Positions 1 to 36,001 of a stretch of DNA of 36,001 bases are shown one piece after another; position 1 is the stretch's first letter, and each line of letters opens with the position of its first letter. This DNA is from a virus. A program made the position numbers and the translations under genes. The notes under the pieces were generated by a model. That model made no database searches and was not told the DNA's origin. It saw only the letters and a list, made by a program, of their open reading frames with translations. Location: IMG/VR virus record IMGVR_UViG_3300042938_001957, positions 1 to 36,001 of that record. One strand, written 5' to 3'.

Positions 1-94
1 CATGCCATTCTGGAGAGTGTGTGGATGCCTTTATCTTCTCAATAGATTCTTTGTCCTGCCAATGATTCAAATATCCATTCAAAGAAGTGCTCAT
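1..94 (-). CDS. 5' fragment of the leftward gene at 35366-35968 (duplicate caused by contig ends)
   Basis: The first 31 codons of the 200-residue leftward protein are repeated here because of the 127-base end overlap. The ATG reads leftward from base 94, preceded by a good AGGTGAGG ribosome site on the minus strand at about 103-110. It is not a separate gene: after circle closure there is one copy. Confidence 0.85.
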   Translation of the reverse strand, partial: MSTSLNGYLNHWQDKESIEKIKASTHSPEWH

Positions 95-127
95 GTTTCA
101 AACCTCACCTGATTATTTTTAAGTCCT
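1..127. repeat. terminal direct repeat, left copy (contig closure overlap)
   Basis: These 127 bases are identical to 35875-36001. An overlap of exactly 127 bases is what assemblers using k=127 leave at the two ends of a circular contig, so this is most likely an assembly signature of a circular or circularly permuted genome of 35,874 bp. It cuts through the start of the leftward gene at 35366-35968. A true terminal repeat of the virion DNA cannot be excluded from sequence alone. Confidence 0.9.
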
Positions 128-212
128 AAACTTAAACCCTCAAGAACATCTTGAGGATCTTTAAAGACTAAAAAAAACTTGCATCTAAAAAATAGATTGC
201 ATACATATAATT

Positions 213-242
213 ATTATATGGTTCTTGTTCATGTTTTGTCTA
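213..242 (-). promoter_or_regulatory. candidate leftward sigma70-like promoter
   Basis: On the minus strand a -35 box TAGACA (237-242) is followed after 18 bases by a perfect -10 box TATAAT (213-218). Transcription would start near 206 and run into the leftward gene whose ATG is at 94, leaving a leader of about 110 bases. Box quality is seen directly; promoter activity is inferred. No second strong candidate for the leftward unit was found. Confidence 0.5.
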
Positions 243-301
243 ACCTGGAAGTGCTTGATTTTATTGATGTCGGCTTGTAAGTTCTTGATGCACACTGTCT
301 C

Positions 302-331
302 TTGACACACATTTATTGACTCCCTTAGATT
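302..331 (+). promoter_or_regulatory. candidate rightward promoter of the late unit
   Basis: A perfect -35 box TTGACA (302-307) is followed after 18 bases by TAGATT (326-331), four of six matches to TATAAT. The 18-base spacer is the same as in the other promoter candidates of this genome (213-242 and 16229-16258). A transcript from here would carry a leader of over 100 bases with three hairpins before the first open reading frame. The weak -10 keeps confidence low. Confidence 0.3.
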
Positions 332-437
332 GGAGGGAGAAAGAGAGGGAGGTGCATCCAAGCAACAAGCACAATCCCTGAATCACTCAATACAAAATCC
401 AAAAAACAATTCAAATTAGTTGGTGGACAAACACTTG

Positions 438-499
438 CTCACTGAAAGTGAGTGAGGGCATGATGCCCGAATGTGCAGTCACCCATCATCAGGATGATG
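438..499 (+). other. three consecutive hairpins in the control region
   Basis: Three perfect short inverted repeats follow one another: CTCACT/AGTGAG (438-443 with 447-452), GGGCAT/ATGCCC (456-461 with 463-468) and CATCATC/GATGATG (484-490 with 493-499). The middle one contains the two in-frame ATG codons of the small reading frame at 460-582, so it could hide its start. The cluster could also belong to a replication origin or a protein-binding site; the sequence does not decide. Confidence 0.45.
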
Positions 500-582
500 A
501 TTGTCTTGATACTCCAAACACTGCAGAAATAAGAAAGGCAATTGAATTTTTATCTTTGGATTGGTATTGTCTGACTCAGTAA
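460..582 (+). CDS. small hypothetical protein, 40 aa, start codon inside a hairpin
   Basis: A 40-codon reading frame begins with two in-frame ATGs (460 and 463) and stops at TAA 580-582. A GAGTGAGGG stretch just upstream is a reasonable ribosome site for the second ATG. The protein begins MMPEC, has a His-His-Gln-Asp-Asp-Asp run near residue 9-14, and ends in a likely helix with Trp, Tyr and Cys. Codon choice (GAT, GCA, AGA, no CGN) matches the rest of the phage. It is the first candidate gene of the rightward unit, 23 bases before the HNH gene. Function unknown; it may instead be a leader peptide controlling the next gene. Confidence 0.4.
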   Translation: MMPECAVTHHQDDDCLDTPNTAEIRKAIEFLSLDWYCLTQ

Positions 583-605
583 ATCATCAAGCACTTGGAC
601 AATAG

Positions 606-875
606 ATGAAAAATTTTCAGACTGGAAGACCATGTGTTGCATGTGGAATAGAGGGAGATGGAGTTGTCTGTCTTCATCATGTTAAGAGCAGAGGATCTGG
701 TGGATCAAATCATCCATCCAACCTGATGCCATTATGTCAGATTCATCACAATCAAATTCATGCAAATGGAACTTGGATCATGAGCAAAATTTTCAGAGGT
801 GTCAGAGATTGGTTGGATATAAATGGATGGATCTTAGATGATACATATTCAAAATGGTGGAGTCCCAACAATTAA
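606..875 (+). CDS. HNH endonuclease
   Basis: An 89-residue protein with a compact HNH fold signature: a CxxC knuckle at residues 10-13 (CVAC), the histidine pair LHH at 23-25, the RGSGG loop at 29-33, Asn39, and the second knuckle PLCQIHH at 42-48 followed by His52. HNH nucleases of this size are common in tailed phages near the terminase, where several are known to be needed for DNA packaging; here the terminase genes start about 2.5 kb downstream. No strong ribosome site precedes the ATG, which fits translation coupled to the small frame upstream or control by the leader. The catalytic class is well supported; the role in packaging is inferred. Confidence 0.85.
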   Translation: MKNFQTGRPCVACGIEGDGVVCLHHVKSRGSGGSNHPSNLMPLCQIHHNQIHANGTWIMSKIFRGVRDWLDINGWILDDTYSKWWSPNN

Positions 876-938
876 GTTGCAAACATTCTGTCCCTATGGT
901 TTATTTAAATCTCAATAACATTCAGAGAGGTTTGAAAC

Positions 939-1184
939 ATGAAGAGAGTCTCACTCATAAAAACATTTTTTTTAATTGGCATAAAAAACTTCATCATGTG
1001 CTTGATGCTGCTTCATGGTTTTAAAATATTTCCAGACTATCAACTCCAATTTTTTATTGTGATGCTTGTTCTCTTGTTCTTAACTGCATCCAACTCAGAT
1101 CTTGCCAACACAAAAAGATCTATGGATAAAGACATCCTTGATGCAACCAATAGACTGTTTGAGAAACTTGGTGGAAAGTTATGA
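939..1184 (+). CDS. small membrane protein, two predicted transmembrane helices
   Basis: An 81-residue protein with two hydrophobic segments (about residues 6-27 and 34-50) after a basic N-terminus, then a soluble helical tail of about 30 residues. The ATG follows GAGAGG with 9 bases spacing. The sequence across its start, GAGGTTTGAAACATGA, is the exact reverse complement of the start region of the leftward gene at 94. It overlaps the next gene by 4 bases (ATGA), so the three small genes from 939 to 1644 form one coupled block. Location in the pre-terminase region argues against a holin, but it cannot be excluded. Confidence 0.65.
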   Translation: MKRVSLIKTFFLIGIKNFIMCLMLLHGFKIFPDYQLQFFIVMLVLLFLTASNSDLANTKRSMDKDILDATNRLFEKLGGKL

Positions 1185-1387
1185 TTCACGTAAACAATAG
1201 AGAGGACTTCAACAAGTATCTGAGAAATAACTTCAATGAAACTGTTTCAGTTGGGATACTTCTTGATGAGGTGGACACACTTAAAACAGATCTTGAATGG
1301 TTGACATCAAAGATCTTGGAAGTGATGTATGCATATTCGGATGAGACAATCTCAAGAGTGAATGAGATCAAGGAGAATCTAAAATGA
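1181..1387 (+). CDS. hypothetical protein, 68 aa
   Basis: Acidic, mostly helical small protein without recognisable motif. It starts at the ATGA overlap with the membrane protein gene upstream and itself overlaps the next gene by 4 bases, so translation of the three is probably coupled. The C-terminal half (residues 30-68) has a heptad-like hydrophobic spacing that could form a short coiled coil. Codon use is like the rest of the late unit. Function unknown. Confidence 0.6.
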   Translation: MIHVNNREDFNKYLRNNFNETVSVGILLDEVDTLKTDLEWLTSKILEVMYAYSDETISRVNEIKENLK

Positions 1388-1644
1388 AGAAATCACCATT
1401 GGAAATGTTGTATGAACAATTTGGGGAGAAAGTATTCACATATTATCTCTTGGAGTTATTTTCCACAATAAATCCAAAAGAATTGAAACCTTTTTTGAAA
1501 GGAACAGACTACAAAGATCTCATCTGGTGCTCATTCATGTGGGGAAACACTGAGAAAGGTCATCAATATTGGAGTAAGATTGCATGGGGGATCTATGACA
1601 ATGTAATGGTCAGTCACAAAAGCAAGAAGTCTGATCATAAATGA
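1384..1644 (+). CDS. hypothetical protein, 86 aa
   Basis: A soluble, aromatic-rich protein (several Trp, Tyr and Phe between residues 17 and 72) with a Lys/Ser-rich tail. The start is supported by AAGGAGAA seven bases before ATG and a 4-base overlap with the upstream gene. Its last 35 bases overlap, in convergent orientation, the leftward small gene at 1610-1834. No family recognised. Confidence 0.6.
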   Translation: MKKSPLEMLYEQFGEKVFTYYLLELFSTINPKELKPFLKGTDYKDLIWCSFMWGNTEKGHQYWSKIAWGIYDNVMVSHKSKKSDHK

Positions 1645-1834
1645 TTTCAATCTCTGGAACATTGTCTGGAGTCCCAAGATCCCAAGAGTAAGTCTCACCA
1701 TTGTCAAGAGAGTGGTCCTCACCTTGCTCATCATTGCTTTCATACTCTTCTTGGTATTCTTTCAGCATCAAGTCTGACAGGAAATCTGCTTGTGAGTGTG
1801 AGGAAATTGTGATCAAGAGAAAGATCATCCACAT
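1610..1834 (-). CDS. small acidic exported protein, 74 aa, antisense-oriented
   Basis: This leftward frame lies inside the rightward unit. From the ATG at 1834 it reads a hydrophobic signal-like segment (MWMIFLLITISS) ending in SHSQA, a plausible signal peptidase site, then a strongly acidic domain rich in Glu and Asp and a final Cys-Phe-Cys. Codon choice (TCA, GAC, GAG, AGC, no CGN) looks like real coding. An earlier ATG at 1876 would add 14 residues. No good ribosome site is visible for either start, and the signal segment lacks basic residues, so the start and export are uncertain. Function unknown; a host-surface or exclusion role is only a guess from the likely export. Confidence 0.45.
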   Translation of the reverse strand: MWMIFLLITISSHSQADFLSDLMLKEYQEEYESNDEQGEDHSLDNGETYSWDLGTPDNVPEIEIIYDQTSCFCD

Positions 1835-1965
1835 ATAAAAAGGATAATTGCTCACCCAATTGCTTGTCCAACACATTCACTTAAAGTTTGACAGATCTGA
1901 TCCACCAAAGAGATGATCCTTGAAAGACAGTTTCGATGACTAATTATCCAAGCATCAACACTTTG

Positions 1966-2001
1966 TGAGATCCCTTAAAAAAGGATCTCAATTTTATTAT
2001 T
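1966..2001 (+). terminator. hairpin terminator, rightward
   Basis: A perfect 8-bp stem TGAGATCC (1966-1973) / GGATCTCA (1983-1990) with a 9-base loop is followed by ATTTTATTATT. The tract is not a pure run of T, so efficiency is uncertain. It separates the first small-gene block from the block beginning at 2053. Confidence 0.5.
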
Positions 2002-2052
2002 CATTCCATTCAACTTGAGTGATCCTGATAACAGGTCAACAAGGAGACATGG

Positions 2053-2355
2053 ATGCCAACTTTTGTCATGGTCTATGGAAGAAAGATCCCAATCAGATAC
2101 ATAAACAAAGACCAACTCAATGAATACATCAATGGTGCCGAGGGATTGTGGGACACATACACAAGGCAAATCTACATCAACAAGGAAGCACCAAAGTGTG
2201 TTCAATACTACTACATATACCATGAGATGGGACATGCGGTCATGACATACACAGGCCTTGATCAGATCCTCTCTGCAGAACTGCAGGAAGTAATTGTCCA
2301 ATCATTTGCAACCATGTTTGAGGATGTGGTGAAACAAAAGACCAAGTTCAAATGA
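2053..2355 (+). CDS. small zinc metallopeptidase-like protein (HExxH)
   Basis: A 100-residue protein with the zinc-binding motif HEMGH at residues 57-61, inside a hydrophobic helix as in ImmA/IrrE-type (DUF955-like) peptidases, and a following glutamate (Glu79) placed as a possible third ligand. It is smaller than typical ImmA proteins and has no attached HTH domain. The start is fixed by AAGGAG six bases upstream; the ribosome site sits in a GGTCAACAAGGA context that also appears at 27491-27502. It ends with a 4-base overlap with the next gene. ImmA-type peptidases cut phage or element repressors, but no repressor gene is seen here, so its target is unknown. Confidence 0.65.
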   Translation: MPTFVMVYGRKIPIRYINKDQLNEYINGAEGLWDTYTRQIYINKEAPKCVQYYYIYHEMGHAVMTYTGLDQILSAELQEVIVQSFATMFEDVVKQKTKFK

Positions 2356-2597
2356 CTGCACAAGTCATTTTCTTTCCAACAACATACCAACCAGATGATG
2401 AGACAGTGAGGAAACTAATTTTCTTCCAAGAGCAATACATCCTTTATCACAAGGATCTTGAGAACAAGATGAGACATCTATCCAGAGGTGAGCAATATCT
2501 TTTTAAGGAAAGATCTCACAATGCAGTCAGAGACACATGGAGGATCTACAAAGGTTTTAAGGATGAGTCCATCTTTCCCAAAGCTGAATCACTTTGA
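2352..2597 (+). CDS. hypothetical protein, 81 aa
   Basis: Starts at the ATGA overlap with the metallopeptidase gene, so the two are probably translated together. It is a basic, helical protein with many aromatic residues and no known motif. Its last 41 bases overlap the convergent leftward gene at 2557-2751. Function unknown. Confidence 0.6.
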   Translation: MTAQVIFFPTTYQPDDETVRKLIFFQEQYILYHKDLENKMRHLSRGEQYLFKERSHNAVRDTWRIYKGFKDESIFPKAESL

Positions 2598-2751
2598 GAT
2601 CCAGTTTCACAGATCTTTCTTCTGTGATGAACTTTCCAGATGCCTTGGAATAGTATCTCAACCATACTTTTGCATATTCTTTTGTCTTGAATCTGATCTT
2701 GTGGATCTCAACATACATAGAATTTTGGGTGATATGATAAAAACCTTTCAT
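2557..2751 (-). CDS. small hypothetical protein, 64 aa, antisense-oriented
   Basis: A leftward frame in the gap between two rightward genes. Read from ATG 2751 it gives a basic protein rich in Lys, Tyr and Trp; its codons (AAG, ATC, AGA, GCA, GAT CTC) match those of the phage. An in-frame GTG at 2769 would add six residues. Neither start has a clear ribosome site. The competing rightward frame over the same bases (2488-2763) has poorer codon composition and starts inside the upstream gene. No family recognised. Confidence 0.45.
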   Translation of the reverse strand: MKGFYHITQNSMYVEIHKIRFKTKEYAKVWLRYYSKASGKFITEERSVKLDLKVIQLWERWTHP

Positions 2752-2856
2752 GAGAATAGTTGACAACACTCACAACAAAAAGGGAACATCTAATAATTGG
2801 ATAGTGAATACTGTCTGATGAAAATAATTAGATGATGAATATCATCCAAGGATCAG

Positions 2857-3372
2857 ATGATTTTTAATTGCTCACACACTGAATTGGTGGACATCCACAA
2901 AGTCCAACCACACCCAAAAAATCCCAACAAACATCCTGCAGCACAAATTGAAAGACTCGCAAAGCTCATTGACTATCAAGGACAGAGACACCCAATCATC
3001 ATCTCAAAGAGATCTGGTTTTGTTGTTGTTGGACATGGAAGGCTTGAGGCAATGTGGAAACTTGGATGGAAACAAGTTGCAGTTGACTATCAGGATTTTG
3101 AAAGTGAAGCACAAGAATATGCATTTGTTGTTTCAGACAATGCAATAAGTGAATGGGGAGAATTAGACAGACTCATGATCACTGACAAACTTACTGAGCT
3201 TGGACCTGAGTTCACAAATCTTGAGTTGCTTGGAATGAAGAACATTGAATCATTGAAAGATGTGTTTCTTGAAACTCCACCAACTGAGTCTGCACCAAAT
3301 GGAACCAGACTCACTCAATGTCCTAATTGTGGTGAAGAGTTTAACCATAAAGGGAATGAGAAAAATGGGTGA
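2857..3372 (+). CDS. ParB/sulfiredoxin-type nuclease domain protein with C-terminal zinc knuckle
   Basis: A 171-residue protein whose first 80 residues match the ParB N-terminal (Srx-fold) pattern: VDIHKVQPHPKNPNKH at 11-26, the helix QIERLAKLIDYQGQRHPIII at 30-49, and the active-site GHGR at 59-62 followed by a conserved LEAMWKLGW. ParB domains of this type bind CTP or hydrolyse phosphoester bonds. The C-terminal end holds CPNC (155-158) with His164, a possible zinc knuckle. In phages such stand-alone domains often sit just before the terminase, as here. It overlaps the small terminase by 8 bases. The HTH part expected of a full ParB is not in this protein but in the gene at 3766-4179. Confidence 0.8.
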   Translation: MIFNCSHTELVDIHKVQPHPKNPNKHPAAQIERLAKLIDYQGQRHPIIISKRSGFVVVGHGRLEAMWKLGWKQVAVDYQDFESEAQEYAFVVSDNAISEWGELDRLMITDKLTELGPEFTNLELLGMKNIESLKDVFLETPPTESAPNGTRLTQCPNCGEEFNHKGNEKNG

Positions 3373-3769
3373 ATCAATCAAGAAGAAACATGAAAGACAG
3401 AACTTGCAAAAACAAGGAAGACCAGAGGCATCCATAGACAAGACTCAATTTGAAAGTATGTGTCAGATACATTGCACACTTCCAGAGATTGCAGGTGTTT
3501 TTAAAGTCAGTGAAGACACAATCCAGAGATGGACCAAGAAAACATATGACAAAACATTTGCGGTGGTGTGGAGTGATTTTGCATCACAAGGAAAGATGTC
3601 ACTCAGAAGAGAGATGTTTAAGAAAGCACTTGGTGGAAATGGTTCAATGCAGATCTGGTTGGCAAAGAATCATCTTGGCATGAAAGATAGAATTGAAACA
3701 GGTCTTGATGACAATACAAATGAGACAGTGAAACTTGCATATGGACTGCCTCCAAAGGAAGACAAATGA
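3365..3769 (+). CDS. putative terminase small subunit
   Basis: A 134-residue DNA-binding protein. A helix-turn-helix is visible at about residues 38-58 (TLPEIAGVFKVSEDTIQRW), followed by a basic segment and the stretch SMQIWLAKNHLGMKDR (94-109), typical of the phBC6A51/homeodomain-like small terminase family that recognises pac or cos sites. ATG 3365 was chosen because AAGGGA lies about 9 bases upstream; the earlier ATG 3356 has no room for a ribosome site. The gene overlaps both neighbours (8 bases upstream, 4 downstream). The large terminase lies 730 bases downstream. Confidence 0.75.
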   Translation: MGESIKKKHERQNLQKQGRPEASIDKTQFESMCQIHCTLPEIAGVFKVSEDTIQRWTKKTYDKTFAVVWSDFASQGKMSLRREMFKKALGGNGSMQIWLAKNHLGMKDRIETGLDDNTNETVKLAYGLPPKEDK

Positions 3770-4179
3770 AAAAAGCAAAGACAGTTGAAAGCATTCTTGA
3801 TCAAGCTCTTGCAAACCTGTCAGTGATAAACTCTCCAACATATGCAAGACAGTTGAACATCAAACTTGCAAAGGTTGATCTTGAGGAACAACATTGGGTG
3901 CATCAATGCACTATCATAAAAATATTTAAAGACTCAACCAAAGCACCAGAGAGAAAGGTTGCATCTGCATTTGGTATCTCAAAGACAGAGATCAATCGAA
4001 TGATGCAGATCATGACAGTTGGATCTGCAGTAAGACTTGCAGCATACAAGAACAACTGTGAGAAATATGTCTTGGTTGTGTTGTCCAAGATCAAAGCAGG
4101 TAAGGTGAAAGACAAGATCATCAATGGTGTCTTGGATGGATCAATCACAAAGTACAGTCAAGTAAAGGGTATGAAATGA
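3766..4179 (+). CDS. ParB-like helix-turn-helix DNA-binding protein
   Basis: A 137-residue protein with a helix-turn-helix at about residues 63-84 (RKVASAFGISKTEINRMMQI), closely following the KorB/ParB central-domain pattern in which the HTH is followed by a helical block and a GSITKYSQVK-type end. The first 50 residues are helical and basic. It begins at the ATGA overlap with the small terminase. With the nuclease-domain gene at 2857 it looks like the second half of a ParB whose two domains are encoded separately. Alternatively it is a packaging or transcription regulator with a ParB-type HTH. Confidence 0.6.
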   Translation: MKKAKTVESILDQALANLSVINSPTYARQLNIKLAKVDLEEQHWVHQCTIIKIFKDSTKAPERKVASAFGISKTEINRMMQIMTVGSAVRLAAYKNNCEKYVLVVLSKIKAGKVKDKIINGVLDGSITKYSQVKGMK

Positions 4180-4253
4180 ACCATGATGCAAAACTAATCA
4201 TGATTTGCTTTCTTGTTTCATTACTTAGTGTTTTGATGAGACTTAGATTGTGA
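4176..4253 (+). CDS. 25-aa single-helix membrane peptide
   Basis: A short frame that starts at an ATGA overlap with the upstream stop codon, has AAAGGG a few bases before its ATG, and encodes one hydrophobic stretch (residues 7-21) flanked by charged residues, ending RLRL. The overlap start is the pattern used by many real genes of this phage. It is too short to confirm by composition, and function is unknown. Confidence 0.35.
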   Translation: MNHDAKLIMICFLVSLLSVLMRLRL

Positions 4254-4278
4254 AGACAATCATCAATGTGAATTACCA

Positions 4279-4506
4279 ATGACTGACAATTGGAACTTCA
4301 TGAGAGACAAACCATCCAAGTGGGACAAGACTCCAGAGTTCAATCCGATAAAGTACATGGCATTATGTTGTCACACAATTATATTCTCAAGAAGACAGGG
4401 ACAAATGTGTTATTGCAAATGTGGTGCTGCATATGTTGATCAGTCAATCTACTATGAGAGAGGATCTGGAAAGCTTGAGGAAGTGAAAGAGTCACCAAGT
4501 GAGTGA
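4279..4506 (+). CDS. small zinc-ribbon protein
   Basis: A 75-residue protein with cysteines in two groups, Cys-Cys at about 30-31 and CYCKCG at about 44-49, then a VDQSIYYERGSG tail. The spacing and the V-D-x-x-x-x-Y-x-R ending resemble small phage zinc-ribbon proteins of the DUF7695 kind. It overlaps the large terminase start by 8 bases, which suggests coupled translation. Specific function unknown. Confidence 0.6.
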   Translation: MTDNWNFMRDKPSKWDKTPEFNPIKYMALCCHTIIFSRRQGQMCYCKCGAAYVDQSIYYERGSGKLEEVKESPSE

Positions 4507-5860
4507 TGTTCAAACATCTGTTCCAACCATCTCTGAGTTCAATCCCTATCTTGTACCATACCAGATCAAAGTCATCTCTCTCATCAGACAGGAATACAAC
4601 TATAGCTTGGGACCATTGGAAATTTTATTAAGTGGCAGTGTGGGGAGTGCAAAGTCATTGCTTGCATGTCACATTATTGCAACACATGTTTTATTGAACC
4701 CAAGTGCAGGTGTGTTGATTGGCCGTAGAACATTAAAGGATCTCAAGAATACTATTTGGGACATGTTGCTCAAACACTATCCATATCTGAGACAGTTCTG
4801 GAACAAGTCAGAGATGACAATAAGACTTCCATCTGGTGCAGTGATTTATGGTGTGTCTTGGGATGATGGAAATTATGACAAGTTCAGATCATATGAGTTG
4901 TCCTTGGCAGTCATTGAAGAGTTGACTGAGAATGATGACAGGACATTTTATGATGAGATCAGGATGAGAGTTGGGAGAGCAAGAGCAAAAGAGAATCTTG
5001 TTTTAAGTTTGACCAATCCAGATAGTCCACACCATTGGGCATATGGTCACTTCATTGAGAATGGATCTGAGACAAGGAGAGTGTTCTATTCAAAGACTGA
5101 ACAAAATCCATTTCTCCCCACTTGGTACATTCAATCACTTAAAAAAAACTTATCAGAAAAATTATCTCAGAGAATGCTTGAGGGACTTTGGATTGAGTTG
5201 GACTCTGACAGAATATATTATGCATTTGAGGACTCATACAACTTCATTGATAAAGACTATGAGTGGGATTTTAAGTTGCCTCTGGATCTGATGTTTGACT
5301 TCAACAACTCCAAAGCAGGAAAACCAATGTCAGTTGGTGTTGGTCAATCCAGAAATGGAGTGTACCATATTGCTCAAACATTCATCATTGCAGGACTTAG
5401 AACTCTGGACATGTGTGATGAGATTGCAGATGCAGGTTTGTTGGATCTCCCATTTCCAAGTGTGAGAGTCTATGGTGATGCAACTGGAAGACATTCAGAC
5501 ACAAGGAACAATCGTTCTGATTGGGATCTGATTGAGGGATTCATTGCCAACTATACAAACAAGACAAATAAAAAGAGACTTGAATATGAGATTGAGGTTG
5601 GTCTTTCAAATCCACCAATCAAGTTCAGACACAACACTCTCAATGGACTGTTTAGGAATGCACTTGGACAGACATTCATCTTTATATATCGGCAAGCAAA
5701 GGATGCTTGCAAAGGTTTCAGACTCACTCAATACAAAGCAGGTGCAAAGCTAATTGAGAATGATGACCTGAGAGAACAGCATGTGACAACTGCCATTGGA
5801 TATTATGTTTGTAGAAATAAATTATCCAGTGAGGACATTGCACCACTATCCATTTCATAA
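4499..5860 (+). CDS. terL: terminase large subunit
   Basis: The 453-residue packaging motor. The ATPase half has Walker A SGSVGSAKS (45-53), Walker B VIEEL (138-142) and the coupling motif SLTNP (170-174). The nuclease half (RNase H-like) has Asp267 in MFDFN and Asp327 in YGDATG. At the place of the usual third acidic residue, in the H-x-x-D-A-x-x-Y pattern near the C-terminus, the sequence reads HVTTAIGY (428-435) with Thr431 instead of Asp; another acid may serve. The start is a GTG overlapping the upstream gene by 8 bases. It acts with the small terminase at 3365 and the portal at 5901. Confidence 0.95.
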   Translation: MSDVQTSVPTISEFNPYLVPYQIKVISLIRQEYNYSLGPLEILLSGSVGSAKSLLACHIIATHVLLNPSAGVLIGRRTLKDLKNTIWDMLLKHYPYLRQFWNKSEMTIRLPSGAVIYGVSWDDGNYDKFRSYELSLAVIEELTENDDRTFYDEIRMRVGRARAKENLVLSLTNPDSPHHWAYGHFIENGSETRRVFYSKTEQNPFLPTWYIQSLKKNLSEKLSQRMLEGLWIELDSDRIYYAFEDSYNFIDKDYEWDFKLPLDLMFDFNNSKAGKPMSVGVGQSRNGVYHIAQTFIIAGLRTLDMCDEIADAGLLDLPFPSVRVYGDATGRHSDTRNNRSDWDLIEGFIANYTNKTNKKRLEYEIEVGLSNPPIKFRHNTLNGLFRNALGQTFIFIYRQAKDACKGFRLTQYKAGAKLIENDDLREQHVTTAIGYYVCRNKLSSEDIAPLSIS

Positions 5861-5900
5861 TTAGAATGCAAACATATTCAAAGACAATAGGAGATACAAA

Positions 5901-7577
5901 ATGAGTGAACTGATATTAGACATGGCAACCATCACAAGCATTGTTTCAGACATTGAGTTGGAAGAGAACATGTTAAGAAAGAGAAGATCATGGAACTCTG
6001 AACTGATCAGGACTGGAAAGCTCAGGCCATTTGTTGAGATGAAGATCAAAGAGATGTATCCAAAGACACATGCCATGTATTCAATCAGTGACTATTCGAT
6101 TTTAAATAAGATTGTAAACAAGAAAGCAAAAGCATACAAAGAGTCACCAGTCAGAAAGATCAAGGATGCTGATAAGTCATCTGAGATCTACAATACTATT
6201 TGCAAGAGATACAATCTCAATCAGGCAATGCACCAATTGGACATCACATACAACGAGAACAAGTATGGAATGATTGCTGCAATGATGGACAGAGAAGTTG
6301 GACCAACATCAGGATCTCCAAAGTATTACTGGAAGTTCTACTCTCTTGCACCATATGAGTTTGATGTTGTCAGAGATGAAGATGGTTGTGTTGAGTGTGT
6401 CATCCTATCTTATCCATCAAGATCTGTGACTGGATCTGGAGATGGTCATGATGCAAAGATTGCTGAACTCGGAAAGTCAGATGAGAAGTCTGATGAAAGA
6501 CAGTATGCATTCTGGACAAAAAATCAGCATGTTGTTGTCAAAGTTACAGGAAGAGAGAAAGATAAAACAAAGAACAAGGTTGAGGTTGTTGCAGTTGATG
6601 GAAATCCAAATGGGTTGAATCCATATGGTGTCATTCCATTTGTATATGTCCCAATGGATTATGATTCAAACTTTCCCAATCCATCACCTCTCCCACACCA
6701 AACAGTTGAGTTCAATGCATTGATGTCTGTTTACTTAACATCAGCAAACATGCAGGTTGGTATTCTCAAGATCACAAGACCTGAGAAACAAAAGATCTCA
6801 ATTGCATCTCAATCTCTATACACTGCCATTGAAGTTCCTCAGTCAAGTAAACCAGAGGACAAACCAAGTGACATTGATTTCATCTCACCAACTCCAAACA
6901 TGAGTGGTCATAGAGAGGCAATCACAACTTATCTTGCAACCATCATGGATGAGCAAGGTGTCTCATCAAATCAATTGATCAATCCAACTGAGAACTTCTC
7001 ATCTGGTTTTGATAGACTTCTTGCTCAAGCAGACATCCAAGCCTTGATTGAAGAGAACCAAGAACTGTACTCAAGAGTTGAGGATCAGATCTATAACATT
7101 GTAGCAACTCAAATGAGTGTTGTTGCAAAAGACAACTCACTTCCAATTGATAAGTCAGAGTCAAACTTTCAAATTGTATACAGAAAACCAAAGGTCATGT
7201 TGAGTGACAATGAGAAACTTGCAAACCTTAAAGCAATGAAAGATCTTGGCATATGGCCTGATTGGGAATTGGTTCAAATGTATGATCCAAACCTTTCACC
7301 AGATGAAGCAAAAGCGAAACTGCAAGACATCCAACAATCAAAGGTTGATATGGCAATGCAGTTCACAGATCCAACAAAAGTCTTCAATGGTGCACAAGTG
7401 ACATCCATTGTTGATGTTGCAACCAAAGTTGGACTCGGACAACTTACATTTGAGGCAGGTGTGAACATCCTGATCACTTCATTTGGTATACCAGAGGATC
7501 AAGCAAAAGCAATGATTCCTGCAGAGGGATCAGTTGAAGCACTAAGTAAACCTGCACCAAGCTTTGGACCTGCATGA
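5901..7577 (+). CDS. portal protein
   Basis: A 558-residue protein directly after the large terminase, of the length and composition of SPP1/HK97-type portals. It forms the 12-subunit ring through which DNA enters the head. Visible features are a helical N-terminal domain, a central region with YYWKFYSLAPYEFDVV (about 140-155) typical of the portal wing/stem boundary, PYGVIPFVYVPMDY (about 235-250), and a long helical C-terminus with many Gln and Ala. The start has AGGAGA nine bases upstream. Arginine is coded only by AGA/AGG in this gene. The stop overlaps the next ATG by 4 bases. Confidence 0.9.
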   Translation: MSELILDMATITSIVSDIELEENMLRKRRSWNSELIRTGKLRPFVEMKIKEMYPKTHAMYSISDYSILNKIVNKKAKAYKESPVRKIKDADKSSEIYNTICKRYNLNQAMHQLDITYNENKYGMIAAMMDREVGPTSGSPKYYWKFYSLAPYEFDVVRDEDGCVECVILSYPSRSVTGSGDGHDAKIAELGKSDEKSDERQYAFWTKNQHVVVKVTGREKDKTKNKVEVVAVDGNPNGLNPYGVIPFVYVPMDYDSNFPNPSPLPHQTVEFNALMSVYLTSANMQVGILKITRPEKQKISIASQSLYTAIEVPQSSKPEDKPSDIDFISPTPNMSGHREAITTYLATIMDEQGVSSNQLINPTENFSSGFDRLLAQADIQALIEENQELYSRVEDQIYNIVATQMSVVAKDNSLPIDKSESNFQIVYRKPKVMLSDNEKLANLKAMKDLGIWPDWELVQMYDPNLSPDEAKAKLQDIQQSKVDMAMQFTDPTKVFNGAQVTSIVDVATKVGLGQLTFEAGVNILITSFGIPEDQAKAMIPAEGSVEALSKPAPSFGPA

Positions 7578-8047
7578 TTGAATTAGACAAGACAACATTT
7601 GATCTTGAGTTTGATTTGAGTGATGTCCCAAGAAGTGACAGGAAGACTGCACTCAATGATGTTGCAGCATATGTGATTGAAGAGATCCTCAACCATGTGG
7701 GACAGGGAAAGTCACCTGTCTCTGGTGTTAAGGACTTTAAGAAACTTAATGAGAAGTATGCAGACAAAGAGAAAGGTGGAGACAGACTTGCAAACTTGGA
7801 TCTCACTGGTTCAATGTTGGACTCACTGACATTCAAGAGGAAAGGTGAAACTCTCACTATTGGGATCTTTGATGAAGATGAAGCACCAAAGTCACATGGC
7901 CACAACACTGGTGGTGGAAACCTCCCCAAAAGACAGTTCATTCCTGATGATGGGAAAGGACAGTATCTCAAGAAAGATATTCTGAGAGGGATTGATCTGA
8001 TCATATCTGAGTACATTGACAACAACTCAAACAGTGAGGAAGAGTGA
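7574..8047 (+). CDS. neck/tail-completion-like protein, first of two paralogues
   Basis: A 157-residue protein that starts at the ATGA overlap with the portal gene. It carries the pattern LTGSMLDSL (about 76-84), a short beta stretch, then NLPKRQFIP (about 114-122) and a helical C-terminus, as in the Mu gpG/gpS-like virion morphogenesis and HK97 gp10-like neck proteins. The same pattern recurs in the next gene (LTGDMFKSL ... NLPERRLLP), so the two look like tandem copies. Role in joining head and tail is inferred from family pattern and position. Confidence 0.6.
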   Translation: MIELDKTTFDLEFDLSDVPRSDRKTALNDVAAYVIEEILNHVGQGKSPVSGVKDFKKLNEKYADKEKGGDRLANLDLTGSMLDSLTFKRKGETLTIGIFDEDEAPKSHGHNTGGGNLPKRQFIPDDGKGQYLKKDILRGIDLIISEYIDNNSNSEEE

Positions 8048-8692
8048 ATGGCAAAGAGCGTTAAGGGAATGCTTGAGAAAGCTTTGAAGGATAATCTCAA
8101 GAACATCAAGAAAGAGTTTTGGTTTTATCTTGGGATTGAAAATCTCCCAAAGCTCATCACTGATGTCATCAGAAGAGGGATCTCACCTGTACTTGGTGCA
8201 ACTGCAAGACTTAAAAAATACTCTCAATCATACATTGATCAGATAGATGGAAAGATAAAGTTCTTCACTGGAAAGAATGGACAGAAGATTGCAATCAAAC
8301 CTGACTATGTTGAAAGCTCATCAATAAGTATCAACAAAAAAACTGGTAAGGTGAGAAAGACAGGTGTGAAGCAGACAGTTGGTTTCTCCAAAGGTCTTGG
8401 ATACAACAAAAAGAAATCACCAGTCTCAATGGAACTGACAGGGGACATGTTCAAAAGTCTTGAATTTAATTCAAGGACTGGAACATTGATTGCTCATGAT
8501 CCCAAGTGGGACTGGCATAATGATGGAGTTCCAGAAAATAATCTTCCAGAAAGAAGACTCTTGCCAAACAGGAAGGGAGAGAGTTTCAATAGACTAATAC
8601 AAACAATCATCACAGATGCACTTCAAAGGGCAACTGGTAAAGAGACAAACAAAGTGAAGAGACTTATCAAAGTAAACTTCAATTTTAAATGA
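8048..8692 (+). CDS. neck/tail-completion-like protein, second paralogue
   Basis: A 214-residue protein immediately after its shorter relative. The first 100 residues are basic with Lys-rich loops; the last 90 repeat the pattern of the upstream gene: SPVSMELTGDMFKSLEF (about 129-145), a beta hairpin, NLPERRLLPNRKG (about 170-182) and a helix. Start ATG is the base after the upstream stop codon. It is probably a virion morphogenesis factor; whether both copies enter the virion cannot be told. Confidence 0.55.
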   Translation: MAKSVKGMLEKALKDNLKNIKKEFWFYLGIENLPKLITDVIRRGISPVLGATARLKKYSQSYIDQIDGKIKFFTGKNGQKIAIKPDYVESSSISINKKTGKVRKTGVKQTVGFSKGLGYNKKKSPVSMELTGDMFKSLEFNSRTGTLIAHDPKWDWHNDGVPENNLPERRLLPNRKGESFNRLIQTIITDALQRATGKETNKVKRLIKVNFNFK

Positions 8693-8695
8693 AAG

Positions 8696-8725
8696 TTGAC
8701 AGGTCACAATATTGTGCACCAAAAT
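8696..8725 (+). promoter_or_regulatory. candidate promoter with palindrome before the scaffold gene
   Basis: TTGACA (8696-8701) is followed after 18 bases by CAAAAT (8720-8725), a weak -10. In the spacer lies the perfect 12-base palindrome CACAATATTGTG (8705-8716), placed as an operator would be. A start near 8732 would leave the scaffold ribosome site outside the transcript, which speaks against the promoter but not against use for the capsid gene at 9364. Confidence 0.3.
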
Positions 8726-8736
8726 AGGAGAGAAGC

Positions 8737-9330
8737 ATGTCGGTTGAACAACCACAAGTGAAACCTGAACAGGTAACACCATTAAAACAAGAAACAGAAA
8801 ATGATGTCGAGAGACTTAAAGCAACCAACGCAAGGTTGTTGGAAGAGTCCCAATCTTACAAGGATAAGTTTAAAACTGCCTTGAAAGAGAAGGAAGAACT
8901 TGAGGCAAAGAAGATTGCTGAAAGTGGAGACATTGCAGCACAACTGGATCTTGCAAATAAACGTGCTAAAAAGTTTGAGGATGAACTTGGACAGACAAAG
9001 AAAAAAGTTGTCACCCAAGCAGTGAAAGACAAGATCAGCAAGTATGCAGGTGATGTCTACTCACTGGATGAGATCATGTCAAAGCCAAGTCTGAAAGAAT
9101 TTTTGAGACAAGGTTTGGATGAGGACAGTCTTGATTTCAATGATGAGAGTGCAAAAGCTTTTGTTGATGAGGTTAAGAAAGAGAGTCCACATCTTTGGAG
9201 ATCTCAAGGTCCAATTGGTGCACACACTGCAAAACCAAATGGTGGAGTTGGTGTCACTGGAACAAATGTGGACATCTCAAAGATGAGTGTTGCAGAGATG
9301 AAAGAATATATGACAAAGAATTTTAAATAA
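8737..9330 (+). CDS. scaffolding protein
   Basis: A 197-residue, highly charged protein directly before the major capsid gene. Residues 20-100 form an evident coiled coil rich in Glu, Lys, Ala and Leu; the C-terminal third has the acidic helix SLKEFLRQGLDEDSLDF and ends in a basic helix (MTKNFK), the type of tail that binds coat protein. Position, length and composition are those of phage scaffolds; these guide assembly of the prohead and are absent from the virion. Start supported by TAGGAGAG. No protease gene is seen nearby, which fits a P22-like scaffold that exits intact. Confidence 0.85.
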   Translation: MSVEQPQVKPEQVTPLKQETENDVERLKATNARLLEESQSYKDKFKTALKEKEELEAKKIAESGDIAAQLDLANKRAKKFEDELGQTKKKVVTQAVKDKISKYAGDVYSLDEIMSKPSLKEFLRQGLDEDSLDFNDESAKAFVDEVKKESPHLWRSQGPIGAHTAKPNGGVGVTGTNVDISKMSVAEMKEYMTKNFK

Positions 9331-9363
9331 GTTTTAACAAAACAATTTCCTTGGGAGGAAACA

Positions 9364-10212
9364 ATGGCCGATGTAATTATTGCAAGTGCTGCAACTGGAC
9401 CAACAAAACAAGAGATGATCACTGCTCTTGCTCAGAAAGAACTTAAATTTTCTGCTATCCTTTCAGGATATGCAAAAGATGTTTCAAGCTTTGCTGTTAA
9501 GGGATTGAAGTCAATCTCTTTCCCAAAACTCACATCTTTCACAGTTGGAGAGCGTGGTTCTGGTGTGACTCTTGATAGTCAGGGATTAAATTCAAGCGTG
9601 GACCAATTAAATTTAAATATCCCTGCATATTTAAAATGGATCATAGACATGAACGATGAAGTCCAGTCAACTCTTAATTGGGAAATGGAAACAGTATCTC
9701 GTGCATCAAGTGCTCATGGAAGATACTTTGATTTAAAAATCATTGCTGAATCTCTTGCAACTGGTGTTGAGCATGCATCTGCAGGTGACATCTCTCGTGA
9801 TTTCATTCTTGCAGGAAGAGAATACATCAAGAAGAATGAAGGCAATCTTTCTGAGACAACTATCTTTGTTGCAGTTGATCAGATGACTGCACTTCTTAAA
9901 ATTGATGAGTTCACCCGTGCAGAAATTTATGGATCTGCAGTGATTCCAAATGGCCAGATTGGTAAGTGCTACGGAATGAATGTTGTTGAACATAATGGTC
10001 TTGCTGATGGTGAGTATTACATGTCAACAAAAGATGCGGTTGCATATGGTTTTCAGAAAGAACCAAACTTTGCATCTCAGTTGGATGTTGATCTTGGATC
10101 TGCAAGTTACAAGAATGTCATGGATTGTTTGTATGGTGTTAAGGCAGTTCAAATTTCTGAAGGCAATGCACCTGCTACTAAGTCTCCACACATTTTCCGA
10201 TTCAAAGCATAA
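9364..10212 (+). CDS. major capsid protein (HK97 fold)
   Basis: A 282-residue coat protein with the pattern of the HK97-fold family: an N-terminal arm, a long helix region around RYFDLKIIAESL (about 121-132), the A-domain segment with ATPase-like motif-free beta strands, and YGFQKEPNFASQLDVDLG followed by LYGVKAVQ near the end. It has a very strong ribosome site (GGGAGGAAACA). Unlike the other genes, five of its seven arginines use CGN codons (mostly CGT), and CpG is about four times denser than in the portal gene, as expected for the most highly translated gene. The stop overlaps the next ATG (TAATG). Confidence 0.92.
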   Translation: MADVIIASAATGPTKQEMITALAQKELKFSAILSGYAKDVSSFAVKGLKSISFPKLTSFTVGERGSGVTLDSQGLNSSVDQLNLNIPAYLKWIIDMNDEVQSTLNWEMETVSRASSAHGRYFDLKIIAESLATGVEHASAGDISRDFILAGREYIKKNEGNLSETTIFVAVDQMTALLKIDEFTRAEIYGSAVIPNGQIGKCYGMNVVEHNGLADGEYYMSTKDAVAYGFQKEPNFASQLDVDLGSASYKNVMDCLYGVKAVQISEGNAPATKSPHIFRFKA

Positions 10213-10439
10213 TGAATCAACTGTTTCCAAACTTCATTGAATCTGAGTCCTCAAGGGGACTCAGATCATTGATGCTGCAAACATCTTTAAAATTGGGAGG
10301 GACTGTGAAGTTCTTCTCAATTTACTTTGACACAACTTCAAAGATGCACATTGCTTGGTTTTATGATAATTTTGAGAATATTCAATTGCAAGAAAAAGGG
10401 ATGATCAATGAAGGGAAACATACAGGAAAGAGAGTATGA
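10212..10439 (+). CDS. hypothetical protein, 75 aa, after the capsid gene
   Basis: Starts at a TAATG overlap with the capsid stop, so it depends on capsid translation. A small mixed alpha/beta protein with several Phe and a basic end; no motif recognised. The next gene begins within its last 32 bases. Position after the coat gene would fit a head decoration or small virion component, which is only inferred. Confidence 0.5.
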   Translation: MNQLFPNFIESESSRGLRSLMLQTSLKLGGTVKFFSIYFDTTSKMHIAWFYDNFENIQLQEKGMINEGKHTGKRV

Positions 10440-10677
10440 CAAATTCAGGGATGCAACAAATGAAAAATCAAAAGTTGCAGTGATTATTGAGCAAGATGTC
10501 CCTGTACCGATTGATTCATCAGGTGTCAATTGGGATGAAATAATCACAACATTCCCAAGTAATATACAAGAACTTTACACATACAAGAAAAATACAAGCA
10601 TTGTCCAAACTGTTCTTGTTCAGTATGAAAACAGCAACAAGAAAAATATTGTTTATATAAACAAAATGAGGGCTTGA
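10408..10677 (+). CDS. hypothetical virion-region protein, 89 aa
   Basis: The ATG follows AAAAGGGA by about seven bases and overlaps the upstream frame by 32 bases. The N-terminus (EREYDKFRD at about 7-15) resembles a small phage protein seen before fibre genes in other phages; this is an impression, not a search. The rest is predicted beta strands, ending in NIVYINKMRA. It likely belongs to the fibre cassette that follows. Confidence 0.55.
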   Translation: MKGNIQEREYDKFRDATNEKSKVAVIIEQDVPVPIDSSGVNWDEIITTFPSNIQELYTYKKNTSIVQTVLVQYENSNKKNIVYINKMRA

Positions 10678-10865
10678 TGCCTTGGCAGTTTGATCCGAAT
10701 GCAGTTGATATTGTTTTTATTGTGTCAACAATGGAACAAATAGTATCTGGTTCAATAGATTTTGGTGACAATGCTTTAAGTGATCTTGCAATTGATGTTG
10801 GGCAGAGAGAAAATGATACATCAATACTTGATTCAGGATTAAGGATTATAGATGGCAATATTTAA
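10677..10865 (+). CDS. small hypothetical protein, 62 aa
   Basis: The start at ATG 10677 uses a TGATG overlap with the upstream stop and a GAGGG ribosome site. The protein is acidic, with a hydrophobic beta segment (residues 11-17) and a later DFGDNAL turn. It overlaps the next gene by 14 bases. It reads like a small domain of a fibre assembly; function unknown. Confidence 0.5.
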   Translation: MPWQFDPNAVDIVFIVSTMEQIVSGSIDFGDNALSDLAIDVGQRENDTSILDSGLRIIDGNI

Positions 10866-11229
10866 AGCACCAAGAATTACAAGCCAACAAAGGATTTCAA
10901 TTTTGTTCGATGCAAGTGAGATTGTTTTTGATGTGGATGAGTCTGTTTTCTATGGTGGAAATGGAATTGATTTTGGTGGATTCAGGATTGGAGAGGGATC
11001 TTCTGGTTCTGTTTATAATTACACACTCATAAATGAGGATATTATAAACAAATTCATTGTCCTGCCAATTGAACCATATAGACCAATAAATGTCAGATTG
11101 AATGTTGTTGGTGGTATTGAGCAAGTCAATGGAATTGATTTCTCTGTATCAGGTGATATACTTTCATGGAATGGTCTTGGATTAGATAATTTTTTAGAAG
11201 CAAATGATACTTTGATAATTCAACTTTAA
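10852..11229 (+). CDS. small fibre protein: Mtd-N-like domain plus beta-sandwich module
   Basis: A 125-residue protein in two parts. Residues 10-50 follow the pattern R-x-x-I-x-L-x-x-x-E-I-V-x-D-x-D ... G-x-G-x-x-x-G-G-F, typical of the N-terminal domain of major tropism determinant-like fibres. Residues 55-125 are the beta module found in three other proteins here (genes ending at 12254, 20624 and 21593): LINEDIINKFIVL, then VVGGIEQVNGIDFSV, LSWNGLGLD and a final DTLIIQL. The module is known from many phage fibre proteins, where it forms trimer heads. Likely part of a virion appendage. Confidence 0.6.
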   Translation: MAIFKAPRITSQQRISILFDASEIVFDVDESVFYGGNGIDFGGFRIGEGSSGSVYNYTLINEDIINKFIVLPIEPYRPINVRLNVVGGIEQVNGIDFSVSGDILSWNGLGLDNFLEANDTLIIQL

Positions 11230-11243
11230 ACAAGGATAGGTTT

Positions 11244-12254
11244 ATGTCTCAGAAAATCAAAAAGAAGTTTCTCTCTGATGAGATCATCAATTACTTTGAC
11301 AATCAAATTGATGCCGTAGAACTAAGAACCACCAGTAATGAAAGTGATTTAAACTCTCTGGAGAGTGAGATTGATCAGGAAAAATTAGACAGAGCATCTG
11401 GAGACTCTGCTCTTCAATTACAAATTGATTCCTTAAATGGCACATTTGCAACTGATAGTGAATTAGCCTTGGCGGTGTCAAGTCTTCAAAGCTCTATTGC
11501 TTCAGAAGCTTCTTTGAGACAGTCAGAAGATCTTTTATTGGATGGCAAGATCAACATTGAGAAGGGCCGCATTGATGCCATTCTCACTGGTGCATCTGCA
11601 GACTTAGATAGCTTTGCCGAGGTGGTTGCCTTAGTAAATTTAATAGACACAACCAATGACCAAGCTTTTGCAGGATATGCTTTACAAAATGATGCTAAGG
11701 TATCTGCATTAGAATCTGGTCTTTCTTCTGAAATCTCTTCTCGTCAATCTGCAGATGCTCAAGGTCTTGTAGATGCAAAAGCATATACTGATCTTAAGAT
11801 CTCTCAAATCCCTCCAACTGATCTTTCAAATTATTACAACAAGTCAGAAGTTGATGCAAAAGATGCATTGATTTCTTCTGATCTTTCTAGTCTTGATGTT
11901 TATGCTCAAGATCTTAGATCAGACCATGATGGTTTAGAGGTTTATGCCCAAGACATCAGAAGTGATCTTGACTCTCTTCAATCTGCTTTTGATGCTCAAG
12001 TTGATGGTCCCTCTTTCAATAAAATGAAAGTTGTCATTTCGTCTGAGCTTGCATTCATTGATCTTGCACATTCAGCAATTGAAAATTCAGTTGTTGTATG
12101 TGTTGGAAGATTGATGGCACACAAAGACGAAGATTTTTCTTTGTCAGTTGTTGGTGGAGTTTCTCGTCTTACTTGGATTGGTTCTATGGCAAATCCAAGT
12201 GGTGATGAGAAGATTGAAGCAGGTGACAGTATTTTTGTGACTTACGCTTATTAA
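11244..12254 (+). CDS. trimeric coiled-coil fibre protein
   Basis: A 336-residue protein. Residues 15-70, 90-130 and 150-180 are coiled coil with repeated Leu/Ser/Asp heptads (for example LESEIDQEKLDRASGDSAL). The segment DLSNYYNKSEVDAKD (about 194-208) is a known fibre hinge motif, and YAQDLRSDHDGLEVYAQDIR shows an internal repeat of about 14 residues. The last 75 residues are the shared beta module ending EAGDSIFVTYAY. Ribosome site AAGGATAGG. It lies just after the capsid gene rather than in the tail region, so it may be a head fibre or an early-placed tail fibre. Confidence 0.65.
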   Translation: MSQKIKKKFLSDEIINYFDNQIDAVELRTTSNESDLNSLESEIDQEKLDRASGDSALQLQIDSLNGTFATDSELALAVSSLQSSIASEASLRQSEDLLLDGKINIEKGRIDAILTGASADLDSFAEVVALVNLIDTTNDQAFAGYALQNDAKVSALESGLSSEISSRQSADAQGLVDAKAYTDLKISQIPPTDLSNYYNKSEVDAKDALISSDLSSLDVYAQDLRSDHDGLEVYAQDIRSDLDSLQSAFDAQVDGPSFNKMKVVISSELAFIDLAHSAIENSVVVCVGRLMAHKDEDFSLSVVGGVSRLTWIGSMANPSGDEKIEAGDSIFVTYAY

Positions 12255-12277
12255 TTACTTTAAGGGAGATTAAAATC

Positions 12278-13675
12278 ATGACAACATTATATGTGAAAAA
12301 AGATGGATCTGGTACTCATACAGAGATTCAGTCTGCTATTTATGACTCTGTGAATGGAGATCAAATCTCTATTGAAGCAGGACTCTTTGATGAAAACATT
12401 GACTTGTATAAAGCAGTAAGTCTTACAGGTGCAGGAATGGCATTGACAACTGTGAATGGTACTTTCAAGACTGCCGTATCTTTGTCTGGTGTAAGAACTT
12501 TAAATTCAAATGTAGTCACATTCTCAGGTGGAACAACTGGACTCAAAAAAGGGAGAGTTGTTTCTGGAACTGGTATTGCTACAAATGCAAGGATAGCAAG
12601 TGTAAGTTCTAATAGTATTACTCTTTCTGCCAATGTGACATCTGCAGGAACCTCTGCAGTTATCATGGCCCAACAAAGTGATGCTTGCATCAGAGTTCGT
12701 GGTGATGGCTTAAATAGTATTATTTCTGGAATTAAATTCATTGGACACAATGGTCCTAATCCTGAAAGTCCATCCGTTGAGTATGCCACAATTTATTTTA
12801 GAAACCTTGGACTTGGATCATCTCCATCTACAAATTGGGAAATGAAAAACTGTGAATTGGTTGCTGCAGGTGAGTATGCTATCCTTACTGATGCTGCCTC
12901 TGGTGTATCAAACATCAATATCAACAACTGTAAAATATCTGGACAAACATTTCTTGGTTCAAATCCATCATCAGGAAACCAGTTCTCAGTTGCAAATGTC
13001 CCTCGTCAACTGGTCACGATTCAGTCTGCAAACACTGGAGTCATGAGATTCATGAACAACACTGTCATGGGTGTGACTGGTGGACTTACAACTTTGGGTG
13101 CTGCTTCCTTCAATACTGCAGTAACTATTGATGCACCAAATTCTATTGTGACTGGTAACACAATCAATGGAACTCATGGGTATGGATATGCCTTGAGAGT
13201 CAGAGGTGCAGGATCTACGGCAGGAAGCAACATCAACTACTCTTTGCCAAGCAATGCCAACTCTGGTTTCTTAATTGGACCAACTGGATCTCAAGTTTCT
13301 GGAATTAACATAGGAACAAACACATCCATTGTTGCCTTGCTTGTTACCGCATCTCAAGCTCAAGCAGGATCATATGTGAGTATTGCTTTTGATAAAACTC
13401 AGTTGAAAGCAATTTCATCGGTTTTAGGTGATGCTATATTCTCTCAAGAATCCAACTGGAACATTGTTGGTGTAGTTTACAAGAAAGATTCAAAGAGAAT
13501 GACTTGTGGTTTTAAAGATTTTGCGGAAAGTAAATCAATGAAGTTGGGATCTGGATTGTCTGGTGAGACATTCCAACTTCACAAGATAATTATCTCAAAA
13601 TCAGATAGGACTTTAAAGGTTGTTAAAAGAGAAGAGATTTCTGGTGCATCTAGTTTTGATGTAATACTAAAATAA
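12278..13675 (+). CDS. right-handed beta-helix spike/appendage protein
   Basis: A 465-residue protein whose sequence shows a parallel beta-helix: repeated strands with Asn, Ser, Thr and Gly turns, e.g. NININNCKISG and MRFMNNTVMGVTGG, and a start typical of pectate-lyase-fold spikes (LYVKKDGSGTHTEIQSAI, about residues 4-21). Such folds serve as tailspikes, often degrading surface polysaccharide, or as structural appendages. No catalytic set can be pointed to. The C-terminal 130 residues form a separate domain (KDSKRMTCGFKDFAES ... FDVILK). A strong hairpin terminator follows, closing the capsid and fibre block. Confidence 0.7.
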   Translation: MTTLYVKKDGSGTHTEIQSAIYDSVNGDQISIEAGLFDENIDLYKAVSLTGAGMALTTVNGTFKTAVSLSGVRTLNSNVVTFSGGTTGLKKGRVVSGTGIATNARIASVSSNSITLSANVTSAGTSAVIMAQQSDACIRVRGDGLNSIISGIKFIGHNGPNPESPSVEYATIYFRNLGLGSSPSTNWEMKNCELVAAGEYAILTDAASGVSNININNCKISGQTFLGSNPSSGNQFSVANVPRQLVTIQSANTGVMRFMNNTVMGVTGGLTTLGAASFNTAVTIDAPNSIVTGNTINGTHGYGYALRVRGAGSTAGSNINYSLPSNANSGFLIGPTGSQVSGINIGTNTSIVALLVTASQAQAGSYVSIAFDKTQLKAISSVLGDAIFSQESNWNIVGVVYKKDSKRMTCGFKDFAESKSMKLGSGLSGETFQLHKIIISKSDRTLKVVKREEISGASSFDVILK

Positions 13676-13679
13676 TTCA

Positions 13680-13703
13680 AGAGGGTGAAGCAGTTCACCC
13701 TCT
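13680..13703 (+). terminator. strong hairpin after the fibre cassette
   Basis: A perfect 10-bp stem AGAGGGTGAA (13680-13689) / TTCACCCTCT (13694-13703) closes a 4-base loop GCAG. It is followed by ATTGAATAGAATTT rather than a run of T, so it may act as a transcript-end protector or partial terminator as well as a full terminator. Confidence 0.6.
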
Positions 13704-13738
13704 ATTGAATAGAATTTAAAATAGTTAAAGGAATATAG

Positions 13739-14539
13739 ATGCTAAAAATTGAATTTGAAATGAGTGATTTATCAATACAACAATCAAGATTTGAGTTTGT
13801 TGCAATCTCTCTTGAGTTTGATGGATCAAAAGAAATGGTTGTAAGTTATTACAAACCAATCAACTCACTATTTTTCAATGTGGCAAAGCAAACAATCTCA
13901 TCAAAGATCTCAATCAAATATTACAATGGAACATCTTTTGTACCAGTGACATGGTTGAAGGATCTCACATTTGGTCTATCTTGTGCAGGACATACATCTT
14001 GGGATAGAAACCAATTGACTGAGACAAAGACTGGTGGAGTATATCAATACAAAGTGACAATCACTGAGACAGATGGATCTCCACTCATTGCACCAATCAC
14101 ATGCTCATTCAAAGGTATCAACCTTGTGTTCTCCGATGACTATGACTTGGTTGAAGAGTATCCAAGCATCTTGCAACATCTTCCAGATGGACAGGAAACA
14201 TTCATCAGATTTCACTCAGCATCAAGAGATGACATTCTGACAGATCTTAAGAACTCAGGAATAGTTATCAATGGGCAGGATAAAAAGAAACAATTGGATC
14301 AATGGGATCTTCTTGATATTGATGAAGTGAAAGAGGCATCAAAGTTCTCCACACTCTCAAAAATATTCTCTTGGTTGTCAGATGCAGAGGGTGACAAGTT
14401 TGATCAGCTCTCATCTAAGTATCAAGCAGAGGCAGGGGAGTCACTGACACCACTTATCTCTATTGATGATGATGATGATGGGATCTCTGACTCTTCAGAG
14501 GAAGTCCAACCAAACACAGTTTTTGTTGGGAGACTTTAA
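13739..14539 (+). CDS. putative head-tail connector protein
   Basis: A 266-residue protein. The first 130 residues are beta-rich (SISIKYYNGTSFVPVTW, SFKGINLVF); the later part is helical with the pattern ASKFSTLSKIFSWLSDAEGDKFDQLSSKYQAEA seen in short pieces typical of connector proteins of the gp6/gp15 kind, where a run of helices counts small loops. Near the end lies a run of five Asp followed by Gly (about 242-247), like a calcium-binding loop. Position between fibres and tail terminator fits a connector; the assignment rests mostly on that. Confidence 0.5.
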   Translation: MLKIEFEMSDLSIQQSRFEFVAISLEFDGSKEMVVSYYKPINSLFFNVAKQTISSKISIKYYNGTSFVPVTWLKDLTFGLSCAGHTSWDRNQLTETKTGGVYQYKVTITETDGSPLIAPITCSFKGINLVFSDDYDLVEEYPSILQHLPDGQETFIRFHSASRDDILTDLKNSGIVINGQDKKKQLDQWDLLDIDEVKEASKFSTLSKIFSWLSDAEGDKFDQLSSKYQAEAGESLTPLISIDDDDDGISDSSEEVQPNTVFVGRL

Positions 14540-14983
14540 ATGAGTGCAGTCACAGAGATTGTTTCAGCACTCAAGACAGAGATCACAACTCTTTTGACCG
14601 AATACAAAGAATCACCATTCACTTACAATCTTGAGGCAAATGACTCTCAGTTGGATAAATCATTTGGACTCAAGGTTGGATCTGCAAGTGTTGTGGCAGG
14701 TGTTACAAAGCACCTGACATTTGACCAAGAGTTCACACTGGATCTCACAAGAAAGTTTCTCACTAAGAAAGATCAGGGAGATAAGGACATGAGATCCAAG
14801 ATTGAGTTGATCCACACTGACATAGAAACATTGTACAAGTCTATGAGCTTGAGGGCATTCAATGTCCCAAGTGCAAAGATCTTATTGATCACACCTCTGG
14901 ACATATCAGCACCAAGCACAGAAGATAATATTGTGACAGTTACAATGACTTTAAAGGTTCAATACAGAGTTGTAATAAATTAA
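14540..14983 (+). CDS. putative tail terminator protein
   Basis: A 147-residue alpha/beta protein between the connector and the tail tube gene, the usual place for the tail terminator (lambda gpU-like), which caps the growing tail. The N-terminal helix, central strands TFDQEFTLDLTRKFL (about 60-74) and a last pair of strands (VTVTMTLKVQYRVVIN) fit that fold by pattern. Ribosome site GGGAG before ATG. Confidence comes from order and size, not a specific motif. Confidence 0.6.
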   Translation: MSAVTEIVSALKTEITTLLTEYKESPFTYNLEANDSQLDKSFGLKVGSASVVAGVTKHLTFDQEFTLDLTRKFLTKKDQGDKDMRSKIELIHTDIETLYKSMSLRAFNVPSAKILLITPLDISAPSTEDNIVTVTMTLKVQYRVVIN

Positions 14984-14996
14984 ATAGGAGATCATC

Positions 14997-16172
14997 ATGG
15001 ATTTTGTAATTAAAGGAAGGACATCAGTCTTTATCAAGAAAGAAGTCACAGAAGGATCATATCAAGCACCAGACTCAGCACTGGATGCAATTGAAGTTCT
15101 TGAGGACTTCTCTGGTTTCGAGTTCACAAGAGAGTCAATTGAGAGATCAGTTCTTTCAGATACAGTTGAAAGTGAAGCACCTCGTGCAGGTCTTCCAAGT
15201 GTGATGGGAACTCTTCCAACTGAGTTCAAAGCAAGTGCAGTTGAAGGTGGTGCACCAAGAACAGATGTATTGATGGAGTCTCTCCTTGGTGGAAAGAGAC
15301 AGTCTGTCTCTGCAATCACATCAACAACTGGACACACAACAACTGTGATCAACCTTGATGACTTAGATGTAAACAAGATCAAAGCAGGGGACAGTGTTCA
15401 TTTGAAGATTGCAGGTGCTCACAAAGTACGGCCTGTTAAGTCAGTGAACAACACACTTGGTGCTGCATCAATCACACTTGATGTTGCACTTGATGCAGCA
15501 CTTCCAGATGGAACAGTGATTGCACCTTTGACAACATACTTCTTTGAAACAAACAACTCTGCATTCTCTGTGAGTGCAGAGTTGGGTGATGAGATCCTTG
15601 AGAAAGGTATTGGTGGAAAGGTTGAGTCTGGTGAGATTGGCAACTGGACAACAGGCCAGATCCCACAAATCACATTTGCAATCAAAGCTCTTGAGCTTCA
15701 AAAAGAAGTATCAGGAATCTCTCTCAATCCAGACTTCTCAACTGAACCACAACCTCCAGTTGCTTTGGATGCATGTGCATACATCAATGGAGTTGAAGTT
15801 GATTATAATGAGTTCAAACTGAGCATGAAGAACTCTCTTTCTGAGTTGATGTCTGCATGTTCAGGTCAAGGAAAGATTGCAACTCGTAACACAAAACTTC
15901 TTGTGACTGGTTCAATCAATCCATACATGTCAACCGACAATGTTGATTGGTTTGATAAGTTCAATGCATCTCAAGCTGTTTCATTGTTCATCCATATTGG
16001 AAATCCAAGCACAGTTGCAGGTGAGTACAAGAACATATCAGCAATCTATATGCCACAAGTTGTCCTGACATCAGTGACAAATGGTGATCAAGATGGAGTT
16101 CTCACAGATGAGCTTGAGTTCCAAGCATTTAAGAAGAACGGCAATGATACTTTATTTATGAGTTTTATTTAA
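14997..16172 (+). CDS. major tail (tube) protein
   Basis: A 391-residue, mainly beta protein with strong ribosome site AGGAG. It sits directly before the two chaperone genes and the tape measure, as tail tube proteins do, and is followed by two terminators. Its length suggests a tube domain with an insertion (residues 95-180 contain an Ig-like stretch, KAGDSVHLKIAGAHKVRPV). Some arginines use CGT/CGG, as in the capsid gene, in line with high expression. It forms the hexamer rings around the tape measure. Confidence 0.8.
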   Translation: MDFVIKGRTSVFIKKEVTEGSYQAPDSALDAIEVLEDFSGFEFTRESIERSVLSDTVESEAPRAGLPSVMGTLPTEFKASAVEGGAPRTDVLMESLLGGKRQSVSAITSTTGHTTTVINLDDLDVNKIKAGDSVHLKIAGAHKVRPVKSVNNTLGAASITLDVALDAALPDGTVIAPLTTYFFETNNSAFSVSAELGDEILEKGIGGKVESGEIGNWTTGQIPQITFAIKALELQKEVSGISLNPDFSTEPQPPVALDACAYINGVEVDYNEFKLSMKNSLSELMSACSGQGKIATRNTKLLVTGSINPYMSTDNVDWFDKFNASQAVSLFIHIGNPSTVAGEYKNISAIYMPQVVLTSVTNGDQDGVLTDELEFQAFKKNGNDTLFMSFI

Positions 16173-16176
16173 GCAT

Positions 16177-16213
16177 CCAAGAGGTTTCAACCTTTTTTCT
16201 CTTGGTTGTTTTT
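16177..16213 (+). terminator. first terminator after the tail tube gene
   Basis: A 7-bp stem CCAAGAG (16177-16183) / CTCTTGG (16199-16205) with inner pairing AGGTT/AACCT, followed by TTGTTTTT. It starts five bases after the stop codon of the tail tube gene. Confidence 0.65.
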
Positions 16214-16216
16214 AAG

Positions 16217-16245
16217 AGTCCTCTGTCTTTGACAGGGGACTTTTT
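16217..16245 (+). terminator. second terminator after the tail tube gene
   Basis: An 11-bp stem AGTCCTCTGTC (16217-16227) / GACAGGGGACT (16231-16241) with one G-U pair and a TTT loop, followed by TTTT. It is the best rho-independent terminator in the window. Together with the hairpin just before it, it should lower transcription from the abundant tail tube into the chaperone genes. Confidence 0.8.
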
Positions 16246-16258
16246 GTTGAGTCATAAT
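16229..16258 (+). promoter_or_regulatory. promoter overlapping the terminator, for the tail assembly genes
   Basis: A perfect -35 TTGACA (16229-16234) lies in the loop and right arm of the terminator; after 18 bases comes CATAAT (16253-16258), five of six matches to TATAAT. A start near 16265 leaves a 20-base leader with AAAGGAAA before ATG 16286. The geometry is good; activity is inferred. Confidence 0.55.
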
Positions 16259-16285
16259 GTTATCTAATTCACAAAAGGAAACCAC

Positions 16286-16684
16286 ATGAAAATTCTCAGG
16301 ACATCAGATCTTGTCACACTCTCAGCAAATGGGATTGAGGTTGATTTCTCCCCACTCACATATGAGAAGTCAATTGAGTTGTCAGGTTTCACAAAGACAG
16401 TTGCAGGTGAGGTTGTTGTTGATGGAAGAAAGCAAACTCATTTCTTGATCAAACATGCAGTCAAAGAGATTAGAGGTGCATTTGATTTTGAGGACAAGGC
16501 AATTGTTCTCAAGGCAGTCAATGGTGAGATGGATGACAAAGACATCACAGATGCAATCAACATCCTTGTTCACACATCTTTTGTCTATCCTCTTTCATAC
16601 ATATCAAACTCTGCAAGACCAAAGGGATTTGATGGAGTGGACATCCTGATCAATGGAAAGAAGATAGACTTGGGAAACGAGTAA
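16286..16684 (+). CDS. tail assembly chaperone (gpG-like)
   Basis: A 132-residue protein between tail tube and tape measure genes, the position of lambda gene G. It is alpha/beta with no enzyme motif. Its last codons, TTG GGA AAC GAG TAA, contain the slippery heptamer G GGA AAC in the right phase, so a fraction of ribosomes should shift back one base and make a longer G-T fusion. Ribosome site AAGGAAA. It binds the tape measure before the tail tube polymerises. Confidence 0.85.
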   Translation: MKILRTSDLVTLSANGIEVDFSPLTYEKSIELSGFTKTVAGEVVVDGRKQTHFLIKHAVKEIRGAFDFEDKAIVLKAVNGEMDDKDITDAINILVHTSFVYPLSYISNSARPKGFDGVDILINGKKIDLGNE

Positions 16685-16740
16685 CAGAGTCACTCTTATC
16701 TGTCCTGCTTGATGAGATCAGATCTCACTCAAGTGTGACT
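16672..16740 (+). other. programmed -1 ribosomal frameshift signal
   Basis: GGGAAAC (16672-16678) stands in the phase X XXY YYZ relative to the gpG-like frame. The -1 frame is open from there into the downstream frame. Ten bases downstream an outer stem AGTCAC (16688-16693) / GTGACT (16735-16740) encloses a perfect hairpin TGAGAT/ATCTCA (16713-16718 with 16722-16727), a plausible stimulator. The stop codon of the short product lies between heptamer and stem. Confidence 0.85.
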
Positions 16741-17148
16741 TGGGATGACTTGGTTGAGATTGTTGCAACCTTTGTCTCAATCCACAATTCAAACTTCCAT
16801 TGCAGGACATCTGAGAGAAAGGGATGTTTTGAGCTTGTCCCCAAGTGGAGGCGAGATCAAATGAAAGGATGTGGAGAATTGTCTGTCAAACCAGTCATGA
16901 TCTGGAAAGACAGGTTGAGATTTTTCAAATGTCCAACCAACATCAAGAATGGATATGTTGAAGAACTGATAGGACTTAATAGACAATACGAGAATGGAAT
17001 TTTACCATATGAAGGATCACTGTTCTCTCAACCTGCAAAGCTTGTTGAAGTGTTCAACCAGATCAATTCTCTCAGACTTGATGAAGAGATCTCAAGATCC
17101 AAACATGAGGAAAAAAAATGGCAGAAAACAAAATTGAAATCCAGATAG
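16678..17148 (+). CDS. frameshift extension of the tail chaperone (gpGT T-part)
   Basis: The -1 frame from CGA 16678 to the stop at 17148 adds 156 residues to the first 131 of the gpG-like protein, giving a fusion of about 287 residues. A GTG at 16735 could start a separate protein, but no ribosome site is seen and the frameshift explains the frame better. The extension is basic, has four Cys, and ends in a Lys-rich tail; its end overlaps the tape measure start by 31 bases. In lambda-like phages the T part binds tail tube protein. Confidence 0.8.
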   Translation, partial: RVTESLLSVLLDEIRSHSSVTWDDLVEIVATFVSIHNSNFHCRTSERKGCFELVPKWRRDQMKGCGELSVKPVMIWKDRLRFFKCPTNIKNGYVEELIGLNRQYENGILPYEGSLFSQPAKLVEVFNQINSLRLDEEISRSKHEEKKWQKTKLKSR

Positions 17149-19112
17149 ATGCCAATGTTTCAAGCTTATCAAAGTCTATCAAAGATGCTGATGCTGCAGT
17201 TGCAAAACTGTCAGATGGTATCCAATCAGGAATGAGAGATGCAAGAGTCTCAGTTGAGAGAGTTTCAAAAGAAGTTTCAAATGGTCTTGGTTCATCAATA
17301 GCAAAAATTGCAGGTGGAGTCTCTCTTGGTAACTTAGTCACCAGAGGACTTGATGCTGCATTCAGTGCTATCAAAGAGTTCACAGTTGGATCAGTTGCAG
17401 CATACAGTGAACAACAAGATGCTTTGAACAAACTTGGGTTTGCACTTAAAGCATCTGGAGATTATTCAGAACTTGCACTCCAGTCATTTGTCAGATTCTC
17501 TGCACAGATGCAACAAACATCAAAATATGGTGATGAACTTATCCTTGATCAACTTGCACTTGCAAAGTCATTTGGTGCAACCAATGAACAAGCACAAGTT
17601 TTGGTTCGTGCAGGTGCAGACATGGCCGCAACATTTGGTGGATCTCTTGACCAAAGAGTTGAGCAACTTGGAAAGACTTTCTCTGGAACTGCAGGAAAGC
17701 TTGGACAACTTGTCCCTGAACTTAAAAACTTAACAGATGCCCAATTGAGGGCGGGTGCAGGTGTTGATCTTATTGCATCGAAACTTGCAGGTGCAAGTGC
17801 AAATGAACTTTCAACACACACTGGATCTGTGATTGCAATGAAGAATGCATATTCAGATTGGCAGGAAGAAATCGGACAAAGCATCTCTGATAGTTCTGCA
17901 ATGAAAGACACAATCAGCATTCTTAAGAAATTGTTTGAGTCATACACAACATCAATCCATGATGCAAGGATAGAACAAGAAAGAGAGTCAGGATCACTTG
18001 TTGAAACTGCAGACTCAGTTGGACAACTCAATAGGAAGCTTGATGAGTTGAAAGTCAAAGAAATTGATTGGGAACAAACTCTGATCAATCCATCATTGTT
18101 TGATAAGTTTATTGGAAGCAATAGGAATGCAATTCAACAACTCCAGAAAGCAAGAGATGAGATCAAGGTCATTCAAGATCAAATTGTCCAAGCAAACACT
18201 GCAGTTTTTAGAGCTGCAGAAGATCAGTACAATGCTGAACAAAAAAAGAAACCAAAAGAAATTGTAAACTCTGACGAGCAAACAAAAATAATTGCAGACA
18301 AGCAAGCACTCAATGCACAACTTGAGGTGATTGATCTTGAGTACAAAGCATTCCAAGATCAGATGAGGATTGATAAAAACATCTTAACTGGTGAGGGACA
18401 ACTATTTGAGTATGAAGTCTTGATTGCACATGAGACTGCAAAAATAAATGCAATCAGAGATGCTGAACTTGCAAAGACTCAGATCATAAAGGATGAGGGA
18501 GTAAGAAAGGCAACTCAAGACAACATCAATAGGAAAGCAGAGATTGATGGACTCAAGTTGACTGCAACTGCAAAAAGAAAGGCAAGTGAAGATCAGATAA
18601 AACTTGATAGACAAGAATCTGCAACAAAGCTGCAGATTGCAAACAACTTCATGAGTGCAGGACTTGCAATATCAAAAGAGGGATCAACTGCACAAAAAGC
18701 TTTGATGATTGCTCAAGCAACAATGAACACATACATGGGTGCAACAAATGCTCTTGCAGACACAAGACCTGCTTGGCTTGCACCTGCAATGGCAGCATCA
18801 ATGATTGCACTTGGACTTGCAAATGTTGCAAGGATAGCAGGTGCAAAATTTGAGAGTGGAGGGATTGTTGGTGGAAGTTCTTTCACTGGAGATAAGATTG
18901 GAGTGAGAGTAAATTCTGGAGAGATGATTTTAAATTCTCAACAACAAAAAGAAATGTTCAAACAAATCAATGCAGGTGGTGGTGGATCAAATATTGAACT
19001 AATAAGACAAGTGATCTCTGAGTTCAGATCAATGCCAATAACTGTCCAAGCAAACTCAAGAGAGATTGCAAGACTTGTCAGAGATGAAAGAATCTCTGGT
19101 TTCGGAGTTTAA
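17118..19112 (+). CDS. tail tape measure protein
   Basis: A 664-residue helical protein that sets tail length. The N-terminal 60 residues and 350-510 are coiled coil; residues about 510-580 are hydrophobic helices (AMIAQATMNTYMGATNAL, WLAPAMAASMIALGLANVA). Near the C-terminus is the family's well-known motif ESGGIVGGSSFTGDKIGVRV followed by NSGEMILN and a Gln-rich run (about 587-618). By the usual 0.15 nm per residue the tail would be about 100 nm long. Translation starts within the end of the chaperone frame, with GAGG before the ATG. Confidence 0.92.
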   Translation: MAENKIEIQIDANVSSLSKSIKDADAAVAKLSDGIQSGMRDARVSVERVSKEVSNGLGSSIAKIAGGVSLGNLVTRGLDAAFSAIKEFTVGSVAAYSEQQDALNKLGFALKASGDYSELALQSFVRFSAQMQQTSKYGDELILDQLALAKSFGATNEQAQVLVRAGADMAATFGGSLDQRVEQLGKTFSGTAGKLGQLVPELKNLTDAQLRAGAGVDLIASKLAGASANELSTHTGSVIAMKNAYSDWQEEIGQSISDSSAMKDTISILKKLFESYTTSIHDARIEQERESGSLVETADSVGQLNRKLDELKVKEIDWEQTLINPSLFDKFIGSNRNAIQQLQKARDEIKVIQDQIVQANTAVFRAAEDQYNAEQKKKPKEIVNSDEQTKIIADKQALNAQLEVIDLEYKAFQDQMRIDKNILTGEGQLFEYEVLIAHETAKINAIRDAELAKTQIIKDEGVRKATQDNINRKAEIDGLKLTATAKRKASEDQIKLDRQESATKLQIANNFMSAGLAISKEGSTAQKALMIAQATMNTYMGATNALADTRPAWLAPAMAASMIALGLANVARIAGAKFESGGIVGGSSFTGDKIGVRVNSGEMILNSQQQKEMFKQINAGGGGSNIELIRQVISEFRSMPITVQANSREIARLVRDERISGFGV

Positions 19113-19113
19113 T

Positions 19114-19893
19114 ATGCAGCAAAAATTCTTTGTTGAGAATCTTGTCCAAGGATCTTTGAAGAGTGCATCTTCAACTGACATCCCACTCAGTCCAGTCAAT
19201 GCACAGTTTCCATTGTCAAACCTTGATGATGACAGAAGAACAAAAGTTTTTAGGTCCACAACAAACAATGTTTCAATTGTGTTTGATCTTGGTATTGCAA
19301 GAGACATCAATTCAATCTTGATTGTTGATTCAGGGATTGGATCATTTGGATTTGTGACTGCAGACATTCAATTCAATGCAGTTGACTCTTGGGGATCAAT
19401 ACCAAGTCAAAGCATCTCCATTGATCCAATCTTTGGTTTTGCAAATTTACTTCTCACATCGGTTGAGCATGTCCGATTTGTGAGACTCACACTAAACAAC
19501 ACTGCAGGATATTGTGAGCTATCAAAGATATTTATTGGTGAAGATGTTTCAGTTGGTGAGTTGAGTTTCTCATATCCAATCACATTCAGACAGAACAACA
19601 ATGCCACAATGCAAAAGAATAGACTTGGACAAAAGTTCTTTGATGAGATCAATTCTCAGAAAGAGCTTGAGGGATCATTCAATACAATAAACAAGGAAGA
19701 ACTTGAGTCTTTGTTTGAGGTGTTTGATTATGCATCTTTCACAAGACCTGTCTGGATATTCTTTCCAGAGGGACAGATCACAACAAACAATCACAGACTT
19801 TGTGGATACTATTATTTGAAGGATGATCCAAGTATGCAGTTGCTTCCTGCTAATTATTGGAATGTGACATTGAAGTTTGAGGAAGGAACATGA
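19114..19893 (+). CDS. distal tail/tail-tip protein with discoidin-like segment
   Basis: A 259-residue protein placed directly after the tape measure, as distal tail proteins are. The middle part (about residues 45-140) has the jelly-roll pattern SIVFDLGIARDINSILI ... VRFVRLTL of F5/8-type (discoidin) domains, which bind sugars or proteins. ATG 19114 was chosen because GGAG lies six bases upstream and the ATG comes right after the upstream stop; longer frames reach back into the tape measure. The C-terminal region with SRPVWIFFPEG-like strands may bind the hub. Confidence 0.65.
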   Translation: MQQKFFVENLVQGSLKSASSTDIPLSPVNAQFPLSNLDDDRRTKVFRSTTNNVSIVFDLGIARDINSILIVDSGIGSFGFVTADIQFNAVDSWGSIPSQSISIDPIFGFANLLLTSVEHVRFVRLTLNNTAGYCELSKIFIGEDVSVGELSFSYPITFRQNNNATMQKNRLGQKFFDEINSQKELEGSFNTINKEELESLFEVFDYASFTRPVWIFFPEGQITTNNHRLCGYYYLKDDPSMQLLPANYWNVTLKFEEGT

Positions 19894-20327
19894 CCACACT
19901 TGTTGCAGATCAATTGATCACTGAGCTTGTTCAACCTTTGAGCATATACAGAGACATGAGTCTGGTTGGCATCAGAGCGAAACTGTACTTTCACAACTCA
20001 CCAAGTGGGACTTTCTATTTTAATTTCTATAAGAATGGTGATCTTTTTAAGTCTGTTATGTTCACAAGTGCATGGAGCAAGCTGCAGATAGGAACTCTTG
20101 ATCAATCTTTCTGGATTGATATGGCCATACAAGAACCAATCAACCTGTCCCAAGGTGACATTGTGGTCAAGCTTGAATCAAGTGGATACCTGTTCACATC
20201 GTCTGCTTGGTTGGGTTGGTGCAAAGATTTCAACCAAGTCTCAGGAAATGTGATTGGGACTCCAATTGACTTCACAGAGCATCCTTTTATCCTTAGACTG
20301 ATTGAGTACACTGAGAGGGAGTTTTAA
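19890..20327 (+). CDS. tail-tip structural protein, 145 aa
   Basis: A beta-rich protein starting at an ATGA overlap with the distal tail gene and a good ribosome site (GAGGAAGGA). Its strands (LVGIRAKLYFHN, GTFYFNFYKNGDLF, GDIVVKLESSGYLF) form a likely jelly roll, the kind of carbohydrate-binding or structural domain common in tail tips. The next gene starts on the base after its stop. Specific role unknown. Confidence 0.55.
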   Translation: MTTLVADQLITELVQPLSIYRDMSLVGIRAKLYFHNSPSGTFYFNFYKNGDLFKSVMFTSAWSKLQIGTLDQSFWIDMAIQEPINLSQGDIVVKLESSGYLFTSSAWLGWCKDFNQVSGNVIGTPIDFTEHPFILRLIEYTEREF

Positions 20328-20624
20328 ATGTCCATCAAGATAATTACAATTTCAGACGGTTTTGGATCTTCAACTGTACCATCAATCACTGATCCATCAT
20401 CATCTCAGGTCTTGCATTACACTGTGACATCTGGAGATCTTGCAACTGGATACATTATTCTATCAGTTGCACCAAACAATCCAAACTCAGGGATTCTTTC
20501 TTGGGTTGGGATCTCTCAACAATATGGTTCAGACTTTGACATCACTGGTGTGAGACTTAATTTTCTCCCCAACCTATTGCCTAAAATGACTGCAAATGAT
20601 TATATAGTTCTATATTACCAATAA
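20328..20624 (+). CDS. stand-alone beta-module fibre protein, 98 aa
   Basis: A short protein made almost entirely of the beta module shared with the ends of the proteins at 10852, 11244 and 20637: VTSGDLATGYIILSVAPNN, then ISQQYGSDFDITG, LNFLPNLL and a final NDYIVLYYQ. Ribosome site GAGGGAG. Here the module stands alone, as a small capping subunit might. Function inferred from the module and place in the tail cassette. Confidence 0.6.
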   Translation: MSIKIITISDGFGSSTVPSITDPSSSQVLHYTVTSGDLATGYIILSVAPNNPNSGILSWVGISQQYGSDFDITGVRLNFLPNLLPKMTANDYIVLYYQ

Positions 20625-20636
20625 GGAAGGTTTAAC

Positions 20637-21593
20637 ATGTCACAAATTGAGAAACGTGGATTAGCATCAGACTCGGTTGATGGAACAAAAACAAAGTTTT
20701 TGAACAATCAATCTTTCAGAGCAAGGAATGTTGCAAACAATGCAGACATCTCATTGTTCAAACTCAACACATCAGATGAATGGATCTTTGAAGTTCTTCC
20801 AAAATACTCTGGATCAAACATTGCAACTGAATCATTTGTCACAACTGCAGTTGGTCCTCAAGACTTTGTTCCAAACTCAGAGAAAGGTGCTGCAAATGGT
20901 GTTGCAACTCTTGATGGTGCAGGACTTGTCCCATCTTCTCAGTTGCCTTCATATGTTGATGATGTTCTTGAGTATGCAGATCTTGCATCATTCCCTGTCA
21001 CTGGTGAATCTGGAAAGATCTATGTCACACTTGACACACTAAGAACTTATAGATGGTCTGGATCAGTTTATGCAGAGATCTCACCAAGTGCAGTTCTCAG
21101 TGTAAACAGTCAAACAGATACAGTTGTGCTTGATACTGATGACATCAGTGAAGGATCAACAAATCTATACTATACACAAGCAAGGTTTGATTCTGCATTC
21201 ACTGCAAAATCAACATCTGATCTTAGTGAAGGAACAAATCTATACTTCACTGATTTAAGAGCAAAAAGTGCTGCAGTTTTAAATTCAACTGCAGGATCAG
21301 AGACAGATCAAGCTGCAAGTGTTTCAGCAATGAAGTCATACATTGATGCTCAGTCTGCAAATGTTGCAGTTGAGACATTCACTCTTGCAGGTGGAGACAT
21401 CACAAATGGATATATTGATTTGCTTGTGACTGCAGACAAGGTGATTGATGTGACTCCAAAGGGATTTCCATCACAGTATCCAGTTGATGACTACACATTG
21501 AGTGTTGTTTCATTGAAGACAAGAATCACTTTTGCAGGTGATATGTTATTGCTTCAATCTGGTGACAAGCTTAAAGTCTCTTACTCTATTTAA
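20637..21593 (+). CDS. tail fibre protein
   Basis: A 318-residue fibre. After an N-terminal shaft attachment (about 1-75), residues 80-140 match a well-known fibre segment (GVATLDGAGLVPSSQLPSYV, then VTGESGKIYVTLDTLRTYRW), which forms a small trimer knob. Residues 160-205 contain two repeats of the pattern D-I/L-S-E-G-x-T-N-L-Y-x-T-x-x-R. The C-terminal 75 residues are the shared beta module ending SGDKLKVSYSI. Probably part of the adhesion apparatus. Confidence 0.8.
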   Translation: MSQIEKRGLASDSVDGTKTKFLNNQSFRARNVANNADISLFKLNTSDEWIFEVLPKYSGSNIATESFVTTAVGPQDFVPNSEKGAANGVATLDGAGLVPSSQLPSYVDDVLEYADLASFPVTGESGKIYVTLDTLRTYRWSGSVYAEISPSAVLSVNSQTDTVVLDTDDISEGSTNLYYTQARFDSAFTAKSTSDLSEGTNLYFTDLRAKSAAVLNSTAGSETDQAASVSAMKSYIDAQSANVAVETFTLAGGDITNGYIDLLVTADKVIDVTPKGFPSQYPVDDYTLSVVSLKTRITFAGDMLLLQSGDKLKVSYSI

Positions 21594-21618
21594 TTAAGAC
21601 AATCGGGGAGTCACCACA

Positions 21619-22326
21619 ATGGCAAAGATTGAAGACAGGGCAATTTTCTTAAGTGCAAATGCTCTCAATAAAACTCTTGAGCAAGCAATCATTGATGGTG
21701 ACTTATCTGGAAGTGGATCAACTCCAGATGCAACAACATCACTCAAGGGAAAATTAAAACTTGCAGGTGATCTTGGTGGAACTGCAGATCTTCCAACTGT
21801 TCCAGATCTTGCAAACAAAGCACCACTTGCATCTCCATCACTTACTGGAACACCAACAACTCCAGACATTGCACCACTTGATTCATCATCACAAATTGCT
21901 AATACAAAGTATGTTGATGATGCTGTTTCAGTTGCAGTGAGTGGTGGATCATCTCCAATGGAAGTGTTCAATCATACTGTCAAAGTCAATGGTTCAGCAT
22001 ACTCAACTGTTACAGGTCTTAACTATTTTACATCACCAAGTGCAAAAACAATCTCTCATGTAAAGCTAAGGATCTGGACAAAGAATGCAGTTGTGACAGG
22101 ATCAATGACAATTGATATTAAAAAGAACACAACTCCAGATGATGTTGGTATGACATCAATCTTCTCTTCACTTCCAACAATAAACTTTGCAACTGCAGTT
22201 GATTTTGATTCAAATGGTGGAACTGTATCTGGTGGATCAATTTCAATTGGTGATGTTCTAAGATTGGACATCACATCAATCCCAAGTGGATGGGTTGGAA
22301 CTATATCCATCTTGGTGTATGCATAA
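21619..22326 (+). CDS. tail fibre / receptor-binding protein, copy A
   Basis: A 235-residue protein. The N-terminal half has the common fibre sequence TSLKGKLKLAGDLGGTADLP (about 40-59) followed by SPSLTGTPTTPDI and SQIANTKYVDDAV, features of trimeric phage fibres. The last 120 residues (from MEVFNHTVKV) match the C-terminal 120 residues of the protein at 25089-25601 along their length, ending VLRLDITSIPSGWVGTISIL against VLRLDVTALPTIPLGRFRVL. The shared part is a probable receptor-binding head. The stop overlaps the next ATG (TAATG). Confidence 0.8.
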   Translation: MAKIEDRAIFLSANALNKTLEQAIIDGDLSGSGSTPDATTSLKGKLKLAGDLGGTADLPTVPDLANKAPLASPSLTGTPTTPDIAPLDSSSQIANTKYVDDAVSVAVSGGSSPMEVFNHTVKVNGSAYSTVTGLNYFTSPSAKTISHVKLRIWTKNAVVTGSMTIDIKKNTTPDDVGMTSIFSSLPTINFATAVDFDSNGGTVSGGSISIGDVLRLDITSIPSGWVGTISILVYA

Positions 22327-25085
22327 TGAGCACATATGAAGAGTTCACTCAAAAGACAAGATCTCAAAAGATAGTTCTTGCACACATTGATGGAAGAGAG
22401 AGAGTCAAACTGTTTGACCTGCACTCTCCAAATATATATGTGAGGGATGTTTCCCATTTTGTGATTGCAGTCAAGATTGATGGATCATACTTAACACAAG
22501 CAACATCCGATGTGTTGAATCAAGGTGAGTTTTATTTCTCATCAGATAGTGGAAAGTTATTTGTCAGATGTCTTGATGATGCTGATCCAATATCAAAATC
22601 AAACTGGATCACATACAGATTCTTTTTTTCAAACATTGATTCATTTGCACCAAGTGGAATATCATCTGGTGAGATTGTTCATTATGAGTCAAGAATCAAA
22701 GACATTGGTGAGCTTAAAATGGAACTTGATTTTGAGCAAACAGGTATTGCACTTGAAAGCAATTCAAGTCTCACGCTCCATAATAATGACAAGTTCTTTG
22801 ACGAGATCTTTGATACAATACTATGGGAAAATAACAATGCAAATTTTTGGTCATGGTCCAAGTCTATTCCATTCAGTGAAGCAAGAAAGATCTACTCTGG
22901 AATAGTATCAGACAAATCATTCAACACAACTCAAGTTAAGTTTACACTCAAAGACCAACTCACAAAATTAAAGCAACCACTTGATCTTGGAAGGTTCACA
23001 AGTCTTGATGGAGAGATTGAGTCATCCATACTTGGGAAACCAAAGAGAGTTGTGTTTGGGAGAGTGGACAAGATAAGAACTCAAGGCATTGACAAAGTGC
23101 TTGATGGCTTCACATTACAAGGAACATTGACTGGAGATTCAAATAGAAATCTTTTGACTGGATCTGCTCAAGGACTTATTGGTCAAACAGTGGTCAATGG
23201 ACTCGGAACAAACTTCAACACACTGGCTTCAGGAAACAAGATCAAGATCATTGGACCACTCAATGAATACACATATGAAGTTCTCTCAGTTATTTCACCA
23301 ATTCAAATAAGTGTTACATCACCAATCACTGCAACTTTCTCAGGTTCTCAAGTGAGAAACCTTGAGGTTGAAAATAACATTGTGACTGGTATTGGAACAG
23401 ACTTCATCAATCAACTTTCAAATGGTGATGTCATAACTGTCATTGTGAACTCAGAGAAGTACAAACATACAGTTGATATTGTTTCATCATCAACACAAAT
23501 AATTGTATCAGATGAGATTGAAGTTGGATTTTATGGCATCTCAGCAATCTCTCTTCCAGAGGTGAGTTACAGAAAGAAGAACAGAGAATGGCACATTGCA
23601 GGTCACAAGCTCAGAGAGTACACAACAACAATCTCTCTGATTGAAGATGCAACAAATATTGAAGTGATTGCAATTGGTGACATCCAAGCAGGTGACATGA
23701 TCACAGTTGGACTGAACACATACTCTGTCATCAGGACAACTGGAAACAAAGTGAGACTCAACCAAGGACTCATTGGAGTTGTGATTGTCGGGGACAGTCT
23801 GACAAAGATACCAGTTCTTGCAGTATACAATGGAAAGGATAGATTCTACATAAACAGAGACTATACGATTCTGAACACACCAACTGACTCTGTGATTGTT
23901 CTTGATGATCTTGCAGAGTTCAACATTGCAGCATCAAAGTATCCAACTGTTCAGTTGTCATTCACATCTGGATCTCCAATCATTACATCTTTATCAACTG
24001 ACATTGATCTCAATGATGTGTTTAAACCAAGAGACTGGATCAGATCAAGATCAATCAATCTCCAAACATGGTATGAAATTCTTAGTGTTTCACAGGACAC
24101 CATAGTCTTGAGATCAAATGTCACAACAACTTTCTCAGGTCTTGGACATTTAAAGTCACCAAATTATGTTGGTGATGACTCTTTGATTTTGACTGACTGC
24201 CTTGGACTTGATGATGGTGACTGGATCAGGTATCCATCACAAGCTGTTAAGTGGATTTTATCCAAGACAGGTTTCACTGATTTCAACAATGCATCATTTG
24301 ATCAAGCAACTGATGATTGTGAGATGACTCTTTCAGCATATTGGCCACAAACAATCGGATCAGAGTTCCCAATAATAAGGGACATGATCACATCCATCAA
24401 CCAGAGTTGCTTTGGATCACTGTTCATGGATCTGGATTTTAATTTTACATATAGCATTCTTAACTCAGACAAGCCAGAGGATCTCCAGATCCTCAAAGAT
24501 GAAGACATATTGAACTTCTCTGTCACAACAAAGAACAACATCATCAACTCCATTCTTTTGAATTATGCACCAAATGTTGATGTTGATGCTGAGTCTGAAA
24601 CATTCAAGACAATGATACTAAAATCAGACTTTGTGGATGAAGCGATTGGAAAGGTTGAAAGACTCACTCAGACTGCATTGCTATACTATCCAGAGGACGC
24701 AACCACCATTGCACAGAGATGGTTATTTTTTAGATCTCTCACTCAGACAATGGTGACAGTCAATGCCAAGTTGAACATCACATCATCCTCACTAAATGAC
24801 AAAGTGTTCTTGGATCTGTCCAGACTGTTCAAAAGGTTTGGAGGGATAGACAGAAGAAAGATTGGGATAATCAACTCAATCAGCAAAGACTCTGAGAACA
24901 CCTCCATTGAGTTCAATGATCTTGGAAACCTGTTCAATAGGGTGCCAAGTATCTGTCCAGATTCAACCAATGACTACATTGAGGGAGAGTCTGATGTTGC
25001 CAAGTATGGTTTTATTGTGGATGATTTAAGTGAAACTGCAGATCCGAGTTCAGAGATTGGACTTGGGACAAATTTAATAGGATGA
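22326..25085 (+). CDS. large tail-tip / baseplate hub protein
   Basis: A 919-residue protein. ATG 22326 was chosen for its TAATG overlap with the upstream stop. The N-terminal 170 residues resemble hub domains of siphovirus tail-tip proteins (LAHIDGRERVKLFDLHSPNI). The middle holds three repeats of a 65-70-residue beta unit: each has V-x-G-x-G-T-x-F ... L-x-x-G-D-x-I, a strand pair, I-x-V-S and an end near F-S-G (starting near residues 275, 345 and 545). The C-terminal 300 residues form another domain (SLFMDLDFNFTYSIL, ILKDEDILNFSVT). It likely makes the central hub that contacts host surface and tape measure. Confidence 0.75.
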   Translation: MSTYEEFTQKTRSQKIVLAHIDGRERVKLFDLHSPNIYVRDVSHFVIAVKIDGSYLTQATSDVLNQGEFYFSSDSGKLFVRCLDDADPISKSNWITYRFFFSNIDSFAPSGISSGEIVHYESRIKDIGELKMELDFEQTGIALESNSSLTLHNNDKFFDEIFDTILWENNNANFWSWSKSIPFSEARKIYSGIVSDKSFNTTQVKFTLKDQLTKLKQPLDLGRFTSLDGEIESSILGKPKRVVFGRVDKIRTQGIDKVLDGFTLQGTLTGDSNRNLLTGSAQGLIGQTVVNGLGTNFNTLASGNKIKIIGPLNEYTYEVLSVISPIQISVTSPITATFSGSQVRNLEVENNIVTGIGTDFINQLSNGDVITVIVNSEKYKHTVDIVSSSTQIIVSDEIEVGFYGISAISLPEVSYRKKNREWHIAGHKLREYTTTISLIEDATNIEVIAIGDIQAGDMITVGLNTYSVIRTTGNKVRLNQGLIGVVIVGDSLTKIPVLAVYNGKDRFYINRDYTILNTPTDSVIVLDDLAEFNIAASKYPTVQLSFTSGSPIITSLSTDIDLNDVFKPRDWIRSRSINLQTWYEILSVSQDTIVLRSNVTTTFSGLGHLKSPNYVGDDSLILTDCLGLDDGDWIRYPSQAVKWILSKTGFTDFNNASFDQATDDCEMTLSAYWPQTIGSEFPIIRDMITSINQSCFGSLFMDLDFNFTYSILNSDKPEDLQILKDEDILNFSVTTKNNIINSILLNYAPNVDVDAESETFKTMILKSDFVDEAIGKVERLTQTALLYYPEDATTIAQRWLFFRSLTQTMVTVNAKLNITSSSLNDKVFLDLSRLFKRFGGIDRRKIGIINSISKDSENTSIEFNDLGNLFNRVPSICPDSTNDYIEGESDVAKYGFIVDDLSETADPSSEIGLGTNLIG

Positions 25086-25088
25086 GCA

Positions 25089-25601
25089 ATGGCATATTCT
25101 GAATTAGTAGATAGCACTCTTGCAGTTGGGAAAGCTTTGAAGCGTGAACTGTTCACAAAGATCAGAAATAATTTCATAGATCATGAGGCAAGAATCTCAT
25201 CACTCGCTCTTGGATCATCACCAATTGAGGTTTTCAACTTTCCAATATTGAATGCATCATCATCAAGCACACTGACAGGTGTGACTTATTATAGAGCACT
25301 CACTGGATTTACACTATCATCTGTACAGATTGAGATCTTTCAGAAAGGTGCAGTCACCTATGGAAACCTTTCAATTGATGTGAAGAAAGGACCAAGTCTT
25401 GATGGTGCAACCATGACATCTGTCCTCACCACTCAACCAAACATTGATTTCACAACTGATCCAGATTACACTATTGCATCAGGTATTTTGAATGGTGCAA
25501 ACCAACTTGTTTTGCAGGGTGAAGTTTTGAGACTTGATGTGACTGCACTTCCAACAATACCACTTGGAAGATTCAGAGTTCTTGTTTATGGAAATATTTA
25601 A
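25089..25601 (+). CDS. receptor-binding protein, copy B
   Basis: A 170-residue protein three bases after the hub gene. Its first 45 residues form a helix for attachment (LKRELFTKIRNNFIDHEARI); the rest is the head domain also found in the protein at 21619-22326. Both have V-E-V-F-N, a GNLSIDVKKG-like strand, DFTTDPDY-like turn and the VLRLDVTALP end. The pair flanks the hub gene. Which copy decides host range cannot be told. Confidence 0.65.
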   Translation: MAYSELVDSTLAVGKALKRELFTKIRNNFIDHEARISSLALGSSPIEVFNFPILNASSSSTLTGVTYYRALTGFTLSSVQIEIFQKGAVTYGNLSIDVKKGPSLDGATMTSVLTTQPNIDFTTDPDYTIASGILNGANQLVLQGEVLRLDVTALPTIPLGRFRVLVYGNI

Positions 25602-25617
25602 TTTTTAGGAGACTCAA

Positions 25618-26241
25618 ATGTCATCACCAATCATCATTCCATTTGACTTTAATCCAGTAGCATCTGGAACCAAGACTGGAAACTACACTATCCCTGCAGG
25701 AAGATATGCAAGATTAGTTGTTGATTGCAAACAAACAAAATATGGAAACAACACAACATACACTGCAAGCTCAGGGAACTTGACATCAACTTTGACTGAT
25801 CAACAGGTGAGTTTGGTTTTAAATGGAGTAGCCATCTATCCCATGCCATTTACAATTACAGTTGCAGTATCTACAACCACCCAAGCAACACCAAGGACAA
25901 TGACTCTTAACTTACCTGTAGGATCATACTTTAAGAGAGAAACATATACAAATTACACATTGACATCAAATGCAGGAACAGGTGCAGTTGGAGGTTTTTT
26001 GTACAGGTCCGAGGGTACAGTAACAACTGGACTAAGTGATTCTTATCAATCTGGAACAATTACAGGATTTGCACATCAACAAACCAAAGCAAATGCATCT
26101 GGAACTCAAGCAGGAAATAACAACTTTCTTGTTTGGAATGGAGACTTAGAATCAATAAGTAGATGGGTTAAGTCTGGAGATGTTATTGAATGTCCACCAA
26201 ATGGGACTTATTGGCTTGAGGAATATAACGTAATATCTTAA
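25618..26241 (+). CDS. virion structural protein, 207 aa
   Basis: A Thr-, Asn- and Gly-rich beta protein with ribosome site TAGGAG. It has strands and loops like carbohydrate-binding or fibre-tip domains (IPAGRYARLVVDCKQ, SYFKRETYTNYTL, NGTYWLEEYNVIS) and no enzyme motif. Position at the end of the tail cassette suggests an adhesion or accessory fibre protein. Confidence 0.55.
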   Translation: MSSPIIIPFDFNPVASGTKTGNYTIPAGRYARLVVDCKQTKYGNNTTYTASSGNLTSTLTDQQVSLVLNGVAIYPMPFTITVAVSTTTQATPRTMTLNLPVGSYFKRETYTNYTLTSNAGTGAVGGFLYRSEGTVTTGLSDSYQSGTITGFAHQQTKANASGTQAGNNNFLVWNGDLESISRWVKSGDVIECPPNGTYWLEEYNVIS

Positions 26242-26253
26242 AAGAGGTTTATC

Positions 26254-26616
26254 ATGTTTGGATTATTTGTAGATAATGTGTTGAGAAATTTTTGGGGAAA
26301 CTCAATGGGTGACTTGTTCCTTGTGAACACTTGCAACAAACTTGAGATCAACATCTCAAATGTTCATCTGATGTATTATGCAGGACTCAAATCAAAACCA
26401 GAGTTCTATTCATTCGATGGAAACAAAGCTCTCTCAATTCTTAATCAGGTATCAACACCAACTCAGGTTGCAGCACTTGATGAGAATGGTGATCCAGTCC
26501 TTGATGAAAATTTGGATCCAATTTTTCACAATGAAGATGTCATCACATATGAAGTCCAATCAACAATCCAACCAGATCCTTACTTCTCTGGTGGAATTTT
26601 TGTGAAACCTTGTTAA
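26254..26616 (+). CDS. hypothetical tail-region protein, 120 aa
   Basis: A soluble protein with repeated Asp-Glu-Asn-x-Asp-Pro turns (ALDENGDPVLDENLDPIF, about 76-93), followed by a strand and a last segment rich in Pro and Gly. Ribosome site AAGAGG. It may be a fibre assembly factor or accessory tail protein; no family recognised. Confidence 0.5.
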   Translation: MFGLFVDNVLRNFWGNSMGDLFLVNTCNKLEINISNVHLMYYAGLKSKPEFYSFDGNKALSILNQVSTPTQVAALDENGDPVLDENLDPIFHNEDVITYEVQSTIQPDPYFSGGIFVKPC

Positions 26617-26814
26617 GTGGACAAGGACTTGCTTGAGAATGAAAGAGAGTGGAGGCGATTTTTATCATCACAGATCAGTGAGATTCAAAAGAATCAAACA
26701 GACATGATGTTGATGATCACCACTCTCAAGCTTAAAGTGGGTGCTGTTTCCTCTGTGTTTGGTGCAGTTGGTGCAATGGTTGTCACTTGGTTGTCAAAAC
26801 ACTTCCAAGGATAG
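26617..26814 (+). CDS. putative holin-like protein (XhlA-type topology)
   Basis: A 65-residue protein starting with GTG on the base after the upstream stop. Residues 1-35 are a charged helix with coiled-coil spacing and residues 40-58 a single hydrophobic membrane helix (VGAVSSVFGAVGAMVVTWL) before a short basic end. This matches XhlA/haemolysin-type phage proteins that work with holins, and the endolysin gene starts four bases later. No clear ribosome site precedes the GTG. Confidence 0.55.
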   Translation: MDKDLLENEREWRRFLSSQISEIQKNQTDMMLMITTLKLKVGAVSSVFGAVGAMVVTWLSKHFQG

Positions 26815-26817
26815 TTT

Positions 26818-27276
26818 ATGATGGAATACAAATCAAAATACATTCAAGATGGTATGGTGTCAGTTCACCCAATCATTCACGAGATCCTGAAAGAGATGGA
26901 CTCTTGGTGTCAAAAGTATGACAAATCAAATCTGATGATCTCTGAGTCTCTCACAACTCTTGCACAAGACAATGCACTCAAGAGAGTCTCATCTTCTCAC
27001 AGAGAGGGGAGAGCATGTGACATTGATGTTTCTCCACATGGAGTGTTGTGGCCAAAACAAAAGCTCATTGCTTTTTCTCACTTCTTTGGTGAGAAATACA
27101 AGTCACTTGGTGCAAATTCAAAACTTGGGACAAGGACATTTTTATTGGTTCATGACTCTGGACATGGTTTGCATTGTCATGCTCAAATAGGGAAAGACAT
27201 TGTTGAGAAATTTAAGAACACATATCCCAATTGGAAGTATCCAGTTGAGAAGAACAAAAGGAAGAAAGATGAATGA
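26818..27276 (+). CDS. endolysin, M15-type D-Ala-D-Ala peptidase
   Basis: A 152-residue peptidase that cleaves peptide cross-links in peptidoglycan. It has the zinc motif SSHREGRACDIDV (59-71; His61 and Asp68) and the second His motif GLHCHAQI (117-124), as in VanY/L-alanyl-D-glutamate peptidases. It has no signal peptide, so release needs a holin; the small membrane protein just before it is the obvious candidate. Ribosome site AAGGA. Lysine-rich C-terminal tail. Confidence 0.88.
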   Translation: MMEYKSKYIQDGMVSVHPIIHEILKEMDSWCQKYDKSNLMISESLTTLAQDNALKRVSSSHREGRACDIDVSPHGVLWPKQKLIAFSHFFGEKYKSLGANSKLGTRTFLLVHDSGHGLHCHAQIGKDIVEKFKNTYPNWKYPVEKNKRKKDE

Positions 27277-27505
27277 AGAAAAAAAAGCCTATGACATTGC
27301 AAACCTTGCAATCAAACTTAAAGATCAAGGTCTTGAGCTTGCAGAGGAAAGTGCTGAACTAATTCTCAAAGCAACATTTGAATGGTTGGAAGAAAGTGCA
27401 AAGCTTTCTGCAACTCCATATGATGACATGGCAATGATTGTTATTCCTCAAGTGAAGAACTTTATCAGCAAGGCAGTTGATAAGATTGATGGTCAACAAG
27501 GATAA
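27269..27505 (+). CDS. small helical protein in the lysis region, 78 aa
   Basis: Starts at ATG 27269, overlapping the endolysin stop by 8 bases and preceded by AAAGGAAG. It is strongly helical with alternating charges (AIKLKDQGLELAEESAELIL at about 11-30) and ends in a loop YDDMAMIVIPQVKNF. No membrane segment is evident. Lysis regulator or unrelated; function unknown. Confidence 0.5.
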   Translation: MNEEKKAYDIANLAIKLKDQGLELAEESAELILKATFEWLEESAKLSATPYDDMAMIVIPQVKNFISKAVDKIDGQQG

Positions 27506-27510
27506 TTAAG

Positions 27511-27711
27511 ATGGGTGCAAAGATCCTCCAAACTCTGATCACTTCTGTACTCATTCCACTTTTGAAGGATCTTGCATTCATGCTAATCAATATGTTCAAA
27601 GTCAGACAGATCAGAAAGGATGTGTCTGATCTTGCCAAGAAGAAAGCAGAGATTCTTCTGAATGCAAAGACCGACAAAGAGATTGCAGATGCATTCAGGA
27701 ACTTACAATGA
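27511..27711 (+). CDS. small membrane protein, candidate i-spanin
   Basis: A 66-residue protein with one N-terminal membrane segment (about residues 5-30, ITSVLIPLLKDLAFMLINM with one charged position) and a helical, coiled-coil-like cytoplasmic or periplasmic part. The next gene, a lipoprotein, starts at a 4-base overlap. The order membrane protein then overlapping lipoprotein is that of two-component spanins. Ribosome site in the CAACAAGGA context also used elsewhere in this genome. It could also be a holin. Confidence 0.5.
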   Translation: MGAKILQTLITSVLIPLLKDLAFMLINMFKVRQIRKDVSDLAKKKAEILLNAKTDKEIADAFRNLQ

Positions 27712-28037
27712 AGATTTTTTTATTGGTCCTGATGTTCTTGTCTTCATGTTCAGATCTTCCAACAACTCAAGATGATGATCAGTGTATGCCAATCATGGTT
27801 TCAAAAAAAGATCTTGATGGTGTGGAATGGATCTCAACAACTGAGTCTTATTGTCTTTGCAGAAAGCACAGATTCTCTCTCCAGTACATTGGCATTGTAC
27901 CGACAACACAACCTTGGAAAGAACCAATCATGAACTGCAACAAGGTCATTGGATGGAAACCAGAGGCATATGGAAGGAAGTCTGCATACTTTGAGAATGT
28001 CAGACAGTCAGTCAAAAAAGCAATGGAAAGGAAATGA
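27708..28037 (+). CDS. lipoprotein, candidate o-spanin
   Basis: A 109-residue protein with a short signal sequence and lipobox: MKIFLLVLMFLSSCS, with Cys14 as the expected lipidation site. After it come Thr/Asp-rich residues and a domain with several Cys and Trp. It begins at an ATGA overlap with the membrane protein gene before it. If the pair is a spanin, it joins inner and outer membranes for the last step of lysis. It is longer than most o-spanins, so other outer-membrane roles remain open. Confidence 0.55.
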   Translation: MKIFLLVLMFLSSCSDLPTTQDDDQCMPIMVSKKDLDGVEWISTTESYCLCRKHRFSLQYIGIVPTTQPWKEPIMNCNKVIGWKPEAYGRKSAYFENVRQSVKKAMERK

Positions 28038-28126
28038 TTGAACAGGTGGTCATCATGTGTGAACTTTTTATTGGAATAGCAATTCTTGGATTGAGTTTTT
28101 ATGTCATCATCAAAATCAGGCCATAA
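28034..28126 (+). CDS. 30-aa single-helix membrane peptide
   Basis: A short frame starting at an ATGA overlap with the lipoprotein stop. It encodes one hydrophobic helix (CELFIGIAILGLSFYVIIKI at about 9-28) and AAAGGAA just before the ATG. It overlaps the next frame by 26 bases. The overlap start and membrane helix support a real lysis-associated peptide, but it is too short to be sure. Confidence 0.35.
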   Translation: MIEQVVIMCELFIGIAILGLSFYVIIKIRP

Positions 28127-28283
28127 AAAAGACCAACCAAAATCTGGTCCTCATAGACCAAAATCTGATGTCAGTCATTGGATTGAGAAGTACATCCAAT
28201 CTCATCTTGATGGAAACAAAACTCTCAAAAAATTATATGGCGATATTATTTTAAAGCTTGGTGGAAAGATCCCAAAACTTTAA
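28101..28283 (+). CDS. small basic protein, 60 aa, last gene of the rightward unit
   Basis: A Lys/Ser/His-rich protein; the first 25 residues look disordered (KSGHKKDQPKSGPHRPKSD) and the rest is a short helical domain. Its stop overlaps by 4 bases the stop of the leftward nuclease gene, so the two units run into each other here with no room for a separate terminator. Function unknown; basic charge would fit DNA or RNA binding. Confidence 0.5.
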   Translation: MSSSKSGHKKDQPKSGPHRPKSDVSHWIEKYIQSHLDGNKTLKKLYGDIILKLGGKIPKL

Positions 28284-28660
28284 ATGAACTCTTTCATGTG
28301 GATCTTTATCAGATCAATTGAGTCTGCATAAAAAGCAACACCACCAAGTGCAGTGATGTTTTTGATGAACAATACCTGATCATCTGATGCAAGTTTCTCC
28401 AGTTGTTCTTGGGATCTCTCCATCACTCTCATGGTCTTCTTTGAGATGTATGGTTTCTTCACCTCTATTGCAAGCATCCTTCCATTTATAATACCAAGAA
28501 TGTCAGATACTCCATTGAGTTGATTCACACTCATTGCCTTTCTGAATGTTCTCTTGGTTGGATCATACAATCCAGTTGATTGATTCTTCCAACAAAAGAC
28601 ACCTTTCTTTCTTAGGAAAGTAATGATGTCATTTTCAATTTGCTTTTCTGTTATTGTCAT
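28280..28660 (-). CDS. VRR-NUC domain nuclease
   Basis: A 126-residue protein of the PD-(D/E)xK superfamily. It starts EKQIENDIITFLRKKG (5-20), has the core GVSDILGI (50-57; Asp53) and the E-x-K of AIEVKKP (64-70; Glu66, Lys68), then Gln and the final FYADS strand. VRR-NUC proteins of this size act as structure-specific nucleases or junction resolvases in phage recombination, consistent with the ERF, SSB and exonuclease genes in the same unit. ATG 28660 was chosen; a GTG at 28687 would add nine residues. Confidence 0.85.
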   Translation of the reverse strand: MTITEKQIENDIITFLRKKGVFCWKNQSTGLYDPTKRTFRKAMSVNQLNGVSDILGIINGRMLAIEVKKPYISKKTMRVMERSQEQLEKLASDDQVLFIKNITALGGVAFYADSIDLIKIHMKEFI

Positions 28661-28829
28661 CTGATCATTGAAACAAAGGGCAATCACAAAAGCAAGGATG
28701 CTTTATTGCCGAATCTTTACAATGTCCTCATTGGGTTGGTTGTCTGTTTGTTGATGTGCTCACATCTCCACAATCTGCCTTTCACATACTCCATAAATGC
28801 AAGTCATCAACCACCAATGAGGTTCATTC
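28661..28829. other. divergent spacer between nuclease and phosphoesterase genes
   Basis: This 169-base gap must hold start signals for the leftward nuclease and the rightward phosphoesterase. Seen in it: a 6-bp hairpin AAAGCA/TGCTTT (about 28688-28703) and several tiny frames of 18-29 codons on either strand without ribosome sites. No convincing promoter was found in either direction. Confidence 0.4.
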
Positions 28830-29573
28830 ATGATGAAAATTGATGCAAGAGGCAAGAGAGTTCTGTTCATCAGTGATGCCCATATCCCATACTCTAAAAA
28901 AGGATACCTTGAGTTTTTAGCTGAAACAAAAAAGAATTTTTTCAGGCCTGATGATATATGCATCAACATGGGTGATGAGTTGGACTTTCATGGATTGTCA
29001 TTCCATGACTCAGACTCGTCACTGTTCTCTGGTGGTCATGAGTTGGACAGATCAATTGAAGAACTACATTGGGACAATGGACTGCACTCACTTTTTCCTG
29101 ATATGAAGCTTCTTGAATCCAATCATGGGTCAATGGTGCTGAGAAAAATGAAGCATCACCAGATACCAATCAGAGTCCTCAAACCACTCCATGAGATATA
29201 CCAAACACCCAAGTGGTCTTGGCATGAATCAATCCTGATCCTGACAGATCTTGGTTGGGTGTACTGCACACATGGAAAGAGTGGATCATATGCAAAGCTT
29301 GTTGGATCGCTTGGGTGCTCAGTTGTCCAAGGACATTTTCACACCAAGTTTGAAATCACTTATCATCGAACATTGATGGCAACAAAGTTCTCAATGTTTG
29401 TTGGATGTCTTGCAGACAGAGACTCTCTTGCAATGGCATATGCAAAGACAAACATTCCAGAGTTCATCAATGGGACTGGAGGGATCACAGAGTTTGGACA
29501 CCCAATCCTGTTTCCAATGTTGTCAGACATCAACACACCTCCACCAATCCCAAGTGAATGCTTGACTCAATAG
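28830..29573 (+). CDS. calcineurin-like metallophosphoesterase
   Basis: A 247-residue enzyme with the five blocks of the family: Asp-x-His in FISDAHIP (13-20), MGDE (47-50), a degenerate SNHGS in place of GNHD (97-101), THG (147-149) and GHFH (168-171). Such phage phosphoesterases hydrolyse phosphomono- or diesters; the substrate is unknown. The change of the third block (NHGS rather than NHD) is common in phage members. The gene reads rightward inside the leftward unit and is closed by its own terminator at 29621. Two adjacent ATGs (28830, 28833); the first is used here. Confidence 0.85.
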   Translation: MMKIDARGKRVLFISDAHIPYSKKGYLEFLAETKKNFFRPDDICINMGDELDFHGLSFHDSDSSLFSGGHELDRSIEELHWDNGLHSLFPDMKLLESNHGSMVLRKMKHHQIPIRVLKPLHEIYQTPKWSWHESILILTDLGWVYCTHGKSGSYAKLVGSLGCSVVQGHFHTKFEITYHRTLMATKFSMFVGCLADRDSLAMAYAKTNIPEFINGTGGITEFGHPILFPMLSDINTPPPIPSECLTQ

Positions 29574-29620
29574 CACTCACTTGGAACAATAAAGATCTCA
29601 AGACTCATGAGCATTATTTC

Positions 29621-29655
29621 AGTGAGAACACCAAGGAAGGTGTCCTCACTTTTTT
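29621..29655 (+). terminator. terminator of the phosphoesterase gene, between convergent genes
   Basis: A 12-bp stem AGTGAGAACACC (29621-29632) / GGTGTCCTCACT (29639-29650) with one mismatch (G-U when read leftward), loop AAGGAA, followed by TTTTT. Read rightward it is a classic terminator. The stop codon of the leftward 41-residue frame lies in its right arm. Confidence 0.75.
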
Positions 29656-29771
29656 AAGTTCAGAAAGTTGTGAATCTCTTTGATCTTGGATCTCTTGCTC
29701 TCTCTCCTCATGACAAGCATCACAAATCCACCAAGCAGAAAGACTTTAAGGATCTCACCAAGTGTGATCAT
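29646..29771 (-). CDS. 41-aa single-helix membrane protein
   Basis: A leftward frame starting at an ATGA overlap with the AT-hook gene and preceded by GGGAGTGG. It encodes a hydrophobic helix (LKVFLLGGFVMLVM, about 8-21) followed by a basic helix rich in Arg, Lys and Ser. Coding pattern fits the phage. It is the last gene before the terminator. Function unknown. Confidence 0.5.
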   Translation of the reverse strand: MITLGEILKVFLLGGFVMLVMRRESKRSKIKEIHNFLNLKK

Positions 29772-29986
29772 TTTCCACTCCCAATCAAGGCACATCTTTC
29801 ATTTTCAAGTGCTACAAGATCAAGAATGTAATGATCAACAAACTCTTGCAATGACCATCCAGTGAGTGATGATATGATATTCATATCAAGATCACTCACT
29901 CTCAAATATCTTTTTTTCTTCACCAACTGATCAGGAAGTTTTGGCCTTCCAACTGGTTTCTTCTTTTTAGTTTTCACATCATCCAC
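29768..29986 (-). CDS. small AT-hook DNA-binding protein
   Basis: A 72-residue protein with a lysine run and the AT-hook core VGRPKLP (about 12-18), which binds the minor groove of AT-rich DNA, followed by a helical part (YLRVSDLDMNIISSLTGW). The start is GTG 29986, right after an ACAACAAAGG sequence that belongs to the recurring leader motif and also forms the end of the upstream frame. Could be a transcription or packaging factor; not further recognisable. Confidence 0.55.
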   Translation of the reverse strand: MDDVKTKKKKPVGRPKLPDQLVKKKRYLRVSDLDMNIISSLTGWSLQEFVDHYILDLVALENERCALIGSGK

Positions 29987-30296
29987 CTTTGTTGTTCTTA
30001 AAGTATTCTCTCACTTCATCTGCCTCATCCAACATCTGTTCCCTGTTCTTTCCAACAAACAATCCATCTTCTTGATTCTTTCTTCTGATTCTGGTGATTG
30101 TCTCCATTGTGGGTGTGTCCTTATCCATGATGATGGACTTCATCTTGTGATATGCCTCATCACCAATCTGGTTTCTTAAGTCATGATATATCACAAGATA
30201 TGAGATCCAGAGAAGTTTGTCAGAGTCTCTGGTGTTTGAGAATTTATTTAAAATCCATGCAACTTTGTCCTTAACTTTTTTAAGATCACTCAACAT
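29979..30296 (-). CDS. hypothetical protein, 105 aa, helical
   Basis: A helical, charged protein. Residues 55-85 contain MDKDTPTMETITRIRRKNQE, similar in pattern to a helix seen in small phage replication-region proteins, though no named family can be assigned. ATG 30296 was chosen for its GAGGTG site; ATG 30308 is possible. It overlaps the zinc protein upstream by 11 bases and the AT-hook gene downstream by 8 bases. Confidence 0.5.
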   Translation of the reverse strand: MLSDLKKVKDKVAWILNKFSNTRDSDKLLWISYLVIYHDLRNQIGDEAYHKMKSIIMDKDTPTMETITRIRRKNQEDGLFVGKNREQMLDEADEVREYFKNNKGG

Positions 30297-30615
30297 CTGA
30301 CACCTCATCTTGTGGATAGCACTTCTCACAATACACTCCACCACTCTCTTCATGACATCCTGCAAGCTCTTGGGCATTTGTGAGATAAGTGTTCACAGAA
30401 AGTTTCAACTCTCCAGATGTTTGTTCAAAGCCTGTCACTTGGACTGCATTCACAATGAATGCTTTTTTGCACTTGTCACATCTCACACAAGTTCCCTCAT
30501 GGATTGTTGGTGCGGTTGTTGTATCTTTTGCATTGAACCTCACAAAGAAATATTCTTTGCCTTCAATTGGTTTTGTCTTGTCTGGAACTGGTGTGACTGT
30601 AAGTTGTGATCTCAT
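30286..30615 (-). CDS. zinc-ribbon protein, 109 aa
   Basis: A protein with two Cys pairs, CVRCDKCKK (about 43-51) and YCEKCYP (about 95-101), separated by a beta domain of about 45 residues, a likely zinc-binding fold. The start follows one of the best copies of the leader motif, TTTAAAACAACAAGGAGAATTT then ATG. Function unknown; the pattern fits a small DNA- or protein-binding adaptor. Confidence 0.6.
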   Translation of the reverse strand: MRSQLTVTPVPDKTKPIEGKEYFFVRFNAKDTTTAPTIHEGTCVRCDKCKKAFIVNAVQVTGFEQTSGELKLSVNTYLTNAQELAGCHEESGGVYCEKCYPQDEVSDVE

Positions 30616-30622
30616 AAATTCT

Positions 30623-30638
30623 CCTTGTTGTTTTAAAT
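30623..30638 (-). promoter_or_regulatory. leader motif before the 109-aa zinc-ribbon gene
   Basis: Minus strand reads ATTTAAAACAACAAGG followed by AGAATTT and ATG 30615; AAGGAG is the ribosome site. Here the motif lies between genes, so it is not a result of coding. Confidence 0.65.
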
Positions 30639-30644
30639 TAAATA

Positions 30645-31487
30645 CTATCCAACCAACTCTGCAACCTTATCCCAAGCACCCTCAAGCTTCAAAATCATTT
30701 CAAGTGACTCTCTTTGACCATCTGGATATTTTTTTGTTGGTGCTTTGTATCTGTAAGATGTAGATAATTTTCTTTCTGCTTTCACAAGTCTTGCAACAAT
30801 GTGTGGTGCATGGTTTCCTGCAACTGCAATCTCTTTGTTTGATGAGAAGATGCACACTGCACATGATGCTCTTGAAACTCCCAATGAATAGCATGGATGA
30901 ACAGGGATCTTGTTCTCTTTGATAACACTCCAGACTTCTCTTTCTGAACATGGAAGTATTGGAGACAAGTGATGTACAGTTCTTCCATTTACTGAAAGTG
31001 TTTCACTGAATCTGATTGCCTCAAGAAGTGCTCTCTGATCAGACTCCTCAGCTCTCTCACCAATCAAGACAACAATGTTTCCCTTTAAAGTTCTTACCAG
31101 TTTGTTAATTGGTCCAGTCTTCAAAGAAGATGTGCACCATCTGCAATCCATTGATGGGAACATTTGTTCAACTGACTCCCCTTTGCTTATTTTTTTTCTC
31201 TCAAGGATGTCCACAAATCCTATCAACTTTCCAGTCTTGTCAATTGCCTGAACAAAGTGAAGCTTGTCTGCAACTCCAAAATGGATACACTGATCAATCA
31301 CAACTTGTTTTGTTTCATCCCAATCAATGTCAATTGTTGCATGAACAAAGATCAATTTTTCAAGTGGGAAATTATCAAGTGCATATTGCATCAACACTGA
31401 TGAGTCCTTTCCACCAGAGATGGAAACAACTACATGGTCAAAAGCTTGTTTAATGAAGTCTTTAATTTCTGATCTGTTCTCTTTCAT
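30645..31487 (-). CDS. PAPS reductase / DndC-like ATP pyrophosphatase family protein
   Basis: A 280-residue enzyme with the PP-loop SGGKDS (24-29), Cys-x-x-Cys in CRWCTSSLKTGP (115-126), an IGERAEESDQRA segment (142-153) and a C-terminal Cys cluster at Cys199, Cys209 and Cys212. These match the adenine-nucleotide alpha hydrolase family including PAPS reductase and DndC, which activates sulphur chemistry; the Cys pairs may hold an iron-sulphur cluster. Phage members are often suspected of sulphur-based nucleic acid modification, but no DndD or DndE partner is seen here. The start follows an ACAACAAGGA leader; a 43-residue frame overlaps it. Confidence 0.8.
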   Translation of the reverse strand: MKENRSEIKDFIKQAFDHVVVSISGGKDSSVLMQYALDNFPLEKLIFVHATIDIDWDETKQVVIDQCIHFGVADKLHFVQAIDKTGKLIGFVDILERKKISKGESVEQMFPSMDCRWCTSSLKTGPINKLVRTLKGNIVVLIGERAEESDQRALLEAIRFSETLSVNGRTVHHLSPILPCSEREVWSVIKENKIPVHPCYSLGVSRASCAVCIFSSNKEIAVAGNHAPHIVARLVKAERKLSTSYRYKAPTKKYPDGQRESLEMILKLEGAWDKVAELVG

Positions 31488-31593
31488 TTGATGTCCTTGT
31501 TGTTTGTTGCCTCATGGCAAGAGGGATAATATCACAACCACAATTGTTGTCCACCTCTAAATTCAAAATATGATCAAACTCAGGTACTTGCAT
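31462..31593 (-). CDS. 43-aa hypothetical peptide before the DndC-like gene
   Basis: A leftward frame whose end overlaps the start of the DndC-like gene by 26 bases. It reads acidic residues, a Cys-Gly-Cys, then a basic tail (RQQTTRTSNEREQIRN). Codon choice is that of the phage, and the recurring CAACAAGGA motif lies inside its last third. No ribosome site is evident before its ATG at 31593, so it remains a candidate. Confidence 0.35.
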   Translation of the reverse strand: MQVPEFDHILNLEVDNNCGCDIIPLAMRQQTTRTSNEREQIRN

Positions 31594-31637
31594 ATGCTTT
31601 TTTGATGGTGTTTTTTTATTTCACCAATGAGAGCACA

Positions 31638-31657
31638 GGGAGATCTTTCAATCTCCC
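31638..31657 (-). terminator. hairpin after the lipoprotein-peptidase gene
   Basis: A perfect 7-bp stem GGGAGAT/ATCTCCC (31638-31644 with 31651-31657) begins nine bases after the leftward stop codon at 31666. No T run follows in the leftward direction, so it may protect the transcript end or act as a weak terminator. Confidence 0.35.
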
Positions 31658-31665
31658 AATGGAAA

Positions 31666-32214
31666 CTACAATGGAGACTCGCAACCTGCAACATGTTTCT
31701 CTGCAATAGCACCAACACCATAAGGGACTGAGTTTGATTTCCCAATTGGAGAGTTGTCACCATGTGAGAACTTGATCAGGTGAGATCCTTCATGAATAAA
31801 TGTGTTGGTGAGTTCTTGTGTTGGTCTTGGAAGCTTCCTTGTGTTGATCCAGATGGTTTCTCTGTCTGATGCATATGTGGTTGCATAAACTTTTGAATAT
31901 GGATTTTTAGTTCTATATGTCCCAACCCTGATTGGTTTGATATTTCTGAATGCAGACTCAACATCATTTGGACTCATGTCAGTGTAGTCATACTTGGCAT
32001 ATGATCCAATCTCTTTCAGAAATGATTCAGATCTCACAACACAATTTGCAACCTTGATTGCTTTCTGTAATGACTCAATGGTTGTGTTGGATGTGAACAC
32101 TGGAGACATGATCTGAGTTGCAATGGCAGGTGTCTCAGACACACTTGGTGGAGTGATTGGTGTCTGGAGTTGTGAGCAAGAGACAATGCAAAGTAATAGC
32201 AAAAACATTTTCAT
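31666..32214 (-). CDS. lipoprotein with zinc-metallopeptidase motif (HExxH)
   Basis: A 182-residue protein. It starts with a lipoprotein signal, MKMFLLLLCIVSC, with Cys13 as the acylation site, then a Pro/Ser/Thr linker. The mature domain contains FIHEGSHLIKFSHGDN (139-154): HEGSH is an HExxH zinc motif, and Asp153 in a G-D-N turn is a possible third ligand as in deuterolysin-type (M35) enzymes; a Tyr-Gly follows. The start is fixed by AAGGA before ATG 32214; a longer frame to 32271 has no signal. It should act in the periplasm or at the outer membrane. An early exported protease is unusual; roles in superinfection exclusion or envelope remodelling are guesses. Confidence 0.7.
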   Translation of the reverse strand: MKMFLLLLCIVSCSQLQTPITPPSVSETPAIATQIMSPVFTSNTTIESLQKAIKVANCVVRSESFLKEIGSYAKYDYTDMSPNDVESAFRNIKPIRVGTYRTKNPYSKVYATTYASDRETIWINTRKLPRPTQELTNTFIHEGSHLIKFSHGDNSPIGKSNSVPYGVGAIAEKHVAGCESPL

Positions 32215-32278
32215 CTGGAGTCCTTGGTGTGAGTGATGAAATAATTTTCCACCACTCCACTCAAGAATCAAAGACGAG

Positions 32279-32668
32279 TCATGTCAAAGTTTTTTCAGTT
32301 ATAAAAGCAAGAGCAACATTCCTTGTTGGAAAATCACCTTGGACAAATTCTGTCCCAAAGTAAACCTCCCAAGTTTTCTTCCATGTTGGGCCATGTCCAG
32401 TATCACACACCTTGTGAGTTGATGACTTCTTAAGAGAGAAACCTTTGAGATGTTCTGGAGGAATGGATGGAGTCTTCTTGCCTCTCACAAAGGTTGGATT
32501 GACCTGCATACTTTCACCTTTGAGAAACATCCAATTCTTTTTTAAGTCATATGATGACAACTTGTTCCCATTGTCTGCATTCACATACTCACCACAACAA
32601 ACTCTCCTCACATTCATTTTCTCAAGAGTCACTTTGTTTTTATATATTAGCTTTATTTCAGAAGACAT
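32279..32668 (-). CDS. hypothetical early protein, 129 aa
   Basis: A mixed protein with several Cys (Cys24, Cys25 and one near residue 88) and Trp; no family recognised. ATG 32668 was chosen because the CAACAAGGA leader motif lies nine bases upstream, while the frame open further upstream lies over the neighbouring gene. It overlaps the gene upstream by 11 bases. Segments such as KNKVTLEKMNVRRVCC and GPTWKKTWEVYFGTEF suggest a compact beta domain. Function unknown. Confidence 0.55.
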   Translation of the reverse strand: MSSEIKLIYKNKVTLEKMNVRRVCCGEYVNADNGNKLSSYDLKKNWMFLKGESMQVNPTFVRGKKTPSIPPEHLKGFSLKKSSTHKVCDTGHGPTWKKTWEVYFGTEFVQGDFPTRNVALAFITEKTLT

Positions 32669-33071
32669 TTTTGATCCTTGTTGCACCTGATAGGTGGATG
32701 AGAGCAAGTGGAGATCCAAATGGTGCACAGATATTGGCAGTCCCTCCCTCGGTGTCAAAATGTCCATTGAAGACAAAATGTTCTCCAGAGTGTTCTCCAG
32801 ATACAACCTCAAACAAAGATCCCTTGAGTCCAATGTTTCTCTCAATCAAGTCATCAAGTGTTTCAACTGGAGTTGAGAAGTTGAATCTCTTGTCAATCAA
32901 CAAGAACACTTCTGAGAGAGTTGGAACAAACTTGATTGGTACATCTCTGAAACATTCTAAGAAACTAAAGAGTGCAGGATCATCTGTTTCAAGTTCAACA
33001 TCATCCAGATCATTTACAAAGTTTCTTGGATCTTCTTGCATGTTTAGTGCTAATTGCCTCATCTTCATCAT
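32658..33071 (-). CDS. hypothetical acidic early protein, 137 aa
   Basis: The start (ATG 33071, alternative 33068) is decided by TTTTAAAACAACAAAGGA directly upstream, so about 60 bases of this gene overlap the exonuclease gene in another frame. The first 40 residues are acidic (DLDDVELETDDP), the middle a likely alpha/beta domain, and the end has EHSGEHFVFNGHFDTEGG. Not recognised. The nested start and acidic character are common in small phage proteins that bind host enzymes, but nothing more is known. Confidence 0.55.
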   Translation of the reverse strand: MMKMRQLALNMQEDPRNFVNDLDDVELETDDPALFSFLECFRDVPIKFVPTLSEVFLLIDKRFNFSTPVETLDDLIERNIGLKGSLFEVVSGEHSGEHFVFNGHFDTEGGTANICAPFGSPLALIHLSGATRIKNVF

Positions 33072-33693
33072 CGGTGTCCTTTGTTGTTTTAAAATATTCC
33101 TTATCAAGGAACTCATCAACATTCATCCTTGGAAGAAAGATCTTTAAGATCTCCAAACATTTGAGTGCATCTGCAGATGCATCATGATGATCAAAGTCTT
33201 TCAGTCCAAGTGTTTCTGAGATTGATTTGAGGTTAAGTTTATCAAATCCAAATTGGATGTCCAAGTGCTTTGCAATTGAGTGTGTAGAAAGGATCTGACT
33301 TTCTGGACAAGACTTGTACAGATCCCAATGATGGTCCAGATCAAACAGGTTGTATTTTAAAACAGCATAATCAAAACAATAAAACTGTCCAAAGATGGAT
33401 CTGTTTGCATGACAAACAAAGTGAGATGTTGGTTTTGATTTTAGCCAAGATGCTAAGTGGTTTCCAACCTTGTACCAAGGATCAAACTTTTTGGCCTGAT
33501 CCCAAGTGATACCATGAATGAGTGATGCTTGATCTGCAGTCTTGTCCCACTTGGATGGTTTGGACTGGATGTCCAGTCTGTCAATGATGTTGAGATCCTT
33601 GTCACAATGAATGAAACATCCAGTGATGATCTGTGCATTGCTCACAACCTTGTCGGTTGTTTCGAGATCCACAATGATGAAACTATCCTGCAT
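33010..33693 (-). CDS. DnaQ-like 3'-5' exonuclease (DEDDh)
   Basis: A 227-residue protein with the exonuclease blocks: Asp9-x-Glu11 in IIVDLETT, Asp108 in CFDYAVLKY and H-x-A-x-x-D in HHDASADA (169-176; His170, Asp175). These are the metal-binding residues of the DEDDh family (DNA polymerase III epsilon, RNase T). In phages such enzymes process or proofread DNA, here probably in recombination with ERF and SSB. ATG 33693 was chosen because GGTGAG lies about ten bases upstream and it overlaps the SSB stop; ATG 33711 is also possible. Confidence 0.85.
   Translation of the reverse strand: MQDSFIIVDLETTDKVVSNAQIITGCFIHCDKDLNIIDRLDIQSKPSKWDKTADQASLIHGITWDQAKKFDPWYKVGNHLASWLKSKPTSHFVCHANRSIFGQFYCFDYAVLKYNLFDLDHHWDLYKSCPESQILSTHSIAKHLDIQFGFDKLNLKSISETLGLKDFDHHDASADALKCLEILKIFLPRMNVDEFLDKEYFKTTKDTDDEDEAISTKHARRSKKLCK
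33078..33095 (-). promoter_or_regulatory. leader motif inside the exonuclease gene
   Basis: Minus strand reads TTTTAAAACAACAAAGGA just before ATG 33071. It lies in the coding sequence of the exonuclease (as Phe-Lys-Thr-Thr-Lys) and sets the start of the nested next gene. Confidence 0.6.
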
Positions 33694-34015
33694 CAGATAT
33701 GATCTCACCATTGTGAATGAAATAAAACTTCTCAACAATTATCTGGAAAGTGAGTGGAGATTCTGAGTCAACTGCAAACAGATCCATGTGACCATCAATC
33801 ACAATCATCCTTCCATTTTCCTTAACATATTGATGGATGCATCTTGCATTGCCTTCATATGCAATTACATTCCACCAACAAACTTTGTCATGACCATTCC
33901 TTGATGCTCTCCATGTCTTAATGGTGAACTTCAAAAGATCCCTTCCAGTTGCAGTCTTGCTCATCACAAGATTGTAAACTGGACCAATGACTTGGGATGT
34001 TGCCTTGGTGTGCAT
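33683..34015 (-). CDS. single-stranded DNA-binding-like protein (OB fold)
   Basis: A 110-residue protein with the strand pattern of an OB fold: GPVYNLVMSKTATGRDLLKF (11-30), KVCWWNVIAYEGNA (about 44-57) and GRMIVIDGHMDL (about 68-79), close to bacterial SSB with its aromatic DNA-binding residues. It lacks the usual acidic C-terminal tail. It lies directly after the ERF recombinase, overlapping the exonuclease gene by 11 bases, so the three likely work together on single-stranded DNA. Confidence 0.75.
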   Translation of the reverse strand: MHTKATSQVIGPVYNLVMSKTATGRDLLKFTIKTWRASRNGHDKVCWWNVIAYEGNARCIHQYVKENGRMIVIDGHMDLFAVDSESPLTFQIIVEKFYFIHNGEIISDAG

Positions 34016-34016
34016 A

Positions 34017-34712
34017 TTACTTCTTTTTGTTGTTAAAATCAGTGATCAGTTTGCTTGCCATATCTTTTGATATGCCTTCCACAATTTTAAAGTCCTGCCC
34101 ATACATTTTCTTGATTGCATTGACTTGGGCAGGACTTGCAAGAATTACTTCTTGTTTTTTTTGCTCACTGGTTTGTTTGCTTTCTTGCTCACCTTTTTTG
34201 GTGAAGCTTTGATTGCCTTGGTTGAAGTTGCTTTGATTGCCTTGACTGTTTTTGTGACCATGTTGGCCTCCTTGTTTGTTGCTTGCATTGTTTCCATCAT
34301 CATCATCACCACTTGGTGCAAGTCCTATGGTTGCAAGGTATGAATATCTTCTGTAATAAGTAATAAGTGATCCAAGCTTTTGAGGATCTGGTTGGTTTGG
34401 AAGGATCATCTCAGACTCAACCATCTCACCAGACTCATGGATCAGTTTTGTCACAATGACCATCTGGAAGAACATGAACTTTCCATCCTTGTCCTCTCCT
34501 TCAATTCTTCTTGTCTCTATTGGTTGAATGACTGCAAGACCACATTCATTGAGTGCAGGTTTCACAGTATCAATGACAGTTGAAAGGTTTGCATACTTGG
34601 CATTATTGAAGAATGGATTTGTCTCAGACTTTGAGATCTTCTCAACTGACTTTTGAAAATCAACAAGTGCTTTGAGAAGTTGTTTGGTTGGGTTGGGTGA
34701 TTGAGTGATCAT
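34017..34712 (-). CDS. erf: ERF family single-strand annealing recombinase
   Basis: A 231-residue protein. The N-terminal 140 residues show the ERF core: FFNNAKYANLSTVIDTVKPA (34-53), NECGLAVIQP (55-64), and QKLGSLITYYRRYSYLATIG (111-130) followed by LAPSGDDDDGN. It anneals complementary single strands in phage recombination, as P22 Erf does. A Gln/Asn-rich linker (about 145-185, with repeats of QGNQS) separates a helical C-terminal domain. The start follows a perfect copy of the leader motif; the stop is followed by the SSB gene. Confidence 0.9.
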   Translation of the reverse strand: MITQSPNPTKQLLKALVDFQKSVEKISKSETNPFFNNAKYANLSTVIDTVKPALNECGLAVIQPIETRRIEGEDKDGKFMFFQMVIVTKLIHESGEMVESEMILPNQPDPQKLGSLITYYRRYSYLATIGLAPSGDDDDGNNASNKQGGQHGHKNSQGNQSNFNQGNQSFTKKGEQESKQTSEQKKQEVILASPAQVNAIKKMYGQDFKIVEGISKDMASKLITDFNNKKK

Positions 34713-34901
34713 CTATTTTCCTTGTTGTTTTAAATGCTCACCAATTACTTTGAGAGCACTATCAATTTTTTCTTTTGTAGTCTTATTACATTTACATCTT
34801 CTTTCTGCAACAACTTTATCAACATGATCATAAAAAAATTCATACTCACACCCACACTCCTTGCATGTGTAAGTCTCTGACTGTCCTTCATCTGCTTTCA
34901 T
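34713..34901 (-). CDS. small zinc-binding protein, 62 aa
   Basis: A protein with Cys at positions 13, 16, 18 and later 36, 38 (CKECGC ... RCKC), enough for one zinc site, and a helical Lys-rich end that carries the leader motif of the next gene in its last codons. It starts with a 4-base overlap with the gene upstream. Function unknown; may be a transcription or replication adaptor. Confidence 0.55.
   Translation of the reverse strand: MKADEGQSETYTCKECGCEYEFFYDHVDKVVAERRCKCNKTTKEKIDSALKVIGEHLKQQGK
34720..34735 (-). promoter_or_regulatory. leader motif before the ERF gene
   Basis: Minus strand reads ATTTAAAACAACAAGG, seven bases before ATG 34712, and also codes for the end of the upstream protein (LKQQGK). 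It provides the ribosome site AAGGA. Confidence 0.65.
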
Positions 34902-35068
34902 TTTTTATCCTTTGTGTATAGTTCATCCCATTTCTTATCAATCTTTCTTTGTCTGTATCCATACACAAGTTCCTTTGCACACATCTTGCAAGCATACTGA
35001 TGACCATCAAGCTTTTTGTAGAACTCTGTGAGTGGGAGAATTTTAAAACAGTTGTTGCACTTTCTCAT
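34898..35068 (-). CDS. small zinc-finger protein, 56 aa
   Basis: CNNC (4-7) and CKMC (about 27-30) frame a beta hairpin with FYKKLDGHQYAC, a zinc-ribbon pattern also seen in small phage HNH-related proteins, but no HNH catalytic set. The start was set at 35068 because it forms an ATGA overlap with the lipoprotein gene; the longer frame to 35092 has no support. Basic helical end. Function unknown. Confidence 0.55.
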   Translation of the reverse strand: MRKCNNCFKILPLTEFYKKLDGHQYACKMCAKELVYGYRQRKIDKKWDELYTKDKK

Positions 35069-35277
35069 TTGATGTCTGGAAGTGAATAGCATGATGATGA
35101 TGGAAAGTGTGGCTCACAAAACAACCTTGCAGTTGGTGCATCCACTCCAGATTTCTTCATCTCCACAACCTGACATGCCATGATTGCCTCATCTCTGGTG
35201 TAGCACCGAGAACCTTGATCCTGCTTGCCACATGAGACAAGCATCAGAAGAATGATTGGAAGTAAGTTGTGAATCAT
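35065..35277 (-). CDS. small lipoprotein, 70 aa
   Basis: A signal sequence MIHNLLPIILLMLVSCG gives a clear lipobox (LVSC, Cys16). The mature part has five further Cys and likely folds with disulphides. The ATG at 35277 was chosen because the leader motif ATTTAAAACAACAAGAGAG lies just upstream; longer frames start before the motif. It is the second gene of the leftward unit. Early outer-membrane lipoproteins of phages often exclude other phages; that role here is inferred only. Confidence 0.6.
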   Translation of the reverse strand: MIHNLLPIILLMLVSCGKQDQGSRCYTRDEAIMACQVVEMKKSGVDAPTARLFCEPHFPSSSCYSLPDIK

Positions 35278-35287
35278 AGCAGACTCT

Positions 35288-35302
35288 CTTGTTGTTTTAA
35301 AT
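35288..35302 (-). promoter_or_regulatory. leader motif before the small lipoprotein gene
   Basis: Minus strand reads ATTTAAAACAACAAG and then AGAG eleven bases before ATG 35277. It is one of a set of near-identical leaders in the leftward unit. Confidence 0.6.
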
Positions 35303-35365
35303 AGGGACATCATATCATGACTTATCACACCAAGTGGAAATATCCATCCAAGGCATGTAAATTGT

Positions 35366-35968
35366 TCACACCTCTGGAGAGTTGTTCTTCATCCAGATGA
35401 GTTGAGACTGGATGCCTTGTCTCAGAATATCCTCTGCACCTCCAAATCCTGATCTCTTCCAATCAAGGAGGACCAACATCTCAATCCAAGTGGACTCAAT
35501 GGAGTGTGATTCAAACAGGCCAATGTTCATTTTGAGGCAGTTCTTGGAATAGGACTGACACATCTTTGGGAGATACTCAATCCCGATTGTCTCAATCCAT
35601 TTCTGTTTCAATTGGATGCACTCATCATGATCTTTCTTTGCATCAGGATCAGACTTTTTTTCTTGGATTGGTTTGGATCTTAACAGTTCAAAGATCTGTG
35701 CCAAGGTTGGATACTTCTCAAAAGTCCTGCCAATTCTTTGACAGACTTCTTTCACTTGGTGCTCTTTGATGTTGGACTGAACAAGATCTCTGGACCAATA
35801 AACAAGCTTGTCTCTGGTTGGCCCAAAAACAAACCTCTGAGTGAGTTCAACCAAGTGGTTGGTGATCTCAGTCACATGCCATTCTGGAGAGTGTGTGGAT
35901 GCCTTTATCTTCTCAATAGATTCTTTGTCCTGCCAATGATTCAAATATCCATTCAAAGAAGTGCTCAT
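35366..35968 (-). CDS. hypothetical protein, 200 aa, first gene of the leftward unit
   Basis: A soluble, helical protein without recognised motif. Residues 70-95 (VKEVCQRIGRTFEKYPTLAQ then IFELLR) recall the helical part of phage replisome organisers or helicase loaders, where a similar P-T-x-x-x-I-x-x-L-L occurs, but no Walker or zinc motif supports this. The ribosome site AGGTGAGG lies eight bases before ATG 35968 and the promoter at 213-242 is placed to drive it. It is complete only in this copy; 1-94 holds its first 31 codons. Confidence 0.65.
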   Translation of the reverse strand: MSTSLNGYLNHWQDKESIEKIKASTHSPEWHVTEITNHLVELTQRFVFGPTRDKLVYWSRDLVQSNIKEHQVKEVCQRIGRTFEKYPTLAQIFELLRSKPIQEKKSDPDAKKDHDECIQLKQKWIETIGIEYLPKMCQSYSKNCLKMNIGLFESHSIESTWIEMLVLLDWKRSGFGGAEDILRQGIQSQLIWMKNNSPEV

Positions 35969-36001
35969 GTTTCAAACCTCACCTGATTATTTTTAAGTCC
36001 T
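35875..36001. repeat. terminal direct repeat, right copy
   Basis: Exact copy of bases 1-127. Joining the two copies gives one intact leftward gene start (at 35968) followed directly by the divergent control region that begins at base 95. Confidence 0.9.

Follow-up and report, generated by a model that had tools for sequence, protein, structure and literature searches.

A putative lambda G/GT-type programmed -1 frameshift in the tail chaperone genes of a metagenome-derived virus and its relatives

Introduction

According to PMC5009743, which cites Xu, Hendrix and Duda (2004), programmed -1 frameshifts are broadly conserved in the tail chaperone genes of long-tailed phages. The gpG/gpGT pair of phage lambda uses the slippery heptamer G GGA AAG. 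The related heptamer GGGAAAC has been predicted at the gp18/gp19 tail chaperone frameshift of Burkholderia phage KL1 (PMC3483164) and is likewise reported as a prediction for the tail chaperone frameshifts of Caulobacter phage Colossus (PMC3556154) and of the haloarchaeal virus HCTV-1 (PMC5009743).

Here, we studied the tail locus of the virus record IMGVR_UViG_3300042938_001957, analysed over its whole length of 36,001 bases (hereafter, the window). The locus resembles lambda G/GT in being flanked by tail tube and tape measure genes, in the in-phase XXXYYYZ sequence close to the end of the first frame, in the -1 extension, and in the short product that stops just past the site. Unlike lambda, the A-site codon is AAC instead of AAG, and the two proteins, called G and T below, show no recognisable relation to a known Pfam or PHROG family, T carrying conserved cysteines. 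KL1, Colossus and HCTV-1 have a heptamer identical to that of the window, a likeness that concerns the heptamer; in KL1, unlike in the window, an extra gene intervenes before the tape measure gene. As judged by comparison with relatives, the predicted frameshift is correct and well supported, and it is of a kind already known from lambda and many long-tailed phages.

Results

Two overlapping ORFs, G and T, lie between a PF18906 tail tube gene and a phrog_24676 tape measure gene (Table 1). The gene order tail tube, G, T, tape measure, on which the initial annotation had relied, is borne out by the Pfam and PHROG matches. Terminase, scaffold-like and major head proteins are also encoded in the window.

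Table 1. Features of the tail chaperone locus in the window
Feature	Positions	Strand	Evidence or remark
Tail tube protein gene, 391 aa	14997..16172	+	PF18906 Phage_tube_2, E 7e-14; phrog_290, E 7e-15
gpG-like tail assembly chaperone ORF (putative), 132 aa, zero-frame product	16286..16684	+	ATG start, AAAGGA upstream
Slippery heptamer G GGA AAC, in phase	16672..16678	+	position kept in relatives
Zero-frame stop TAA, one codon past the heptamer	16682..16684	+
-1 frame T-like domain, which a -1 shift would join to G	16675..17148	+	homologous in 42 other loci
Predicted RNA hairpin, possible stimulator, 3' of the heptamer	16713..16727	+	pair probabilities 0.77-1.0
Tail tape measure protein gene, 664 aa, overlapping the end of T	17118..19112	+	phrog_24676, E 8e-12

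At the junction, the zero frame reads TTG GGA AAC GAG TAA. The heptamer is therefore in phase and two codons ahead of the G stop, as had been claimed. The -1 frame is likewise open as annotated, up to a TAG stop at 17146-17148, and a -1 shift would yield a fusion of 287 aa. On the 5' side, a stop at 16630-16632 closes the -1 frame, so that about 13 open codons precede the heptamer. The + strand of the window has 5 copies of GGGAAAC, and finding the motif is by itself no proof; what matters is where it sits and in which phase.

A second slippery-looking sequence, A AAA AAA at 17112-17118, lies directly 5' of the ATG of the tape measure gene, in phase with the T frame; slipping by -1 at this place would link GT to the tape measure protein. 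The nearest relative, L002, has no matching A run (AAAGAATGG), and the run is therefore probably due to chance or part of an A-rich ribosome-binding region.

Conservation of the heptamer in relatives had been proposed as a check of the annotation. L002, which is 63-64% identical to the window in G and also in the -1 domain, has G GGA AAG in the corresponding place of the alignment, and its zero-frame stop lies at a different distance. Profile searches brought further G loci (the G-ORF homologues are L002 and L006-L017) and, for the -1 domain, 47 loci, a number that includes contigs found more than once. The counted set comprised 43 loci, namely the window and 42 others with a related -1 domain, taken from viral metagenomes and from isolated Rhizobium, Agrobacterium and Alteromonas phages. 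The Rhizobium phages were matched by the -1 domain, Alteromonas phage P24 was reached through locus L016, and Agrobacterium phage JP1 via a tail tube search. A tblastn search of the window's G against isolated phages gave no match, and two scans of bacterial genomes revealed no homologues.

All eight close loci have G GGA AAG or G GGA AAC, and canonical variants are present in 40 of the 43 loci, an outcome that leaves the frameshift unrefuted by this check. These in-phase XXXYYYZ sequences lie inside the frame overlap and lead into the second ORF; the other two phases gave 3 and 6 cases, and about 3.2 are expected by chance from the in-phase heptamer density elsewhere (upstream) in the same ORFs. 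The 43 loci share ancestry and do not count as 43 independent events, although protein identity goes down to about 25-30%. Six heptamers substitute for each other across the family: AAAAAAG (12 loci), GGGAAAG (8), GGGAAAC (6), AAAAAAC (6), CCCAAAG (5) and AAAAAAA (3). The remaining three loci, L038, L040 and L044, have a homologous T domain and overlapping frames and lack an in-phase XXXYYYZ sequence; another slip mechanism may be in use there. L044 does contain AAAAAAG, in another phase.

Selection on the junction was then considered in the eight close loci. The leucine codon preceding GGA ends in G in 8/8 of them, as compared to 6/76 leucine codons elsewhere in G, and the glycine codon at the heptamer is GGA in 8/8 as compared to 16/53 elsewhere in G. 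This codon choice fits what the heptamer requires. Over the 19 codons between the heptamer and GTG 16735, synonymous pairwise codon differences numbered 154 in the -1 register, as opposed to 32 and 21 in the remaining registers; over so few codons, pairwise dN/dS has much noise and often saturates. The -1 protein is thus kept from the heptamer on, 5' of any start codon, and the second ORF, conserved from the shift site, lacks a conserved start codon. What the compared sequences themselves show is the site with its phase, its conservation, the gene order and a -1 frame under purifying selection.

These data bear on whether T could be a separate gene, translated from GTG 16735 or from another internal start via re-initiation or translational coupling. 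Initiation at GTG 16735 was one outcome that the initial annotation had named as refuting a frameshift. This GTG is the earliest possible start of the -1 frame in the window, 21 codons past the heptamer, and the annotators of Rhizobium phage L338C gave the homologous gene an internal start. However, L002 has CTG at the corresponding position and the other close relatives have codons there that are not starts, and the first ATG, GTG or TTG of the -1 frame is found 26-89 codons past the heptamer in the seven other close loci, which makes independent initiation very unlikely. In addition, the conservation between the heptamer and the GTG is that of a protein read in the -1 frame, and no clear Shine-Dalgarno sequence was found ahead of 16735. 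An independent T start at this GTG was consequently dropped. In some more distant loci a start is present only a few codons after the heptamer, so that the argument from start codons holds for the close clade and for most of the wider family, though not for all of it. Overall, we regard a separate T gene as highly improbable.

Two further readings would dispense with ribosomal slippage. A sequencing or assembly error, or a broken gene, is conceivable in a metagenome-derived record, where a one-base error can split a gene; yet dozens of loci, coming from many samples, and five isolated-phage records are split identically and at the identical place, and a slippery site marks the boundary in nearly all cases. 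This conservation already refutes such an explanation, to which we give practically no weight. Transcriptional slippage might be evoked from the runs of A7 to A9 at the site in some relatives. Polymerase slippage normally requires long A/T runs, whereas the longest run of identical bases in the window's heptamer is three, and both the heptamer pattern and the downstream RNA structure agree with slippage of the ribosome. A change of frame during transcription is accordingly very hard to sustain.

Concerning this RNA structure, the initial annotation had described a hairpin within an enclosing stem that starts ten bases past the heptamer. The inner hairpin (TGAGAT-CAG-ATCTCA) is all but certain in the predicted ensemble (Table 1). 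In contrast, the outer stem was rejected: the inverted repeat GTCAC/GTGAC exists (16689-16693 / 16735-16739), but its ensemble pair probabilities are about 0. The 80-nt segment 16679-16758 has a minimum free energy of -28.2 kcal/mol, corresponding to z values of -2.1 versus dinucleotide shuffles and -3.1 versus synonymous-codon resampling, with 0.6% of controls equally good. Folding was less striking with shorter segments. In the 40 loci having a heptamer, the 60 nt straight after it gave a mean z of -1.49 versus codon-permuted controls (Wilcoxon p 2e-9, a value that takes no account of shared ancestry among these loci), whereas segments 60 to 240 nt further downstream gave mean values of -0.09 to -0.43. 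Because the excess is confined to the region directly after the heptamer, the localised folding signal is a property of the family, with individual predicted structures varying between loci. An Rfam search gave no match above the gathering score. The idea that AAC-type sites need a stronger 3' structure than AAG/AAA-type sites, hinted at by a first subset, found no support once all 40 loci were taken together (Mann-Whitney p values of 0.24 to 0.58).

AlphaFold modelled G as a confident alpha/beta protein (mean pLDDT 90) and T, with moderate confidence (75), as mostly helical. A fold search of both against the PDB gave no significant match, the HK97 tail chaperone 2ob9 being ranked ninth for G with an E value of 0.96, and G and T profiles gave no trustworthy match in Pfam or PHROGs. 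Four cysteines of T are conserved in an 11-member alignment, two of them being present in 33/43 members of the wider set; one may guess from these residues that the domain binds zinc. T also carries the signature GxLP..G....QPxK, in which G115, Q120 and P121 (numbered from the heptamer GGG) occur in 43/43 loci, a recovery favoured by search patterns that contained part of the signature.

The same signature is present in Rhizobium phages vB_RleS_L338C, P11VFA and RHph_I4, with an in-phase G GGA AAC, and in Agrobacterium phage JP1 and Alteromonas phage P24, with an in-phase A AAA AAC. In all of these, the heptamer is close to where the preceding ORF ends, upstream of the tape measure gene, and the T frame either has been entered as a hypothetical protein of its own or bears no annotation. 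L338C and JP1 have it annotated from a late internal start; in P24 it is unannotated. These three phages, which are loci L018 (KF614509), L019 (PQ741606) and L022 (MK241539), all have an in-phase GGGAAAC or AAAAAAC.

Discussion

The comparisons argue strongly, with a probability of about 95%, that the G/T pair is expressed through a lambda G/GT-type programmed -1 ribosomal frameshift. We infer that slippage occurs, at some rate, and what G and GT do. The majority of ribosomes would make the 132-aa G chaperone, terminating at 16682. A minority would slip by -1, with the tRNAs of the P and A sites moving from GGA AAC to pair with GGG AAA, aided by the RNA structure immediately 3' of the heptamer, and would produce the G-T fusion of 287 aa. 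On the lambda model, G would coat the tape measure protein, and the tail tube protein would be brought in by the T part. Counted against the frameshift are the weaker A-site AAC, the three loci with no in-phase heptamer and the lack of a significant match to a solved chaperone fold. With A AAA AAC, an A-site AAC is less slippery than AAG in E. coli (review, PMC5009743).

It also seems fairly probable that G and T represent a widespread tail-chaperone family unrecognised in Pfam and PHROGs. Its -1 module would be Cys-rich, possibly zinc-binding, and marked by the near-invariant signature; heptamers would be exchanged among its members, which would often be misannotated and would extend over Rhizobium, Agrobacterium, Alteromonas and many uncultivated hosts. 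The locus adds a well-supported case of a general rule of tail assembly. The 43 loci, with their varied slippery sites and common downstream folding signal, form a data set for studying the choice of heptamer and stimulator, and annotations of isolated phages that omit or truncate the -1 domain can now be corrected.

Outside the tail locus, the - strand of the window carries a phosphoadenosine phosphosulfate reductase-like gene (30645-31487; PF01507, E 1e-17) and a gene for an ERF-like single-strand annealing protein (34017-34712; PF04404, E 2e-21), with an RNase_T exonuclease-like gene nearby (33010-33738).
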